A DNA stretch of 64,000 nt, taken from assembly GCA_016192435.1 (NCBI GenBank), contig JACPUD010000007.1:1-64000 (forward strand). The letters run 5' to 3'. The DNA is from Rhodocyclales bacterium (GTDB lineage: Bacteria; Pseudomonadota; Gammaproteobacteria; Burkholderiales; Rhodocyclaceae). The notes beneath the pieces were generated by a model. The model saw only the letters and a program-made list of their open reading frames with translations. It did not search any database and was not told the origin of the DNA. How positions within the stretch are numbered: position 1 is the first letter of the stretch; every line of letters starts with the position of its first letter. Both the position numbers and the translations under genes were made by a program. Of the stretch, positions 1 through 64,000 are shown piece after piece.

Positions 1-315
1 CAGCGCGCGCAGCCCGAGCAGCACCGCCATGCCGGCGATGAAGGGCAGCCACGGATTGCGCGACAGCAGCGCGGCGGCCACGGCGGCGATGACGCCGGCC
101 AGCTTGGGATTCAGCGGCGCGAAAGCGCCGCCGGTCACCAGCACGTCGGGCACCACGATGGCCGCCAGCGCCGCCGCCGGCGCATAGCGCAGCGCGCGCT
201 GCAGCACCGAGGGCAGGCGCACGCGGCCGCCGAGGACGATGAAGCTGGCGCGCGGCAAGGTCGTCGCCAGCCCGATCAGCACGAAAGTCAGCCACAGCGT
301 GGCCCCGTCAGTCAT
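1..315 (-). CDS. azlD: AzlD-family branched-chain amino acid exporter subunit, partial
   Basis: This is the small membrane subunit of an AzlCD-type amino-acid exporter. The reading frame begins at an ATG whose first base is 315 on the minus strand (MTDGATLWLTFVLIG) and runs open to the window edge, giving 105 visible residues with no stop. AzlD proteins are usually about 100-110 residues, so only the extreme C terminus should be missing. The visible protein has about four hydrophobic segments separated by short polar loops (for example PLNPKLAG), as expected for the family. It lies directly downstream of azlC on the same strand, separated by a 109 bp spacer that holds a double-hairpin repeat. 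Identification rests on position beside azlC and on the hydrophobic pattern, so the family call is good but the substrate is inferred. Confidence 0.8.
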   Translation of the reverse strand, partial: MTDGATLWLTFVLIGLATTLPRASFIVLGGRVRLPSVLQRALRYAPAAALAAIVVPDVLVTGGAFAPLNPKLAGVIAAVAAALLSRNPWLPFIAGMAVLLGLRAL

Positions 316-324
316 TGAACTACA

Positions 325-424
325 CTCCCCCCAGCCCCCTCGCCAAGCGAGGGGGTGACAATGGTTCGCCGCTGCGCGGCTCCGTGGGATGACTGGCGCC
401 ACTTCGGGCGGCCGTGCGGGGCGC
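325..424. repeat. Double-hairpin dispersed repeat, copy A
   Basis: This ~100 bp spacer between azlC and azlD matches the mreC-mreD spacer (19862-19965). Hairpin 1 pairs CCCCCTCG (335-342) with CGAGGGGG (348-355) around the loop CCAAG, which both copies share. Hairpin 2 pairs GCCGC (368-372) with GCGGC (376-380). The shared linker reads GGGGTGACAAYGGTTC. The stems differ in sequence between copies but still pair, which suggests the structure is conserved. A CTTCGGGCGGCC block near 402-413 matches CTTGGGGCGGCC in the other copy. It probably belongs to a REP-like intergenic family. Confidence 0.75.
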
Positions 425-1132
425 TCATGCCGCATCTCCCTTCTTGTGCCAATGCTCGGCGGCAAAGCCGGCGACGATGCCGACCACGATGGCGACGATC
501 AGACCGAGGCGCAGCGGCATGCCGCGCAGGAGCACCGCCGTGGCGCCGCTGCTCACGGCGGCGACCAGCATCGGCCGCTGCTTTGCCATCGGCACCAGCA
601 AAACCAGCAGGGCGATGGTGGCCATGAATTCCAGCGACCAGTGCTTCGGGATCGAGCCGGCGGCGAACACCCCGACCAGGGCAAAGGCCTGCCACAAGGC
701 CCAGGACCAGAGCGAGGGCGCCAGGTAGTAGCCGAGCCGCCAGCGCGGGTCATCGACCGTCAGCATCTTCTCCAGACAGCAGGCGAACACGCCGTCGGTC
801 AGCAGGTGGCCGGCGAACCAGCGTCGCGGCGCATTGACGCCGCGAAAGCCCTCGGCAATGGCGGCGCTGAAAATGATGAAGCGCAGATTCAGCGCCAGCG
901 CCGTGACTACGATCAGCCACAGCGGCGCGCCGGCCCCGATCAGCGGCAGCGTGCCGAGCTGGGCGGTGCCGGCAAAGACGATCAGGTTCATGCCCATCGC
1001 CTGCGTCGGCGTGAAACCGGTGCTGATCATGGCCATGCCGGTGACCATGGCCCAGGGAATCAGGCCCACCGACATCGGCAGGAAGCTGCGGAAACCCTCG
1101 CGGGCGCCGGCGCGAAACGATGAAATTGGCAT
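425..1132 (-). CDS. azlC: AzlC-family branched-chain amino acid exporter, large subunit
   Basis: This is the large, multi-pass inner-membrane subunit of an AzlCD exporter, which in characterised members exports branched-chain amino acids or their analogues. Family hallmarks are visible: an N-terminal REGFRSFLPMSVGLIPWAMV segment, FAGTAQLG near residue 55, and LNLRFIIFSAAI near 80. Several hydrophobic helices follow and the protein ends in a short polar tail. The ATG at 1132 gives 235 residues, normal for AzlC. A TTG at 1150 would add six residues; neither start has a clear Shine-Dalgarno. It precedes azlD, so the two are presumably cotranscribed and form a heteromer. The exported substrate cannot be told from sequence. 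Confidence 0.88.
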   Translation of the reverse strand: MPISSFRAGAREGFRSFLPMSVGLIPWAMVTGMAMISTGFTPTQAMGMNLIVFAGTAQLGTLPLIGAGAPLWLIVVTALALNLRFIIFSAAIAEGFRGVNAPRRWFAGHLLTDGVFACCLEKMLTVDDPRWRLGYYLAPSLWSWALWQAFALVGVFAAGSIPKHWSLEFMATIALLVLLVPMAKQRPMLVAAVSSGATAVLLRGMPLRLGLIVAIVVGIVAGFAAEHWHKKGDAA

Positions 1133-1159
1133 GAAGGGGATCGATGACAAGTCCCCCGC

Positions 1160-1188
1160 ATTGTATGAAGAATCGTCGCCGGCCCGCC
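1160..1188 (-). promoter_or_regulatory. Candidate promoter of azlCD
   Basis: Reading leftward, a TACAAT hexamer lies at 1165-1160. The -35 region 17 bp further upstream is GGCGGG, a poor match. A start site near 1153 would give a ~20 nt leader before the azlC ATG at 1132. Only the -10 element is convincing. Confidence 0.3.
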
Positions 1189-1197
1189 AGTGGTCGC

Positions 1198-1815
1198 TCA
1201 GGTTTGCGGCAGGTGGCCTTCGGCAAGTGCGGCGCGATATACCTTCAATGCCACGTGCGCGTCATCGGCGGCATACAGCATCTGGCGCTCGGTCAGGCGC
1301 GGATGTGCCCAGTTGGAGGTGGTGGTGCGCTTGGATTTCTGCATGCGCCGGCCCAGGTAGCGGGCGACCGCCGTTTTCGCCCCGAGGGTCTGCCGCGGTC
1401 GGTCGGAGGGCAGCGCGCGCGACAGATCGAGCACATGCTGCACCTCGATGCCGAGGCGCGCGCGCAACTGCGCCAGGTCGCTGGCGAGGCCGAAGCCCAC
1501 TTTGAGGATTTGCCGCGATTCGAGGATTTCCTGCAGCCCGTGGTGATGCAGGTGGAGCTCCATCTGCGCCCTGACCGGAAACAGATAGACGCGGTCCGCC
1601 GTCGCCAGTTGGATCAGGTGCGGCCCGGTAGACACCTCGCCCTTGGCGAAGGTCGGCTTGGCCTCGGTGTCGAAGCCGAGCACCGTCTCCGCCAGCAGCA
1701 GCCGGCAGGCGTCGGCCGCGGCCGCCGGCGCATCGACCAGCACCACGTCGGCGATGGCGATGCCCTGATAGGGCGGCAATTCGGCAAGCGGGCCGGCGGC
1801 GGGGAGAGTGTCCAT
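1198..1815 (-). CDS. Ribonuclease D-like 3'-5' exonuclease domain protein
   Basis: This is a 205-residue DEDDy-type 3'-5' exonuclease domain without the HRDC domains of full ribonuclease D. Motif I is GFDTEA (D and E metal ligands). The middle Asp lies in KVGFGLASDLAQL. Motif III has the DEDDy tyrosine spacing YAADDA near the C terminus. The SKRTTTSNW stretch resembles the conserved region after motif II in these stand-alone proteins. The substrate, RNA or DNA ends, is not determined by sequence. The start chosen is the ATG at 1815; an upstream ATG at 1884 would add 23 residues of basic sequence. It is transcribed away from the small gene at 1955. Confidence 0.8.
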   Translation of the reverse strand: MDTLPAAGPLAELPPYQGIAIADVVLVDAPAAAADACRLLLAETVLGFDTEAKPTFAKGEVSTGPHLIQLATADRVYLFPVRAQMELHLHHHGLQEILESRQILKVGFGLASDLAQLRARLGIEVQHVLDLSRALPSDRPRQTLGAKTAVARYLGRRMQKSKRTTTSNWAHPRLTERQMLYAADDAHVALKVYRAALAEGHLPQT

Positions 1816-1954
1816 GAAGTTGTGCGTGCTTGAGCGGGCCGGCGCGACCGCTGGAAGCGGATTGCGGCGGCGTTTTGGTGGCATCGAAGTCTATAGGATC
1901 GGGGCGGCAACTCGGTTTACAATTGCAGGCTTCAACGTGTACGAGTTCCCGGGC

Positions 1955-2176
1955 ATGTCCGAAACTGCATTCTGCTACCACTGTCGTCAGCATCATCCGA
2001 AGACGGAGATGCGCCAGATCGAGACCAAGGCCGGCAAGCGCTGGCGCTGCATCCGCAGCATCGAGGCCACGCGCCAGGGCCAGGCCGCGCGCGAAGCCTA
2101 CGGCCGCCAGGTTTCCGAGATGAACAAGTCCGAGGCGCAAAGCCGGGCGCGACTGTCCAAGCCGATCGTCGTCTGA
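1955..2176 (+). CDS. Small conserved hypothetical protein, zinc-ribbon-like N terminus
   Basis: This is a 73-residue basic protein starting MSETAFCYHC. The CYHCRQHH cluster followed by CIRS about 20 residues later looks like part of a small zinc-binding knuckle (C-x2-C plus later Cys/His). The rest is rich in Arg, Lys, Glu and Ala and likely helical. It is divergent from the exonuclease gene and lies 27 bp ahead of the amidase gene, so it may be the first gene of a short plus-strand operon. No function is recognised. The ATG at 1955 is preferred to a longer reading from 1808, which overlaps the divergent gene. Confidence 0.65.
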   Translation: MSETAFCYHCRQHHPKTEMRQIETKAGKRWRCIRSIEATRQGQAAREAYGRQVSEMNKSEAQSRARLSKPIVV

Positions 2177-2203
2177 CGGCGGCCCCGCCTGCATCGGCCG
2201 ACC

Positions 2204-2974
2204 ATGATGCTGCGCCGGTTTGTGCTCCTGCTGCCGGCCCTGCTCGCCGCCTGCGCGCCGCTGCCATCGGGCCAGGGGCGCGGCGCGCTGTGGCAGCCTT
2301 CGCCGAACTTCGACCAGCGCCGGCCGAATTTCGTCATCCTGCACCAGACCACCAACGACAACGTCGGCCAGGCGCTGGCGACGCTGACCAATCCGCAACG
2401 CCGCGTCAGCGCCCACTACCTGATCGGCCGCGACGGCGCCGTCATGCAACTGGTCGATGAGGCCGCCCGCGCCTGGCATGCCGGCGAATCGCGCTGGGGC
2501 GGCATGAGCGATCTCAATTCGGCCTCGATCGGCATCGAACTCGACAACACCGGCGCGGAGGAATTCGCCGAGCCGCAGATCCTCGCCCTGCTCGCGCTGC
2601 TCGACGAACTGCGCACGCGCCATGCCATCCCGGCGGCCAACTATCTGGCGCACGGCGACGTAGCGCCGACGCGCAAGGTCGATCCGAGCCGCCGCTTCCC
2701 CTGGCGCAGGCTCGCCGCGCAGGGCTTCGGCCTCTGGTGCGACGCGCCGCCGCCGGCGGCCCCGGCCGGCTTCGATGCGCAGCTCGGCCTGCAGGCGCTG
2801 GGCTATGACGTCGCCGTCCCCGCCGCCGCGCGCGCGGCCTTCCGCCGCCATTTCCTGGCGCAGGACGGCGAGACCGAACTGGCGCCCGAGGAGCAGGCCC
2901 TGCTGCACTGCCTGCTGCAGCAGACACTGCGACCGCAAGCCCGCGGCCCGGCCGCCGCCGCGGCACTGGAGTGA
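2204..2974 (+). CDS. N-acetylmuramoyl-L-alanine amidase, lipoprotein (AmiD-like)
   Basis: This is a 256-residue zinc amidase of the amidase_2/AmpD family that would cut the bond between N-acetylmuramic acid and the stem peptide. The N terminus is a lipoprotein signal ending in LLAAC, with Cys17 as the lipidation site, so the enzyme is probably anchored in the outer membrane facing the periplasm. Zinc ligands are His47 (VILHQTT), His150 (LAHGDVAP) and Asp160 (KVDP), with Lys158 in the usual catalytic position. HYLIGRDG and RAWHAGES are family landmarks. A C-terminal helical segment (QLGLQALGYDV) resembles a peptidoglycan-binding domain. This matches E. coli AmiD in layout. The gene is followed 4 bp later by two cupin genes. 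Confidence 0.9.
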   Translation: MMLRRFVLLLPALLAACAPLPSGQGRGALWQPSPNFDQRRPNFVILHQTTNDNVGQALATLTNPQRRVSAHYLIGRDGAVMQLVDEAARAWHAGESRWGGMSDLNSASIGIELDNTGAEEFAEPQILALLALLDELRTRHAIPAANYLAHGDVAPTRKVDPSRRFPWRRLAAQGFGLWCDAPPPAAPAGFDAQLGLQALGYDVAVPAAARAAFRRHFLAQDGETELAPEEQALLHCLLQQTLRPQARGPAAAAALE

Positions 2975-2978
2975 TGCC

Positions 2979-3347
2979 ATGACCCACACCCGCTACGCGG
3001 AGATTGCCGCCTACCTGACCAAGGACGGCTCCGAAATCCGCGAACTCATGCATCCCGCCGTGCACGGCAACCGACTGCAAAGCCTGGCCGAAGCCAGCAT
3101 CGCCCCGGGCCGGCGCACGCAACTGCATCGCCATGCGCTGAGCGAGGAGCTGTACCACGTCACGTCGGGCAGCGGCCTGATGACCCTGGGCGAGAGCCGC
3201 TTCAAAGTTGGCGCTGGCGACACGGTGCTGATCCCGCCCGGCACGCCGCATTGCATCGAGGCCGACGGCGCCGCAGCGCTGCGCATCCTCTGCTGCTGCA
3301 GCCCGCCCTATGCGCACGAGGACACCGAGTTGCTGGAGGCGGACTGA
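2979..3347 (+). CDS. Cupin domain protein
   Basis: This 122-residue single-domain cupin has both motifs. Motif 1 is around QLHRHALSEELYHV (metal-binding His-x-His and Glu). Motif 2 is around DTVLIPPGTPHCIE with the third His. Together they form the small beta-barrel metal site of mannose-6-phosphate isomerase/DUF985-like cupins. The start is the ATG at 2979, just after the amidase stop; longer readings run back into the amidase gene. Its stop overlaps the next cupin start by one base, so the two are translationally coupled. The reaction is unknown. Confidence 0.8.
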   Translation: MTHTRYAEIAAYLTKDGSEIRELMHPAVHGNRLQSLAEASIAPGRRTQLHRHALSEELYHVTSGSGLMTLGESRFKVGAGDTVLIPPGTPHCIEADGAAALRILCCCSPPYAHEDTELLEAD

Positions 3348-3685
3348 TGGCGGGCAACCTGTTCGCCGAATTGCCCCAGCTACCCGGGACGGCGCAAGAC
3401 GCCGAGCGCTTCGAGACGCTGCTGACGCGGCCGGGGCTACGCATCGAGCGCATCGTGTCCACCGGCCAGGCCAGCCCGCCCGGCTTCTGGTACTGCCAGC
3501 AGGATGCCGAATGGGTGGCGCTGCTGAGCGGCGAAGCCCTGTTGCGCTTCGAGGACGAAGCCGCGGCGCGGCGCTTGCGCGCCGGCGACTGGCTCTACAT
3601 CGCCCCGCAGCGGCGCCATCGCGTGGACTGGACCGCTGAAGAAACGCCGACGGTCTGGCTCGCCGTGCATCACGCCGGCGCCTGA
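3347..3685 (+). CDS. Second small cupin protein
   Basis: This 112-residue protein is coupled to the preceding cupin (TGATG overlap). The barrel is recognisable from WVALLSGEALLRFEDE, LRAGDWLYIAPQRRHRVDW and the end VWLAVHH. The first motif has lost the usual His-x-His pair (EWVALLSG), keeping mainly the HRV of motif 2, so its metal site may be degenerate or use other ligands. Two adjacent cupins may form a heteromer, but this is inference. Confidence 0.75.
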   Translation: MAGNLFAELPQLPGTAQDAERFETLLTRPGLRIERIVSTGQASPPGFWYCQQDAEWVALLSGEALLRFEDEAAARRLRAGDWLYIAPQRRHRVDWTAEETPTVWLAVHHAGA

Positions 3686-3689
3686 TTCG

Positions 3690-3725
3690 GCGCCAGACTC
3701 AAGAGTTGGCGCTGGCGCTACGGCG
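3690..3725. repeat. Dispersed GTTGGCGCTGGCG repeat, intergenic copy with hairpin
   Basis: The core CAAGAGTTGGCGCTGGCG lies at 3700-3717 and is followed by ACGGCG. It sits between convergent genes. With the bases just before it (CGCCAGACTC) it can fold as CGCCA-ACTC against GAGT-TGGCG, so it may act as a bidirectional transcription barrier. The same core recurs at 15556, 17172, 26480, 29732 and 36536. Confidence 0.65.
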
Positions 3726-3736
3726 CCGCCTTCGGG

Positions 3737-6700
3737 TTAGGCGCCGGCCTTGCCCAGGGAGAGCCTGAGCGGAACCTCGCGCTGATTGCCCTCGTGCTTG
3801 CCGGGTTCGCCGAGCAGCACCCGCGCGGCCGGCGCACCGGCCTCCTTGAGCGTCGCCAGCGCGGCCTCGCCGCGCGCCTGCGCAAGCTGACGCAGGCGAT
3901 CATCGGGCAGCACCTCCTTGTCGCTCAGGCGCTGGTAGAGCAGGGCATGAAAGTCGGCACCCTTCAGCGCGCCGACCTCGTCCGTGGATAGCGCGCGCGG
4001 CGGGTTCATCAGACCGCCGAGGCGCGACATCACCTTGCCGCCCAGGCTTTCCTCGAGCTGGCCCGGATTGGCGCTGCGAAAGCCCTGCTTGAGCCCGGCC
4101 AGTTCGGCCTTGCCGAAGCGCTCGGCGAACAGCGCTTCGAGCGCCGCCTGGATCTGCGGCTGGCGCAGCGCAACCGGCCCCGGATCGCCCTGGGTGTCAC
4201 CCTGGTAGCCGCTTTTTTGTAGCAGCGTGCGGCGCAATTGCAGATCCTGCAGGGCGCTGCGGTCGGCATCGCTCCAGGTGCCCTGCAGCGTCAGCGCCAG
4301 CGCCGGGCGCTTGTTGAGTGCCGCGGCGAGCTTGACCAGCTTTTCGCGCTCCGGCGGCGTCAGACGCCGCGCGCCGGCGTCGAAGGCGATGCTTTCGAGT
4401 TTCTCGTCGCCGCCGCCGAACAGCGCGCCGAGCGCCCGGAAAGGCGCGGTGACGATCTTGGTCAGGATATTGGTGATGACCTTCCAGACCAAGCCGCCAT
4501 AGCTGAATTGCGGATCGTCGAGGCTGCCGCTGACCGGCAGGCCGAGGTCGATGCGACCATCGGCATCCTCCAGCAGGGCGATCGCCAGATCGAGCGGCAG
4601 ATCCTTCGCGCTCGGGCTGGCGATGCGCTCGCCGAGCACCAGGCGCTCCATCACCACCTTGTTCTGGCTTTGCAACTGGCGCTTCTTGATCACGTATTCG
4701 AGATCGAGCGAGAGCTTGCCGGAATTTATCCGGCGCCCGGCGAAGGTCGCCGAATAGGGCGTCAGCCGCGTCATCTCGACGTTGCGGAAGATCACGCGGA
4801 TGTCCATGAAGTCGGTCGGATCGAAAATATCCACCTGACCCGTGGCGCGTGCCAGGCCGTACTCATCCACCTCGCCGTCGAGTTCGAGCTGGGCATGGGC
4901 GCCGGGACGCGAGGAAAGCCCGGCCAGCGATCCGCGCAACCGATGAATGCGCGTGCCGAAGGGCAGCAGCAGCGACTGGTCGGCAAAATCGAGTTCGCCG
5001 TTGCGAAAACGCAGGCGGTCGATGTCGACCAGGAAACCGGGAGCCTCGGCCTTCTGCTCCGGCCTGGCGGCCGCTGCCGGCGCGGGCGCCGCAGCCGCGG
5101 CAGCAGCGCCCGCGCCGCCGGCTGGCGCCGGCGGCGCACTGTCGGTTGCCGGCGCATCGCCGCGGCGCAGGATGCGCTTGAAATTGGTCGACTTGTCGGC
5201 GGCGATCAGCAACTGCGTATCGAGACCGTCGAGCGTCAGTTCGGCGATATGCAATTGCTTCGCCGTCACTTCGAGCTGGCGCGTCGCCAGCGACTTCCAG
5301 GCGAGGAAGGCCGTCTGCGTGCCGGCTTCGTTGAGGCGCAGGTCGCTGAGCGCCAGGCTGCCGCGATAGGCCGTGGTTTTTGCGTTGTGCACCAGTTTGC
5401 CGGCGGCGGCCAGCCGGCCGCCAGCAAGGTCCAGCGCGGCGTAGCGGCCGAGGAAAGACTGCGCCGGCTTGAGTGCCAGATCGTCGAGCTTGAGCTGCAG
5501 TTCCGCCGCAGCCGTGGCCGGCACCAGCGTGCCGTCCACCGTCAGGCTGCCGCCGCCGGTGACGCGCAACGCGGCCTTGAGCGGCAATGGTTTCTGCCGA
5601 TTGTCAGTGACGCCCGTCACGCTGAGCGCAATGTCGGCGAAGCCGAGGTCGAGCGCCGGCTTGGTCGATTCGTCGCGCAGGCTGGCGCCGAAGCCGCTCA
5701 AGGCGACGCGTTCGATTGCATAGCGCCAGGGCGCGGCTGGCGCCTCCACTTTGCCCGGCGCCGCCGACGCAGCCGGCGCCAGGGCCTGCAGCGCGGCCAG
5801 CAGATCGATCGCGCCCTTGGCGTCGCGTCGCGCGGCGATGCTGCCGCCCTTCAACTCGACGCCGCCGATCTTCGCGCTGCGCCGCTCCAGGTCGATCTGC
5901 GTCGGCGCCAGGGCGATCGCGGTCAGCGACAACAAATTGCCGCGCGTCTTGCCGTACCGCGCCGCTTCGAGACGCGTCCCGCGCAGTTCCAGGGCGCCGA
6001 ATTCGAGCTGCCGCGTGGCGAGTTCGAAGCGACCCCGCTGCAGCTCGAGGGCCTCCACGGCGAGCAGCGGCGCGCCCGGCGCCTGCGGTTTGCGCAAGAC
6101 GAGCCCGGCCAGCTTGACGGTGATCGGGTCGAGCTTCAGTTCGAGCTTGCCCGCGGCATGGCCGACGCGGTAGTCCAGATCCAGGCTGGCGACGCCTGCG
6201 GGTGGCGCCAGGCCGAGTTCGGGCGGCAGATGCGGCTGAAGCAGGGCGGCGAGCTTGCCCAGGTCGATGCCGCGCAGATCGACATGGCCGCTGGAACCCA
6301 GCGGATTCAGCGTGGCTTCGCCGCTCCATTCGAGCTGGGCGCCGAAGGCGGTCTTCGCCGTCAACCTGAAGCGGCCCGAGTCGTCGGGCAAGGTCGAGAT
6401 GTCATTGAGTTCGAGGTCGACGGATTCGATCCGGCTGACAAAGGGCGGCACGCTGCGCCGGTCGGCGATATCGGCCTGCGCGCCGGTCAGCGCCAGGTGC
6501 CGGATATCGATGCGTGGCAGCGGCGCAGCGGGCTTGGGCTCGTCCTTGCCGGCAAACGCGGCCAGCAGGCGGCTCCAGTTCAGCGGGCCTTGCGCGCCGT
6601 CGCTCAGTATTGCGCTGGCGCGCAGACCGTCGAGCCGGATGTCGTCGAAGACCAGGCCGCGCTGCGTAATGCTGGCGGCCGAAAGATCGACCAAGAGTTC

Positions 6701-6949
6701 GTTGAAGGCCAGCAGCGGCGCGCCTTCCGGGTCTTCGAGCGTTAGCTCGCGCAGGCGCAGGCTGAGCGCCAGGAGATTGAATTCCGGCTTGGCCAGGCTC
6801 AGGCGGTGGCCGCTTTTCTCGGCGACGATCTGCTGCGCCTGCGACTGCAGGATGCCCGGCAACGCCAGCCAGAGCACGCCGAACAAGATGAACACGGCGG
6901 CGGCGGCAGACAGGATTGCCTTGCTCATGCGCCGAAGAGTGATCGCCAT
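3737..6949 (-). CDS. Large AsmA-like envelope protein (DUF748 family)
   Basis: This 1070-residue protein has one N-terminal transmembrane anchor (AILSAAAAVFILFGVLWLAL, about residues 10-30). A very long periplasmic repeat of beta-rich segments follows, of the type LEVTAKQLHIAELTLDGLD and IDIRHLALTG. This pattern of amphipathic strands is that of DUF748/AsmA-like proteins, some of which form lipid-carrying bridges across the periplasm. An Ala/Pro-rich linker lies near residues 600-635. The segment near 690-730 (IFDPTDFMDIRVIFRNVEMTRL) is typical of the DUF748 core. The C-terminal ~200 residues are helical. ATG at 6949 is used; a Met eight residues later is also possible. It stands alone on the minus strand. 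The lipid-transport role is inference from the superfamily. Confidence 0.8.
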   Translation of the reverse strand: MAITLRRMSKAILSAAAAVFILFGVLWLALPGILQSQAQQIVAEKSGHRLSLAKPEFNLLALSLRLRELTLEDPEGAPLLAFNELLVDLSAASITQRGLVFDDIRLDGLRASAILSDGAQGPLNWSRLLAAFAGKDEPKPAAPLPRIDIRHLALTGAQADIADRRSVPPFVSRIESVDLELNDISTLPDDSGRFRLTAKTAFGAQLEWSGEATLNPLGSSGHVDLRGIDLGKLAALLQPHLPPELGLAPPAGVASLDLDYRVGHAAGKLELKLDPITVKLAGLVLRKPQAPGAPLLAVEALELQRGRFELATRQLEFGALELRGTRLEAARYGKTRGNLLSLTAIALAPTQIDLERRSAKIGGVELKGGSIAARRDAKGAIDLLAALQALAPAASAAPGKVEAPAAPWRYAIERVALSGFGASLRDESTKPALDLGFADIALSVTGVTDNRQKPLPLKAALRVTGGGSLTVDGTLVPATAAAELQLKLDDLALKPAQSFLGRYAALDLAGGRLAAAGKLVHNAKTTAYRGSLALSDLRLNEAGTQTAFLAWKSLATRQLEVTAKQLHIAELTLDGLDTQLLIAADKSTNFKRILRRGDAPATDSAPPAPAGGAGAAAAAAAPAPAAAARPEQKAEAPGFLVDIDRLRFRNGELDFADQSLLLPFGTRIHRLRGSLAGLSSRPGAHAQLELDGEVDEYGLARATGQVDIFDPTDFMDIRVIFRNVEMTRLTPYSATFAGRRINSGKLSLDLEYVIKKRQLQSQNKVVMERLVLGERIASPSAKDLPLDLAIALLEDADGRIDLGLPVSGSLDDPQFSYGGLVWKVITNILTKIVTAPFRALGALFGGGDEKLESIAFDAGARRLTPPEREKLVKLAAALNKRPALALTLQGTWSDADRSALQDLQLRRTLLQKSGYQGDTQGDPGPVALRQPQIQAALEALFAERFGKAELAGLKQGFRSANPGQLEESLGGKVMSRLGGLMNPPRALSTDEVGALKGADFHALLYQRLSDKEVLPDDRLRQLAQARGEAALATLKEAGAPAARVLLGEPGKHEGNQREVPLRLSLGKAGA

Positions 6950-7022
6950 GTCTTTGCCCTATGGAAATACCGGTGACAGAGTTATCAAGCCTAGCCTATG
7001 CCGGAATAGTACGCCAGGATGC

Positions 7023-9731
7023 CTAGGCGGAGCGCACTGCCGGCCGACCGCCAGCGGCCCGCGTCATCAGCCGCCGCAGCCAGGCCTTGCGCATTTCTTC
7101 CAGCAGCCACATCGCCGCGGCGCCGGCCAGCGCCAGCAGCCAGACCTCGCCGCCGATCGCCGCGGTGCCGAACAGCCAGTGGCCGGCCGGGGTGTAGATG
7201 ATGAACAGGATCACCCCGAGCTCCGCCGCCAGCGCCAGCAGGATGTAGCGATTGCTGAAGAGTCCGAAGGACAGCGAGGACTTGATCGGGTGGCGACACA
7301 GGAACACATTCATCATCTGCATCACCACGATGGTCGCCAGGCAGGCGGAAGTCGCCTGCAGGTACAACGGATCGGTCCTGTCGAGGGCCACGCCGTAATG
7401 CCAGCCGGCGGCTTCGAGCACGAAGAAGAACACCGCCATCGCCGCCGCCGCTTCCAGCACACCGAGAAACAGGTAGGCGCGAACCAGCATGCCCCAGGTC
7501 AATAGCCGCTCGCCGCGCGCCCGCGGCGGCCGCCGCATCACCGCGGGATCGGGCTTTTCGGTACCCAGCGCGAGTGCCGGCAGCATGTCGGTGCCGAGGT
7601 CGACGGCGAGGATCTGGATGATGGTCAGCGGCAGCGGGATGCGCAGCAGGACGAAGGCCAGGTAGGGCACCAGTTCCGGGATGTTCGAACTCAGGATGTA
7701 GGTGAGGAACTTGCGGATGTTGTCGAACACCGCGCGGCCTTCCTCGATCGCGGCGACGATGCTGGCGAAGTTGTCGTCGAGCAGGATCAGGTCGGCGGCC
7801 TGCTTGGCCACGTCGGTGCCGGCAATGCCCATGGCGATGCCGATGTCGGCGGTCTTGAGTGCCGGGGCGTCGTTCACGCCGTCGCCGGTGACGGCGACGA
7901 TCTCGCCCTTCTTCTGCAGGGCCTGCACGATCAGCATCTTCTGTTCGGCGGCGACGCGGGCGAAGATGATCTCTTTTGCATCGAGCGCGAGCTGCAGATG
8001 CGCCGGTGAGATGGCGCGCAACTGGTCGCCGGTGATCACCACCGGCTGCCCGGACTTGACCAGGCCGATCTGGCGCGCGATGGCCAGCGCCGTGTGCGGA
8101 TGGTCGCCGCTGACCATGATGATGCGGATGCCCGCCGTGGCGCAGCGCGCGACGGCATCCGGTACCTCGGCCCGCGGCGGGTCTTCGAGTCCGACCAGAC
8201 CGGCGAGGATCATGCCGCGCTCTTCGCTCGGCCTGCCGTCCCGGATGTCGCCGCCGACTGCGCAATGGGCGAAGGCCAGCACGCGCAGACCCGCCTCGGC
8301 CATCTGTTGCTGCGCCGCCAGCAGCCGCGTCTTTGCCGCCGGATCGAGCGGAACAACGCCGGCGTCGAATTGCACGAAGTCGCAGGCGGCAAGCACCGTT
8401 TCCGGCGCGCCCTTGCAGTAGAGCATGCGGCCCTGCGGGGTTGCGCAGAGCACCGACATGCGCTTGCGGTCGGTATCGAACGGGATTTCATCGATCCGCT
8501 GGTGGTCGGCAAGTTCCCCCGACACCTGCCGGCCCATGTCGGCCAGCGCGACTTCCATCGGGTCGCCCTGCAGTTTGTCATCGACGAGCTTCAGGTTGTG
8601 GCAGAGCGCGGCATTGACGAACAGTTCGCGCTTGTCCGCGGTCAGATTTCGCTGCGCCGCCAAATCGGCGAAGTCGAGAAAACCGCCGCCCAGCCACAGG
8701 CGCCGCACCGACATGCGGTTTTGCGTCAGGGTGCCGGTCTTGTCGCAGCAGATGGTCGTGGTCGAGCCCAGCGCCTCGACCGCCGGCAGGTGACGCACCA
8801 GGGCATTGCGCTTGGCCATGCGCTGCGTCGCCATGGCCAGGGACAGCGTCACCGTCGGCAGCAGGCCTTCGGGCACGTTGGCGACAATGATGCCGATGGC
8901 AAACAGCAGGTTTTCCCAGGTCGGCAGGCCCAGCGCCTGGCCAATGAAGAACAGCGCCACGCCCATGCCCGTGGCGAGTGCCGCAACGATGCGCGACAGA
9001 CGCGCAATCTCGTGTTGCAGCGGCGACGAGGCAGCGCCGGCCGTCTGCGTCAGGTGTGCAATGCGGCCGAACTCGGTATGCATGCCGGTGGCGTACGCCA
9101 CCGCGCGCGCCTGGCCCGACACCACCGAGGTCCCGGCCAGCACCACGTTCCTGGCATACAGCGGCGAAGCTTCAGCGCTGGGCTCGGTGCCGCGCGCCTT
9201 GGGCAACGATTCGCCGGTCACCGTGGCGGTGTTCACGCGCAGCGCAAAGGCCTCGGTCAGGCGGCAGTCGGCAGGAATGATTGTGCCTTCCTCCAGCAGT
9301 ACGATGTCGCCGGGCACCAGCTCCGTGGCAAGCAGTTCGACGATGGCGCCGCCACGCAGCGCCTGCACTTTCTGCGGCAAGAGCTGGCGCAGCGCGGCCA
9401 CGGCCTTTTCCGCCTTGTATTCCTGCCAGAAGGAAAAAACGCCGTTGACCATGATGACGCCGACGATGGCCACGCCGAGACGGCCCATGCCCTGGCCCGG
9501 ATCGAAATGCTCGGCGAGAAAGGCCAGCGCGGCGCCCAGCCACAGGATGATGGCGAAGAAGTGAGTGAATTCGCGGGCGAAGCCGAGCAGCAAATGCTCG
9601 CGCGCGACTTCCTCGACATGGTTCGGGCCGAACTCGGCCAAGCGGCGCGCCGCCTCGGCGGCCGTCAGGCCGGCCGCCGTGGTCTTCAGACTGGCGAGCG
9701 CCTGCTCGGTGTCGAGGCCATGGATATGCAT
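7023..9731 (-). CDS. Cation-transporting P-type ATPase (P2-type)
   Basis: This 902-residue ATPase resembles P2 pumps (Ca2+ or Na+/K+-type). An N-terminal cation_ATPase_N segment (LDTEQALASL...GLTAAEAARRLAEFGPN) is followed by paired membrane helices. The actuator loop contains TATVTGES and the phosphorylation site is CDKTGTLTQN with Asp330. A nucleotide-binding domain with FDTDRKRMSV and KGAPE follows, and the hinge is VTGDGVNDAPALK. Six C-terminal helices close the protein, including SSNIPELVPYLAF with the P-E-L transport-site motif of P2 pumps. No heavy-metal-binding domain is present, so Cu/Zn export is unlikely. The ion cannot be fixed from sequence. It lies just downstream of cbpM on the same strand. 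Confidence 0.88.
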   Translation of the reverse strand: MHIHGLDTEQALASLKTTAAGLTAAEAARRLAEFGPNHVEEVAREHLLLGFAREFTHFFAIILWLGAALAFLAEHFDPGQGMGRLGVAIVGVIMVNGVFSFWQEYKAEKAVAALRQLLPQKVQALRGGAIVELLATELVPGDIVLLEEGTIIPADCRLTEAFALRVNTATVTGESLPKARGTEPSAEASPLYARNVVLAGTSVVSGQARAVAYATGMHTEFGRIAHLTQTAGAASSPLQHEIARLSRIVAALATGMGVALFFIGQALGLPTWENLLFAIGIIVANVPEGLLPTVTLSLAMATQRMAKRNALVRHLPAVEALGSTTTICCDKTGTLTQNRMSVRRLWLGGGFLDFADLAAQRNLTADKRELFVNAALCHNLKLVDDKLQGDPMEVALADMGRQVSGELADHQRIDEIPFDTDRKRMSVLCATPQGRMLYCKGAPETVLAACDFVQFDAGVVPLDPAAKTRLLAAQQQMAEAGLRVLAFAHCAVGGDIRDGRPSEERGMILAGLVGLEDPPRAEVPDAVARCATAGIRIIMVSGDHPHTALAIARQIGLVKSGQPVVITGDQLRAISPAHLQLALDAKEIIFARVAAEQKMLIVQALQKKGEIVAVTGDGVNDAPALKTADIGIAMGIAGTDVAKQAADLILLDDNFASIVAAIEEGRAVFDNIRKFLTYILSSNIPELVPYLAFVLLRIPLPLTIIQILAVDLGTDMLPALALGTEKPDPAVMRRPPRARGERLLTWGMLVRAYLFLGVLEAAAAMAVFFFVLEAAGWHYGVALDRTDPLYLQATSACLATIVVMQMMNVFLCRHPIKSSLSFGLFSNRYILLALAAELGVILFIIYTPAGHWLFGTAAIGGEVWLLALAGAAAMWLLEEMRKAWLRRLMTRAAGGRPAVRSA

Positions 9732-9742
9732 GGCCTAGGCCA

Positions 9743-10069
9743 TCATCTGACTCCGGCGCGCTGCAGGCGGGCCCGCAGCGCGGCGATTTCATCGAGCAGG
9801 TCGAGCGCCAGCGCCACGCCGGGCGGATTGATTTCCAGATCCTGCGACAGGCGCAATGCCAGCCGCGCGCGGCGCAGCGATTCGCCGCTGAAGCGCCAGT
9901 CCTGGGGAGAGCTGCCCACCGGTTCCAGCACGCCTTCAACCACCCAGGCCAGCACGTGCTCCTGTTCGGCGCTGCAGGCCTGACAGAGTTCCACCAGCGT
10001 GAAGCGGACTTCCTCTTCGACCACCGGCCCTTCGATGTATGTCATGGCAATCGGGTTCATCGGGCTCAT
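9743..10069 (-). CDS. cbpM: Chaperone modulator CbpM
   Basis: This 108-residue protein matches the CbpM family, which binds the J domain of CbpA and modulates its co-chaperone activity. Family features are FTLVELCQACSAEQEHVLAWVVEGVLEP near the N terminus (a MerR-like HTH fold) and a C-terminal helix (LDLLDEIAALRARL). Its ATG overlaps the cbpA stop by 4 bp, so translation is coupled, the usual arrangement for this pair. The C terminus ends 11 bp before the ATPase start on the same strand, so readthrough is possible. Confidence 0.85.
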   Translation of the reverse strand: MSPMNPIAMTYIEGPVVEEEVRFTLVELCQACSAEQEHVLAWVVEGVLEPVGSSPQDWRFSGESLRRARLALRLSQDLEINPPGVALALDLLDEIAALRARLQRAGVR

Positions 10070-11004
10070 TCCTCCAGGGCTTGTCTGGGGTTGAAGTCAA
10101 ACGCCTTGGCCATCGCGCGGTAGGCCTCCCGTGCGGCTTCGCTGTCGGCCGGCGGCAGGGCTATGCCCAGCACCACGTACAGGTCGCCCGGCGGCATGCC
10201 GGGAATGCCGCGGCCCTTCAGGCGCAACTGGCGACCTGCCACCGAGCCGGGTGGAATCGTCAGGCGCACCGGTCCTTCCGGCGTCGGCGCCATCACCGCC
10301 GCGCCCAGCGCCGCTTCCCAGGGCGCCAGTGGCAGGTTTGCGTAGACATCGCGGCTGTCGGCGCGAAACTTCGGATCGGGCTTGAAGACGATTTCGAGAT
10401 ACAGGTCGCCCGCCGCGCCGCCGCCAATCCCCGGTGCACCCTGGCCGGCCAGACGCAGGTGCTGACCGGCACAAATGCCTTTGGGAATACTCACGTCGAG
10501 CTTGCGCTCCTGCAGGGTGACGCGACCCTGCGCGTCGAGCGCCGGCATGCGCAGCGCGATGCTGCGCTGGGCGCCACGGTAGGCATCGAGCAGATCGATC
10601 TGCACCTTGGCATGGTGATCCTGACCCTGGGCGCGCATGTGCCCGCGCTGCCCGGTCCCGAAATGGCGGCCGAACAGCGCCTCGAAGAAGTCGCTGTGAT
10701 CGCCGCCCGGGCCGGCGCCAAAATCGCCGCCGCTGAATTCGAAGCCGGCGTCCCAGCCCGGCGGCGGCTGGAAGTCCTGTCCGGCCTTCCACTGGCTACC
10801 CATCTGGTCGTAGGCTGCGCGCTTCTCCGGATCCTTCAGCACCGCATAGGCTTCACCGAGCTCCTTGAAGCGCGTCTCGGCATCGGGATCCTTGCTTACG
10901 TCCGGGTGATATTTGCGCGCCAGCTTGCGGTAGGCCTGCTTGACCTCGTCCTGGTTTGCGCTGCGCGCCAGGCCGAGGATCTCGTAGTAATCCTTGAACT
11001 TCAT
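10066..11004 (-). CDS. cbpA: DnaJ-like co-chaperone CbpA
   Basis: This is a 312-residue DnaJ-family co-chaperone of DnaK. The J domain spans residues 1-70 with the HPD motif in KYHPDVSKD. A Gly/Phe-rich stretch (FQPPPGWDAGFEFSGGDFGAG) follows, then two C-terminal substrate-binding beta domains (VSIPKGICAGQHLRLAGQG; LPLAPWEAALG; LKGRGIPG). There is no cysteine-rich zinc finger, which separates CbpA from DnaJ. The coupled cbpM downstream confirms the assignment. E. coli CbpA also binds curved DNA in stationary phase; whether that holds here is inference. Confidence 0.9.
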   Translation of the reverse strand: MKFKDYYEILGLARSANQDEVKQAYRKLARKYHPDVSKDPDAETRFKELGEAYAVLKDPEKRAAYDQMGSQWKAGQDFQPPPGWDAGFEFSGGDFGAGPGGDHSDFFEALFGRHFGTGQRGHMRAQGQDHHAKVQIDLLDAYRGAQRSIALRMPALDAQGRVTLQERKLDVSIPKGICAGQHLRLAGQGAPGIGGGAAGDLYLEIVFKPDPKFRADSRDVYANLPLAPWEAALGAAVMAPTPEGPVRLTIPPGSVAGRQLRLKGRGIPGMPPGDLYVVLGIALPPADSEAAREAYRAMAKAFDFNPRQALEE

Positions 11005-11073
11005 GGTGCGATACCGACCGGGTCGATCTGCTGCGCGTATCCGTAGCCGACGCCAGATTTGGCTTGGTGCCGG

Positions 11074-11373
11074 TCAGACAGGCTGGCGGCGGTCCAGATA
11101 GTCACGCAAGCGGCGCCATGCCTGCCAGCCGAGAAACGCCCGACGTCCCCAGCGCCAAGCCCGGCGCGGCCGGAGCACGGCCAGCGCGACGCCGGCGGCG
11201 ACCACCAGTTGCGGATTGCGCCCGATCCAGCGGGCACCCTCGAGCGCACAATCCGCCGCGCCGAAAACCGGCGCCAGCCCGGCGGCATGGCGCCCGAAAT
11301 CGCTGCGCAGGCTTGCGCTGGCAATCTGCAGCCGCTGCCGCTTCAAGGCCAGTTCGAGCGTGGTGGCGTTCAC
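11074..11373 (-). CDS. YqjK-like small basic protein
   Basis: This 99-residue basic protein starts at a GTG at 11373 that overlaps the stop of the gene before it (GTGA, 4 bp). A helical N-terminal half (LELALKRQRLQIASASLRSDFGRH) leads to a hydrophobic segment (NPQLVVAAGVALAVL) and an Arg/Trp-rich C terminus. It is the third member of the DUF883 / holin-superfamily III / YqjK-like set, which in enterobacteria is yqjD-yqjE-yqjK. The ATG-started reading frame further upstream would overlap the neighbour and is not used. Function is unknown; the E. coli set is associated with stationary phase and ribosome or membrane binding. Confidence 0.7.
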   Translation of the reverse strand: MNATTLELALKRQRLQIASASLRSDFGRHAAGLAPVFGAADCALEGARWIGRNPQLVVAAGVALAVLRPRRAWRWGRRAFLGWQAWRRLRDYLDRRQPV

Positions 11374-11783
11374 AGCGGTCCGCCGCCGTCCCTGGCCGAC
11401 AAGGCATCCCGGTCCTTGCGCAGTTCGGCCAGGCTGCCGGAAAACAGCTTCGAGCCGGCGCGTGCCCGGCTCATCGCCAGCGCCAGGCTGACGCCGCCGG
11501 CGCCGAGGAAAAGCGCCGAAAAAACGCCGAGGGCAAGCAGACGATGACTTTCCCACAGCATCACGGTGACAAAGATGGCAAGGAAGACCAGGCCGGCTGC
11601 GATGCAAAGAAAGGCTGCGGCGCCATAAGCCAGCAAGGAAATCAGCCGCAGCCTCTCCTCGGCCAGTTCCACGCCGAGGAGTTCGAGGCGATTGTGCAGC
11701 AGCTTGACACCGGTGCCGAGCAAACCCTTGCTCGACGCGAACAAGCCGCCGTGCTCCGGCGTGCCGCCGGCCGCATCTGCCAT
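11370..11783 (-). CDS. YqjE-like phage-holin-superfamily membrane protein
   Basis: This 137-residue protein has two adjacent transmembrane helices (AYGAAAFLCIAAGLVFLAIF and LLALGVFSALFLGAGGVSLAL) and polar termini, the layout of the Actinobacterial phage holin superfamily III / YqjE family. A helical, charged stretch (NRLELLGVELAEERLRL) precedes the first helix. It is followed with overlap by the YqjK-like gene and preceded by the DUF883 gene with an 8 bp gap. Despite the family name it is a chromosomal housekeeping gene, not phage lysis machinery. Confidence 0.8.
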   Translation of the reverse strand: MADAAGGTPEHGGLFASSKGLLGTGVKLLHNRLELLGVELAEERLRLISLLAYGAAAFLCIAAGLVFLAIFVTVMLWESHRLLALGVFSALFLGAGGVSLALAMSRARAGSKLFSGSLAELRKDRDALSARDGGGPL

Positions 11784-11791
11784 GGCTGGGT

Positions 11792-12103
11792 TCAGCGACG
11801 ACCGATCAGCAGGCCGACGATGAAACCGAATCCGGCCGCGACTCCGACCGAACGCCAGGGATTGTCGTGCACATAGTCGTCGGCGGCGCGGCCAACCTGC
11901 TTGGCCTTGTCCACCACGACCGCCTCGGCTTCGGCCAGCTTGATCTTGGCGGCGGCAAGGCTGTCCTGGGTGCGGGCGCGGATTTCGGCGACCTTCTCAC
12001 CCGCCTGGCCCGCGGTGGCGCGCAGCAGTTCTTCCGTGTCGGCGATCACCAGCTTTACGTCGGCGATCAGTTTGTCCTTGGTTACATCAGTCATGTCGCT
12101 CAT
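11792..12103 (-). CDS. DUF883 family protein (YqjD/ElaB-like)
   Basis: This 103-residue protein has a long amphipathic helix, residues about 5-75, rich in Ala, Lys, Glu and Asp. It ends with a short glycine-rich membrane anchor (VGVAAGFGFIVGLLIGRR). DYVHDNPWRSVG is the family signature. E. coli YqjD and ElaB are tail-anchored inner-membrane proteins that bind ribosomes in stationary phase; the same role is inferred here. GGAGAGAAAC just upstream is a reasonable ribosome-binding site. First gene of a three-gene minus-strand operon. Confidence 0.85.
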   Translation of the reverse strand: MSDMTDVTKDKLIADVKLVIADTEELLRATAGQAGEKVAEIRARTQDSLAAAKIKLAEAEAVVVDKAKQVGRAADDYVHDNPWRSVGVAAGFGFIVGLLIGRR

Positions 12104-12174
12104 GTTTCTCTCCTGGAATAAAGGTGTTGCAGTTCAAGGCTACCCATTTTGTCGCTGCGCCGCAATGATCCATG

Positions 12175-12972
12175 TCATAGGCAAGTAAAGTCGTAATCCA
12201 CCGTCAGCGGCGCATGGTCGGAGAAACGCTGCTCCTTGTAGACCGACGCGCGGCGCGCAGACCCCGCGAGACCCGGCGTCGCGATCTGGTAGTCGATGCG
12301 CCAGCCGACGTTCTTGGCCCAGGCCTGGCCCCGGTTCGACCACCAGGTATAGGCCTCGCCGGTCGCTTCCGGCAGCAGCTTGCGATGCACATCCACCCAG
12401 CCCAGGTCGTCGAACACGGCCGACAGCCAGGCGCGCTCTTCGGGCAGGAAGCCGGAGTTCTTCTGGTTGGACTTCCAGTTCTTCAAGTCGATCTCCCGGT
12501 GCGCGATGTTCCAGTCGCCGCAGAGCAGGATTTCCCGCCCGCTGTGCCGCGCTTCATGCGCCAGGCGCTCGAGTTGCGGCCGGAACTGGTCGAGGAAGCG
12601 GAACTTGGCCTGCTGCCGCTCGTCCGAGCTGGAGCCCGAGGGCAGATAGAGCGAAACCACCGACAGCTTGCCGAAATCCGCCTGCAGGTAGCGCCCTTCG
12701 GCATCGAACTCCGGATTGCCGAAACCCTCGATGATGCGGTCGGGCGCCTGCCGGGAATAGATGCCGACGCCGCTGTAGCCCTTCTTCTCGGCCGCGTGGA
12801 AAAAGCCGTTGAAGCCGGCCGGCGCGCGCAACGCCGGGCTCAGGTCGGCAAGCTGGGCCTTGAGTTCCTGGACGCAGACGACGTCGGCCTGTTGCGTCGC
12901 CAGCCAGTCGAAAACCCCTTTGCCGGCCGCGGAACGGATGCCGTTGAGATTCAGAGTGAGTATTCGGAGCAT
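12175..12972 (-). CDS. xth: Exodeoxyribonuclease III (AP endonuclease)
   Basis: This 265-residue class II AP endonuclease / 3'-5' exonuclease works in base-excision repair. Motifs of the exonuclease-endonuclease-phosphatase fold are present: LNLNGIRSA (Asn metal ligand), VCVQELKAQ (Glu), [22 protein letters not shown] (Asp/Asn active site), [19 protein letters not shown] and the terminal [12 protein letters not shown] with catalytic His. The [15 protein letters not shown] start at 12972 is standard; a start four codons upstream (MHRH) is possible. It diverges from pyrE with only 26 bp between the two start codons. Confidence 0.92.
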
Positions 12973-12991
12973 GTGTCTGTGCATGTAGAAT
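12963..12991 (+). promoter_or_regulatory. pyrE: Candidate promoter for pyrE
   Basis: TTCGGA (12963-12968) and TAGAAT (12986-12991) are 17 bp apart. The -10 is good and the -35 moderate. Transcription from it would start at about 12998, on or one base before the ATG at 12999, so the mRNA would be leaderless. The promoter overlaps the first codons of xth. Position-based inference only. Confidence 0.35.
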
Positions 12992-12998
12992 GCGCTGG

Positions 12999-13667
12999 AT
13001 GAATGCGAACGCCGACCACACCGCCGCCAGCGAGTTGAGCCGCGAGTTTATCGCCTTCGCCTGCGAGCTGGGCGTGTTGCGCTTTGGCGAATTCAAGACC
13101 AAGGCCGGGCGCCTGAGTCCCTATTTCTTCAATGCCGGATTGTTCAACGATGGCGCATCCCTGGCGCGCCTCAGCGATTTCTACGCGCGCCGCATGCTGA
13201 CGGCCGATGTGCAGTTCGATGTGCTGTTCGGGCCCGCCTACAAGGGCATTCCGCTCGCCGCGGGCACCGCCATGGCGCTCGCCGGCCTGGGGCGCAACAC
13301 GCCCTATGCCTATAACCGCAAGGAAGCCAAGGATCACGGCGAAGGCGGCACGCTGGTCGGGGCGCCGCTCAAGGGCCGCGTGCTGATCATCGACGACGTG
13401 ATTTCCGCGGGCACTTCGGTGCGCGAATCGGTGGAGCTGATCCGCGCCGCCGGCGCCGAACCCGCCGCCGTGCTGATTGCGCTCGATCGCCAGGAACGCG
13501 GCCAGGGAGAGCTTTCAGCGGTGCAGGAAGTGGAACGAAATTACGGCATGCCGGTGATCAGCGTTGCCAGCCTGACCGATTTGATCGATTATCTGTCCGG
13601 CCATTCGGAACTTGAAAGCAAGCTCGCCGCCGTGCGTGCCTATCGCCTGCGTTACGGCATCGACTGA
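12999..13667 (+). CDS. pyrE: Orotate phosphoribosyltransferase
   Basis: This 222-residue enzyme makes orotidine 5'-phosphate from orotate and PRPP in pyrimidine synthesis. Landmarks are [20 protein letters not shown] near the N terminus, the dimer-loop region [13 protein letters not shown], and the PRPP-binding signature [17 protein letters not shown]. Length is normal. ATG 12999 ([13 protein letters not shown]) is chosen; an ATG at 12990 adds MRW. The gene is divergent from xth. Confidence 0.93.
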
Positions 13668-13696
13668 TGCCCTCCACATCTCCAGGGAGAACCCCC

Positions 13697-14431
13697 ATGC
13701 GCCTGATTTCCGCCCTGCTGTTCGCCTCCTCCGCCCTGCTCGCCATGGGCGCCGCCGCCCAGACCCGCATCTATTGCTGCGACGACGCCAACGGGCGCAA
13801 GGTCTGCGGCGACTTCCTGCCGACCGCCTGCCAGGGTCGGGCCTACGAGGAACGCGACAATCGCGGCTTCGTTTCGAAGAAAGTCGAGGCCCCGCTGACC
13901 GCGGAGCAGCAGGCGCGCCGCACCGCCGAACTGGCCAGGAAGGAAGAGGAAGCCAAGAAGGCCGCCGAGGAGCGCCGCCGCAACCTGGCCTTGCTGGCGA
14001 CCTATTCCAGCGAAAAGGACATCAATTCGGCACGGGACCGCGCCCTGGCCGAGATCGACAAGAACATGAAGCAGTCCGAGCAGCGGCTGGAGGAAGCCAA
14101 CAAGAGGAAGAAGAAGCTGGAAAGCGACAAGGAGTTCTACAAGGGCAAGGCCTTGCCCGAGCAGGTCAAGGCGGATATCCGCGACAACGAGAAGGAAATC
14201 GCGGCGCAGAAGGCCGCGGTTGCCGCCAAGTCCAAGGAAATGGACGAGGTCCGCAGCCGCTTCGCCGACGAGAAGAAACGCTATCTCGAACTGACCGGCA
14301 AGAAGCCGATGGAAGCGGCGCCTGCCGCCGCAGCACCTGCTCCTGCAGCCGCCGCGGAGCCTGCCGCCGCAGCTGCGGCACCGACTCCGTCGAAGCCGGC
14401 CGCGCCGTCCTCGAAGAAGCCGGCCGAATAA
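13697..14431 (+). CDS. Periplasmic coiled-coil protein, DUF4124-like N terminus
   Basis: This 244-residue exported protein starts at the ATG at 13697, with an AGGGAGA ribosome-binding site ahead of it. A signal peptide (LISALLFASSALLAMGAAAQ) is followed by a short Cys-containing segment (RIYCCDDANGRKVCGDFLP) that resembles DUF4124. A long charged coiled coil, roughly residues 70-200 and very rich in Lys, Glu and Ala, follows, with an Ala/Pro tail ending in KKPAE. Function is unknown. It is the last plus-strand gene before the convergent gatB and the 18 bp gap is too short to call a terminator. Confidence 0.7.
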   Translation: MRLISALLFASSALLAMGAAAQTRIYCCDDANGRKVCGDFLPTACQGRAYEERDNRGFVSKKVEAPLTAEQQARRTAELARKEEEAKKAAEERRRNLALLATYSSEKDINSARDRALAEIDKNMKQSEQRLEEANKRKKKLESDKEFYKGKALPEQVKADIRDNEKEIAAQKAAVAAKSKEMDEVRSRFADEKKRYLELTGKKPMEAAPAAAAPAPAAAAEPAAAAAAPTPSKPAAPSSKKPAE

Positions 14432-14449
14432 GGCCCCTCGGGCGCCGGA

Positions 14450-15892
14450 TCAGACGCCGAGTTTTTTCTTCAGCAGGTCGGTGACCTGCTGCGGATTGGC
14501 CTTGCCTTTGGTGGCCTTCATGGCCTGGCCGACCAGGGCGTTGAAGGCCTTTTCCTTGCCGGCACGGAATTCCTCGACCGACTTCTGGTTGGCGGCCAGC
14601 ACTTCATCGACCAGCGCCTCGATCGCGCCGGTATCGGTGATCTGCTGCCAGCCGCGTGCCGCGATCACGGCGTCGGCATCCCTGCCCTCGCCGGCCCAGA
14701 GTGCGTCGAAGACATCCCTGGCGATCTTGTTGGAAATCGTGTTGTCGGCAATCCGGCGCACGATGCCGGCGAGCTGCGGCGCCGACAGCGGCGCGGCGGC
14801 GATCTCCAGCCCTTCCTTGTTGAGCCGCGCGGAGAGTTCGCCCATGATCCAGTTGGCGACCGGCTTGGCGTTGTCGCGCCCGGCCGACTCCAGCGCGGCC
14901 TCGAAGTAGGCCGCCATCTCGCGCGATGCCGTCAGCGCCGCCGCGTCGTAGGCGGACAGCCCCAACTCGGACTGGAAGCGCTGCTGCATGGCCTGCGGCA
15001 GTTCGGGCAAGCCGGATCGCACCAGGGCAATCCAGTCAGCGGTGATTTCCAGCGGCAGCAGGTCGGGGTCGGGGAAATAGCGGTAGTCGTGCGCGTCTTC
15101 CTTGGTCCGCATGGCCCGCGTCTCGCCCGTGTCGGGATCGAACAGCACCGTGGCCTGGCGAATCGCGCGGCCTTCCTCGATTTCATTGATCTGCCACTGC
15201 ACTTCGAAGTCGATCGCCTGCTGCATGAAGCGGAAGGAATTCAGGTTCTTGATCTCGCGCCGGGTGCCGAGCGGCTCACCGGGACGGCGCACCGAAACGT
15301 TGGCATCGCAGCGGAAGGAACCTTCCTGCATGTTGCCGTCGCAGATGCCTATCCATTGCACCAGCGCATGCAGCGCCCGGGCGTAGGCCACCGCCTCGGC
15401 CGAGGAACGCATGTCGGGCTCCGTGACGATTTCCAGCAGCGGCGTGCCGGCGCGATTCAGGTCGATCCCGGTACGGCCGTGGAAGTCCTCGTGCAGGGAC
15501 TTGCCGGCATCTTCTTCGAGGTGGGCGCGCGTCAGGTGCACGAATTTCGCCGTGTCGCCAGCGCCAACTCTTATGTCGAGGCCGCCGCCCGAGACCACGG
15601 GAATCTCGAACTGGCTGATCTGGTAGCCCTTGGGCAGGTCCGGGTAGAAGTAGTTCTTGCGCGCGAACACCGAGCGCGGCGCGATCGTGGCGCCGACGGC
15701 GAGGCCGAACTTGATGGCGCAGACCACGGCCTCGCGGTTCAGCACCGGCAACACCCCGGGCAGCGCGATGTCCACCGCGCTGGCCTGGACGTTGGGCTCG
15801 GCGCCGAAGGCGGTGCTGCTGCCGGAAAAGATCTTCGACCGGGTTTGCAGTTGGGCGTGGGTTTCCAGCCCGATGACGACTTCCCAGTTCAT
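14450..15892 (-). CDS. gatB: Asp/Glu-tRNA(Asn/Gln) amidotransferase subunit B
   Basis: This 480-residue tRNA-binding and kinase subunit of GatCAB converts mischarged Asp-tRNA(Asn)/Glu-tRNA(Gln) to the amide. Family motifs are [13 protein letters not shown] at the N terminus, [57 protein letters not shown] and the C-terminal YqeY-like domain ending in [11 protein letters not shown] GATKAxA-like region [13 protein letters not shown] is visible. The stretch [12 protein letters not shown] just before the [11 protein letters not shown] motif is encoded partly by a dispersed 17 bp repeat and is unlike the usual sequence there. The gene overlaps gatA by 4 bp. Confidence 0.95.
15556..15572 (-). repeat. 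Dispersed AGAGTTGGCGCTGGCG repeat inside gatB
   Basis: The plus strand reads CGCCAGCGCCAACTCTT, the reverse complement of the dispersed core. In gatB it encodes RVGAG in a surface loop of the cradle domain before the LEEDAGKS motif, keeping the frame. Confidence 0.6.
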
Positions 15893-17376
15893 TTCGCCAC
15901 CTCTGCCAACTTGGGCATACGCGTATGCCAGTCGGTAACTTGCTGGTATTTATGCGCAACGTTCAGCATCTTGGCTTCATCAAACAGGTTGCCGATGATT
16001 TGCAGGCCCACCGGCATGTTGTTCCGGCCGAAACCGCAGGGCAGCGACATGCCCGGCAACCCGGCCAGATTGGTGGATATGGTGTAGATGTCCGAGAGGT
16101 ACATCTGCACCGGATCGGCGCTCTTGGCGCCGAAGGCGAAGGCCACCGAGGGTGAGGTCGGCCCCATGATCACGTCGCATTGCTCGAAGGCGGCCTTGAA
16201 GTCGGCGGCGATCAGGCGGCGGATTTTCTGCGCCTGGAGGTAGTAGGCGTCGTAATAGCCGTGGGACAGCACATAGGTGCCGATCAGTATCCGGCGCTTG
16301 ACCTCGGCACCGAAGCCCTGCGCCCGGCTGCGTGAATACATCTCGGCCAGGTCGGCATAGTCCGGCGCGCGGTAGCCGTAGCGCACGCCGTCGAAGCGCG
16401 AGAGGTTGGAGCTGGCCTCGGCCGGGGCGATCACGTAATAGGCCGGCACGGAAAGGCCGGAATTGGGCAGTTGCACCTCGACCGTGACGGCGCCCAGCTT
16501 GCGGTATTCGGCCAGCGCGGCTTCGACCGCGGCGCGCACGTCGTCATCCATGCCGGCGCCGAAGAATTCTTGCGGCAGACCGATCTTCAGGCCGGCCAGC
16601 GGCTGTTCCAGGCCGCGCGCGTAATCCTCGGCCGGGCGTTCCAGCGAAGTGGAATCGCGCGCATCGAAACCGGCCATGGCGTTGAGCAGCAGCGCGCAGT
16701 CTTCCGCGCTCTTCGCCATCGGCCCGGCCTGGTCGAGACTGGAGGCGAAGGCGATCATGCCGTAGCGCGACACCGCACCATAGGTCGGCTTGAGCCCGGT
16801 CAGGCCGCACAGGGCCGCCGGCTGGCGGATCGAGCCGCCGGTGTCGGTGCCGGTCGCCGCCGGCGCCAGCCGCGCCGCGATGGCTGCCGCCGAGCCGCCC
16901 GAAGAACCGCCCGGCACGCAGGCGAGGTCCCAGGGGTTCTTCACCGGGCCGAAATACGAGGATTCGTTCGACGAGCCCATGGCGAACTCGTCCATGTTGA
17001 GCTTGCCCAGCATGACCATGCCGGCGCCGGCGAGCTTTTCGACGACATGGGCGTCGTAGGGGGCGACGAAGTTCTCCAGCATCTTCGAACCGCAGCTCGT
17101 GCGCCAACCCCTGGTGCAGAAAATATCCTTGTGCGCCAAGGGGATGCCGCACAGAGGCGAAATCGCCGGGGCGCCAGCGCCAACTCTGCGGGCCGCGTCG
17201 GCGGCTTGTGCCTGGACCAGGGTCTGGTCGCGGTCGAGGGCAATGAATGCGTTCAGCGCCGGGTTGAGCCGCTCGATGCGGTCGAGGAACAGCGTCGCCA
17301 GCTCGACGGCCGAGACTGTTTTGGCGGCCAGCGCGGCAGACAGCTCGCGCAGCGAGGAATTGATCAGCTCACTCAT
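15889..17376 (-). CDS. gatA: Asp/Glu-tRNA(Asn/Gln) amidotransferase subunit A
   Basis: This 495-residue amidase-signature subunit releases ammonia from glutamine for GatCAB. The Ser-cisSer-Lys triad is visible: Lys in IPLAHKDIF, the Ser-rich loop [14 protein letters not shown], and [12 protein letters not shown]. Start ATG 17376 ([13 protein letters not shown]) overlaps the gatC stop by 4 bp; longer readings run back through gatC. Residues near 70-80 ([14 protein letters not shown]) include a copy of the dispersed repeat in a loop before the IPLAHKDIF motif. Upstream of gatB in the gatCAB operon. Confidence 0.95.
17172..17188 (-). repeat. Dispersed AGAGTTGGCGCTGGCG repeat inside gatA
   Basis: The plus strand reads CGCCAGCGCCAACTCTG. 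In gatA it encodes RVGAG in frame, in the loop that precedes the catalytic-lysine motif. Same orientation relative to translation and same reading frame as in gatB. Confidence 0.6.
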
Positions 17377-17660
17377 TCGACAACTCGCGGAACAAGATAC
17401 AGCCCAGCCTCGGTTTCCGGCGCCACGGCCTGGAAGTCGGCGCGGCGGTCGGTCTCGGTGACGACGTCGGGGCGCAGGCGCTGCACCACATCCACGGCAT
17501 GCGCCATCGGTTCGATGCCGGCGGTATCGACGGCCTGCAATTGCTCGATAAAGCCGAGGATGTCGTTCAGCTGGTCGCGCGTGGTTTCGCGCTCCGCCGC
17601 CGAGAGTTCGATGCGGGACAAAAGGGCGATGCGGGAGACGTCTTCCAGATTCAGGGACAT
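17373..17660 (-). CDS. gatC: Asp/Glu-tRNA(Asn/Gln) amidotransferase subunit C
   Basis: This 95-residue small subunit stabilises GatA on GatB. The typical N terminus ([20 protein letters not shown]), the [13 protein letters not shown] helix and the C-terminal end [10 protein letters not shown] are diagnostic. It starts at ATG 17660 and its stop overlaps the gatA start. It is the first gene of gatCAB and diverges from mreB across a 138 bp spacer. Confidence 0.93.
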
Positions 17661-17681
17661 GGCGACAAGTGGGGTAGATGA

Positions 17682-18842
<1,161 letters not shown>

Positions 18843-18935
18843 AGCCCGCCCCGTGTAGCTTGCATACAGGCCCCGTCGCCGCAGAACACTGGGTCTCACC
18901 GGGTCTCCATCACATTTCGAGGGCGTAATGCCTTG

Positions 18936-19856
18936 ATGTCCGTCGCTGGCCATGTTCCGCCACCCTTTTTCAAACGGGGTCCGGCGCCGCTCGTGCGGCT
19001 GGCATTTTTCGTCTCGCTTTCCCTGCTGCTGCTGATTGCCGACCTGCGCTTCCATACCCTGGAATGGGCGCGCCTGGCCGTCGCCACGGTGGCCTGGCCG
19101 CTGCAGCGCATCACCTGGATGCCGATCGACGCCGCCGGCGATTTCGGCGCCTATCTGACGCGACAATCCGCGCTGCTGAAGGAGAACCAGGAACTGCGCC
19201 GGCGCCAACTGGAAGCCGCCAACCTGCTGCTGCGCCAGCAGCACCTGGAACAGGAGAACCTGCGCTTGCGCGCCCTGCTCGACATGCGTGCGCGGCTGCC
19301 GGTGGAAGGCCGCATCGCCGAAATCCTGTATGCCGCGCGCGATCCGTTTTCGCGCCGGGTGATCATCGACAAGGGCAGCCAGCACGGCATTGCCGGCGGC
19401 CAGGCGGTGGTCGATGAGGTCGGCGTGATCGGCCAGGTGGTGCGGGTGTTTCCGCTCACCTCGGAAGTATTGCTGCTCACCGACAAGGATCAGGCGATAC
19501 CCGTCGAAGTGCAGCGCAACGGCCTGCGCGCGGTACTCGCCGGCGTCGGCGCTGGCATGATGGAACTGCGCTTCCTGGCGTCGAACGCCGAGGTGCAGGT
19601 GGGCGACATGCTGGTGACTTCGGGACTCGACGGAGTCTATCTGCGCGGCCTGCCGGTAGCCAAGGTGGTCAAGATCGACCGCGACAGTTCCTACTCCTTC
19701 GCGCGCATCACCTGCGCGCCTCTGGCCGGCGTCGAACGCCACGGCCTGACCCTGGTGCTGGGCGCGCGCACCGCCCTGCCGCCGCAACCCGACGACGCGC
19801 CGGCGACTCCCGAGCGACCCGCCGGCGGCAAACGGGTCAAGAAGAAGACAAGATGA
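18936..19856 (+). CDS. mreC: Rod shape-determining protein MreC
   Basis: This 306-residue bitopic inner-membrane protein activates the PBP2-RodA synthase. It has a short cytoplasmic tail (PPPFFKRGPAPLVRL), one transmembrane helix (AFFVSLSLLLLIADLRF), a coiled coil (LLKENQELRRRQLEAANLLL...) and two periplasmic beta domains (IIDKGSQHGIAGGQAVVD; VQVGDMLVTSGLDGVYLRGLPV). ATG at 18936 follows a GAGGG ribosome-binding site; a TTG one codon earlier is possible. The C-terminal tail is basic (KRVKKKTR). The mreC-mreD gap carries a hairpin repeat. Confidence 0.95.
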   Translation: MSVAGHVPPPFFKRGPAPLVRLAFFVSLSLLLLIADLRFHTLEWARLAVATVAWPLQRITWMPIDAAGDFGAYLTRQSALLKENQELRRRQLEAANLLLRQQHLEQENLRLRALLDMRARLPVEGRIAEILYAARDPFSRRVIIDKGSQHGIAGGQAVVDEVGVIGQVVRVFPLTSEVLLLTDKDQAIPVEVQRNGLRAVLAGVGAGMMELRFLASNAEVQVGDMLVTSGLDGVYLRGLPVAKVVKIDRDSSYSFARITCAPLAGVERHGLTLVLGARTALPPQPDDAPATPERPAGGKRVKKKTR

Positions 19857-19861
19857 GGACA

Positions 19862-19965
19862 TTTCCCCCAGCCCCTTGTCCAAGAACAGGGGTGACAACG
19901 GTTCAACCGCTACGCGGTTTCCATGTTTCTGGCTGCACGCCTCCTTGGGGCGGCCCGGCGGAGGC
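19862..19965. repeat. Double-hairpin dispersed repeat, copy B
   Basis: This fills the mreC-mreD spacer and matches copy A at 325-424. It has the sequence CCCCAGCCCC, the shared loop CCAAG with flanks CCCC/GGGG (one bulge), the linker GGGGTGACAACGGTTC, a second hairpin AACCGC-TAC-GCGGTT (19904-19918), and CTTGGGGCGGCC further on. Bases in both stems differ from copy A while pairing is kept. It lies inside an operon and could affect mRNA stability or the mreC:mreD ratio. Confidence 0.75.
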
Positions 19966-19969
19966 GTAA

Positions 19970-20491
19970 ATGCAACCCACCCATTCCTCGCGCCGCATCC
20001 TGCTGCCGGTCAGAAACTGGTTCATCGTGCTGACGCTGTTCCTCGCCCTGCTGCTGAACCTGGTTCCCTTCGGCCGCTTGCCGGGGATTCCCGACTGGGT
20101 GGCGCTGGTGCTGGCCTTCTGGTGCGTGCATCAGCCGCTCAAGGTCGGCATGGCGGCGGGCTTCGTGCTCGGCCTGGCGATGGACGTCGCCGATGCCAGC
20201 GTAATGGGACAGCATGCGCTGGCCTATGTGCTGCTGGCATTTGCCGCGGCCGGCCTGTCGCGCCGCGTGCTGTGGTTTCCGCTGGCGCAGCAGGCGCTGC
20301 ACGTGCTGCCGCTGTTCCTCGGCATGCAACTGGTGATGATGGTCACGCGCATGATCGGCGGCGCCGAGTTTCCCGGCGTGCTGTGGTTTCTTTCCAGCTT
20401 CGTCGCTGCGCTGCTCTGGCATCCGGTGACCTACCTGCTGCTGATTCCGCAGTTCCGCCCGGAAGACAAGGACGTCCATCGGCCCATATGA
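19970..20491 (+). CDS. mreD: Rod shape-determining protein MreD
   Basis: This 173-residue integral membrane protein of the elongasome has about five hydrophobic helices (WFIVLTLFLALLLNLVPFG; WVALVLAFWCVHQPLKVGMAAGFVLGLAMDV). The motif ADASVMGQHALAYVLLAF is characteristic of MreD. It lies between mreC and mrdA in the conserved order. ATG at 19970 follows GGAGGCG. Confidence 0.92.
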   Translation: MQPTHSSRRILLPVRNWFIVLTLFLALLLNLVPFGRLPGIPDWVALVLAFWCVHQPLKVGMAAGFVLGLAMDVADASVMGQHALAYVLLAFAAAGLSRRVLWFPLAQQALHVLPLFLGMQLVMMVTRMIGGAEFPGVLWFLSSFVAALLWHPVTYLLLIPQFRPEDKDVHRPI

Positions 20492-20542
20492 GTCTGCCGG
20501 CAAGCCCTCCATCGTTTCCGCCCGACCCGGCCTAGGTCAGGA

Positions 20543-22435
20543 ATGGAATTCAAGAACCCGCAGCAGGAACTCGAGCGCTTTCGCACGCGCCTCGTGGTGG
20601 CGGGCGGCTTCGTGCTGCTCTGCTTCACTCTGCTGTTCGCGCGCTTCGTCTGGCTGCAGGTGGTGCAGCACGACTACTACCAGACCCGCGCCGAAGACAA
20701 TCGCATATCGCTGGTGCCTATCGTGCCCAACCGCGGCCTCATCGTCGACCGCAACGGGGTCGTGCTGGCGCGCAACTATCCGGCCTATACCCTGGAAATC
20801 GTTCCCTCCAGGACCGGCAAGCCGGAACAGGTGATCGACGAGTTGGCGGAAATCATCGACATCCAGCCCAAGGACCGCAAGCGTTTCCGGCAGCTCCTCG
20901 AAGAAAGCCGCAATTTCGAATCGCTGCCGATCCGCACCCGCCTGACCGACGAGGAAGTGGCGAAGTTCATCGCCCATCGCTACCGCTTCCCCGGCGTGGA
21001 CATCAAGGCGCGCCTGTTTCGCCAGTACCCGGGCGGCGCCTTCGCCTCGCACCTGCTGGGGTATATCGGTCGCGTCAATGACAAGGATCTGGAGAAGATC
21101 GAGGCGCGCGAGTTCGAGGCCAACTATCGCGGCACCGAACACTTCGGCAAGACCGGGCTGGAACAGCGCTACGAGTTCGATCTGCACGGCGAAACCGGTT
21201 TCGAGCAGGTCGAGGTCGATGCCGGCGGACGGGCCGTGCGCACCCTGGCGCGCACCGCGCCAGTACCCGGCAACAACCTGACGCTGACCGTCGATGCCGA
21301 ACTGCAGCGCATCGCCGAACAGGCCTTCGGCTCGCGCCGCGGCGCGCTGGTCGCCATCGATCCGGCCAGCGGCGGCATCCTGGCGCTGGTGGCGGTGCCC
21401 AACTACGATCCCAACCTGTTCGTGGACGGCATCGACACGCAGAACTGGAAGGAACTCAACGAGTCTCCCGACAAGCCCATGGTCAACCGCGCGCTCAACG
21501 GCGCCTACCCGCCCGGCTCCACCTTCAAGCCCTTCATGGCACTGGGTGCCCTGACGCTGGGCAAGCGACGTCCGGAACAGGCGATTTCCGATCCCGGCTT
21601 CTTCAACTTCGGCGGCCACCACTTCCGCGACGACAAGAAGGGCGGCCACGGCATGGTGGACATGTACAAGTCCATCGTGCATTCCTGCGACACCTACTAC
21701 TACATGCTGGCCAACGACATGGGCATCGACAACATCGCCGCCTTCATGGCCGGCCTCGGCTTCGGCAGCCGCACCGGGATCGACATCGACGGCGAATCGG
21801 AAGGCGTGCTGCCCTCGCAGGAGTGGAAGAGGAAGCGCTTCAAGAAGCCCGAGCAGCAGAAATGGTATGCCGGCGAAACCATCTCGATCGGCATCGGCCA
21901 GGGCTACAATGCCTATACGCCGATCCAGCTGGCGCACGCCACGGCGATCGTCGCCAACAACGGCGTGGTGTTTCGACCGCACCTGGTGAAGCACATCACC
22001 GACACCCGCACCGGCAACAAAACCCTGATCGAGCCGCAGCCGGTGCGCGACCTGGGCCTCAAGCCCGAGCACGTCGAGGTGATCAGGAACGCCATGGTCG
22101 GCGTGAACAAGGAAGGCACCGGCGCCCGCGCCTTCGCCGGCGCCGAATATGTCTCGGCCGGCAAGACCGGCACGGCCCAGGTGTATTCGCTGAAGGGTGC
22201 CGAATACAAGGCGGGCAGCGTCAAGCACGAACTGCGCGACCATGCCCTGTTCATCGCCTTCGCGCCGGCCGAGCAGCCCAGGATCGCCCTCGCGGTGCTG
22301 GTCGAAAACGGCGGCTTCGGCGCCCAGGCCGCGGCGCCGATTGCGCGCCAGGTGCTCGACTACTATCTGCTCGGCAAGCGGCCGCAGGCGCCCGCCCCGG
22401 TCGACGAGGCCGCCGTGGAGGAGGACGCGGAATGA
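20543..22435 (+). CDS. mrdA: Penicillin-binding protein 2 (elongasome transpeptidase)
   Basis: This 630-residue class B PBP cross-links peptidoglycan during elongation, with RodA as glycosyltransferase partner. One N-terminal membrane helix (VVAGGFVLLCFTLLFARFVWL) leads to the pedestal domain (RGLIVDRNGVVLARN) and the transpeptidase domain. The catalytic serine is Ser326 of GSTFK, the second motif is HSCDTYYY (S-x-D variant of S-x-N typical of PBP2), and the KTG box is SAGKTGTAQV. The stop overlaps the rodA start. Confidence 0.96.
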   Translation: MEFKNPQQELERFRTRLVVAGGFVLLCFTLLFARFVWLQVVQHDYYQTRAEDNRISLVPIVPNRGLIVDRNGVVLARNYPAYTLEIVPSRTGKPEQVIDELAEIIDIQPKDRKRFRQLLEESRNFESLPIRTRLTDEEVAKFIAHRYRFPGVDIKARLFRQYPGGAFASHLLGYIGRVNDKDLEKIEAREFEANYRGTEHFGKTGLEQRYEFDLHGETGFEQVEVDAGGRAVRTLARTAPVPGNNLTLTVDAELQRIAEQAFGSRRGALVAIDPASGGILALVAVPNYDPNLFVDGIDTQNWKELNESPDKPMVNRALNGAYPPGSTFKPFMALGALTLGKRRPEQAISDPGFFNFGGHHFRDDKKGGHGMVDMYKSIVHSCDTYYYMLANDMGIDNIAAFMAGLGFGSRTGIDIDGESEGVLPSQEWKRKRFKKPEQQKWYAGETISIGIGQGYNAYTPIQLAHATAIVANNGVVFRPHLVKHITDTRTGNKTLIEPQPVRDLGLKPEHVEVIRNAMVGVNKEGTGARAFAGAEYVSAGKTGTAQVYSLKGAEYKAGSVKHELRDHALFIAFAPAEQPRIALAVLVENGGFGAQAAAPIARQVLDYYLLGKRPQAPAPVDEAAVEEDAE

Positions 22436-23541
22436 ACCACGGCATCGGTCTGGCCAAGCTCCGCAGTTTCGTGCAGCGCCTGGTGGCGCCGATCGACGGG
22501 CCGCTGATGCTGATCGCCGGCCTGCTGCTGCTGCTCGCCGTGGGCATGATGGGCAGCGCCTCGCCCGAGCGGCTCAATACGCAGTTGATCAATGTCGCGG
22601 TGGCGCTGGTGGTGATGCGGATTGCCGCCCAGGTGCCGCCGCAGCGCCTGATGCACCTGGCGGTGCCGATCTACCTGGCCGGCCTGCTGCTGCTGATCGC
22701 CGTCGCCCTGTTCGGCGACGTCTCGAAGGGCGCGCGGCGCTGGCTCAATCTCGGCTTCATGCGCGCGCAGCCGTCGGAGCTGATGAAGATCGCCATGCCG
22801 CTGTTGCTGGCCTGGTACTTCCAGCAACGCGAAGCCATGCCGCGCCTGCGCGACTACGCCATCGCCGCCTTCCTGCTGCTGCTGCCGGTGGCCCTGATCG
22901 CACGCCAGCCCGACCTGGGCACGGCCGTCCTGGTGCTGGCGGCCGGCTTCTACGTGATCTTCTTTGCCGGACTGTCGTGGAAGATCATGATCGGCATGGC
23001 CGTCGCCGCGGCGGCGGCGGCGCCGCTGGCCTGGACCCAGCTGCACGACTACCAGAGGAATCGCATCATCACCCTGCTGGACCCGGAAAAGGATCCGCTG
23101 GGCAAGGGCTTCCACATCATCCAGTCGACCATCGCGATCGGCTCCGGCGGCATCTTCGGCAAGGGCTGGCGCGAGGGTACCCAGGCGCAACTGGAGTTCA
23201 TACCCGAGCGCCATACCGATTTCATTTTTGCGGTGTTCTCCGAGGAGTTCGGCCTGCTCGGCAACCTGCTGCTGCTGACCCTCTACGCGCTGCTGATCGG
23301 CCGCGGCCTGATGATCGCAGCCAATGCGGCGACACTGTTCTCGCGCCTCCTGGCCGGCGCCGTGACCATGATTTTCTTCACCTACGCCTTCGTCAACATG
23401 GGCATGGTCTCCGGCATCCTGCCGGTGGTCGGCGTGCCGCTGCCGCTGATCAGCTACGGCGGCACGGCCCTGGTGACGCTGTTCATCGGCATCGGTATCC
23501 TGATGTCGATCCATGGCAACCGCATGCTGGTGCAGAAGTGA
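22432..23541 (+). CDS. mrdB: Rod shape-determining glycosyltransferase RodA
   Basis: This 369-residue SEDS-family peptidoglycan polymerase is multi-pass and pairs with PBP2. Diagnostic stretches are ARRWLNLGFMRAQPSELMK, the catalytic-region QPDLGTAVLVLA with the conserved Asp, NRIITLLDPEKDPLGKGFHIIQS, EGTQAQLEFIPERHTDFIFAV and GVPLPLISYGGTALVT. Start ATG 22432 overlaps the mrdA TGA by 3 bp, so expression is coupled. Confidence 0.96.
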   Translation: MNHGIGLAKLRSFVQRLVAPIDGPLMLIAGLLLLLAVGMMGSASPERLNTQLINVAVALVVMRIAAQVPPQRLMHLAVPIYLAGLLLLIAVALFGDVSKGARRWLNLGFMRAQPSELMKIAMPLLLAWYFQQREAMPRLRDYAIAAFLLLLPVALIARQPDLGTAVLVLAAGFYVIFFAGLSWKIMIGMAVAAAAAAPLAWTQLHDYQRNRIITLLDPEKDPLGKGFHIIQSTIAIGSGGIFGKGWREGTQAQLEFIPERHTDFIFAVFSEEFGLLGNLLLLTLYALLIGRGLMIAANAATLFSRLLAGAVTMIFFTYAFVNMGMVSGILPVVGVPLPLISYGGTALVTLFIGIGILMSIHGNRMLVQK

Positions 23542-24506
23542 AGCGCCTTGCGCCTTTGATTTTGTCATTGCTGGTCGCCGCCTGCGGCACCCAGGCGCCG
23601 CGCCCGGTGATCGACCGCGCCGAGGCGCCCGCGGTCGCCGTACCGTCGGCGCCAACTCCCGGCGGCACGGCGAAAAAGCCGGCACCGGTGATCAAGTACA
23701 GCGGCGGTTTCTACCAGGACGACGGGCCCGGCGACCAGGTGCCGGACGACATCGACGCCATCCCCGATGCGGTGCCGAAGCTGGAACCGCTGCACCGTTT
23801 CGCCAACAACCCCTACTCGGTGTTCGGCCGCGACTACGTGCCGCTGCGCACGCTGCAGCCCTACCGGGCGCGCGGCATCGGCAGCTGGTACGGGCGCAAG
23901 TTTCATGGTCAGAAAACCTCCAGCGGCGAACCCTACGACATGTACGGCATGACCGCCGCGCATCCGACGCTGCCTATCCCGTCCTATGTCCGCGTCAGCA
24001 ATCCGGCCAACGGCAGATCGGTGGTGGTGCGCGTCAATGACCGCGGCCCCTTCCATGCCGGACGCGAGATCGATCTCTCGTGGACCGCGGCCTGGAAGCT
24101 CGGCTATATCGGCAGCGGCAGCGCGGTGGTCGAGGTGGAAAGCGTCCTGCCCGGGCAGACCATCGCCCTAGCGCCGGCGGCGGCACCTGCACCGCCGCAG
24201 GCGGGCGACGATGACCCGATTGCGAAGCTGGCAGCGGCCGGCGCCGAACCGCCGCTGCCGCAGGTGCAGGATGCGCGCGGCCATTTCCTGCAACTGGGCG
24301 CCTTCGGCAACCGCGATAACGCCGAGGCGCTGCGCGCGCGACTGGCGCGCGACCTGGGCGAGCTTGCCGCGAAGCTGGTGGTGCAGGCCGCCGGCAAACT
24401 GTTCCGCGTCCAGCTCGGTCCCTGGCCGGATGCCGCCGCGGCGCAGCTTGCGGGTGGGCGCCTGCGCGAAAGCCTCGGCATGACGCCGGTGGTGGTCCAT
24501 CGCTAG
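23538..24506 (+). CDS. rlpA: Septal-ring lipoprotein / lytic transglycosylase RlpA
   Basis: This 322-residue RlpA-type lipoprotein starts at GTG 23538, overlapping the rodA stop. The signal ends in the lipobox LLVAAC. A double-psi beta-barrel (GIGSWYGRKFHGQKTSSGEPYD; VRVNDRGPF with the catalytic Asp; LSWTAAWKLGY) is followed by an Ala/Pro linker and a SPOR domain (FLQLGAFGNRDNAEALRARL; LFRVQLGPWPDAAAAQ) that binds denuded glycan strands. It would cleave stripped glycans at the septum or outer membrane. The linker after the lipobox contains a partial copy of the dispersed GGCGCCAACTC repeat (23645-23656). Confidence 0.92.
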   Translation: MKRLAPLILSLLVAACGTQAPRPVIDRAEAPAVAVPSAPTPGGTAKKPAPVIKYSGGFYQDDGPGDQVPDDIDAIPDAVPKLEPLHRFANNPYSVFGRDYVPLRTLQPYRARGIGSWYGRKFHGQKTSSGEPYDMYGMTAAHPTLPIPSYVRVSNPANGRSVVVRVNDRGPFHAGREIDLSWTAAWKLGYIGSGSAVVEVESVLPGQTIALAPAAAPAPPQAGDDDPIAKLAAAGAEPPLPQVQDARGHFLQLGAFGNRDNAEALRARLARDLGELAAKLVVQAAGKLFRVQLGPWPDAAAAQLAGGRLRESLGMTPVVVHR

Positions 24507-24537
24507 CCGTCAGCGGACCTGCGGCAGGTGCCGCGAC

Positions 24538-24543
24538 TATAAT
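24538..24543 (+). promoter_or_regulatory. TATAAT -10 element upstream of dacA
   Basis: A perfect TATAAT lies 28 bp before the dacA ATG in the rlpA-dacA spacer (24507-24571). The -35 region 17 bp away (GGACCT) is poor. It could be a secondary promoter giving dacA and the genes after it their own transcription. Confidence 0.45.
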
Positions 24544-24571
24544 TCCGCTTCCTCATCTCCGGCGTTTTTCG

Positions 24572-25702
24572 ATGCGATTTCTTGTCCTTGTTCTAGGCCT
24601 GCTGCAGTTTGCCGCGAGCCATGCCCAAACCCTGCCGGTGCCCGCGCTGAGCGCGCGCGCCTGGCTGCTGATGGATTACGCCACCGGCCAGGTGCTGGCC
24701 GCGCAGGAGGCCGATACCCGGCTGGAACCGGCCTCGCTGACCAAGGTCATGACCACCTACCTGGTGGCCGACGCGCTGGCGCAGAAAACGCTCTCCCTGC
24801 AGCAGCCGGTCATGGTTTCGGAACGCGCCTGGCGCACCCAGGGCTCGCGCAGCTTCGTGCCGGTGAACAAGGGTGTTTCGGTCGACGATCTGTTCAAGGG
24901 CATGGTGATCCAGTCCGGCAACGACGCATCGGTGGCGCTGGCCGAAGCCATCGGCGGCAGCGAGGACGCCTTCGCCGCGATGATGAACCGCACGGCGCAA
25001 CGCATGGGCCTCAAGGACACCAATTTCCTCAATGCCAGCGGCTACTTCGAAGGCCCGGCGCCGAATCATTATTCGACGCCGCGCGACCTGGCGCGACTGG
25101 CCGCGGCGCTGATCCGCGACCATCCGGAAACCCATGCCCTGCATGCGATCAAGGAATACACCTACAACGGCATCCGCCAGCACAACCGCAACCGCCTGCT
25201 GTGGGCCGACCCGACCGTCGACGGCCTCAAGACCGGGCATTCGAATGCGGCCGGCTACTGCCTGATCGCCACCGCCAGGCGCGGTCCGCGGCGCCTGATC
25301 TCGGTGGTGCTGGGTACGCCCTCCGAAGAAGCCCGCGCCCGCGATTCGCTGAACCTGCTCAACTGGGGCTACACCGCGTTCGAGTCGGTCAAGCTCTACG
25401 ACAAGGGCCAGGCGGTTTCCCAGCTCAAGGTCTTCAAGGGTGCGCAAAACCTGGTCGGCGCCGGCTTCGCCGACGATTTCGTGATCTCGGTGCCGCGCGG
25501 CATGGCCGACAAGCTCACGGCGCAAATGCTCAGCCAGCAACCCCTGGTCGCCCCCGTGGCGGCAGGCGCCGTGATCGGCACGCTGAAACTCGCAGTCGAC
25601 GGCCAGCCCTGGGGCGAATACCCCGTCGTCGCGCAGAGCGCGGTGCCCCTGGCCGGTTTCTTCGGTCGGCTGTGGGACGACATTCGGCTGTACTTCCAAT
25701 GA
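24572..25702 (+). CDS. dacA: D-alanyl-D-alanine carboxypeptidase (PBP5/6 type)
   Basis: This 376-residue exported enzyme trims the terminal D-Ala from pentapeptides. A signal peptide (VLVLGLLQFAASHAQT) is followed by the penicilloyl-serine domain: Ser55-x-x-Lys58 in ASLTKVMT, Ser115-Gly-Asn in QSGNDAS, and Lys220-Thr-Gly in LKTGHS. A PBP5_C beta domain (YDKGQAVSQLKVFKG) follows, and a C-terminal amphipathic anchor (AGFFGRLWDDIRLYFQ) holds it to the inner-membrane face. The stop overlaps dat by 4 bp. Confidence 0.95.
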   Translation: MRFLVLVLGLLQFAASHAQTLPVPALSARAWLLMDYATGQVLAAQEADTRLEPASLTKVMTTYLVADALAQKTLSLQQPVMVSERAWRTQGSRSFVPVNKGVSVDDLFKGMVIQSGNDASVALAEAIGGSEDAFAAMMNRTAQRMGLKDTNFLNASGYFEGPAPNHYSTPRDLARLAAALIRDHPETHALHAIKEYTYNGIRQHNRNRLLWADPTVDGLKTGHSNAAGYCLIATARRGPRRLISVVLGTPSEEARARDSLNLLNWGYTAFESVKLYDKGQAVSQLKVFKGAQNLVGAGFADDFVISVPRGMADKLTAQMLSQQPLVAPVAAGAVIGTLKLAVDGQPWGEYPVVAQSAVPLAGFFGRLWDDIRLYFQ

Positions 25703-26577
25703 CGGCGGGAATATTTCTCAATGGCGAATGGCTTGCGCCAGAAGCGGCCCATGTCTCCGTCATGGATCGCGGCTTCCTCTTCGGCGACGGCGTGTATGAG
25801 GTGATCCCGGTGTATTCGCGGCGGCCGTTCCGCCTCGAACAGCACCTGTCCCGACTGCAGCACAGCCTTGACGGCATCCAGCTGACCAATCCGTATTGCC
25901 TGGACCAATGGATAGGATTCGTCACCCAGCTTGCGTGCGAGGCCGAGTGGGAGGACCAGTCGATCTACATCCAGGTCACGCGCGGGCCGATGGCCGTGCG
26001 CAACCACGCCTTTCCGCAGCAGGTCACGCCGACCGCGGTGATCCTCGCCGAAGCCATGCAGACGCCGCCGCAAAGCCAGCGCGAGCAGGGTATCGCCGCG
26101 GTTTCCGCGGCCGACATCCGCTGGCTGCGCTGCGACCTGAAGACCACCTCGCTCTTGGCCAACTGCCTACTGCGCCAGATGGCGGTGGCCGCCGGCTGCG
26201 TCGAGACCGTGCTGTTCCGCGACGGCTTCCTCACCGAAGGCTCGGCCTCCTCGATCTTTGCGGTCAAGGACGGCGTGCTGCTGGCACCGATCAAGAACCA
26301 CCTGATGCTGCCCGGCATCACCTACGACGTGGTGCTCGAACTCGCGGCGCAGCACGGTCTGGCGCACGAGGTGCGCGACATCACCGAAGCCGAGACGCGC
26401 GGCGCGGACGAGCTCTGGATGTGCTCCTCGACCAAGGAAGTGCTGCCCATCGTCACGCTCGACGGCCGCGTGGTGGGAACAAGAGTTGGTGTTGGCGGCA
26501 CGCCGGGACCGCTGTTCGCGCAGATGTACGCCTGGTACCAGGAGTTCAAGTCCACGGTGATGCGGGCGCCGGCATGA
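25699..26577 (+). CDS. dat: D-amino-acid transaminase (class IV PLP enzyme)
   Basis: This 292-residue class IV aminotransferase probably converts D-alanine and 2-oxoglutarate to pyruvate and D-glutamate. It has the N-terminal VMDRGFLFGDGVYEVIPVYSRRPFRLEQH and the PLP lysine in LRCDLKTTSLLANCLLRQ. EGSASSIFAV and ADELWMCSSTKEVLPIV are also diagnostic. Its place directly after dacA fits wall D-amino-acid recycling. Near the C terminus, TRVGVGGTPGP is encoded in part by a copy of the dispersed repeat (26480-26505). Confidence 0.88.
   Translation: MTAGIFLNGEWLAPEAAHVSVMDRGFLFGDGVYEVIPVYSRRPFRLEQHLSRLQHSLDGIQLTNPYCLDQWIGFVTQLACEAEWEDQSIYIQVTRGPMAVRNHAFPQQVTPTAVILAEAMQTPPQSQREQGIAAVSAADIRWLRCDLKTTSLLANCLLRQMAVAAGCVETVLFRDGFLTEGSASSIFAVKDGVLLAPIKNHLMLPGITYDVVLELAAQHGLAHEVRDITEAETRGADELWMCSSTKEVLPIVTLDGRVVGTRVGVGGTPGPLFAQMYAWYQEFKSTVMRAPA
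26480..26505 (+). repeat. Dispersed repeat inside dat
   Basis: The sequence CAAGAGTTGGTGTTGGCGGC followed by ACGCCG is the dispersed core with two C-to-T changes. In frame it encodes TRVGVGGTP in a loop before the conserved GPLFAQMYAWYQEF end of the enzyme. Confidence 0.6.
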
Positions 26578-26840
26578 CGCAGCGCGAAACGCTGTTGGAG
26601 TTTCCCTGCGATTTCCCGCTCAAGATCATGGGCGCGAACGACGCGGGTTTCGCGCAGGCGATCGCAGACGTGGTGCTCCGGCATGCGCCGGATTTCGATG
26701 TCGCGACCATGGAAATGCGTGCCTCGAAAGCCGGCAACTACTTGTCGCTGACCTGCACCGTGCGCGCCGTCTCGCAGGCCCAGCTCGATGCGCTTTACCG
26801 CGAACTGACGGCGCATGCGATGGTGAAAGTGGTCTTGTGA
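26574..26840 (+). CDS. DUF493 family protein (YbeD-like)
   Basis: This 88-residue protein is YbeD-like, with LEFPCDFPLKIMGANDAGFAQA near the start and SKAGNYLSLTCTVRA in the middle (an ACT-like ferredoxin fold). In many proteobacteria it lies between dacA and lipB, as here. It is proposed to be an allosteric or regulatory domain; the partner is unknown. It overlaps dat and lipB by 4 bp each. Confidence 0.85.
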   Translation: MTQRETLLEFPCDFPLKIMGANDAGFAQAIADVVLRHAPDFDVATMEMRASKAGNYLSLTCTVRAVSQAQLDALYRELTAHAMVKVVL

Positions 26841-27469
26841 AAGTTAGGGAACTGGGTCGCGTCGATTACGCGGCGACCTTCGCCGCGATGCAGGAATTCA
26901 CCGCCGCGCGCGCCGCCGACACACCGGACGAACTCTGGGTCTGCGAGCATCCGCCGGTGTTCACCCAGGGCCTGTCGGGCAAGCCCGAGCATCTGCTGCG
27001 CAACATCGGTATCCCCGTGGTGCAGATCGACCGCGGCGGCCAGATCACCTACCACGGCCCCGGCCAGGCGGTGGTCTACCTGTTGCTCGACCTGCGCCGG
27101 CGCGAGATCACGGTGCGCGGCCTGGTCAATCGCATCGAACAGGCGGTGATCGACCTGCTGGCCACGTACGGCATCGCGGCGCAGCGCCGCGAGGGCGCGC
27201 CCGGCGTCTATGTCGGCGATGCCAAGATCGCCGCGCTGGGGCTGCGCATCAAGCACGGCTGCAGCTACCACGGCGTTTCGCTGAATGTGGACATGGACCT
27301 GGCGCCCTACGCCGCGATCAACCCTTGCGGCTACGAGGGCATGGCCGTCACCCAGTTGCGTGCGTGTTTGCCACAATGGCGCGGCGTGGAAGAAACTGCG
27401 ATAGTGGGCAAGGCCCTGGCCGACGCATTGGTCGACCAATTGGCCCGGCAACTGGACGAATCGACATGA
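26837..27469 (+). CDS. lipB: Octanoyl-[ACP]:protein N-octanoyltransferase
   Basis: This 210-residue LipB starts at GTG 26837 inside the preceding stop. It moves octanoyl from ACP to lipoyl domains, the first step of de novo lipoate synthesis. Motifs are [49 protein letters not shown] with the catalytic Lys, and NPCGYEG with the catalytic Cys. LipA follows with a 4 bp overlap. Confidence 0.95.
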
Positions 27470-28407
27470 CGACGAAGCAAAAGGGCGAAGCCAAGACTGC
27501 GCGCATCCCGATCAAGGTGGTGCCGGCGGCAACGGCCCTGAAGAAACCCGACTGGATCCGCGTCAAGGCCGGCAGCAGCGCGGGCCGCTTCGGCGAGATC
27601 AAGCAGATCCTGCGCGAACACCATCTGCATACGGTGTGCGAGGAAGCCACCTGCCCCAACATCGGTGAATGCTTCGGCAAGGGCACGGCCACCTTCATGA
27701 TCCTCGGCGACTTGTGCACCCGGCGCTGCCCCTTCTGCGACGTCGGCCACGGCAAGCCGCTGCCGCCGGATGCGGCAGAGCCGGAAAAGCTCGCGCGCAC
27801 CATCGCCGCGATGCAGCTCAAGTACGTCGTCATCACCAGCGTCGATCGCGACGACCTGCGCGACGGCGGCGCCCAGCACTTCGCCGACTGCATCGCAAAA
27901 ATCCGCGAGTTGTCGCCGGGGACCAAGATCGAAATCCTGGTGCCGGATTTCCGCGGCCGGCTGGATATCGCGCTCGACATCCTCGCCCGCAACCCGCCCG
28001 ACGTGATGAACCACAACATGGAAACCGTGCCGCGCCTCTACAAGCAGGCGCGCCCCGGCGCCGACTACGAAAATTCGCTGCAATTGTTGAAGGCCTTCAG
28101 GGCGCGCGTGCCGGGCGTGCCGACCAAATCGGGCCTGATGGTGGGCCTCGGCGAAACCGACGAGGAAATTCTCGACACGCTGCGCGACCTGCGCGCCCAC
28201 GAGGTCGAGATGCTGACCATCGGCCAGTACCTGGCGCCTTCCGGCCATCACCTGCCGGTGCTGCGCTACGTGCATCCCGACATCTTCGCCATGTACGCGC
28301 GCGAAGCCACCGCGATGGGCTTCACCCACGCTGCCTCGGCGCCGCTGGTCAGGTCGAGCTACCACGCCGACCAGCAGGCGCACGGCGCCGGAGTTGCCGG
28401 CACCTGA
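27466..28407 (+). CDS. lipA: Lipoyl synthase
   Basis: This 313-residue radical-SAM enzyme inserts two sulfurs into the octanoyl chain. The auxiliary cluster cysteines are Cys58, Cys63 and Cys69 ([12 protein letters not shown]) and the SAM cluster is Cys84-x3-Cys88-x2-Cys91 (CTRRCPFC). The C-terminal RSSYHA includes the serine that ligates the auxiliary cluster. It is the last gene of the operon, followed by a hairpin. Confidence 0.97.
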
Positions 28408-28416
28408 GAGTTATGT

Positions 28417-28433
28417 CCCCGGCGGAGCCGGGG
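28417..28433. terminator. Hairpin between convergent lipA and the acyltransferase fusion gene
   Basis: CCCCGGC (28417-28423) pairs with GCCGGGG (28427-28433) around a 3-nt loop. No T tract follows, so it is a weak intrinsic terminator at best. It lies 10 bp past the lipA stop. Confidence 0.45.
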
Positions 28434-28473
28434 CCGGTATCCCTTGCGGATGGCGCTGGCGGGACGGCGAGCG

Positions 28474-30348
28474 CTAGGCGAAATCGCCGCGCAAGGCGGC
28501 GACGTCCGTTTGCAGGCGTTCCGGCAAGGCCTCCGCGGCGTGCACCGCGGCGCCGATGACCAGTTCGATGCGCGAGAACACGCCGCGGCGGAAGGGCCGG
28601 GTCATCGCCGGGCCGTCCTTGCGCGAGAAGAAGCTGCCCCACAGGCCGCGCAGGGCCATCGGCACCACGGGCACCGGGTTGCGCGCGAGGATGCGCGTGA
28701 TGCCCGGGCGGAAGGGGTTGATCTTGCCGTCGGCGGTGATCTTGCCCTCGGGAAAGATGCCGATCAGATCGCCGGCGTCGAGCGCCTTGCCGACTTCGTC
28801 GAAGGCTCGCTCCATCATCGCCGGATCTTCCTTGGCCGAGGCGATCGGGATGGCCTTGCTGGTGCGGAAGACGAAATTCAGCACGGGCCAGCGGAAGATG
28901 CCGTGGTCCATGACGAAGCGGATCGGACGCCGGCAGGCCGCCATGATCACCAGCGCATCGACGAAGGAAACGTGGTTGCAGACGATCACCGCCGGGCCCT
29001 CGTCGGGCACCTGGTCGAGATTTTCGACGCGCACGCGATACACGCTGTGGATCAGCATCCAGACCACGAAGCGCAGCAGGAATTCGGGCACCAGGCCGTA
29101 GATGAACACCGCCACCGCGGCGTTGCACAGCGCCGCCACGGCGAACAGCATCGGGATGGTCAGCCCGGCGGCGAGCATGCCGGCGGCACAGAGCGCGCCG
29201 ACCACCATGAACAGCGCGTTCATGATGTTGTTGGCGGCGATGATGCGGGCGCCGTGCTCCGGGTTCGAGCGCTGCTGCACCAGGGCGTAGAGCGGCACGA
29301 TGAAGAAGCCGCCGAAGATGCCGAGCAGGGCCAGGTCGAGCAGCACGCGCCAGGTCGCGCCCTGTGCCAGCAGCGCCAGCGCGCCGAGGCCGGCTGCCGG
29401 CGCGGCGGGAGAAGCCAGCGCGAGGTCGAGGGCGAACAGCGTCATGCCGATCGAGCCCAGCGGTACCAGGCCCAGTTCGACGCGGCGCGCCGAGAGTTTT
29501 TCGCAGTGCAGCGAACCGATGCCGATGCCGAAGGTGAAGGTGGCCAGCAGCAGGGTCACCGCGGTCTCGCTGCCGCCGAGTACATTTTTCGTATAGGCGG
29601 GAAACTGGGCGAGGAACAGCGCGCCGAACAGCCAGAACCACGAAATCCCCATGATGGACAGGAACACGGTCTGGTTCTCGCGCGCGAAGCGGATGTTGCG
29701 CCAGGTCTCGGTCAGCGGATTGATGCTGATCGCAAGAGTTGGCGCTGGCGGCACGGCGAGCGGAATTGCGCGCGAGGCGATATAGCCGGCGACGGCGATC
29801 GCCAGCCCGACGCCGGTGATCCAGGCCGTGCCGCCTTCGCTACCGGCCAGCAGCCCGCCGAGGAGCGTCCCGACCAGGATGGCGATGAAGGTGCCGGCCT
29901 CGATCAGCGCGTTGCCGCCGACCAGCTCCTCGCTCTTCAGGTGCTGCGGCAGGATCGCGTACTTCACGGGGCCGAACAGCGTCGAATGCAGGCCGAGCAG
30001 GAACAGGCTGGCGAACAGCACCGCAATGCTGTGCAGCTCAAGGCCGATGCCGGCCACGATCACGATGGCTATCTCCAGCAGCTTGACCATTTGCGCCAGG
30101 CGCGACTTGTCGTACTTGTCGGCGAGCTGCCCCGCCGTCGCCGAAAACAGGAAAAAGGGCAGGATGAAGATGCCCGCCGCGAGATTGGCCAGCAGTTCCG
30201 GCTTGAGCGTGGTCCAGCTCGCGGCCTGGAAGGTCAGCAGCACGACCATGGCGTTCTTCAGCACGTTGTCGTTGAGCGCGCCGAGAAACTGGGTGACGAA
30301 CAGGGGGGCGAAGCGGCGCGCGCGCAGCAGGCCGGACTGGGTACTCAT
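28474..30348 (-). CDS. MFS lysophospholipid transporter fused to acyltransferase
   Basis: This 624-residue protein has two parts. Residues about 1-410 are a 12-helix major-facilitator transporter of the LplT type (APLFVTQFLGALNDNVLKNAMVVLL; ALIEAGTFIAILVGTLLGG). Residues about 430-620 are a PlsC-like 1-acyl-glycerophosphate acyltransferase (VIVCNHVSFVDALV with the HX4D-like NHVSFVD, FRTSKAIPIASAKEDP, IGIFPEGKIT). Enterobacteria have LplT and Aas separately; here transporter and acyltransferase are fused, suggesting uptake and re-acylation of lysophospholipids. Aas's ligase domain is missing. A copy of the dispersed repeat encodes PPAPTLA in the linker (29732-29758). Confidence 0.85.
   Translation of the reverse strand: MSTQSGLLRARRFAPLFVTQFLGALNDNVLKNAMVVLLTFQAASWTTLKPELLANLAAGIFILPFFLFSATAGQLADKYDKSRLAQMVKLLEIAIVIVAGIGLELHSIAVLFASLFLLGLHSTLFGPVKYAILPQHLKSEELVGGNALIEAGTFIAILVGTLLGGLLAGSEGGTAWITGVGLAIAVAGYIASRAIPLAVPPAPTLAISINPLTETWRNIRFARENQTVFLSIMGISWFWLFGALFLAQFPAYTKNVLGGSETAVTLLLATFTFGIGIGSLHCEKLSARRVELGLVPLGSIGMTLFALDLALASPAAPAAGLGALALLAQGATWRVLLDLALLGIFGGFFIVPLYALVQQRSNPEHGARIIAANNIMNALFMVVGALCAAGMLAAGLTIPMLFAVAALCNAAVAVFIYGLVPEFLLRFVVWMLIHSVYRVRVENLDQVPDEGPAVIVCNHVSFVDALVIMAACRRPIRFVMDHGIFRWPVLNFVFRTSKAIPIASAKEDPAMMERAFDEVGKALDAGDLIGIFPEGKITADGKINPFRPGITRILARNPVPVVPMALRGLWGSFFSRKDGPAMTRPFRRGVFSRIELVIGAAVHAAEALPERLQTDVAALRGDFA
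29732..29758 (+). repeat. Dispersed repeat inside the MFS-acyltransferase gene
   Basis: GCAAGAGTTGGCGCTGGCGG followed by CACGGCG lies on the strand opposite to the gene, so here the coding strand carries the reverse complement, giving VPPAPTLA in a cytoplasmic loop. Confidence 0.6.
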
Positions 30349-30426
30349 CGAGAATAATCCTCAAGGCGTGGCGTTGGTGGGGCCAATTGTCGCAGGAATG
30401 ACCAAGGCCGTGAACAGTAATGCCGA

Positions 30427-31305
30427 TCAGATAGCGACGGCGCCGCGCCACGGCGCACGCGCGGCCGGCAGCGTGCGCAGACGCAGCGGCGCGGCGCCGA
30501 GGCCGGACCGCTCGATCCAGGCGAACACCGAGTCGACCGTGACGGTGTCGATCTGCCCGGCCATGCGCCGCCCAAAGGGATGGTCGTCGAAGGCGATGTG
30601 CGTCGACGATACGCGCGCACCGAGGCGCGTCAGGGAAGAAATCTGCAGCGTGGTCGGCCGGTAGTCGTGGGCACGCAGCCAGTCGCGCGCCGCCGCGCGG
30701 CTGATGACAGCGGAATCAGCCAGCAGCGCCAGGGTTTCAATCGCCCACTGGTTGCTTTGCTGGTAGGGCCCCGACCAGGGGTAGGCGAGCATGTTGTAGC
30801 GCGGCTCGTGCAGCGCGGTCAGCGCCGCGTCGTCCGTGAGCCGCTGCGGCAGGTCCGCGGCGATGCCGGACTTCAGCACCACCACCCCGGCTTCATGGGC
30901 GTAGAGACCGTCGCCGAAAAATTCGGCCAGGCCCTGCCGGTACAGCGCACTGCGGCTGCTGCCGCACTGGTTCAGCTTATGCACCACGCGCCAGGCGCCG
31001 CGGCCGTCGAGCGCTTCGTCATCGCGATAGGCGATGCCCAGATGCGAATAACGCAGGCCGTACTGGCTCAGATCCTGCCCGGCGCGCGCGATCAACACCA
31101 CCTTGCTGCCGTCGCGCCGGGCCATCGCGTCGAGTTGCTCGGCGACGCTGGCCGCCAGCGCGAGATCGCGCCGGATCGAATCGAGGCTGGGCCGGCGCGG
31201 CTCGCAGTTCTGTCCGGCCAGCGCCGCGCCGGCGAAGATGATCGCCGCCAGCGCCGCCAACAGGACGCGGCCCAGGCCGCGCAGGAATCGGGGGGCGGGT
31301 TTCAT
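30427..31305 (-). CDS. DUF2145 family exported protein
   Basis: This 292-residue protein with a signal peptide (VLLAALAAIIFAGAALAGQ) starts at ATG 31305. DUF2145 landmarks are ARAGQDLSQYGLRYSHLGIAYRD, HKLNQCGSSRSALYRQGLAEFF and PYQQSNQWAIETLA. Two conserved cysteines (Cys near 33 and Cys in NQCGSS) may form a disulfide. The RYSHLG and NCNQW-like pattern suggests a cysteine/histidine hydrolase fold, but function is unknown. It overlaps the membrane protein upstream by one base. Confidence 0.8.
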   Translation of the reverse strand: MKPAPRFLRGLGRVLLAALAAIIFAGAALAGQNCEPRRPSLDSIRRDLALAASVAEQLDAMARRDGSKVVLIARAGQDLSQYGLRYSHLGIAYRDDEALDGRGAWRVVHKLNQCGSSRSALYRQGLAEFFGDGLYAHEAGVVVLKSGIAADLPQRLTDDAALTALHEPRYNMLAYPWSGPYQQSNQWAIETLALLADSAVISRAAARDWLRAHDYRPTTLQISSLTRLGARVSSTHIAFDDHPFGRRMAGQIDTVTVDSVFAWIERSGLGAAPLRLRTLPAARAPWRGAVAI

Positions 31306-31748
31306 CACCGTACCCTTTCGTTGTAGAGCAGCGACTCGCCCAGGGCATTGGGCACCAGGCAGATCACCTCGCCGGCCACCGAGAGCAGCCAGCCGGCGGC
31401 GATGGCGGTCACCGAAATCGCGGTGCCGGCCACCACCAGCGAGGCCGCGGCGGCTTCGCCCGAAAAGCGCAGGCTCGCGGTGGCGCCGTCCGAGACGCGG
31501 CGCAGCAGCCAGACCGTGCCGCTGGCCGAGGCCTCGACCGCGACCACGGTCAGCATGGCACCCGCGCTGAGGATCATCACGGGTGCGGCGCTTAAAACCG
31601 CGACCGGCAGCGACAGCGAAAGGCTGGAGGCGCCGCTGGCGTCGGCACCATGGGCATGCGTCGGCGAGGTCAGCAGTGCGGCAGCGGGGGCGAGCGCGAT
31701 GCCGATCAGGGCGCGCAAGGCGCGGCGGCGGAATGTGGCGTGTGTCAT
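31305..31748 (-). CDS. Exported or membrane protein of unknown function
   Basis: This 147-residue protein has a cleavable-type signal (ALRALIGIALAPAAALLTSPTHAHG) and two more hydrophobic stretches (LPVAVLSAAPVMILSAGAMLTVVAV and AAAASLVVAGTAISVTAIAAGWLL). A DUF2145 gene follows with a one-base overlap, so the two are presumably made together. Homologues of this small protein often sit beside DUF2145 genes, but I do not recognise a named family. Confidence 0.65.
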   Translation of the reverse strand: MTHATFRRRALRALIGIALAPAAALLTSPTHAHGADASGASSLSLSLPVAVLSAAPVMILSAGAMLTVVAVEASASGTVWLLRRVSDGATASLRFSGEAAAASLVVAGTAISVTAIAAGWLLSVAGEVICLVPNALGESLLYNERVR

Positions 31749-31775
31749 GAGCGTCTCCTTTGGTGGGCGCAGGGT

Positions 31776-32249
31776 TCAGTGGTTGGCGCCAGCGGCTTCG
31801 CCGGCGGGCAGGACAAGGCCGGGTTCCTGCGCGCGTTCGAGCCGCTCGGCCTCGTAGCCGTCGCGCAGGGTCTTGGCCAGCGTGAAGGCCGAGGAGATCA
31901 GGTAGAGCCAGCTCACCAGCAGGTAGGCCTTCCAGGTCGGGCTGATCTCCATGCGCCACAGGCCCCAGGCGGTGAGCGCCATCGACAGGGCGAAGCCGCC
32001 CCAGACCACCATGGACCACAGCGGCGTGTCGGATGGCGCAAGGGCGTTGTCGCGCACGTACTTGGACAGCGCGAAGGCCGCGGAGAGGCAGAAGAAATAG
32101 CCCATGACCATGAAGGCGCGGTCGAGGTCGCCGCCCGGCAGCCAGGCCAGGCCGCTGCCGCAGACCAGCACGGCGATGCCGAAGGAAATCCAGACCTGCA
32201 GGCGCCAGGCGCCGGTGTCGCGTTGCATGATGCGTACGGTGTTTTCCAT
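31776..32249 (-). CDS. YiaA/YiaB-type two-helix membrane protein
   Basis: This 157-residue inner-membrane protein contains two YiaAB two-helix units: WRLQVWISFGIAVLVCGSGLAWL with MVMGYFFCLSAAFALSKYVRDN, then PLWSMVVWGGFALSMALTAWGL with AYLLVSWLYLISSAFTLAKTLRD. The second helix of each unit ends in the family's K-x2-RD signature. ATG 32249 follows AAGGAGCACATC, a good ribosome-binding site. Function is unknown. Confidence 0.8.
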   Translation of the reverse strand: MENTVRIMQRDTGAWRLQVWISFGIAVLVCGSGLAWLPGGDLDRAFMVMGYFFCLSAAFALSKYVRDNALAPSDTPLWSMVVWGGFALSMALTAWGLWRMEISPTWKAYLLVSWLYLISSAFTLAKTLRDGYEAERLERAQEPGLVLPAGEAAGANH

Positions 32250-32270
32250 GATGTGCTCCTTGGTCGAATG

Positions 32271-32303
32271 TCGGGTGACGGGTGTCGGGTGACGGGTGAC
32301 GGG
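32271..32303. repeat. Short tandem repeat, 14-bp unit
   Basis: TCGGGTGACGGGTG occurs twice in tandem (32271-32284 and 32285-32298), followed by ACGGG. It lies in the 5' region of the YiaA-type gene, between its start and the divergent XRE regulator. It may be a slippage product. Confidence 0.6.
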
Positions 32304-32411
32304 CGCATCATCGGCAGGGCGCGTCGGCGGTACAAGCAAAGGCGACGATGTGCCATTTATCTCGACTTGTAGTATCGTTTGCGGCTACTTTTTCCCGGTA
32401 TTGTCAATGTC

Positions 32412-33155
32412 ATGAGCACCACCGCCGACCTGCTTGCGCTGCTCAAGAGCGAACTCAAGACCGCCGGCATCACCTATGCCGTGGTCGCCGAACGCCTCGG
32501 CATGGCCGAATCCAGCGTCAAGCGCATGTTCGCCAAAGGCGGCGACATGCCGCTGTCGCGTATCGACGATATCTGCCGCATCATCAACCTCGATTTCGCC
32601 GACCTCGCCCGCCGCGTCGCCGATACCCAGCCGCTGATGCTGGAACTGACCCTGGCGCAGGAAAGGGCCGTGGTCGCCGACCGCACGCTGCTGGTGGTGG
32701 CGATCTGCGTCATGAGCCAGGTGCCGGCCGAGGAGATCCTCGCCACCTACGATCTCACCGAGGCGAAGCTGGTCAAGGCGCTGGCGCAGCTCGACCGCAT
32801 CGGCATCATCGACCTGCGACCCGGCAACCGCTACCGGCTCAAGGTGGCCAAGGGCTTCCGCTGGCTACCGCACGGCCCGGTAATGGAGTTCTTCCGCAAG
32901 GAGGTGTTGCACGACTATTTCGCCGGCGGCTTCGACGGCGAATCCGAAATGCTGATGGTGGTGCATGGCGAGATCGGCCGCGGCCTGGCCAATTCCTTCC
33001 GCGAGCGCCTGCTGCGCGTCGGCCAGGATTTTTCCAACCAGCACCTGGCCGACCAGAAGCTGCCGGCCGAGCAGCGCCGCCCCTACACCATCGTCATCGG
33101 CATGCGTTCCTGGCTGATGGCGGCGCTGGCGGACATGCAGCGGCGCAAGGCTTGA
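32412..33155 (+). CDS. XRE-family helix-turn-helix regulator with C-terminal sensor-like domain
   Basis: This 247-residue protein has an N-terminal HTH of the Cro/CI type (LKTAGITYAVVAERLGMAESSVKRMF, about residues 12-40). A ~170-residue domain follows that includes a winged-helix-like stretch (VPAEEILATYDLTEAKLVKALAQLDRIGIIDLRPGNRYRL) and a C-terminal part of unknown function (FLRKEVLHDYF; PYTIVIGMRSWL). It is divergent from the YiaA-type gene, so it may regulate it. Its last 62 bp overlap the end of the convergent ceramidase-like gene. Confidence 0.75.
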   Translation: MSTTADLLALLKSELKTAGITYAVVAERLGMAESSVKRMFAKGGDMPLSRIDDICRIINLDFADLARRVADTQPLMLELTLAQERAVVADRTLLVVAICVMSQVPAEEILATYDLTEAKLVKALAQLDRIGIIDLRPGNRYRLKVAKGFRWLPHGPVMEFFRKEVLHDYFAGGFDGESEMLMVVHGEIGRGLANSFRERLLRVGQDFSNQHLADQKLPAEQRRPYTIVIGMRSWLMAALADMQRRKA

Positions 33156-33918
33156 TCCCGGTGTGCACCCTGCCTACCAGCCGCGCGACGATCAAGGCGG
33201 CCGCAGCGGTGGCCAGCAGGTGCTTCAGCGTATGGCCGGTGACGGCGCCCAGCGCGGCGGCGATTTCGTGGTCATAGAGTTCGGCGAACTTGGCGACGAC
33301 ATAGATGGCCAGGGCCGCGCCGAAGGCCAGGCGGTCGGCGCCGGGTGCCTGGTACAGCCACTGCCAGAGCGGGATCAGCAGGATCGGCAGGACCTGCAGC
33401 AGCAGATAGGGGCGCAGGTCGCCGTTGCCCGTGCCGCCCACCAAGTCCGTGAAATACCACCAGGCGACGCTGGCGGCCGCGGCCGGCGCGAGCCAGGCGA
33501 CGAAAATCCGGCTTTGCTTGCGCTGCACCTCGCCCCAGACGCCGGCCAGCAAGCCGGCACAGGCCAGGGCGATCGGCAGGCGGTCCCAGACCAGGCTGGC
33601 GTTGTCGGGCGCGAGGTGATACCAGGACGAGCCCAGCGCGGTCAGCAACAGCCCGACCAGGAACAGCCGGTAGCCGGCCCAGCCCAGGCGCAGGTCGGGA
33701 TGCGCGCGCAGCGGAGCGAGCCTGATCCAGCCCCAGAGCGCCACCAGCGCGAAGCCGAGATTGGACGTCACGTCGCAAAAGTGGGGAACGCCGAAACGCA
33801 GCGTCTGGTCGGCGAAGTCGTGATATCCGGCGGGCTGATGAATCGGGCCATGGAACAGGGCGGCCCCCGCCAGCAGGATCGTGACGAGCGTCGGAAGATG
33901 TCGGTGCAGGGTTTTCAT
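33094..33918 (-). CDS. Ceramidase-like membrane protein (CREST superfamily)
   Basis: This 274-residue protein has seven or more hydrophobic helices. The CREST/alkaline ceramidase pattern is visible: FCDVTSNLGFALVALWG (Ser-Asn after Asp), SSWYHLAPDNASLVWDRLPIA (Ser, His, Asp), and AVTGHTLKHLLATAA (His-x3-His). Those His and Asp residues bind zinc in the superfamily. The exact substrate is unknown; membrane-lipid hydrolysis is inferred. The C-terminal ~25 residues, rich in Pro, Ala and Cys, are encoded where the gene overlaps the convergent XRE regulator. Confidence 0.72.
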   Translation of the reverse strand: MKTLHRHLPTLVTILLAGAALFHGPIHQPAGYHDFADQTLRFGVPHFCDVTSNLGFALVALWGWIRLAPLRAHPDLRLGWAGYRLFLVGLLLTALGSSWYHLAPDNASLVWDRLPIALACAGLLAGVWGEVQRKQSRIFVAWLAPAAAASVAWWYFTDLVGGTGNGDLRPYLLLQVLPILLIPLWQWLYQAPGADRLAFGAALAIYVVAKFAELYDHEIAAALGAVTGHTLKHLLATAAAALIVARLVGRVHTGIKPCAAACPPAPPSARNACR

Positions 33919-34104
33919 GATGTTCTCCGGAATGCAAGCGTAGCCAGAATGCGTCCCGCCGGCTAGCCGGTAAACCGCCGGCGGCAAAGGCGCAGCGCCC
34001 GCCACCCGGGGTATCGGCCGCCGATACCGCGCCGGCCAAGCCGCTGCTGACGGCAGGCAAGGCAAATGCAATAATGGCGGACAACAAAAACGGAGGAGAC
34101 CAGA

Positions 34105-35775
34105 ATGGAAAAGCTGTGGCTGAAACAGTATCCCGCCGGCGTACCTGCTGAAATCGACGTCAATCAATACGAGACCGTGTCCCAGGTGCTCGAGGAGTCG
34201 ATGAAGAATTATGCCGCGCGCACGGCCTTCATCTGTATGGGCAAGTCGATCACCTATGCCCAGCTCGATACGCTGTCGCGCAATCTCGGCGCCTGGCTGC
34301 AGTCGCGCGGGCTGGCGCCCGGCGCGCGCGTCGCGCTGATGATGCCCAACATCCTGCAATATCCGGTCTGCGTCGCCGCGGTGCTGCGCGCCGGCTATGT
34401 CGTGGTCAATGTCAATCCGCTGTACACGCCGCGCGAACTCGAACACCAGCTCAAGGACAGCGGCGCCGAAGCCATCGTCATCATCGAGAACTTCGCCACG
34501 ACGCTGCAGAAGGTCGTCGCCAACACGCCCGTCAAGCACGTGGTGGTGGCCGCCATGGGCGACCTGCTGGGCGGGCTCAAGGGCATGATTGTGAATTTCG
34601 TGGTGCGCAAGGTGAAGAAGATGGTGCCGGCGTTTTCGCTGCCGGGTTCCCTGCGCTTCAACGCTGCCGTGGCCCAGGGCGCCGGCATGACGCTGAAGCC
34701 GGTGGCGCGCACGCGCGAAGACGTCGCCTTCCTGCAATACACGGGCGGCACCACCGGCGTCTCGAAGGGCGCCACGCTGCTCAATCGCAACGTGGTCGCC
34801 AACATGCTGCAGGTCGAGGCCTGGATGCAGCCGGCGATCGATACCCACAGCGAAACCCAAAACAACTTCGTCTGCGCCCTGCCCCTGTACCACATCTTCG
34901 CGCTGACGGTGTGCAACATGATCGGCATGCGCACCGGCTCCTGCAACCTGCTGATTCCGAATCCGCGCGACATCCCGGGCTTCGTCAAGGAGCTATCCAC
35001 GTTCAAGTTCAACGTCTTTCCCTGCCTCAACACGCTGTTCAATGCGCTGGCCAACAACCCCGAGTTCGCCAAGCTGGATTTCTCCAGCCTGAAAATCAGC
35101 CTCGGCGGCGGCATGGCGACCCAGCGGCCGGTGGCCGAGCGCTGGGTGGCGCTGACCGGCAGCGCGATCGTCGAAGGCTACGGCCTGTCGGAAACCTCGC
35201 CGGTGGCGACCTGCAACGTCGCCACCCTCAAGGGCTTCACCGGCACCATCGGCCTGCCCTTGCCCTCGACCGAAATCGCGATCCGCGACGAGAACGGCAA
35301 CGACCTGCCGCTCGGCGAATCCGGCGAGATCTGCATCCGCGGTCCGCAGGTGATGGCCGGCTACTGGAACCGCCCCGACGAGACGGCGAACGTCATGACC
35401 GCCGACGGCTTCTTCAAGTCGGGCGATGTCGGCATCATGGACGGCGAAGGCGCTACGCGCATCGTCGATCGCAAGAAGGACATGGTGCTGGTCTCCGGTT
35501 TCAACGTCTATCCGAGCGAAGTCGAGGAGGTGGCGGTCAAGCATCCGGGCGTGCTCGAAGCCGCGGTGATCGGCGTGCCCGACGAGCACTCGGGCGAAGT
35601 CGTCAAGCTGTTCGTGGTCAAGAAGGACCCGGCGCTGACCGAGGCCGCGCTGCAGGACTTCCTCAAGGAACAGCTAACCGGCTACAAGCGGCCGAAGTAC
35701 ATCGAGTTCCGCGCCGACTTGCCGAAGTCGCCGGTAGGCAAGATCCTGCGCCGCGAACTGCGGCCCAAGAGCTGA
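34105..35775 (+). CDS. fadD: Long-chain-fatty-acid-CoA ligase
   Basis: This 556-residue ANL-superfamily acyl-CoA synthetase has the P-loop-like AMP motif YTGGTTGVSKGA, VEGYGLSETSP, and the hinge and FACS motif DGFFKSGDVGIMDGEGATRIVDRKKDMV. The C-terminal LPKSPVGKILRRELR carries the catalytic Lys. It activates fatty acids for beta-oxidation or phospholipid use. A GGAGGAG ribosome-binding site precedes ATG 34105. The length and motifs are those of FadD rather than short-chain ligases. Confidence 0.93.
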   Translation: MEKLWLKQYPAGVPAEIDVNQYETVSQVLEESMKNYAARTAFICMGKSITYAQLDTLSRNLGAWLQSRGLAPGARVALMMPNILQYPVCVAAVLRAGYVVVNVNPLYTPRELEHQLKDSGAEAIVIIENFATTLQKVVANTPVKHVVVAAMGDLLGGLKGMIVNFVVRKVKKMVPAFSLPGSLRFNAAVAQGAGMTLKPVARTREDVAFLQYTGGTTGVSKGATLLNRNVVANMLQVEAWMQPAIDTHSETQNNFVCALPLYHIFALTVCNMIGMRTGSCNLLIPNPRDIPGFVKELSTFKFNVFPCLNTLFNALANNPEFAKLDFSSLKISLGGGMATQRPVAERWVALTGSAIVEGYGLSETSPVATCNVATLKGFTGTIGLPLPSTEIAIRDENGNDLPLGESGEICIRGPQVMAGYWNRPDETANVMTADGFFKSGDVGIMDGEGATRIVDRKKDMVLVSGFNVYPSEVEEVAVKHPGVLEAAVIGVPDEHSGEVVKLFVVKKDPALTEAALQDFLKEQLTGYKRPKYIEFRADLPKSPVGKILRRELRPKS

Positions 35776-35782
35776 CGCCCGC

Positions 35783-35808
35783 GCGCCGCTGCCCACGGGC
35801 GGCGGCGC
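35783..35808. terminator. Hairpin after fadD
   Basis: GCGCCGC (35783-35789) pairs with GCGGCGC (35802-35808), extended by GCCC/GGGC around an AC loop with one T-G step. It starts eight bases after the fadD stop. There is no T tract. Confidence 0.4.
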
Positions 35809-35840
35809 ATAATCAAGCCTCCATTCGCGAGAAACCGACC

Positions 35841-36521
35841 ATGCGCTTTGTCCTTTCCCTGATTGCCGGCCTGCTGCTGACGGCCTCCGCCCATGCGCTG
35901 TCGCTGGCCGACATTTCCGGCAAGGACGCCAGCGGCGGCCTCAAGGAAGCCCTGACCCAGGGCGCAGGCAAGGCCGTAGACCTGCTCGGCCGGCAGGATG
36001 GCTTTCTCGGCAATCCGAAGGTGAAGATTCCGCTGCCCGAAAGCGTGCAGCAGATCGAGGGCCTGCTGCGCGGACTCGGCATGGGCCGCCAGGCCGACGA
36101 ACTGATCAATGCCATGAACCGCGCCGCCGAGGCCGCGGTGCCGCAGGCCAAGACCCTGCTGGTGAATTCGATCAAGCAGATGTCGCTGCAAGATGCCAAG
36201 GGCATCCTCTCGGGCGGCGATGATGCGGCCACGCAGTATTTCCGCCGCACCACTTCCGCCCCGCTGGCGGAGAAATTCAAGCCCGTGGTGAAGCGCGCCA
36301 TGGCCAAGGTGAAACTCGCCGAGAAATACGACCAACTGGCCGGCAAGGCCGCCAAGCTGGGGCTGGTGCGCGAACAGGATGCGCAACTGGAAAACTACGT
36401 CACGCAGAAGACGCTCGACGGCCTCTACCTGATGATCGCCGAGGAAGAAAAGGCGATCCGCAAGGATCCCGCCGAGGCGGCCGGCAAACTGGCGCAGAAG
36501 GTGTTCGGCGCGCTCAGATAA
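35841..36521 (+). CDS. DUF4197 family exported protein
   Basis: This 226-residue protein has a signal peptide (RFVLSLIAGLLLTASAHAL). The DUF4197 body includes ISGKDASGGLKEALTQGAGKAVDLLGR, FLGNPKVKIPLPESVQQIE and DAATQYFRRTTSAPLAEKFKPVV. It is all-helical and periplasmic; function is unknown. It starts 65 bp after fadD. Confidence 0.88.
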   Translation: MRFVLSLIAGLLLTASAHALSLADISGKDASGGLKEALTQGAGKAVDLLGRQDGFLGNPKVKIPLPESVQQIEGLLRGLGMGRQADELINAMNRAAEAAVPQAKTLLVNSIKQMSLQDAKGILSGGDDAATQYFRRTTSAPLAEKFKPVVKRAMAKVKLAEKYDQLAGKAAKLGLVREQDAQLENYVTQKTLDGLYLMIAEEEKAIRKDPAEAAGKLAQKVFGALR

Positions 36522-36535
36522 AGCCGGTAGAACGG

Positions 36536-36561
36536 CAAGAGTTGGCGCTGGCGACCCGGCG
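36536..36561 (+). repeat. Dispersed repeat upstream of the helicase gene
   Basis: CAAGAGTTGGCGCTGGCG lies at 36536-36553, followed by ACCCGGCG. It sits 19 bp ahead of the ATG at 36580. Confidence 0.65.
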
Positions 36562-36579
36562 CCGCGAAAGCATACATCC

Positions 36580-38562
36580 ATGGTCAAACTCAACGCGGCG
36601 CAGCAGGAGGCCGTGCATCACCTCGACAGCCCCTTGCTGGTGCTGGCCGGCGCCGGCTCGGGCAAGACGCGCGTGATCACGCACAAGATCGCCTGGCTGG
36701 TCGACGAGTACGGCGTCAAGCCCGCGCAGATCGCCGCCATCACCTTCACCAACAAGGCGGCGAAAGAAATGAAGGAGCGCGTCGGCAAGCTGATCGGCGC
36801 GCGCGCCGAAGGCCTCATCGTCAGCACTTTCCATGCCCTCGGCGTGCGCATCCTGCGCCAGGAGGCCGCCGCCGTGGGCCTCAAGCCGGGCTTTTCGATC
36901 CTCGACGCGGCCGACACCACGGCGCTGTTCCAGGAGCTGGCCGGCAATATCGACAAGGGCCGGCTGCGCGCGCTGCAATCGCGCATCTCGCTGTGGAAGA
37001 ACCAGCTCATCGAGCCGGCCGCGGCACAGCAGGCGGCCGCGGACGAGACCGAAGCCGCCGCGGCCGCGCTCTACGCCGCTTACGAACGCACGCTGCGCGC
37101 CTACCAGGCGGTGGATTTCGACGACCTGATCCGCCTGCCGGTAGCACTGTTCACGGAGCGCGAAGAAGTCGCGCAGCGCTGGCGCGGCCGCATCTGGCAT
37201 CTGCTGGTGGACGAGTACCAGGACACCAATCGCGGCCAGTATCGGCTGGTGCAACTGCTGACGCAGGGCCGCGACTCCTTCACCGCTGTCGGCGACGACG
37301 ACCAGTCGATCTACGCCTGGCGCGGTGCCGACAGCGAGAACCTGCGCCTGCTGAAGGAGGACTACCCGAGCCTCAAGGTGGTCAAGCTGGAACAGAACTA
37401 CCGCTCCACCTCACGCATCCTGCATGCCGCCAACACGCTGATCACCAACAATCCCAAGCTGTTCGAAAAGAAGCTCTGGTCCGAGCACGGCCAGGGCGAG
37501 GCGATCCACATCCAGACCTGCCGCGACGGCGACCACGAGGCGGAGTGGGTCGCCTCGCGCCTCTCCGCGCATCGCTTCGAGCGGCGCACCAAATTCGCCG
37601 ATTACGCCATCCTCTATCGCGGCAACCACCAGGCGCGCGCCATCGAGCAGCAGTTGCGCGCCCAGCGCATTCCCTATGTCATCTCGGGCGGGCAATCCTT
37701 CTTCGACCGCGCCGAGATCAAGGACATCACCTGCTACCTGCGCCTGCTGGCCAACCAGGACGACGATCCGGCCTTCATCCGCGCCGTGACCACGCCCAAG
37801 CGCGGTATCGGCGGCACCACGCTGGAAGGCCTCGGCCGCGCCGCCGGGCGCAGCCACCAGGGCCTGTTCGCCAGCATTTACGCGCCGGGGCTGGACGCCG
37901 AACTCAACACCAAGCAGCGCACCGCGCTGCGCGAGTTCGGCGACTTCATCAAGCGCATTGAGGCGCGCGCGGCGAAAGAGCCCGCCGCACAGGTGCTGGG
38001 CGACCTGCTCAAGGCCATCGGCTACGAGAGCTGGCTGTTCGAATCGCTCGAAGTGCGCGAGGCCGAAACCAAGTGGGCCAACGTCTGCGATTTCGTCGAA
38101 TGGCTGGGCCGCAAAGGCGAGGAGGAAGGCAAGAACCTACTCGAACTGGCGCAATCCGTCGCGCTGCTGTCGATGCTCGACAAGGGCGAAGACGAGCAGG
38201 ATGCGGTGCAGCTCGCCACGCTGCACGCGGCCAAGGGCCTCGAGTTCCGCCATGTCTTCCTGGTCGGCGTCGAAGAAGGCCTGCTGCCTCATCGCGACTC
38301 GCTCGACGCGGCGCGCATGGAAGAAGAGCGGCGCCTGATGTATGTCGGCATCACGCGCGCGCAGGCCAGCCTGACCGTGAGCTGGTGCGAGAAGCGCAAG
38401 CAGGGCCGCGAATGGATGCCGCGCGAGCCCTCGCGCTTCATCGCCGAAATGGGCGAGGCGGTGGCCTCGGCCGCGCAGCAGCGCAATACCGTGCCGGAGC
38501 CCGAGGCCGCCCGTGCCCGGGCCGGCGCCCTGCGCGCCATGCTCGCCGGCAAGCGCCCGTAA
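36580..38562 (+). CDS. rep: ATP-dependent DNA helicase Rep (UvrD superfamily)
   Basis: This 660-residue SF1A 3'-5' helicase has Walker A (GAGSGKTRVI), motif Ia AITFTNKAAKEM, Walker B DEYQDTN, motif III DDDQSIYAWRGA, motif IV LEQNYRSTSRIL, motif V QLATLHAAKGLEF and motif VI RLMYVGITRA. The 660-residue length and lack of a long C-terminal tail fit Rep better than UvrD, though paralogue assignment is not certain. The stop is followed by a clear terminator. Confidence 0.92.
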   Translation: MVKLNAAQQEAVHHLDSPLLVLAGAGSGKTRVITHKIAWLVDEYGVKPAQIAAITFTNKAAKEMKERVGKLIGARAEGLIVSTFHALGVRILRQEAAAVGLKPGFSILDAADTTALFQELAGNIDKGRLRALQSRISLWKNQLIEPAAAQQAAADETEAAAAALYAAYERTLRAYQAVDFDDLIRLPVALFTEREEVAQRWRGRIWHLLVDEYQDTNRGQYRLVQLLTQGRDSFTAVGDDDQSIYAWRGADSENLRLLKEDYPSLKVVKLEQNYRSTSRILHAANTLITNNPKLFEKKLWSEHGQGEAIHIQTCRDGDHEAEWVASRLSAHRFERRTKFADYAILYRGNHQARAIEQQLRAQRIPYVISGGQSFFDRAEIKDITCYLRLLANQDDDPAFIRAVTTPKRGIGGTTLEGLGRAAGRSHQGLFASIYAPGLDAELNTKQRTALREFGDFIKRIEARAAKEPAAQVLGDLLKAIGYESWLFESLEVREAETKWANVCDFVEWLGRKGEEEGKNLLELAQSVALLSMLDKGEDEQDAVQLATLHAAKGLEFRHVFLVGVEEGLLPHRDSLDAARMEEERRLMYVGITRAQASLTVSWCEKRKQGREWMPREPSRFIAEMGEAVASAAQQRNTVPEPEAARARAGALRAMLAGKRP

Positions 38563-38607
38563 TCCCGCCAGGGGATACCGTCCGCGCCTTTCGCGCGGAC
38601 ATAACGA

Positions 38608-38633
38608 AAAAGGGACCGCGAGCGGTCCCTTTT
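38608..38633. terminator. Bidirectional intrinsic terminator
   Basis: AAAAGGGACCGC (38608-38619) pairs perfectly with GCGGTCCCTTTT (38622-38633) around a 2-base GA loop. It has an A tract on one side and a T tract on the other, so it can serve both the helicase gene (+) and the convergent cytochrome gene (-). Confidence 0.88.
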
Positions 38634-38661
38634 GCGCTGAACAGGCGCGCAGCGCGCCCGC

Positions 38662-39096
38662 CTACTTCGCCGCCGGTTCCTTGAAGCTGGCGCCGGACTT
38701 GTTCGCCATATAGACGATGGTGCGCGCCAGTTCGGTATCGTTGGCGTCCGAGCCGCCCCTGGGCGGCATCGCGTTCTTGCCGGCAATCGCCGACTTCATC
38801 AGGCCGTCGAGGCCCAGCGCGATGCGCGGCCCCCAGGCGGCCTTGTCGCCCAGCTTCGGCGCATTGGCCACGCCGGCGTCATGACAGGCGCCGCAGATGG
38901 CCTTGTAGATCTGTTCGCCGCTGCGGGCGCCGCCGGCCGCCGCCGCCGGAGCCGCCAGCTCGACGCGGGCCACCGGAGCGATGCGCTGGTTGGCGGCTTC
39001 CGCGTCGCCCGCGGGGCGGCCGCCCATGGCGATTGCGGATACGGAGACAACGAGCACGCCCGCCGCGGCGAGGGTGCGGATATTCGAATGGACCAT
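38662..39096 (-). CDS. Cytochrome c5-like monohaem protein
   Basis: This 144-residue periplasmic c-type cytochrome has a signal segment (LAAAGVLVVSVSAIAMG), an Ala/Pro linker, the haem site Cys68-Gly-Ala-Cys71-His72 (ICGACHDAG), and an axial Met110 in KNAMPPRGG. NAPKLGDKAAWGPRI and GLDGLMKSAIAGKNAMPPRGG are typical of cytochrome c5. ATG 39096 follows GGAAGG; a longer reading frame upstream has no signal peptide. It would carry electrons in respiration. Confidence 0.9.
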   Translation of the reverse strand: MVHSNIRTLAAAGVLVVSVSAIAMGGRPAGDAEAANQRIAPVARVELAAPAAAAGGARSGEQIYKAICGACHDAGVANAPKLGDKAAWGPRIALGLDGLMKSAIAGKNAMPPRGGSDANDTELARTIVYMANKSGASFKEPAAK

Positions 39097-39159
39097 GAGC
39101 AGCCTTCCCGGAAGAGTCAAACAGAGCGGGCGATTATAGCGGATACACCCGCCGCGCAA

Positions 39160-39188
39160 TGGACGCCGCCCCGCGAACGGGTTATGCT
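39160..39188 (+). promoter_or_regulatory. Promoter ahead of the tRNA-Arg copies
   Basis: TGGACG (39160-39165) and TATGCT (39183-39188) are 17 bp apart. The -10 is followed by a GC-rich discriminator (TCGCCCCCTCGC), as for stringently controlled stable-RNA genes. The broken tRNA copy starts ten bases after the -10; the intact tRNA starts 116 bases after it. Confidence 0.55.
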
Positions 39189-39198
39189 TCGCCCCCTC

Positions 39199-39249
39199 GC
39201 GCTCGTAGCTCAATGGATAGAGTACTGGCCTCCGAAGGCAGGGGTCATG
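39199..39249 (+). pseudogene. Truncated tRNA-Arg(CCG) duplicate
   Basis: The first ~40 bases match the 5' part of the intact tRNA at 39305 (acceptor 5' strand, D arm, anticodon arm with anticodon CCG) with one difference, then the sequence diverges after CAGGGGT at the variable loop. The T arm and the acceptor 3' half are missing, so it cannot fold into a tRNA. It occupies the promoter-proximal position. Confidence 0.85.
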
Positions 39250-39304
39250 TACGAAGCGGGAGATAAAATGAGTACTGCCTTCACTTGGTTGCCGTGACCA
39301 ACAC

Positions 39305-39380
39305 GCGCTCGTAGCTCAATGGATAGAGTACTGGCCTCCGAAGCCAGGGGTTGTGGGTTCGATCCCCGCCGAGCGCGCCA
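39305..39380 (+). tRNA. tRNA-Arg (anticodon CCG)
   Basis: This is a complete 76-nt tRNA with encoded CCA. The acceptor stem GCGCTCG pairs with CGAGCGC and the discriminator is G. The anticodon stem CTGGC (39331-39335) pairs with GCCAG (39343-39347) around the loop CTCCGAA, giving anticodon CCG (39338-39340). The T loop GGTTCGATCC is standard. The integrase lies 0.9 kb downstream, so the 3' half of this gene is the probable attachment site. Confidence 0.95.
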
Positions 39381-39534
39381 ACGCCTTGTTTAGCATGGCT
39401 TTTCAGCGAGCAGCTGACAAGCAATCACCTTAAAAAACTGATTTGGCATTTTCGGCCAGGGGTCGGCTTGCGCCGAAATTTATTTGGTGGCGTCACGAGC
39501 AGCACGGGTCAGCGGTATTGGGCCAAAAAAACCC

Positions 39535-39575
39535 GTGACCAAACGGTGACCAAAGCGTGACTATGGTGTGACCAA
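39535..39575 (+). repeat. GTGACCAA direct-repeat array, 11-bp period
   Basis: Copies start at 39535, 39546, 39557 and 39568, exactly 11 bp apart. Three read GTGACCAA and the third reads GTGACTAT. A fifth copy lies on the other side of the tRNA at 39294-39301. One helical turn of spacing suggests a cooperative binding array, such as integrase arm sites or excisionase sites flanking attL. The rest of 39381-39593 holds no gene. Confidence 0.7.
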
Positions 39576-39593
39576 GCCAATTCGGCTCGAGTG

Positions 39594-39854
39594 TTACGGC
39601 AGGGAATTTTGACTACTGCTCTCCGTGACCGCTGCGTCAGGCAGATGTTCGACCAGCTGTTCAATCCGGCACCCAAAGTAGGTGCAAAGCCGATCGAGGA
39701 TATCGGCGCTCGGGTTATAGCCTCGGTGATTTGACAGCTTCGATAGCGTCATTCGATGTATGCCAGTAGCATTCGCGATCTCGAGCATCGTGACTACTCG
39801 CCCCTCCCGGAATTCCTTTTCGGCAATCAGCTCCTTGAGTCTGAAGCGAAGCAT
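39594..39854 (-). CDS. Small XRE-family transcriptional regulator
   Basis: This 86-residue HTH protein starts MLRFRLKELIAEKEF. The HTH reads TMLEIANATGIHRMTLSKLSNHRGYNPSADILDRLCTYFGCRIEQLVE, a standard Cro/CI fold with an early strand and the late PEQLxE-like segment. It is divergent from the excisionase-like gene across a spacer holding two operator-like dyads and a long inverted repeat, so it probably controls the island's integration genes. Confidence 0.82.
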   Translation of the reverse strand: MLRFRLKELIAEKEFREGRVVTMLEIANATGIHRMTLSKLSNHRGYNPSADILDRLCTYFGCRIEQLVEHLPDAAVTESSSQNSLP

Positions 39855-39877
39855 TTCATAAGCCTTCTAGCGTCACG

Positions 39878-39895
39878 TGAAGCGTAAATGTATCA
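39878..39895. promoter_or_regulatory. Operator-like dyad, copy 1
   Basis: TGAAGCGTAAATGTATCA matches TGAAGCGTATAAGCATCA at 39941-39958 at the two ends (TGAAGCGTA...ATCA). Copy 2 is 14/18 palindromic. The centres are 63 bp apart. They are plausible binding sites for the XRE regulator next to them; no binding is shown. Confidence 0.4.
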
Positions 39896-39902
39896 GAAGA
39901 TG

Positions 39903-39930
39903 TTGACAAGCATCTAATCATGGATACAAT
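39903..39930 (+). promoter_or_regulatory. Strong sigma70 promoter of excisionase-integrase
   Basis: TTGACA (39903-39908) and TACAAT (39925-39930) are 16 bp apart, both near consensus. Transcription would start near 39937, inside the left arm of the inverted repeat, and run into the excisionase-like gene at 39992. The -10 lies inside that arm. Confidence 0.7.
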
Positions 39931-39980
39931 AGGCTTTGAATGAAGCGTATAAGCATCATTCAAAGCCTATTGTATCCATG
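39919..39980. repeat. Perfect 25-bp inverted repeat
   Basis: CATGGATACAATAGGCTTTG... (39919-39943) is exactly the reverse complement of 39956-39980, separated by 12 bases (AGCGTATAAGCA) that hold the second operator-like dyad. Each arm contains TACAAT or its complement, so the promoter -10 sits in the left arm. The right arm ends 11 bases before the excisionase-like ATG at 39992. Confidence 0.9.
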
Positions 39981-39991
39981 GAGAAATTGTC

Positions 39992-40222
39992 ATGCCGCAA
40001 ACCTACCTGACCACCGATGAACTGTCGTCCCGCATCAAGTATGACACCCGCACCATCCGCGAGCGCCTGAAGGACTCCGTCCTGCTCGAAGGGGTGCATT
40101 ACTTCCGCCCCTTCGGTGGCCGGAAGATTCTCTACATCTGGGAAGCCATCGAGCGTGACATGAAATTGTCCGTCGACGCGTTGGCGATCCCGATGGCAAA
40201 CGGCCGCGTCTGCCACGGCTGA
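39992..40222 (+). CDS. Excisionase-like HTH protein
   Basis: This 76-residue protein starts MPQTYLTTDELSSRIKYDTRTIRERLKDSVL, a winged-HTH opening like excisionases or AlpA-type factors, followed by LEGVHYFRPFGGRKILYIWEAIERDM. The GGAGAAATTGTC before ATG 39992 is a good ribosome-binding site. It lies 49 bp before the integrase gene, where an excisionase is expected. The role in excision is inference. Confidence 0.75.
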   Translation: MPQTYLTTDELSSRIKYDTRTIRERLKDSVLLEGVHYFRPFGGRKILYIWEAIERDMKLSVDALAIPMANGRVCHG

Positions 40223-40271
40223 TTGATGTCCGTCCAACCAAAGATCTTTAACGTGAGAAAGGAAATCCAGT

Positions 40272-41639
40272 ATGGGTAGCATCCAGGTTCGCAAGGAAAC
40301 TGGAAACCTGATTGTCGACTTCTACTATCAGGGCCAGCGCCGACGCGAGCAAACCGCATTGCCGGACACACCGGCCAATCGCAAGAGAGTACAAAAGCTG
40401 CTCGACCGCGTTGAATCGGAGATCAGTCTCGGTAGCTTCAACTACGCCAAGTTCTTCCCCAACAGCAAACAACTGGCGAAGCACAACGACACGCCCATGG
40501 CCACCGCCATCCAGGCTGTCACCGCTGTCGTTGCCGGGGTTTCCTATCCCACTGCCAATCCGGCCCTTGATGCCACGCCGCTTCTGAAGGATTTCGTCGA
40601 AGTGTGGTTTGCCGAGAAATCGGTCGAATGGCGCAAGTCGCATCGGGCCACCATTCGGATGGATCTCGACAAGGTCATCATTCCCCGTTTCGGGGAGAAG
40701 GTGGTCGGTCGAATCACCAAGGCAGACATTCTTTCCTTCCGCGCTGATCTCGCCAAAGTCCAGGCGCGGGGAAAAGACACAATGCTTTCCAACCGGCGGA
40801 TCAACAAGCTGTTGGCTCCGTTGCGGATGATCCTGAGCGAAGCGGCCGACCGTTTTGATTTTCGCATGCCGTTCCAGAACATCAAACAGTTGAAGGTGCG
40901 CAAAGCTGATGTTCAGCCCTTCAGCCTGGACGAGGTCAGGCAGATTCTCGCCACCGTGCGCGAAGACTATCGCCAGTATTTCACAGTGCGCTTTTTCACG
41001 GGCATGCGCACGGGCGAGATCGACGGACTGCAGTGGAAATACGTCGACTTCGAACGCCGTCTGATTCTGGTGCGCGAAACTGTCGTGAATGGCGAAGAGG
41101 AGTACACCAAAACCGACGGTAGTCAGCGCGACATCCACATGAGTCAGGCGGTGTTCGATGCCCTCAAGATCCAGGAGAAAGCGACGCGGTACAAGTCCAA
41201 GTTCGTGTTCTGCAATCGTGGTGGCAAACCGTTGGCGCACAAGAATGTCACCAACCGCGTCTGGTATCCGCTGCTCCGGCATCTGGGCGTTGCTCCACGT
41301 CGGCCGTATCAGTGTCGGCACACTGCAGCCACGTTGTGGCTGGCGTCCGGTGAATCACCACAGTGGATCGCGATGCAACTGGGACACACGACGACGGAAA
41401 TGCTGTTCCGCGTCTACTCGCGTTTCGTCCCCAACCTCACGCGCCAGGACGGTTCGGCCTTCGAGCGCCTGCTGCTGCAAAGCGGCACCGTCGCCGCGCC
41501 TCCCGTGACAGCGCCTCCCGTCGCAGCGCCTCCCGTCGCAGCGCCTCCCGTCGCAGTGCCTCCCGTCGCAGTGCCCCCGACCGCGGCCTCAGTCCCTCCC
41601 GCCGCGCCGATTCCGCCCGCCGCGACCCCGACCCCGTAA
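40272..41639 (+). CDS. int: Tyrosine recombinase (island integrase)
   Basis: This 455-residue phage-type integrase has an N-terminal arm-binding segment (MGSIQVRKETGNLIVDFYYQ...), a core-binding domain (FVEVWFAEKSVEWRKSHRATIRM, about residues 110-210) and the catalytic domain. The catalytic residues are Arg246 (TGMRTGEI), Arg349 (PYQCRHT, with Tyr346 in place of the usual box II His), His372 (QLGHTTTEM) and the nucleophile Tyr382 (FRVYSRF). Lys in EYTKTDGSQR is also conserved. After residue ~405 comes a Pro/Ala/Val tail built from a 15-bp tandem repeat, unusual for the family. It recombines at tRNA-Arg(CCG), by inference from position. Confidence 0.9.
   Translation: MGSIQVRKETGNLIVDFYYQGQRRREQTALPDTPANRKRVQKLLDRVESEISLGSFNYAKFFPNSKQLAKHNDTPMATAIQAVTAVVAGVSYPTANPALDATPLLKDFVEVWFAEKSVEWRKSHRATIRMDLDKVIIPRFGEKVVGRITKADILSFRADLAKVQARGKDTMLSNRRINKLLAPLRMILSEAADRFDFRMPFQNIKQLKVRKADVQPFSLDEVRQILATVREDYRQYFTVRFFTGMRTGEIDGLQWKYVDFERRLILVRETVVNGEEEYTKTDGSQRDIHMSQAVFDALKIQEKATRYKSKFVFCNRGGKPLAHKNVTNRVWYPLLRHLGVAPRRPYQCRHTAATLWLASGESPQWIAMQLGHTTTEMLFRVYSRFVPNLTRQDGSAFERLLLQSGTVAAPPVTAPPVAAPPVAAPPVAVPPVAVPPTAASVPPAAPIPPAATPTP
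41496..41585 (+). repeat. 15-bp tandem repeat in the integrase C-terminal tail
   Basis: Six copies of GCGCCTCCCGTCGCA with small changes (first and last ones diverged) lie from 41496, each giving APPVA or VPPVA. The unit length keeps the reading frame, so copy-number changes would only lengthen or shorten the tail. Confidence 0.85.
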
Positions 41640-41649
41640 AGGAACCCCC

Positions 41650-42537
41650 ATGAAACTCCCCGAAAAATCCAGCCATTCCCTGATTGCCCGCCTCGGTCCC
41701 GACGAGAGAGTCGCGGGGTGCTACCGCTTCCAGTCCCTTGCGCGCCGTTCGAATGCCGACGGCTTCGAGGTGTGGCACGTGCGCCTCGCGGACCGCAGCG
41801 GCGTGATCGATACCTATCGCCCGTGCGACGGGTGTGACATCGTCTATCGGCCGGACCTGGATGCCCTGGTCCATGTCGCGTTCCGGACGCGCCGCTTCAA
41901 GGACAGGCTGGTCGCCGATCTGCTCGAGTTCGACGCCATGAACGTCGTGGCCGATCCGGCCGGTGCGCTGGACCGCCTTCCGCGTCCGCTGGCGCAATCG
42001 CCCGAGACGCTGGACAAGCTGGCGGAGCTCGTTCATGGCTTGCGTAACGGCGAGCTGCGGCAGGCGCTCGATCAGGTCCTGGTCGATGACCGGCTGATGC
42101 TGAACCTGATCAGCCGGCCCGATGCCCTGCTCGAGCGCACGGTCGATGCGGCCAATCTCATCAAAGAGGAAATGCGCTATTTCGGCTGGGTGGAGCAGGA
42201 AACGGCGATCGTCGCCTGTTTGCTCCATCCGATGGGCGAGCTGATCCTGCGCGACGAGCATTACCGGAAGGAAGAACAGCACCTCGAGAAGCCCCGGGCG
42301 GCCTTGACGCTGAAGCGGTGTGAGCCGGCACTGGCGCGCCTGGAGCAATCGAGGCCGACGGAGGGCGACTGGCTGCGTCAGGTCCTGACGGTCGGATGCG
42401 CCGGGGTCAAGGACCTGGTTCCGCTGGCGATTGCGGTGGCGATGATCCGGGTGGAGAGGCAGGCGGCGGCAACGCCACGGCGGCACTTGCGGGTCGTTCG
42501 TCCTCGCGGATATGAGCAGGAGGAGTTCGGAGCATGA
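41650..42537 (+). CDS. Island cargo protein, OB-fold-like then HD-like region
   Basis: This 295-residue protein has no recognised name. Residues about 15-90 look like an OB-type beta barrel (VAGCYRFQSLARRSNADGF; VWHVRLADRSGVIDTYRP). Residues ~125-210 are helical with ACLLHPMGELIL, the place where HD-domain proteins have ALLHDIGKL. If that comparison is right, the HD Asp is replaced by Pro and the metal site is lost. It begins 10 bp after the integrase and ends with a 4 bp overlap into the next gene. It is GC-rich like the flanks. Confidence 0.6.
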   Translation: MKLPEKSSHSLIARLGPDERVAGCYRFQSLARRSNADGFEVWHVRLADRSGVIDTYRPCDGCDIVYRPDLDALVHVAFRTRRFKDRLVADLLEFDAMNVVADPAGALDRLPRPLAQSPETLDKLAELVHGLRNGELRQALDQVLVDDRLMLNLISRPDALLERTVDAANLIKEEMRYFGWVEQETAIVACLLHPMGELILRDEHYRKEEQHLEKPRAALTLKRCEPALARLEQSRPTEGDWLRQVLTVGCAGVKDLVPLAIAVAMIRVERQAAATPRRHLRVVRPRGYEQEEFGA

Positions 42538-43034
42538 GTCTCTTCACGACGTTTCCTTCCTTCTGGAATCTCTTCGGTGTGATGCTAGGCATTCTGCTCA
42601 CCGTTCTGTTGCTGGTCCTGCCGGTACTGCTGCTGATGCGCGAGCGGCGGTGGGCCAGGAAGCCGCCCGTGTTTGGGGAGATGGTCATCAAGTCGGCGGC
42701 GACGGATGCCGTCCATCCCGGCATCGACCCGGCCGACTATGCCACCTTGGCCGAGCAGCAAGACGCGTTGGATCGCTTGAGCCAGCTACCGCAGTTTCGC
42801 CAGCTGACGGATGGCACGCTGGTCGAGTGGGGCAGTGGCGCACGCGTCACCCCCTGCGACTGCTCATTGCCTCCGGTACCGCATCTGATGATCTCCTGGG
42901 GTCCGCAGCGGAAGCAGGGGATCGTGACGAAGAACGGTTTGGCCCACTATGTCGGCTATCAGAAACGGGTGGCGAGTGCGTTGCTTGCTGGTTCGCTTGA
43001 TCCAACCAAGCTCTCTAACCAGAAGCCGCTGTGA
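42534..43034 (+). CDS. Membrane-anchored island protein of unknown function
   Basis: This 166-residue protein overlaps the preceding gene by 4 bp. It has one N-terminal transmembrane helix (LFGVMLGILLTVLLLVLPVLLLM, about residues 13-35), a basic stop-transfer (RERRWARKPP), and a ~125-residue soluble part with CDCSLPPVPH and QRKQGIVTKNG. Likely in the inner membrane with its C terminus in the cytoplasm, from the positive-inside rule. No family is recognised. Confidence 0.6.
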   Translation: MSLFTTFPSFWNLFGVMLGILLTVLLLVLPVLLLMRERRWARKPPVFGEMVIKSAATDAVHPGIDPADYATLAEQQDALDRLSQLPQFRQLTDGTLVEWGSGARVTPCDCSLPPVPHLMISWGPQRKQGIVTKNGLAHYVGYQKRVASALLAGSLDPTKLSNQKPL

Positions 43035-43479
43035 CGTGAGCCTCCGCGCGGCAATGCTCAATGGGTCGATGCGACAGAAGAAGCAGTACACCTCTTTTGT
43101 CGAACCGTTGTTGTTCGCCACTAAGTACTTCGTGGGGCCGTTGTTCGGCCTAAGCCGACCTTGAGTCCGAGGTCGGTGTAGGGCGGCAATATGCCGGTTA
43201 CCAGCCGCTCGGGGAGATAGCGCTGAAGGGCTGCCTCCTCAACCAGCGAACTGCTGTTTGGTGCCCAAACTCCCCAAGCGCGTTGGTGTCTTCTGATGCT
43301 TCGTTTGTTCCACTTCAGTTGCTTTCACGCTCACACCTACAGCAGCGCATGTTGTCGCTGCAGCCTCCCCACAAGTTGCACAATTCAATCAGAATACGCA
43401 AACTTCAGGGTACACATGCGGAGCCGAGCAAGCGGCTTCGTGATTTAGTTGATGGACTATGACTTCCGATGAGTAGAAG
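43035..43479. other. Non-coding spacer ahead of the NERD-kinase-helicase module
   Basis: No gene is supported in these 445 bp. They hold the first 57-bp flanking repeat (43154-43210). The start GGGGCCGTTGTTCGGCC (43136-43151) and the step CCGACCT...AGGTCGG (43155-43176) can form hairpins. From about 43210 the sequence is AT-richer and presumably carries the module's promoter; I see no consensus -35/-10. Confidence 0.6.
43154..43210 (+). repeat. Flanking 57-bp direct repeat, left copy
   Basis: Compared with 50100-50156, the ends GCCGACCTTGAGT and CGGCAATATG..GGTTACC.GCCGCTC match, with 40 defined positions outside a central 17-base variable block (37 of 40 identical). Overall 43 of 57 bases agree and the spacing is identical. 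Direct orientation. Lies 269 bp before the module's first gene. Confidence 0.8.
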
Positions 43480-46400
43480 ATGAAAATTACCAATAGTGGC
43501 CGAGGTATTCATCAACGGGAGATCCCGGGGCTGGATAAACTTAAAGGATTACCAGACCATTGGCACGCTTTCACGAATCTAGACCTAGCGCTTCCTGGTC
43601 GAGGCATTCGAGAGATAGATCTGGTCATGGTGATCGAAGATCGTCTACTGTTAATAGACCTCAAGGACTGGCTGGGTCCCGTTACAAGCAAAGACGGGAA
43701 CTGGTTTAACGGAAACCGTGATTGCGGACGTTCACCAGTACACAAGATCGGCGAGAACGTCAGAGAACTAGCGCCCCTGCTCAAAAAGTTCCTGACAGAG
43801 CAGCTAAGAAGGGAACATGGACCAGCCCAGAAGGTCGTCGTACCATGGGTTGAAGGGGCCGTTGTCCTGACTCGCACGCCAGATCGAACAGGGATATCAG
43901 GCTCTGAGGTCGCACGCGTCTTCAGTATTGACCCGTTCATGCGAATACTAAAGAACCGCAAAGAGCGGGACGCACAACTTTCCACCCCGCGGTCGAAAAG
44001 TACCGACTTTACCGCCCCGGAATGGGTCGCACGATTCCGGCAATTCTTCAACACCTCGACCGGAATATTCCAAGCGGGCGCTAGGCGTTACGGGGGATTT
44101 AGAGCTACAAGCGAAAGCCCAACATTCTCGCACCGTAACGGGATCTTTTCTGAATTTGATGTTAATGAGGAAGGCGTCGAAATCTCTTCCGGCCTGCTTA
44201 GGCGGTGGGATTTCACAAGGGCCGAAACACGGTATCAGAGCGAGGAAGCGCGGGCATCGATCGTTGGCCGAGAGAAGACGGTTATCGCATGGTTAGACGA
44301 TAGAAATCCGAGTTGCGGGTCCGTATTATTGAAGCCGAAGGTAGATGATCCAGACCGAGGTGTCGCGTACTGGGAGGTCTTTGATAAGCGCCGACGCATG
44401 AAGCGACTTTCGGAGTTCTGTGCAACAGGTTTTCATGCAACGACAGTCGGTGAACGAATCGAATTGGCCCGGCAGATTCTCGCGGCAGCAAAGACGTTTC
44501 ACGACTTACAAGCTGCGCACCTTGATATCGGCGCGCATAGCATATGGCTGGAACCTCCTAGCACAGTAAAGTTTTCTCATTTCATGGCGGCGTCGTTCCC
44601 TGAGATTGAGACGCTGGGAAACGCTAGATTCCAGTTTTTGTCCAGTTCGACAGTGCCGGAGGATGTCCTTGGCGCAGATGGCATCCCAATACGGAAGGAC
44701 GTCTTCTTGCTTGGTTGCGTCATTCATACCTTGCTGTTAGGCGCCCCCCCGGGCGGTGATCCTCCTGAGTGGAAATCGTCCGTCGATGCTGACGGCGTCT
44801 TCTCAACGTTGCATCCGTGGTTCGAGCGTAGCTTGGAAATAGACCACGTCAGGAGGTTTGGCAACGCCGCCGAGATGCTTGACGCGTTTAATGCAGCGGT
44901 ATCGTCCGGTTCGAACGAGAAAGCTACGATCGAAGGTCTTGAAAAGTTTCGTACGCTAAAGTCGCAACGTCAAGTATTTCAAGCATACCCCGAGTCGGAA
45001 TTGCTCTTGGAAGACGACCGCGTCGTTATCTGGCGCACCAGTGATCAGAAGATTGTCAAATTATGGAAAGCAAGCGCAATCGGAGACGTCAGCAAGGAGG
45101 CCCCCAGAATTCTGGCATTTCTTGAGCGGGCGGAGGCGCTTCTTTCGTCTCCGATTCAGGGTGTCGCGACTATGCATGCCGCTCATTGGACGGGCGATGC
45201 AATTGTTCTCGTTCAAAGCTTTGTCGAAGGGCCTACGCTGTCTGATGAGATCGCCAATAGAAGGCTTTTGGCAACGCCTGAGGCGACTGTTGAATTTCTT
45301 ATTGCTCTGATCAAATCAGTCGGCATTCTGCACGAACGATCTCTTCCCCATGGAGATCTCAAGCCTTCAAACATCATCGTCGATTTCTCCGTCGGTGAAG
45401 GGCGCCCATCCCCAGTAATGATCGATGTATTAGATTTTGCGCCATCGCAAGATGGCCAGCGAATGTCTTCCGCATATAGCCCCGCTTCAGGCGGCCGATT
45501 TGAGCGCGATCGGTTTGCTGTCACCAAGATAGCGGGAGAAGTTCTTCAGGCGGTCCTTGTGAACGGGACGATTTCAGCAGACCTTGCACGTGCCATTGAA
45601 CGGTGTCGAGTAGGTCCACCGACAAATGCGACGTTGCTCCCGCTTGAAGAAGCGCTTGAGCGGGCCATTTCCCCTGTAGTCCCCGCTGAGCTTGGCGCGG
45701 CCCTTAAGGTTGTGCTTCCCAACTGTTCCCCTGGCCTCATACTTCCAGATGAGGGGGTTTACTGGATTTCGAAATTCGGATTCCAGGTCATTATTCGTGG
45801 AGCAATTGAGCAGCTTGAAATAAGGCTAGATGCATTGGGACAGCCCGTGGCCGGTAAGCGGGTAAAACCGACCCAAAATAGTATTCAACGCAGTAGGCGC
45901 CATGAAGTGGTGTCGTTTCCTGGAAGTCTTATCCTAGAACGCGGAACGAACGACCTGACCGCCGTTGCGAGCATTCTTGAGCGCGACGATATTGTTTCTG
46001 CATTGGCACGCCGGTTAGCAGCAAAGCCCGAGGTCGGAGACGACTCTGAAACAGATCCGGTGGGGACAGAGGCGCAACAAGACAATATTGCTGAAAGGGT
46101 TGCGGATGCATCTGCCGAAGCATCAACTGTAGACGTTCGTCGGTTGTGGCGGCGCATGGTAGACGTGGAGGCCGAACTCACCACAGAAGCGGCGTGTATA
46201 GGCGACAGCTCGTTCCGTAAAGATACAAAGCGACATGTCGTTCCGATTCAAATGATTGCCGGTGAGCTCGATTTCGATCGTGACGATACAGTCGTTGTGG
46301 AGCGGCAGGATGCGAAGGGACGCTGGACAAGGATTGGTCTGCTCGACTTAGTTATTTCAACGCCGGGTTTCATTGCAGTTGAGAGCTGGATGGGCTCCGA

Positions 46401-48426
46401 CCGGCAGGCTCTCGTTGCAGATGGCGACTTACTTCGATTCCAGAGCCGATACGAAAATACGAGTCGGGAACGTCGAGAAGTGGCGACGAGCAGGATTTTG
46501 CAGGGAGCCTCGGCTTCGCCGGCACTGATTGAGGCCTTTGACCCGACAGTCACGCGTAGCCCGTCTCGGCTTCCGGTTGACGCAGACGAAGCTGAGCTGG
46601 AGAAGCGATATGGCTTGAACCCTGTGCAGGTTGATTCATTCAAGACGATTCTTGAGTGTCGTCCAGTAGGGCTGCTCCAGGGTCCTCCGGGAACAGGAAA
46701 GACGCGTTTCATCGGGGCTCTGGTGCACTTCGCGCTAACTCATGGCTTGGTTCGCAACGTTCTGTTGGCCAGCCAGTCACACGAGGCAGTCAACAATGCA
46801 GGTGAGGCAGTCTTAGACCTGTTTGGCTCCGATCGGGATTCGTTAAGCTTAATTCGTGTGGGCCACGAAGGGTCGGTCTCGGAGTCGCTTAGACCGTTTC
46901 ACGTCGCGTGCGTCGAAAGGGCCTACAAAGACCGGTTCGTGGCGATGTCGAAGCCGCGCCTCAACCTGGTCGGAAAGACCCTTGGTCTCGACTCAAAGGT
47001 GATCGACGACGTTCTCCATTTTGAAGACGCTGTGGTTCCGGTGTTGGCCAGAATTGGCGAATTCGTCGAGACCAACTCACTAGATTCGGCTAGATTGAAT
47101 TCGCTCAAAGTTACCGTCGAGCAGCAACTTGCTTCGCGGGGTATCAATATGGATCTGTCTAATTTGGAAGCGAGTTCGGTTGACGATCAGGTTACAGCAC
47201 GGTTCATGTCTGACTTGCCTAGCAATCAGGCGGCAAATATTGAAAAGTTTCGCCAGGTTGTCCAACTGAGCAGAGACATTATCGGTAGTGTTTCGACCTG
47301 GCAGAGAAGCTTCGAAACGTTCCTGGCAGGAACGCGCCAAGTTGTTGCAGGTACCTGCGTGGGGCTTGGAAGGACATCGCTCGGTCTTACTAAAACGGTA
47401 TTTGACCTCGTGATCGTTGATGAGGCTGCGCGCTGCACATCGAGCGAGTTGGCTGTTCCAATACAAGCTGGAAAGTGGATCGTACTTGTAGGGGATCATG
47501 CTCAATTGGAACCCTTACATCGCCCGGAGGTTGTCGAGTCCGTAGCGGATGAACTGCGCATGCCGTTACACGAGGTGATGCGAAGTGATTTCGAGAGAGT
47601 TTTTCAATCGACTTACGGTCAGGCGGCTGGCTCGACCTTAACAAAGCAATACCGGATGCTGCCTCCCATTGGGCGCCTCGTGTCAACGGCGTTTTACGAT
47701 CGTGCTCTTGCACACGGTCGCACTGATCCGTACATCGACGTTGATGCGATGCCCATAGAGCTCACGAAATGTCTTACCTGGGTTAGCACTGATTTGCTTG
47801 GGTCAGAGGCATATCAGAAGCCGGACAAAGTACGCCGCGGTAGCTTGACCAATCCGGTCGAAGCCGAAGCGATTGTCACCATGCTGAAAAGCTGGTCGAC
47901 GAACGACGCTTTCCTGGCATGGCTGACTTCTTTGTCACCACAGACGAAAGCGAAAGCGATTGGCGTTATCTGCGCATACGCGGCACAGCGAGACCTCGTT
48001 TGGAAGAAGCTGCAGGCAGAGAATCTGCCGGACGCAATACGGAGATCGCTGAAGGTGGACACGATTGACAGCTACCAGGGAAAAGAAAATGTTTTGGTGC
48101 TCCTGTCTCTCGTTAGAAATAATTCAGATGGTAAACCGGATGCGGGAGTGGCAACGATTGCCCCGGGATTTATGGGACGGAAGAATCGAATCAATGTAGC
48201 GCTGAGTAGAGCCATGGACCGTCTAGTGATCATCGGTGCACGCGCGGGATGGCGTCGAGGAACGCCGCTTGGTCGGGTCGTCAATGGTTTTAACGAAGAG
48301 ATTAAGTGCGACGAAGCGATCGTAGTCGACGTGCAGCGGATATTCGAAGTACCCGCGACTACCACCAGAGGTAAGAAGAAGGGGGCTCAAAGTGCACAAG
48401 GATCGCGATTGGGGGCCGCGCCATGA
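43480..48426 (+). CDS. NERD nuclease / tandem kinase-like / SF1 helicase fusion protein
   Basis: This 1648-residue protein has four parts. Residues ~1-120 are NERD-like, with Asp47 (EIDLVMV) and Asp60-Leu-Lys62 (LLIDLKDW) in a PD-(D/E)xK arrangement. Residues ~270-480 look like a degenerate protein kinase: HLDIGAHSIWL (347-357) keeps Asp349 but lacks the Lys and Asn. Residues ~505-715 are a second kinase-like domain with HGDLKPSN (624-631); the DFG position reads LDF (651-653). Residues ~1040-1620 are an Upf1-type SF1 helicase: GPPGTGKT (1068-1075), VIVDEAA (DE at 1314-1315), DSYQGKE (1530-1536), NVALSR (1572-1577). The partner gene overlaps by 4 bp. The DNA is AT-richer than both flanks. A defensive role is inferred from the neighbours; PglW also combines NERD and kinase domains but has no helicase. 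Confidence 0.85.
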   Translation: MKITNSGRGIHQREIPGLDKLKGLPDHWHAFTNLDLALPGRGIREIDLVMVIEDRLLLIDLKDWLGPVTSKDGNWFNGNRDCGRSPVHKIGENVRELAPLLKKFLTEQLRREHGPAQKVVVPWVEGAVVLTRTPDRTGISGSEVARVFSIDPFMRILKNRKERDAQLSTPRSKSTDFTAPEWVARFRQFFNTSTGIFQAGARRYGGFRATSESPTFSHRNGIFSEFDVNEEGVEISSGLLRRWDFTRAETRYQSEEARASIVGREKTVIAWLDDRNPSCGSVLLKPKVDDPDRGVAYWEVFDKRRRMKRLSEFCATGFHATTVGERIELARQILAAAKTFHDLQAAHLDIGAHSIWLEPPSTVKFSHFMAASFPEIETLGNARFQFLSSSTVPEDVLGADGIPIRKDVFLLGCVIHTLLLGAPPGGDPPEWKSSVDADGVFSTLHPWFERSLEIDHVRRFGNAAEMLDAFNAAVSSGSNEKATIEGLEKFRTLKSQRQVFQAYPESELLLEDDRVVIWRTSDQKIVKLWKASAIGDVSKEAPRILAFLERAEALLSSPIQGVATMHAAHWTGDAIVLVQSFVEGPTLSDEIANRRLLATPEATVEFLIALIKSVGILHERSLPHGDLKPSNIIVDFSVGEGRPSPVMIDVLDFAPSQDGQRMSSAYSPASGGRFERDRFAVTKIAGEVLQAVLVNGTISADLARAIERCRVGPPTNATLLPLEEALERAISPVVPAELGAALKVVLPNCSPGLILPDEGVYWISKFGFQVIIRGAIEQLEIRLDALGQPVAGKRVKPTQNSIQRSRRHEVVSFPGSLILERGTNDLTAVASILERDDIVSALARRLAAKPEVGDDSETDPVGTEAQQDNIAERVADASAEASTVDVRRLWRRMVDVEAELTTEAACIGDSSFRKDTKRHVVPIQMIAGELDFDRDDTVVVERQDAKGRWTRIGLLDLVISTPGFIAVESWMGSDRQALVADGDLLRFQSRYENTSRERREVATSRILQGASASPALIEAFDPTVTRSPSRLPVDADEAELEKRYGLNPVQVDSFKTILECRPVGLLQGPPGTGKTRFIGALVHFALTHGLVRNVLLASQSHEAVNNAGEAVLDLFGSDRDSLSLIRVGHEGSVSESLRPFHVACVERAYKDRFVAMSKPRLNLVGKTLGLDSKVIDDVLHFEDAVVPVLARIGEFVETNSLDSARLNSLKVTVEQQLASRGINMDLSNLEASSVDDQVTARFMSDLPSNQAANIEKFRQVVQLSRDIIGSVSTWQRSFETFLAGTRQVVAGTCVGLGRTSLGLTKTVFDLVIVDEAARCTSSELAVPIQAGKWIVLVGDHAQLEPLHRPEVVESVADELRMPLHEVMRSDFERVFQSTYGQAAGSTLTKQYRMLPPIGRLVSTAFYDRALAHGRTDPYIDVDAMPIELTKCLTWVSTDLLGSEAYQKPDKVRRGSLTNPVEAEAIVTMLKSWSTNDAFLAWLTSLSPQTKAKAIGVICAYAAQRDLVWKKLQAENLPDAIRRSLKVDTIDSYQGKENVLVLLSLVRNNSDGKPDAGVATIAPGFMGRKNRINVALSRAMDRLVIIGARAGWRRGTPLGRVVNGFNEEIKCDEAIVVDVQRIFEVPATTTRGKKKGAQSAQGSRLGAAP

Positions 48427-49898
48427 GCCAAGAAAAGCGCGCCACCTTATCGCTGCCCAAGAAGCCAAATGCCGATACAGTTGAAGAAGATAGGAATATT
48501 CCAGTTGGGCTATTCGACGTTCTCCTGCCAAGCCGGCAATTTGTCGTCCATCATAAGGTGGCGGAGGTTGGGCAAGTTGCATTAACGACGGAGTTCTTGT
48601 TGCGACTTCTGTATTCCGTCGACGGAATGGAAGAGGAGGACATCGCGCAATTCTTTGGGTTCAATACGGGTGAAATGGCTTTCGTTGTTAATGAGGCTGA
48701 ATCTCGGGGCTACTTAGATCGAATAGGCGGACGCATTTGGCTAGCCGATGCTGGGCACGCACTTTTCATGGATGGACAGCGGCCCCAAATTTTGGAAGTC
48801 CAGCGACGCACTGAGAAGATCGGCTTCGATCTTCTTTCTATGGCGCCATGCGAACGAGTAAACCTTTCCGAGTTCGAATTAGCGCTACCGGAGCTCGAAA
48901 TCCGGGATGAGCAGCGGGTGGCAACGGCATCTCATGATGTGCCGGACGCTTTCCGGCGACACTACCGTGAAATCGTCGGGCGCAAGGACAGGGATCCGGC
49001 TACAGGAGTGAAGAGATCCCTTTACTCAGTCGACGACGTTGCTGCGTCTGATCGATTCTCTGCCGTAGTTCCTGTTCTCGCGATTGCAAGCATCAGGAAA
49101 CCAGGGGAACCGGAACCAATGCTTGATGCTTGGCGGCCGGGACACGAGATCGATGACCGAGGCGCGGTCGTAAATTCCGTTGCCGCATTTCTCGATGGCT
49201 TAAAGACTGTTAAACGTACGGAGGACGATCACGCCTACGAGGTACTTCTAGATATCGCGCCAGACTACCTAAAAGAGTACAAAACGAAAAGTGGGCTTAG
49301 CGCCCTTCGATTCTTTAAGGAAACTGCGGTTCGTGCTGGTGAATTGCGAGTCGACCGCCCGACTGTGGGCATCATTGGTCCCTTATACTCCCCCGAGAAC
49401 AGCAGGCGAATATCCGATGCACTAGCCTATGCTGGCCCCGGGGAACCAGAGGCAGATGACGACAACTTCGTGTGGATTGCACCCGACGTTGCGGGTTGGG
49501 GGGCGTCGAGAGCCACGAGCACGCTGTTAGACCGGATTCATGGAAGCGAGGCGGTTATTACGCGAGGTAAGCCGCTGAAACATCTGCTCAAGCTATTCCA
49601 AAAGGTGCTTCAGCGTCCCGATAACGGCTCCATTCCCGCGGCACTGGAGATGCTCCTTATCCCAAGGCGCGTCGTCGCGGTCACAGTCCATGCGCCGCTC
49701 GGCATTGGAAGAAGCTTCCCAATTCCCTTGGGGGTGCTGAGCTTTGAACCGGATGTCGTGAAACGAGTGCACCAGTATCTAAAGACCCAGTTGCCTCAAT
49801 ACATCGAGATTGCAAATTCGAACGACAGATTTGATCTTCATTCGATTTTGCGTTGGGTTGAGTCTCCAGGGGAAGGTAGCTCGGTTGGCAGTTCGTAG
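48423..49898 (+). CDS. Partner of the NERD-kinase-helicase protein, winged-helix-like
   Basis: This 491-residue protein starts 4 bp inside the preceding gene, so the two are translated together. Residues ~50-115 look like a winged helix (TTEFLLRLLYSVDGMEEEDIAQFF; EAESRGYLDRIGGRIWLADAG). The rest is not recognised. Stretches such as VGIIGPLYSPENSRRISDALAYAG and NFVWIAPDVAGWGASRATSTLLDRI suggest an alpha/beta domain. Low GC like its partner. It may be a DNA-binding or effector subunit of the module; no catalytic motif is seen. Confidence 0.75.
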   Translation: MSQEKRATLSLPKKPNADTVEEDRNIPVGLFDVLLPSRQFVVHHKVAEVGQVALTTEFLLRLLYSVDGMEEEDIAQFFGFNTGEMAFVVNEAESRGYLDRIGGRIWLADAGHALFMDGQRPQILEVQRRTEKIGFDLLSMAPCERVNLSEFELALPELEIRDEQRVATASHDVPDAFRRHYREIVGRKDRDPATGVKRSLYSVDDVAASDRFSAVVPVLAIASIRKPGEPEPMLDAWRPGHEIDDRGAVVNSVAAFLDGLKTVKRTEDDHAYEVLLDIAPDYLKEYKTKSGLSALRFFKETAVRAGELRVDRPTVGIIGPLYSPENSRRISDALAYAGPGEPEADDDNFVWIAPDVAGWGASRATSTLLDRIHGSEAVITRGKPLKHLLKLFQKVLQRPDNGSIPAALEMLLIPRRVVAVTVHAPLGIGRSFPIPLGVLSFEPDVVKRVHQYLKTQLPQYIEIANSNDRFDLHSILRWVESPGEGSSVGSS

Positions 49899-50099
49899 CA
49901 CGGAGTAGGCTTGTCGGCTCAGGGTACCCAGGAGAGCGACCATCCAATTTCCTCGGCCGATGTACTTCTTCGCCGTGACACAATTGAACGGCGGCAATGC
50001 GCGTTTTTTCTGTCGTCCAAGCAGCAAGCGTCGAATGGCCGTTTTGGCCGAGGTTCTGACGCTCAGCCAAATGCGGCCAGCGTCTCTAGCTCGGCCAGA

Positions 50100-50156
50100 G
50101 CCGACCTTGAGTTGGCTTTCAGGATCAGTCGGCAATATGTTGGTTACCTGCCGCTC
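50100..50156 (+). repeat. Flanking 57-bp direct repeat, right copy
   Basis: Right-hand copy of the repeat at 43154-43210, in the same orientation, with the same 17-base spacing between GCCGACCTTGAGT and CGGCAATATG. It lies 201 bp after the last module gene and 20 bp before the stop of the DUF262 gene. The spacer 49899-50176 holds no gene; GGCCGTTTTGGCC (50038-50050) parallels GGCCGTTGTTCGGCC before the left copy. Confidence 0.8.
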
Positions 50157-50176
50157 AGCCGAATATGCTCACCTTC

Positions 50177-52015
50177 TCAGGAAACGTCAATTGGCATTGT
50201 CTTCCAGACGTCCTGCGCCAAAGCGATGAGCATTGTGTGCCGCTTTTCGATGGTTGCCGCATTCCACGCGGGGAATGCCTCCAGCTTTGCGTTGATCCGC
50301 GAGATGGACGTGTTTTGCCCCACGTCGGTTAGCTCCACCAGGCTGCGCGTCAGGTAGTTGCCGCTCTTGCGATACTCGGCCTGTTTGTCGGTATAGAAAT
50401 CGTTCCCTGCGACGATGTTGATTGGCTTTTCCAGCAAGGTCAGGTTACCGAGCCGATTCTTGTAGTCGTCGTAGGCAAGCCCCGGGTTCTCGCTCGCCCA
50501 CTTTGCACGCAGCTCACTCTCTGGCTTGTTGGGCAGGATGTGTTCAATTTCCAAATTGGTGAATGGCTCCAGGCTGCCAGGCACCTTCAGCCCATTGAAG
50601 GCCATCTCGACGTGCTGCGTCAACCGGGCCAGCAGGTATCGCGTCCGGTACTGCTGCATCGAATACAAGGTGAAGCGCTTGAGGGCATCGGTCAACTCCT
50701 GAGACTTGCCCGCCATGTTCTTCTCGAAGCGGTCGGCGACAAAGGCGTTGAGCTGAGCCTTTTGCTGCACCGGATCGCTACCCTCGGCAATCGCGCGCAG
50801 CTCGTCGGCCCATTGGGAGAAACTACGTTCCAGGTCTTTGGTCGGGGTCTTGGTGAAGATGTAGTAGAAAAGGAAACTCTCCAACTGCGCCACGAAATGG
50901 TCGAACAGCGGTTTCGGGAAATTGGCCGCTGCCAGCAACAGGACGTAGTGCAGACTGAAGGCTCCCCCGGCCAGTCGCTTGAGGCTGTCCATCGCAAGGC
51001 TGGGCTTTCCATCGTTGCCCATCCCGTTGGCGAATGCCAAGTAGTGCTCAACGTTGCGAATCACCTTGCGCACGAACTCGAAGGGCTTGTTGGTGTAGTC
51101 GCACAACGCGGCGTTGTCCTTGGCCACGAACCAGTCGTAGATCTCGTCCTCGCGGAGCACCGCATCGCCGCGCTCATTCTGGATGACGTAGTTGGCCATT
51201 AGGAAGTAGCGCAGGAACCGGAGCGGCTTTTCCTTTTCCTTCTCCAGCGGCTTGGTGATCTTCTTCCACTCGTCCTTGAGTTGGGTGAATTGCGTTTGCT
51301 TGACCTGTGTGAACAGCAGATTCTTGAGCAAGTCCATCGGGTTGAGGCCGACACCGCGCTCGTTGATGGTCTCGAAAATCTTCAGGGCACTGCTGACATC
51401 CGTGGAGATCTGGATGAAGACGACGTTATTGGCCAGATAGCCCCAATACTTCTTCAGCTTGGCGATATCGTCGTAGTTGTCCTTCAGATACCGGTAAAGC
51501 GTTGCATAGGCATTGATCAGATTCTCCAGCGACCCAAAGCTCGGAATGCCGGCCGCCTGGATGCCCGCGCGCACGACTTGTGGATCGGCGCCCAACTCGA
51601 CCAGTTTGGCCATCACGTCACCGGCGTTTTCGTAGCGCGGTTCCAGCTTGAGGGTGGTCTGTGTCTCTCCCTCGCTATCCGTATAGCTCGAGGAGATCAG
51701 ACCACTGATGGTTTGACGCTGAGGCTCACCCTGAAACAGGTTTTTCAGTGCGCACAAGAGCAGGAAGAACGTCGTCAGACGTTGCTGGCCATCGATGACT
51801 TCGTAATGGCCTTTCTGGTCTGTTGGTGAAACCAGGATCGTGCCGATGAAGTATTCCCGCGTCGTCCCGGCATCGATCTGCTCGCCGACGTCTTCGAGTA
51901 GCTGATGCACTTCCTTATCCGTCCAGACATATTCGCGCTGATAGTCGGGGACGATGTAGAAGCACTCCCTGAATGCCTCCTCGATGCTGTATTTGTGGTT
52001 TTCAATGCGGGCCAT
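50177..52015 (-). CDS. DUF262/DUF1524 protein (GmrSD-type nuclease)
   Basis: This 612-residue protein joins the two halves of GmrSD-like type IV restriction enzymes. The N-terminal DUF262 (ParB/Srx-like NTPase) has IVPDYQR (21-27) and VIDGQQRLTT (DGQQR 75-79). A helical middle follows. The C-terminal DUF1524 is an HNH-type nuclease with EIEHILP (near residue 490) and RLGNLTLLEKPINIVAGN. Such proteins cut DNA with modified bases, and BrxU in another BREX island is related. It is the last gene of the minus-strand BREX cluster, 30 bp after pglZ, so it is probably cotranscribed. The modification targeted cannot be read from sequence. Confidence 0.85.
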   Translation of the reverse strand: MARIENHKYSIEEAFRECFYIVPDYQREYVWTDKEVHQLLEDVGEQIDAGTTREYFIGTILVSPTDQKGHYEVIDGQQRLTTFFLLLCALKNLFQGEPQRQTISGLISSSYTDSEGETQTTLKLEPRYENAGDVMAKLVELGADPQVVRAGIQAAGIPSFGSLENLINAYATLYRYLKDNYDDIAKLKKYWGYLANNVVFIQISTDVSSALKIFETINERGVGLNPMDLLKNLLFTQVKQTQFTQLKDEWKKITKPLEKEKEKPLRFLRYFLMANYVIQNERGDAVLREDEIYDWFVAKDNAALCDYTNKPFEFVRKVIRNVEHYLAFANGMGNDGKPSLAMDSLKRLAGGAFSLHYVLLLAAANFPKPLFDHFVAQLESFLFYYIFTKTPTKDLERSFSQWADELRAIAEGSDPVQQKAQLNAFVADRFEKNMAGKSQELTDALKRFTLYSMQQYRTRYLLARLTQHVEMAFNGLKVPGSLEPFTNLEIEHILPNKPESELRAKWASENPGLAYDDYKNRLGNLTLLEKPINIVAGNDFYTDKQAEYRKSGNYLTRSLVELTDVGQNTSISRINAKLEAFPAWNAATIEKRHTMLIALAQDVWKTMPIDVS

Positions 52016-52045
52016 TTCTTATCTTCCGATTTTTCTTTCACACAT

Positions 52046-54241
52046 CTATGCCAGCCACCATTCCGGGGTGTCCTCGTCGCGGGGAACCCATCCATCACTC
52101 GCCTTGGTGCCATACCAATAGGCAACAATAGGCACCAGCGCCTCGGATGGGGCGCAGCCACCGTGATACCCATTGCGCTTGGACGCATACCGTAGCTTGC
52201 TACTCCAGGCCAGAACCACCTTTTCCATTCCGCTGGCCGCCTTGATGCGCGCCCCCTTCAGAACGATCTCGCCGGGGTAAGACTCGAGATTCGGCTCACG
52301 CCAGCGCGCATTCGGGCTTGATCCCTGCATCACCGAATCCTGGTCGAGCACGTGGCCGTGGTCGCTAGTGAAGATGACGGTTCGGTCTGATGAGCGCGCC
52401 TCCGCCAATAGCGCATCCAAGCCTTTGAACTGGGCCAATTCCCAACGCAGACGTAGCTGGTCGGACTTCATCAAATGGTCATCGACCGCGTTGATCACAA
52501 CAGCAACAACCCGTTGCCGTGTATCGCTTAGGGCAGTCCGCAGGTCATCGGAAAGGGTGACTCCGGAGGCGTCCAGCAAATCACGTTTGTGGAAGACCAC
52601 CGGGGGCTTGCCGGCAACTGATGGTGCAACGAGTGGTGCAAATGCGCTGAATGCTCCTCTTTCGGTAGATGCCGAGCCTGTGCATGCTGTGCCGCACAGC
52701 AAGGACGTCCTCGATGCCTCGGTCGTGGATGGCAACATGGCCAGCAATGTTGAACACGCGCCTTTCCCCCGTTCGAACTGAACCCATCCGTGATCCTTGA
52801 GGCTGTGATGCAGTTCGAGGAAGACTGGGATGCTCATGCCGTCCACTACGATCAGCAAGGTTCTACCAGCCACCGCGATCGGAGCCACGCACTTGTCCAG
52901 TGCGTCCTCGATGGGCATCAGCGAAGTGCCATTGGGCTGCTCGGTCGCCAACGCTTCTGCAAATCGCCGGTCGAATGCGTCTCGTCTCGACAGGGAGTGC
53001 TCGCGGAGTCTCCCGTAGGCATTGGCGAGCTCGGCCGAATCATCGCCTTCAAGCAGAACGGTTTGTGCCCAATCCACCCAGGCAATCTCATTGCGATACT
53101 GTTCGGCAAGTACGTTCAGGGACGATGGAAGCGAATCAGATGTATGCGTGAGCCAGCTCACCAGTCGAAGCGCCATCTTGCAACGTAGCTCCGATTGGCT
53201 GCTCAACACTGGCCCTCGATGATCTCGCAGTTGCCCATATCGGGTGATGGCCTCGTGTAGGCTTAGCGAATTGAGCGCTGCTGCGAATGCCTTGGTTTTT
53301 TCTCGCAACGCCGCAGCACCGTACCTTGCATGAACCGCCAGCGATTCTGCTTTGACCTGCGTCACCAGGGATTCGTAGCGGGCCACCTGTTGCTGTCTGC
53401 TTGTCTCTCCCGCACGATCAAACCACTCATCGGCTGCTTTGGCGAGTCGGTGGGTGGTGTCCGAAGACAGCGTCAGCCCATCGAACAAAACCTCCAGCCG
53501 TGCAGCGACCTTGGCCCGATTGCTTTCCGAGGAGACAGTTTTGTCCTCCAGTAATTCGCAGAGCATCGCAATGGCGATCAAATCGTCTGCGCTGCCGGCA
53601 TCGATGGCCGCAAAAACGAAATTCACTAGAGGACCAAGGAAGTCGCGGAGCCGTTCCAATGTTTCGTTGCGGGCGACCTCTTCCAGTGCCTTGAATTGCT
53701 CACGCCGCTGGGCGTCGCCGGCCCACTTCAACAAATCAAGCTCTGACGGCGGGAAGTTCTCAATGCCAAGCACGACTCGGAAGAGTTCCTTCCAGGCACG
53801 ATCCTGATCGAGCACCAACGATCGCACCGGGGAGTAGCCCTCTGCTGGCATAAAGCGAACAAGCAACTCGGCCAGCCAGCGATGGCGTGCCAGCCTGGGG
53901 TCGATGTGGGCCGCCCTGAACAGCGTCAGAACGGTTTGCCAAAGATCGTGCGTGATGGCACGTCGTTTGGCGCAACGAGCCAGGACATCGGCGCCTAACT
54001 CATTGTCGTTGCCTGGGTAGAGCAGGATGACCGGAGTGTCGTCGCTGGCATGACGGCGCATCGCATCGCGCACGGCCAAAGGCGAGCGGCATGCCGCAAC
54101 GGGCCAACTAGCGGCGTTTACATCGACGGTCGAGCCTTCAAACGCATCCAGAGGCAGGCTCAGCAAGATGAATTTTGCCGAAGAGTCCGCCTCGTGCGCC
54201 TGTTTGGCTTGCAGACTGATTTGATGCGACGGAACCTTCAT
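52046..54241 (-). CDS. pglZ: BREX-2 phosphatase-like PglZ
   Basis: This 731-residue protein has a helical N-terminal half and a C-terminal PglZ (alkaline-phosphatase-superfamily) domain. Key segments are TLLIVVDGMSIPV (metal Asp), MLPSTTEASRTSLLCG (the Thr/Ser nucleophile region), VVINAVDDHLMKSDQL, FTSDHGHVLDQD (metal Asp-His-x-His) and GYHGGCAPSEALVPIVAYW. The layout fits the type 2 (Pgl) form rather than BrxZ of type 1. PglZ is required for BREX/Pgl phage exclusion; its enzymatic role is still debated. It follows pglY with a 4 bp overlap. Confidence 0.92.
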   Translation of the reverse strand: MKVPSHQISLQAKQAHEADSSAKFILLSLPLDAFEGSTVDVNAASWPVAACRSPLAVRDAMRRHASDDTPVILLYPGNDNELGADVLARCAKRRAITHDLWQTVLTLFRAAHIDPRLARHRWLAELLVRFMPAEGYSPVRSLVLDQDRAWKELFRVVLGIENFPPSELDLLKWAGDAQRREQFKALEEVARNETLERLRDFLGPLVNFVFAAIDAGSADDLIAIAMLCELLEDKTVSSESNRAKVAARLEVLFDGLTLSSDTTHRLAKAADEWFDRAGETSRQQQVARYESLVTQVKAESLAVHARYGAAALREKTKAFAAALNSLSLHEAITRYGQLRDHRGPVLSSQSELRCKMALRLVSWLTHTSDSLPSSLNVLAEQYRNEIAWVDWAQTVLLEGDDSAELANAYGRLREHSLSRRDAFDRRFAEALATEQPNGTSLMPIEDALDKCVAPIAVAGRTLLIVVDGMSIPVFLELHHSLKDHGWVQFERGKGACSTLLAMLPSTTEASRTSLLCGTACTGSASTERGAFSAFAPLVAPSVAGKPPVVFHKRDLLDASGVTLSDDLRTALSDTRQRVVAVVINAVDDHLMKSDQLRLRWELAQFKGLDALLAEARSSDRTVIFTSDHGHVLDQDSVMQGSSPNARWREPNLESYPGEIVLKGARIKAASGMEKVVLAWSSKLRYASKRNGYHGGCAPSEALVPIVAYWYGTKASDGWVPRDEDTPEWWLA

Positions 54242-57200
54242 GCCTGTTCCCGAATCACGATCTGAATATCCACGCTGACGTCGCCCAACCCCTCGACCAA
54301 CGCTCGCGCATCGGCAAGCTCCTTCAATGCTGCGCTCTTGTTCAAGCGCGTGCGCTCGATACGCTGAGGGGCTTTCATGCCGGGTTCGGGCTCAGGCTCA
54401 GGCGTAGGTTCGGGAGTGGGAGCCGGTGTCGCTGCACGGTTGGCCACGTCGGCCATCAGAGATCCCGCATCGCGTTCGAACTGCGCGACGGCGATTTGCA
54501 GCCCATCCACGTATTCATAACGCAGAACGGCGTGGGCTAGCCTCTCAAGAATCTGGCTGGCGCGCGGCGCAAATTCGCCGGTACCAGCCGCGATCGAGCG
54601 CAAGCTATTAACCAGGAAGTGCTTCGCCTCAACTCGGGCCAGCGTCTGCACTCCGGCCAGAACCGCCTTGGATTCCGCAATTTCCTCTGTGGTGAAGTCC
54701 AGACGTGCGACCAGATTCACCAACTCGACCTCCGCACTGGTGGACTCCATGGCAGTGAACCAGTCGCGCACACGAGTCGCACCTGTTTTGCGCAGTGCTG
54801 GCTCTCCCGTTGCAATCACGTCGGTTTGAACCAGCTCCATCAGTTGATCGACCACGCGCAGGTAGGTCAGCAAGTGTGCGGCGGTATCGGTCACCCGCTT
54901 TTTGGCAGCACGAGAAAATTCCACAAGTCCCGGCGCTGAGCGATACAGGGATGCCATCGACGGATCGAGAATGTCGCCGGCCAGTTTGGTGGCCTTGTCC
55001 CAATCGGCCGTCGTCGGCAGAGGCTGTTCGCGGACCTCGCACTCGTTGGGCAAATTGCCAACCTCACCCCGGAAGGGCTGACCAAATCGATACAGCGAGC
55101 GGTTGGTCTTGGCCAGCCAAGTCAGGATCACCAGATCCTGCAAATCGTCGCGCAGGCCGCGCCGATCCGGCACATCCAGCCAGTGGCGCAGATCGGTCAC
55201 GGTGGGCTCACGTCCGCCTTGCTGGGCAATCTGGCGGGCAAAATGCTGCGACCAGTCATCGCGCAACTGCAAAGCCGCTTCACCAACCTCGGCAAGCTCC
55301 AGCTTCGGCGCGATCCGCTTGGCGTCGTCACGCAGCGAGGCTTCGAGCTCTACACGGTGCGCAGGTTTCTGGGCAGCCAGGATCATCAGATCGGCCAGAC
55401 GCTTGACGGCGATCGGCCGGGGCTCGACATCGAAATGTGGATGTGCAGGAAATTCGTAATCCAACGCCTGCTCGCCAAGCTTCTCGAACGCATCCTTGAA
55501 ATTGGCTGCCACCGGGGGGCGAAGCACCATGGACGGGTCGAGGGTATAGAAGTGCTCGTCCAGCGTCTGGGCCGGGTCTAGCGCCTCCTGGGCCACACTA
55601 TTGAGACCGTATGCGGTGTACAAGCAATTGCGCATGAATTGGCGCAACTGGTCGCGCTGGTTCGTCAGCAGCACGCGGGCCTGTTCCCGATCGGCTTGTG
55701 AGAGCTGGCTGGCGTACTGGTCCAGGTTGTTGCCGCGCAGAACGAAGTTGATGACCACCAGTCGGCCCAGCTGATCCTGCGTATTCGGCGACAGGAACGA
55801 GGGGAGCCAGGCCACCGACCGACCGATGCGCCCATCGTTCAGGAAGCCATTGATCCTGGCCACGTCATCCTGCGGACCATGCTGCGGGTCATGATCGAAG
55901 GGGAAATCGATCAGGACGCGCCAGGTGCCTTCGCGCCCCTTCAGGGTGTCGAATGACTGCTCGCGAATGTTGCCGAACAGGATTTCGGCCGTGCGACGCG
56001 AACCACGCCAAACAATCTCCATCTCCGGCGGCAACAGGCTTGAGCTGGTATCGGGCAGACCCAGTCCGTCGGTGATCAACTGCCGTACCTCCGCCTGCCG
56101 ATTGCCCTGGGTGTCAAAAGACATCGCATTGGCCAGAATCGCGTCGGTATCGACCTTGGCCACTTCCACCGACACCACCGGGTTGGGTGAGTCGTCGGCA
56201 ATCTTGATCTCACCGGCCTGGCCCGCCCAACGCTTCAGTTTGGTGAGCACCGTAATCCCTTCGCTACCCGGGACCGGCGTGCGAATCGTGCCGTGGTTGA
56301 GTGCGGCCAGCTTGGTGGGGGTAAGGTTCTTCAGCGCCTCGACCTCGGGCACCAGTGCGGCCAGCACCATAGTTTTCAGCAGACGCGCATCATTGAGCAG
56401 GGCGGTCGCTTTTTTCGGATCTGCCTTGCCGGCCTCGATATCCTCCCAGGTCACTCCGTGCTGTGTCTCCAGAATCGGCAACAGACGCCGACGCCAGAGC
56501 TGCTTGGCCTGCTCGAAGAACAGCTTGATGCCATGGGTGAAGGGCTCGTCGCCCTCGACGATCACGTCGAACAGATCACCCACCGGAATGACATCGCCGA
56601 TCTCCAGCGTGTCCGCCTTTTCCACCAGCATCTGTTGCATCAACTTGAGCGCGGTGCGCTCGCGCTGAAGCATCGACGACACCGCGATCAATGTCTGCAC
56701 CAATGCTGGGGTGAACGGGTAGAGATCCTGCAGCATCTGCTGATCGCCGTCGCGGGTCAGCAGGGTTTGCAGCACTTCGGGCTGGCTGGCCAGAAGCTTG
56801 TTGATCGCGCCCTTGAGTTGAGCGTCCTCAGCCGGCCCTCGCGTGCGCAGCAAACGCTTCTTGGCGATTTCGGGCAGGTTGCGGTCTTCCAGATTGACCT
56901 TGTCGAAACGGGCCTCCCACCATTGCAGTGTGTCCGCAAAGGACAACTGCTCAGCGCCCGGCATGTGCTCGCCGACCAGTTCCCGCAGGTCGCGCTGGCG
57001 TGCCATGAAGTTGATGATGGGAATCGGCCGGTCGGCATTGCCTGACTCGACCAGCTTGGCCACCTTTTGTCCTTCGCGGGCGATCCAGGCCGCATCCGCT
57101 GCGCGACTGGCAAGCCAAAGGATGAACTCATCCAGAAACAGAATGATGGCGTCGTAGCCGAGCTCCTTGGCGTGGTGCGACATGGCCGACAGGCCCTCGT

Positions 57201-57942
57201 CCAGCGAGGTGTATAGCTCGCGCTGCGAAGCGGAAAGATGGCTCACGCTGCTGAAAAATGCGCGAGTCAGTGTGCCGACCAACTGGAAGCGATCCGGGCT
57301 GCCCGGGGGCAGTTGGAGTGCTGACTCGAAACGCGCCGCTGCCCAGGTTTGGCTGACACGACCCCAACCGCCACCGCCGCCACCCGCTGCTGAGCCGGTT
57401 GCATCGTTCAAGGTGCGGAAGAAGGCCTCGTCGCCCATCTGGGCACGCAGTTTCTGCGCATCCTGGAGCATCCCTTCGCTTTGATAGAAACCGGGGCTTG
57501 GTGCATTGAGGTGGAGTTTCGCCGTGTGCTCCGCGTAGCCCGAGAACAGCGCAGATTCAAGCGTCTCGGCGTTGATCATGTGATACGGGACGACGAGGAA
57601 TTTCTTGCCCTGTGTCCAACCGTTGTGCTTCGAGACAACCGTGGCCAGCTCCGGCTTGCCACGAGCCGTGGTGTCGCCGCGCAGGAGTAGCGACAGGATT
57701 GCCATGAAGTGGCTCTTACCGGAACCAAAGCTGCCGTGCAGGTAGGCACCTTTGCTCATGCGGCTATCGATCGCCCCCTTGACCACGCCCAGCGCCTGAT
57801 CGAAGCATTTGACCAGCTGCGGCGTGGCGACGTAGTCGCGCACGGTTTCTGCGGGAGCATTCAGCCCGTCCGTCAGGCGGAGTACAAAATCGCCCTGGTG
57901 GACCTGTTCTGGCAGGTCAAAAATCTCGCGAAGTTTTGGCAT
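54238..57942 (-). CDS. pglY: BREX-2 ATPase PglY
   Basis: This 1234-residue AAA+-like ATPase is the type 2 counterpart of BrxC. It starts MPKLREIFDLPEQVHQGDFVLRL. The Walker A is GSFGSGKSH (70-78) and Walker B DAIILFLDE (264-272). A glycine-rich run lies at 183-194 (GSAAGGGGGGWG). The middle (VLTKLKRWAGQAGEIKIADDSPNPVVSVEV) and long helical C terminus are typical of PglY. A Pro/Glu linker (PTPEPTPEPEPEP) precedes the last ~60 residues. GAGGGAG lies just upstream of ATG 57942. It follows pglX by 5 bp. Confidence 0.95.
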   Translation of the reverse strand: MPKLREIFDLPEQVHQGDFVLRLTDGLNAPAETVRDYVATPQLVKCFDQALGVVKGAIDSRMSKGAYLHGSFGSGKSHFMAILSLLLRGDTTARGKPELATVVSKHNGWTQGKKFLVVPYHMINAETLESALFSGYAEHTAKLHLNAPSPGFYQSEGMLQDAQKLRAQMGDEAFFRTLNDATGSAAGGGGGGWGRVSQTWAAARFESALQLPPGSPDRFQLVGTLTRAFFSSVSHLSASQRELYTSLDEGLSAMSHHAKELGYDAIILFLDEFILWLASRAADAAWIAREGQKVAKLVESGNADRPIPIINFMARQRDLRELVGEHMPGAEQLSFADTLQWWEARFDKVNLEDRNLPEIAKKRLLRTRGPAEDAQLKGAINKLLASQPEVLQTLLTRDGDQQMLQDLYPFTPALVQTLIAVSSMLQRERTALKLMQQMLVEKADTLEIGDVIPVGDLFDVIVEGDEPFTHGIKLFFEQAKQLWRRRLLPILETQHGVTWEDIEAGKADPKKATALLNDARLLKTMVLAALVPEVEALKNLTPTKLAALNHGTIRTPVPGSEGITVLTKLKRWAGQAGEIKIADDSPNPVVSVEVAKVDTDAILANAMSFDTQGNRQAEVRQLITDGLGLPDTSSSLLPPEMEIVWRGSRRTAEILFGNIREQSFDTLKGREGTWRVLIDFPFDHDPQHGPQDDVARINGFLNDGRIGRSVAWLPSFLSPNTQDQLGRLVVINFVLRGNNLDQYASQLSQADREQARVLLTNQRDQLRQFMRNCLYTAYGLNSVAQEALDPAQTLDEHFYTLDPSMVLRPPVAANFKDAFEKLGEQALDYEFPAHPHFDVEPRPIAVKRLADLMILAAQKPAHRVELEASLRDDAKRIAPKLELAEVGEAALQLRDDWSQHFARQIAQQGGREPTVTDLRHWLDVPDRRGLRDDLQDLVILTWLAKTNRSLYRFGQPFRGEVGNLPNECEVREQPLPTTADWDKATKLAGDILDPSMASLYRSAPGLVEFSRAAKKRVTDTAAHLLTYLRVVDQLMELVQTDVIATGEPALRKTGATRVRDWFTAMESTSAEVELVNLVARLDFTTEEIAESKAVLAGVQTLARVEAKHFLVNSLRSIAAGTGEFAPRASQILERLAHAVLRYEYVDGLQIAVAQFERDAGSLMADVANRAATPAPTPEPTPEPEPEPGMKAPQRIERTRLNKSAALKELADARALVEGLGDVSVDIQIVIREQA

Positions 57943-57947
57943 TCTTT

Positions 57948-60900
57948 CTACTCCCTCGAATCTTCTGAATCAGGTCTGGCGTTGGTACTGGTGTTGGTAG
58001 GTGTGCCGGTGCGGCGGCCCCGAGGGCGCCGGGCGGGTGCCGGTGGACGCCAGGTGCGCACATTGGCCAGGGTCAGCCCGTGCTGGGCAAGCTGTGCATC
58101 GAGCAAGCCTTGCAGGTAATCGCCCGTGCTCATGCCGAGGTCGTCGTCAATCTCGGGGTGCCACTGATGAACCCAGGGCAGCATCTCGTCGAGGCCAGCC
58201 AGCGCGGGGGTCAGCCTGATTGCCTCCGCACCTTCGCGTTGCAGCATCTCATACAGATATCCGGTCAGGGCCAGAGCTCGCGCCTTGGCATCGTAGCCGG
58301 CCCATAGCAGCATGGGGCTGCCGGCATCTTGGCCGCGCTCCAGACCGGGGAAGCTGACGAAGCGCTCCTTGGCCACATCTAGCGCACCGCGCAGCTTCCA
58401 GAACACTCCGTCACGGAAGTCTTCCTGCTTGTACTTGGGCGGAACCGGGATTGCTCCGACTTCGGCAGCCTTGCGGCGCGCCTGCTCAGCCTCGATAGCC
58501 TCCACCGGCTCACCCACCATACGCCGGGCAACCTCGGCATCGATCGCATCCTCGCGCCGCTGCATGGTCCACGTGTTCTGCCAAACTGTCCGCTTACGCA
58601 GACCACTATCACTATAGCGCACGGCATCCAGGTAAGGCACGCAGGCCTGCTGCACCAACGTCACCACGGTGGCATGTGCATCGCTCCCGGTACCCGCATA
58701 GAGATCAAGGACACGACGGAAAGCCTCATCGCCCGACAAGTGGTCCACTAATTCCCGCACAGAACGTAGTTTTGGTGCAGGATGAGCATCGCGTGGCCAA
58801 AGATCCTCTGCCTCTAGCCGATCCAAAATCCAGGCTTTAAGGGCTTCTTGCTCTTGAGACTCCCATGGATCTCTAGTCCAGCGCCGCTTGTACTCGGGGC
58901 GTTCCATTAGCGCAACATCGCGAGATCGTCGGATTGCCTGGATACGGCGGAGAACCAGATCCTGATATTCAGCGGGCCAATGAGAAGCAACCACATCTGT
59001 AGGCGTCGAACCGTGTCGATCAAACCATGTCGTAGATTCGCTACCGTTTGCGACATCTTGAGCTAGAGCGATTTCAAAGGCTCGCTCACCCAACTGTATG
59101 GGCGGAACAGTGCCAGTGAAGCAAAGCGGCTGGTCAATAAGGCCGTAAATGTAGTAAACCAACCAGTCCAGTTCTTCCTGTAATGCGATCGCTGTACCAA
59201 AAAGCAATTCAGCATTCCGTCTGCGTTCGTTAATTTTTTCTCTAGATAGAGAAGAAAGATCATTAACGTTCGCTGGAAGCAGCGACTGCATGGACTGAAT
59301 TGTTGAAATGAGTGTGCCCGTGATTGCTACTGGTCGATCGTGCGGAACGGGGAACTTCTCTAACGCAGCCCCTGTGAATTCGTAGAAATCCTCAAAAGCA
59401 TCAGTGCGCTGTCTAGCACCTTGTTGATCAACAGTGCTGCCTTTGTTGTGAAGAACTTGCTTGAACCAGAAGCAAGCGGTGGAGGAATTAAGAAGACCCA
59501 ATATGCCAAAGTGCTCGTCATCACTCGCGGTCAATTTCAGTTTCACTATCGGCGCGGAGCGATTAAAGACCTTACCCCCACGATCAAGAATGAAATGATT
59601 GTGGGTTGCAACAAACGCCAACGTAATTGTCGAGGGTGTGGCAAGGCGACGAAGTCCAATTTGATGCCATTCCCACCACGGTCTTCCTTCTCCAAAGTAA
59701 GTGTCCTTTGAGAATGTCGCGCGATTCCCAAGTACAGTTCGGAATGGCCAAAACCATCTCAGGAGACCAGGGGCATTTTCAATGTGGCAGAGAACACCAT
59801 CACGGTACGGAAAGGCGCAGTATTGCCCATGCTGATGTGACCAGTCCCTAACGGCATCACCAACGACGAGCTCCCGAATTAAATCGCCTTCGACTCTCTG
59901 CCGTAGGAACGCGTCTTTGGAAGCTAACATTACTTCGTCAGCGTTGGTCATCCCAAAAATCCCGATTTCGTCGGCCACACTCTTAAGTGTTGGCCACTCC
60001 GCCTCGATCGCATCTCGAAGTTCAGATACTCCGCCGCCACCTATACTCCAGGGGTGCTTGGCAAATGTTGCTCGTTGCGCATCTGCAACGCTGATCCACT
60101 TGGATTCGGAGCCGCAAACATCAATTTGCTCAATGATGGCTCTCCAAACTATCCCATTAGCCGGATCAGCAGGCGTCGCCGGCTCTCCTTTTATGCCCAT
60201 CACAACTCTAACCACGTCGTTCGCGGGCGGGCGCGATTGTCCAAGCAATATGGCTGTGGGAGTGCCGTGTCCAGGGATGTATGCCCCCGCCGTGTCAATT
60301 ACGTGGGTGAGATGAACTGTTGGGAAGAATGCCTGCACCAGCTTCTTGCCAAAGGTTCGCTTCATGAACGCATTACCAACGATTAGCCCCACAAAGCCTG
60401 CACGAACTGACCGATCGAGTGGTTTCGCGAGTGCCCAGAATCTTTCGCAAAATGGAGCAACTAGTGCGTATTTTCCGTGGCAACTGGAGAAGCGCTCACG
60501 GTATAGCGCTGATACGGCACGATCTTTGACGGCAATGTATGGAGGGTTGCCCACCACCGCTGCATACTTCCTGGACAGAATGGCATTGGTTGCCTCCAAG
60601 TCCTCAGCGGCGAAAGCATGGCGGTAGCGATGGTCAGCACCGGCTCCAAGGTTCTCCTGGGGGTTGTTGAGCGCGAGGGCTGCCTGGGCTCGTGTGTAGT
60701 CGCGCTGATCAAAGCCATGCAACAAGCTGTCGCCCGTTTCAATGTGAAGATGGAAATCCGGGGCCAGACGTAGCTTGTGCACCTGGGCCATCTTGAGTGC
60801 GGCAATCAATAGACGGAAGCGGGCAATGACTACCGCGTAGGGATTAAGGTCGACGCCCGCGATGCGATTGAGTGCCTCCTGCAAAGCCACATTGACATTG

Positions 60901-61673
60901 TGTGGGTTTTTGCGCAGCCAACGGGGGGCGAGTCGCTCGAAGGCGCCAAGCAGGAAGTGGCCTGAGCCACAGGTCGGGTCGATCAGGTCAACGTCTTCCA
61001 GCGTGAAAATATCGAGGGCTGGCGTGAGGGTGCGATTCAGAATGAAGGACTCGACAAACTCGGGAGTTTGCAGCAACGCATAGCGTTCCCGTGCCGCCTC
61101 GGACAGGTCCTGGTACAGGTCGCCGAGGAAGCGGGTGTTCCATTCTGGGTCGGCGAAGTCATGCACCAGCGCACCGCTGTCAGCATCGGCGGCGCGGAAG
61201 AAGCGCACCAGCTGCTTGCCCATGTCCGCCGAGACGGGCGCCGACAACAGGCTTTGCTGCACCTTCAGCACATCCGATAAACCCGGCAGTCGGCTGGCCA
61301 CCGCAAATACATCGCGCAAGTAGTCGTTGTCGGAGGCGGTCGGATGCTGCAGGTAGAAGGCTTCCTGCCGTGCGACGGCGGAGCGGCCCTGACTATCGGT
61401 ACCGGAAATCAGGGGCGCATCGAGCAAATCGTTGTCTTCGCAGAAACGGATGAATACGCATGCCAGCACCCAGGCGACGGCGGATTGGGTGAATTGGGCC
61501 TCAACCCAGGACTCCAGGGCTTCGGCGGTACGGCCAGCATCGCGGGCGGCCTGCCAGCCTGTGGTGAGTCGCTGCTTGTATTCCTGGATTGAGTCGAAGC
61601 GCTCGCGCAAATCACCTTCCAGGTCACGTACCTGGAGTTTGAGATCGGCGAGCAGTTTGGTGCGGTTGATCAT
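57948..61673 (-). CDS. pglX: BREX-2 adenine-specific DNA methyltransferase PglX
   Basis: This 1241-residue enzyme methylates host DNA at N6-adenine so that the system can tell self from phage. The SAM-binding motif DPTCGSGHFLLGAFERL is near residue 230 and the catalytic NPPY motif (VVGNPPYIAVKD) near 375. The C terminus ends in a Pro/Arg-rich tail. The stretch 58,860-60,500 (residues ~390-940, the target-recognition region after NPPY) is visibly AT-richer than both ends of the gene, as if that part had been exchanged. PglX starts 4 bp inside pglW. Confidence 0.95.
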   Translation of the reverse strand: MINRTKLLADLKLQVRDLEGDLRERFDSIQEYKQRLTTGWQAARDAGRTAEALESWVEAQFTQSAVAWVLACVFIRFCEDNDLLDAPLISGTDSQGRSAVARQEAFYLQHPTASDNDYLRDVFAVASRLPGLSDVLKVQQSLLSAPVSADMGKQLVRFFRAADADSGALVHDFADPEWNTRFLGDLYQDLSEAARERYALLQTPEFVESFILNRTLTPALDIFTLEDVDLIDPTCGSGHFLLGAFERLAPRWLRKNPHNVNVALQEALNRIAGVDLNPYAVVIARFRLLIAALKMAQVHKLRLAPDFHLHIETGDSLLHGFDQRDYTRAQAALALNNPQENLGAGADHRYRHAFAAEDLEATNAILSRKYAAVVGNPPYIAVKDRAVSALYRERFSSCHGKYALVAPFCERFWALAKPLDRSVRAGFVGLIVGNAFMKRTFGKKLVQAFFPTVHLTHVIDTAGAYIPGHGTPTAILLGQSRPPANDVVRVVMGIKGEPATPADPANGIVWRAIIEQIDVCGSESKWISVADAQRATFAKHPWSIGGGGVSELRDAIEAEWPTLKSVADEIGIFGMTNADEVMLASKDAFLRQRVEGDLIRELVVGDAVRDWSHQHGQYCAFPYRDGVLCHIENAPGLLRWFWPFRTVLGNRATFSKDTYFGEGRPWWEWHQIGLRRLATPSTITLAFVATHNHFILDRGGKVFNRSAPIVKLKLTASDDEHFGILGLLNSSTACFWFKQVLHNKGSTVDQQGARQRTDAFEDFYEFTGAALEKFPVPHDRPVAITGTLISTIQSMQSLLPANVNDLSSLSREKINERRRNAELLFGTAIALQEELDWLVYYIYGLIDQPLCFTGTVPPIQLGERAFEIALAQDVANGSESTTWFDRHGSTPTDVVASHWPAEYQDLVLRRIQAIRRSRDVALMERPEYKRRWTRDPWESQEQEALKAWILDRLEAEDLWPRDAHPAPKLRSVRELVDHLSGDEAFRRVLDLYAGTGSDAHATVVTLVQQACVPYLDAVRYSDSGLRKRTVWQNTWTMQRREDAIDAEVARRMVGEPVEAIEAEQARRKAAEVGAIPVPPKYKQEDFRDGVFWKLRGALDVAKERFVSFPGLERGQDAGSPMLLWAGYDAKARALALTGYLYEMLQREGAEAIRLTPALAGLDEMLPWVHQWHPEIDDDLGMSTGDYLQGLLDAQLAQHGLTLANVRTWRPPAPARRPRGRRTGTPTNTSTNARPDSEDSRE

Positions 61674-64000
61674 TTCTTCTTGGCCTTGGTGTCGGTCGTG
61701 GTCGGCGAACTACCGGACGACGCATGCGCGTTTTCCAGCCAGGCGCGCGGGATGCGACCGTAATCAGTGGTATTGATGGTGACGGGAACGGCTTGCCCGT
61801 CCAGAATTGGCCGGTCGTCGGGCGTCATCGGGCTAGCGATGAGCGCTACCAGGGGCGGACGCTCGCGATACATGCAGGCGTTCGCCAGCTTGGCGAACAG
61901 GGTCATGTGCTGCCAGCGCGCGGCGAGTCCCAGATTGACCAGCACGCCAGGTTGATCGTCGTGCAGCAGCTGGGCTTCCACTTTCGGCCAAACCTCGCCA
62001 AGCACCGTGGCAAAGTTCTGCGCATCGACGGAACCAGCTGGCGCGGCATCTGCAGTGAGTAGGACATTCCAGTCCACTTCCCACTCCTGCGCCTGCTTCT
62101 CTAGCTGGGTCAGTACGATCTCGTCAAAGTCGACAACCTTGAGGCCGAAGCGCCGTGCCAATTCGCGCTGTGCCACCGCGAGCCCCTTGGGATCGACCGA
62201 CAAGGTCAGCAACTTGCCGCTGGCCAGTGCATGTCGGATGCGCTCGTCAATTTGAATCGCGGCCTGCACGTCAGGCGCAGTCGGTGGGCGCTGACGGTCA
62301 TTGGTGGAGAATCTTGTGATCTGCGTGGTACCCGATATAACGCCCGCCGAGAATTGCATGACGAAGGCGCGCTTTGCGCCGTCCCATTTGACGTCCAGCC
62401 CGGCATCCTTGAGTAGCGCTTCCAGTTCGGCTGGGCCGGGCAAAGGCGCGGCTTCCGGGTAGCGGGCAAAGATTCGACGACGGATGGTTTCCAAGTCGAA
62501 CTGCCGCAGGCCCAGCAGAGACGTGGTGGCCAGCTTGACTGCGCGTGCAGCAGGCAATTGCCTCGGGTAGAACTCCAGGCGTGATGACAGCGCGGCCTGC
62601 TGGGCACATGCGGCGGCCAGACGAATCAGTCTTTCCGAAGGCAAGGCGGTATCGCCAGCCGGTGGTGGAATGCGCGACAGGACGTCGGCTACTTGCTGGG
62701 CCGATGGCAACGGGTCTTGCCGGGCGAGGCGATCGGCAGCCTCACCCAGTACAACCGCGTAGCTGGCGCGAACCTCGGGTGCGGACGGGAAAAGCCCCGA
62801 GGCACCACTGCTCGCCAGGATCGAAACCACCAGATCGTCCGGTTGCGCGGGGCTCACCAGGGGGCGGGCGGCGGAGTCTCGTTGAACCAGTTGCCAGCGG
62901 GACGACTGCTTGGTGCGCTCGACGGTAATGGCGGCCCGGGTGACAGCAAGGGCTTCATGATGCCGGGCGTCGCCTGTCTGCACGCTCCCCCGCCGTGCCA
63001 GCAATGCCGCTGCCACCTCGCTGACGGTGGCGATCCCGCCGAGCCCGGCGAGGATCAACGCCACGTCATCACGCAGATGGGTGATTTCCGGCTGGCGAGA
63101 CATTCGTTCCGACATGGACTGGAGCAGATCGTCCGGCAGCATGCTGGAGTCGGTACCGGTTTTCAAGCCGAGCCAGTTTTCCAGGACCTGGAGTTGCGCC
63201 TCGTCGCCCTTTTTGGGCACCAGCATGGCGGCGGCCGCATCCACGGAAAGCTTTGCGACGGTGGTGTCGGCCACCTGCTCCTCTGCAGCTGGCTCACCGC
63301 TGAATTGCTGGCGCAGGCGATCAGCAATCTGGTGCAGTTCACGAGCAACGGCTAGTGCAATGCCACGGTGACGATACAAACGGTTGCGTGGCAACTCGGC
63401 GAGATCGCCTGCTGTGGCCAATTCATCGTGGCCAATGCGCTCGATCAGTTCGAGATGGCGCGAGTCGAGTTCCAGGGACGCCAGCGGCGTGCTCGGTGTG
63501 ATGCCGCTTGCTGTAACCGCAGGTTCTTCGCCAAACGCCAACTGAGCCTGGGCGGTGGGCGCGGGGTGGGACGTAACCGGGCGGGAAACGTTTTCGAATA
63601 CCTTGCGCCAGGCATGCAGCATCTGCTCTGCGTTGTCGAAACGCTGACGCTGGTCGCGTGACAACGCGCGGCTGAAGAAATCGAGGGCTTGTTTACGGAT
63701 CGAGGCATCGAAGCGCTCGGAGTCCAGGATGATTTCGGATTTCAATGTGGCCGGGTCGGCGCTTCCGTCACCCCATTGGGGCAGGGTGCCGGTGGCCATC
63801 TCGTGCAGTGTCAATGCGCACGAGTAGCGCTCGGCGTAGCCGTCCCACATGCCACGTTTGCGCAGGAAGGGATCCATGTACACCCGCGTCCCCGCGTTGA
63901 GATCGGTCGCCGGTATGCCCGCCAGGGAGAAGTCAAACAAGGTCAGCGTCAATCGTTTGCCCGCCCCCGGCCGAATGCCGATGTTGTCTGGCTTGATGTC
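61670..64000 (-). CDS. pglW: BREX-2 serine/threonine kinase PglW, partial
   Basis: The visible 776 residues are the C-terminal part; the N terminus (normally with a NERD domain) is beyond the right edge. The first codons give DIKPDN, the catalytic loop of a Ser/Thr kinase, then FDFS (DFG position), GTRVYMDPFLRKRGMWDGYAERYSCALTLHEM (activation segment to helix F). A long C-terminal region of helical repeats follows (LELDSRHLELIERIGHDELATAGDLAELPRNRLYR is helix-hairpin-helix-like), ending in KAKKK. It is the first gene of the cluster, and in Streptomyces PglW is the kinase that partners PglX. Frame is open to 64000. Confidence 0.9.
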   Translation of the reverse strand, partial: DIKPDNIGIRPGAGKRLTLTLFDFSLAGIPATDLNAGTRVYMDPFLRKRGMWDGYAERYSCALTLHEMATGTLPQWGDGSADPATLKSEIILDSERFDASIRKQALDFFSRALSRDQRQRFDNAEQMLHAWRKVFENVSRPVTSHPAPTAQAQLAFGEEPAVTASGITPSTPLASLELDSRHLELIERIGHDELATAGDLAELPRNRLYRHRGIALAVARELHQIADRLRQQFSGEPAAEEQVADTTVAKLSVDAAAAMLVPKKGDEAQLQVLENWLGLKTGTDSSMLPDDLLQSMSERMSRQPEITHLRDDVALILAGLGGIATVSEVAAALLARRGSVQTGDARHHEALAVTRAAITVERTKQSSRWQLVQRDSAARPLVSPAQPDDLVVSILASSGASGLFPSAPEVRASYAVVLGEAADRLARQDPLPSAQQVADVLSRIPPPAGDTALPSERLIRLAAACAQQAALSSRLEFYPRQLPAARAVKLATTSLLGLRQFDLETIRRRIFARYPEAAPLPGPAELEALLKDAGLDVKWDGAKRAFVMQFSAGVISGTTQITRFSTNDRQRPPTAPDVQAAIQIDERIRHALASGKLLTLSVDPKGLAVAQRELARRFGLKVVDFDEIVLTQLEKQAQEWEVDWNVLLTADAAPAGSVDAQNFATVLGEVWPKVEAQLLHDDQPGVLVNLGLAARWQHMTLFAKLANACMYRERPPLVALIASPMTPDDRPILDGQAVPVTINTTDYGRIPRAWLENAHASSGSSPTTTDTKAKKK

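Follow-up and report, generated by a model that had tools for sequence, protein, structure and literature searches.

In the immunity and early control regions of temperate phages, a repressor acts between divergent promoters, as exemplified by C/Cox of phage P2, CI/Apl of 186 and CI/Cro of lambda; Cox is an excisionase as well as a regulator. In IS10 and IS50, protection from outside transcription is accomplished by arms partitioned across the start site. The locus described here resembles IS10 and IS50 in that, by predicted folds, the arms of a palindrome are split across a start site and the right arm ends at the Shine-Dalgarno (SD) sequence; it differs in that the palindrome does not lie at a transposon end and in that no family-wide SD occlusion was found. 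A third point of reference is mutational: quasi-palindrome template switching, as set out in two papers (PMC7202029; PMC8794818), turns imperfect dyads into perfect or longer inverted repeats. The present palindrome is like these mutations in this respect, and unlike those cases in that the event is here inferred from comparison alone and that its product mirrors the -10 element of a promoter.

The palindrome lies in a window of 64,000 nt (the whole stretch of DNA that was analysed), which corresponds to positions 1-64000 of contig C5 in a 3.52-Mb, 148-contig draft genome that is 83% complete. Like temperate-phage control regions (for Apl of 186, PMC7498355), and as in a phage-type switch, the locus combines a small HTH regulator gene in divergent orientation, a pair of operator-like dyads that flank a promoter, an excisionase-like gene placed first in the operon, and a regulator region that is exchanged among relatives (Table 1). 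Unlike in those regions, the operon is xis-int of a chromosomal element with defence genes, and a spacing of 62-64 (or 52-53) bp is preferred between the two operators. A literature search found nothing on this regulator/two-operator cassette, nor, passages of PMC8450116 included, anything on the IS10/IS50 guard. Comparison of relatives suggests that the function of the palindrome is probably explained by its centre, and its extension by a mutational mechanism.

Table 1. Features of the control region and of the integrative element that carries it (window positions unless prefixed C5).
Feature	Position	Strand	Remarks
attL	39334-39380	+	3' part of tRNA-Arg(CCG)
86-residue Cro/C1-type HTH regulator	39594-39854	-	PF13443, E 5.4e-11
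O1, sister dyad TGAAGCGTAAATGTATCA	39878-39895		63 bp upstream of O2
xis-int promoter TTGACA-16-TACAAT	39903-39930	+	11/12 consensus bases (promoter scan)
Left arm of perfect 25-bp inverted repeat	39919-39943	+	holds -10 box
O2, operator-like 18-bp dyad TGAAGCGTATAAGCATCA	39941-39958		palindrome centre; relatives symmetric at same place
Right arm of 25-bp inverted repeat	39956-39980	+	in 5' leader of xis-like gene
76-residue xis-like protein	39992-40222	+	low-confidence winged-helix-like model
Tyrosine integrase	40272-41639	+	Arm-DNA-bind_2 PF12167 + Phage_integrase PF00589
MkoA (Mokosh)	43480-48426	+	element cargo
MkoB (Mokosh)	48423-49898	+	element cargo
HEC-06/Orf5-like protein	50177-52015	-	element cargo
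PglZ, BrxC/PglY, PglX	within 43480-63952	-	BREX/Pgl-type cargo
PglW-like, C-terminal part	61670-63952	-	near window end
attR	C5:93320-93366		47-nt copy of attL; outside window, unrelated sequence before it

The host of this control region is an integrative element, recognised by its integrase gene and by att sites in direct repeat at a tRNA gene. The tRNA-Arg(CCG) gene (39305-39380) precedes the integrase gene, and because the 47 nt of attL recur as attR, the element spans about 54.0 kb. A shortened duplicate of the 5' portion of tRNA-Arg lies at 39198-39245, 106 nt before the intact gene, and is followed by a GTGACCAA site; this copy, absent from the sister element L215, is perhaps a remnant of another integration. 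Direct repeats similar to GTGACCAA recur every 11 bp at 39534-39575, with a further copy at 39292, are conserved in L215, and are possibly arm-type sites of the integrase.

Searched by sequence against solved structures, the regulator returned XRE-family proteins. The xis-like protein (77% mean column identity over 36 aligned relatives drawn from the 80 nearest loci) had no match among the families of Pfam, NCBIfam, PHROG and PADLOC, and its profile gave no convincing match in the same kind of search against solved structures. Its low-confidence model (pLDDT 59.7) found no Foldseek match at E 0.001; the top matches were 4lhf, a phage P2 DNA-binding protein which we take to be Cox (E 0.49), and 8dgl, RdfS (E 1.2).

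The anatomy of the palindrome largely bears out the initial annotation, which had described a perfect 25-bp inverted repeat over a consensus promoter with its -10 box in the left arm, a second dyad upstream, and a transcript that would begin in the hairpin. The two arms pair fully around a 12-nt loop, and 39919-39980 taken as one object is a 62-nt palindrome, 94% complementary and with arms that meet without a gap, whose right arm extends up to an SD-like GGAG (39980-39983). The promoter boxes (TTGACA, 39903-39908; TACAAT, 39925-39930) are separated by a 16-bp spacer, the -10 falling inside the left arm, and the predicted start lies within the hairpin at about 39937-39939. The upstream dyad, O1, is identical to O2 at 15 of 18 positions. 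O2 itself had been placed in the loop; the dyad exists, and it takes in the whole loop together with the innermost 3 bp of either arm, sharing its centre (39949.5) with the palindrome.

A promoter scan of 39400-40300, with a lower threshold of 9/12 at which shuffles give 0.9 sites in that interval, returned the xis-int promoter as the sole sigma-70-like site and reported no minus-strand promoter. The regulator's own promoter has no clear consensus; read by eye on the opposite strand, the -35 hexamer is TTGTCA and may serve the regulator as its -35. An intrinsic terminator was considered and rejected, there being no T run where the right arm gives way to GAGAAATTGTC; a terminator scan of the same interval, which is limited to loops of 3-8 nt and so is blind to a palindrome with a 12-nt loop, gave a sole match at 39463-39476.

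The common layout in relatives runs from a Cro/C1-type regulator through O1, the promoter, O2 and the xis-like gene to the integrase. The xis-like gene occurs in 20 of the 399 genomes of the order, its own genome counted; in the species collection, at least 517 of the 590 candidate stretches contain it, and 80 loci were retained from the matches listed. At class level the regulator occurs in 27 of 369 genomes, at family level in 32 of 199 and, by profile search, in 60 of 395, weak matches counted; a match to it is present in 102 of the first 112 loci (three of the 112 are the window itself), and the best among the matches listed are 84-85% identical. Within the first 160 nt of their control regions, two loci from genomes of the family do not differ from loci of named species, L043 from L147 (Rhodocyclus gracilis) and L040 from L149 (Zoogloea ramigera), so the bacterium that carries the window probably belongs to the family of these two genera. 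In the viral_contigs collection, the single regulator sequence returned 13 stretches, none of them a relative, a 12-row regulator profile two loci, and xis six. All regulator relatives in the plasmid and phage collections were below 60% identity (5 and 4 records, respectively, at E 1e-5).

The placement of the two dyads is a shared feature of this layout. From 134 distinct upstream regions, 76 with a regulator match of at least 70 bits and a dyad pair were retained, giving 61 dereplicated loci. A dyad pair scoring at least 24 is present in 24 of these, against 1.65 per shuffled set, and absent at that score from 37. Sixteen of the 24 pairs are spaced by 62-64 bp (0.15 expected) and three by 52-53 bp (0.05 expected), and at score 22 the shorter spacing accounts for 11 of 42 (0.35 expected); at 10.5 bp per turn, 63 bp makes six helical turns and 52.5 bp five. 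Operator sequences vary between relatives despite this clustered spacing. Arm symmetry peaks with its centre 19.5 bp after the -10 box (z 5.0; 90 of 106 loci, those with a good promoter), with lesser peaks at 18.0 bp (z 4.8), 9.5 bp (4.0) and 12.5 bp (3.5).

A further line of evidence comes from exchange. The element of L215, from the same genus and at the same tRNA, is 88% identical to the window element over 2.1 kb, with xis at 96% and integrase at 90% identity; over about 39630-39991, its regulator (57%), operators and leader belong to another version. Among 99 dereplicated loci with an adjacent divergent regulator (137 before dereplication), 67 pairs have integrases at least 80% identical. 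Regulators fall below 65% identity in 33 of these pairs (30 below 35% or without a match) and reach at least 80% in 24, and 8 of 16 integrase clusters include a regulator swap. As judged from these alignments, regulator and operators swap as a unit among elements with similar integrases, like phage immunity regions, and this exchange is our best evidence that the regulator and the dyads work together.

It is thus by comparison, through operator spacing, the centre 19.5 bp past the -10 and cassette exchange, that the proposal of a regulator-operated xis-int switch, made when the sequence was first annotated, gains credibility. A dimer of the 86-residue regulator would bind O1 and O2, which flank the -35 box of the xis-int promoter at a distance of 63 bp, or six helical turns. 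Occupied O2 would cover the transcription start and turn xis-int off, and occupied O1 would probably cover the regulator's own start. Regulator and operators would travel between elements as one cassette, in the manner of an immunity region.

The length of the palindrome is a separate matter, and it is far beyond chance. With the base composition of the window and bases treated as independent, about 2e-8 perfect inverted repeats of at least 25 bp with loops of up to 60 nt are expected in 64 kb; in about 930 kb of compared DNA (overlaps included) this repeat is the longest, the runners-up measuring 18-19 bp. A DNA search of its own assembly found neither a second copy nor another arrangement (the genome being 83% complete). 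Among the 109 loci of the first set other than the window, a single one, L029, has perfect arms of at least 18 bp at the same place; there, 1734-1775 is a separate 18-bp perfect inverted repeat with a loop of 6 at the O2 position and a different operator sequence. Palindromes of 15-19 bp with loops of 0-3 nt, of the AAGCAAAAGGCGCAGACC type, recur at L036:1704-1741 and similarly elsewhere, in the same loci as the control regions and away from the O2 site. In viral_contigs, the arm pattern retrieved three stretches (two apparently one sequence) in which the layout is absent by eye and which have no match to the regulator, xis or integrase.

Where the palindrome came from can be approached by asking how much of its symmetry is shared. 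Twenty of the 61 loci were registered at 62-64 bp spacing using the inner 18 bp only (L117, at least, is probably mis-registered, and L027 dropped out). At offsets 10-20 of O2, 131 of 220 pairs are complementary, against 88.4 (sd 7.5) when right flanks were re-dealt, none of 5000 re-deals being as high; with the window left out, the count is 120 of 209 against 82.1. The flanks of O1 show no extra symmetry at these offsets (67 of 220 against 65.6). At offsets 21-31 of O2, all 11 of 11 positions pair in the window, whereas its relatives show no symmetry (61 of 209 against 70.1). On these comparisons, symmetry past the 18 bp of O2 is a family trait, and a quasi-palindrome score of at least 8 is found in 51 of 106 leaders against 5.75% of shuffles. 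Because the symmetry at offsets 10-20 is shared and that at 21-31 is confined to the window, a widened O2 appears ordinary for the family and the outermost 11 bp appear to be the window's own; these 11 bp, the mirror of the -10, have no counterpart in 19 comparable relatives.

The closest relatives among the matches listed, L075 (TTCAAAGCCC) and L022 (CAAAGCCTAT), share the inner arm in their O2 right flank; beyond it they have AACATCA or similar right before the SD, a place that in the window is taken by its own -10 region in inverted form. When inverted copies of the -10 region were sought anywhere in the leader, gaps allowed, the mean score was 6.28, compared with 5.37 in swapped loci (n=87 with the window counted; p 2.9e-6), and the score reaches at least 10 in 6 of the 87 loci (window included) against 0.6% of swapped loci; direct and complement-only controls stayed at background level. 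In these alignments, mirrored -10 pieces recur across leaders, though without fixed register, so the cause may be recurrent rather than a one-off accident. By energy, the promoter side likewise pairs with the leader more strongly than in swapped loci and alike on both strands, which places the signal at the DNA level; a stretch further upstream that served as a control tended the same way (p 0.053).

These patterns lead us to favour, with some confidence, an account in which an over-extended operator, whose core would serve regulator binding and repression, and a template-switch event together explain the palindrome. The wider quasi-palindrome around O2 across the family would be a ready substrate for replication template switching, which in the window lineage most likely placed an inverted copy of the promoter's -10 side in the 5' leader, and so would have made the arms perfect over 25 bp. 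The nearest comparisons show no before and after of the outer arm, the whole region being swapped in L215 (88%).

An unlikely alternative is that the operator itself is enlarged, with a second regulator dimer or the xis-like protein occupying the outer arms for cooperative repression or autoregulation. It draws on the confinement of the extra symmetry to O2 across diverse sequences, on the perfect arms of 9-11 bp that flank a 12-nt loop in L061, L101 and L104, and on the phage P2 protein as top, non-significant, fold match of the xis-like model. However, the outer arms match the inner half-sites no better than chance (p 0.04-0.39, control 0.12), leaving them unsupported as extra regulator half-sites, and the lack of counterparts to the outermost 11 bp in relatives tells against this alternative as well.

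Decidedly unlikely is a guard against read-through, in which RNA entering from the upstream tRNA-Arg gene would fold the 25-bp stem flush with the SD and leave xis untranslated, while RNA from the element's own promoter, devoid of the outer left arm, would stay more open. Because the predicted start lies inside the hairpin, the outer left arm is untranscribed from the xis-int promoter and its pairing cannot serve that mRNA. In predicted folds, own-start mRNA forms a 6-bp inner stem, a further two inner pairs and, around the start codon, a weak helix; the long RNA from outside forms the full stem (-55.6 kcal/mol), and the unpaired fraction of the SD drops from 0.58 to 0.21. Within 1200 nt upstream, 54 of the 102 loci whose sequence reaches that far contain a tRNA gene, which in 49 of the 54 is co-oriented. 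Against these points stand the family data: SD accessibility in long RNA is 0.362 with a locus's own upstream sequence and 0.353 with foreign sequence (n=88), pairing is no stronger behind a co-oriented tRNA (43 against 45 loci, p 0.21), and the pairing signal is equal on both strands. With neither SD occlusion nor an effect of tRNA orientation across relatives, the guard finds no support as a family trait; for the window element alone, the modelled folds make it possible.

A stem-loop at the mRNA 5' end, whose inner stem would stabilise the xis-int message or tune its translation, is highly improbable as the explanation. Stems near the predicted start are seen by eye in the structures of many relatives, and G.U pairs outnumber A.C in stems when thresholds are loose (75 against 43 at score 6, p 0.010; 63 against 34 at score 7, p 0.013), an excess that is not significant at scores 8-10. 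Judged by energy, leaders also fold better on the plus strand (p 0.008), a difference that z does not confirm (0.14). The G.U excess and the plus-strand energy together make some RNA-level selection possible; the minus strand nevertheless folds nearly as well, and such a stem-loop accounts for the transcribed inner part only. Support for an RNA-only reason for the stems is mixed.

Inversion of the promoter by recombination between the arms, also raised in the initial annotation and suggested solely by inverted repeats beside an integrase gene, is essentially excluded because only the 12-nt loop would flip, with both promoter boxes outside it, the -10 unchanged after exchange and transcription unaltered, and the single arrangement in the assembly and the rarity of long perfect arms at this place argue against it too.

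The broadest reading of the data is one that we regard as very doubtful: a widespread, undescribed cassette of a Cro/C1-type regulator with operators at five or six turns would be exchanged as an immunity unit, repeated template switching around O2 would mirror its -10 element into the leader, and some elements, that of the window to the greatest degree, would use the product as a DNA or RNA guard against transcription from the tRNA genes ahead of them.

Returning to the favoured account of an operator extended by template switching, the palindrome is better regarded as an extreme case than as a device of a new kind. Its relatives offer a natural operator series in which the growth of a palindrome by template switching may be followed at a regulatory site. 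More generally, the locus provides a testable account of how defence-carrying elements would stay silent and possibly avoid doubling up through heteroimmunity.
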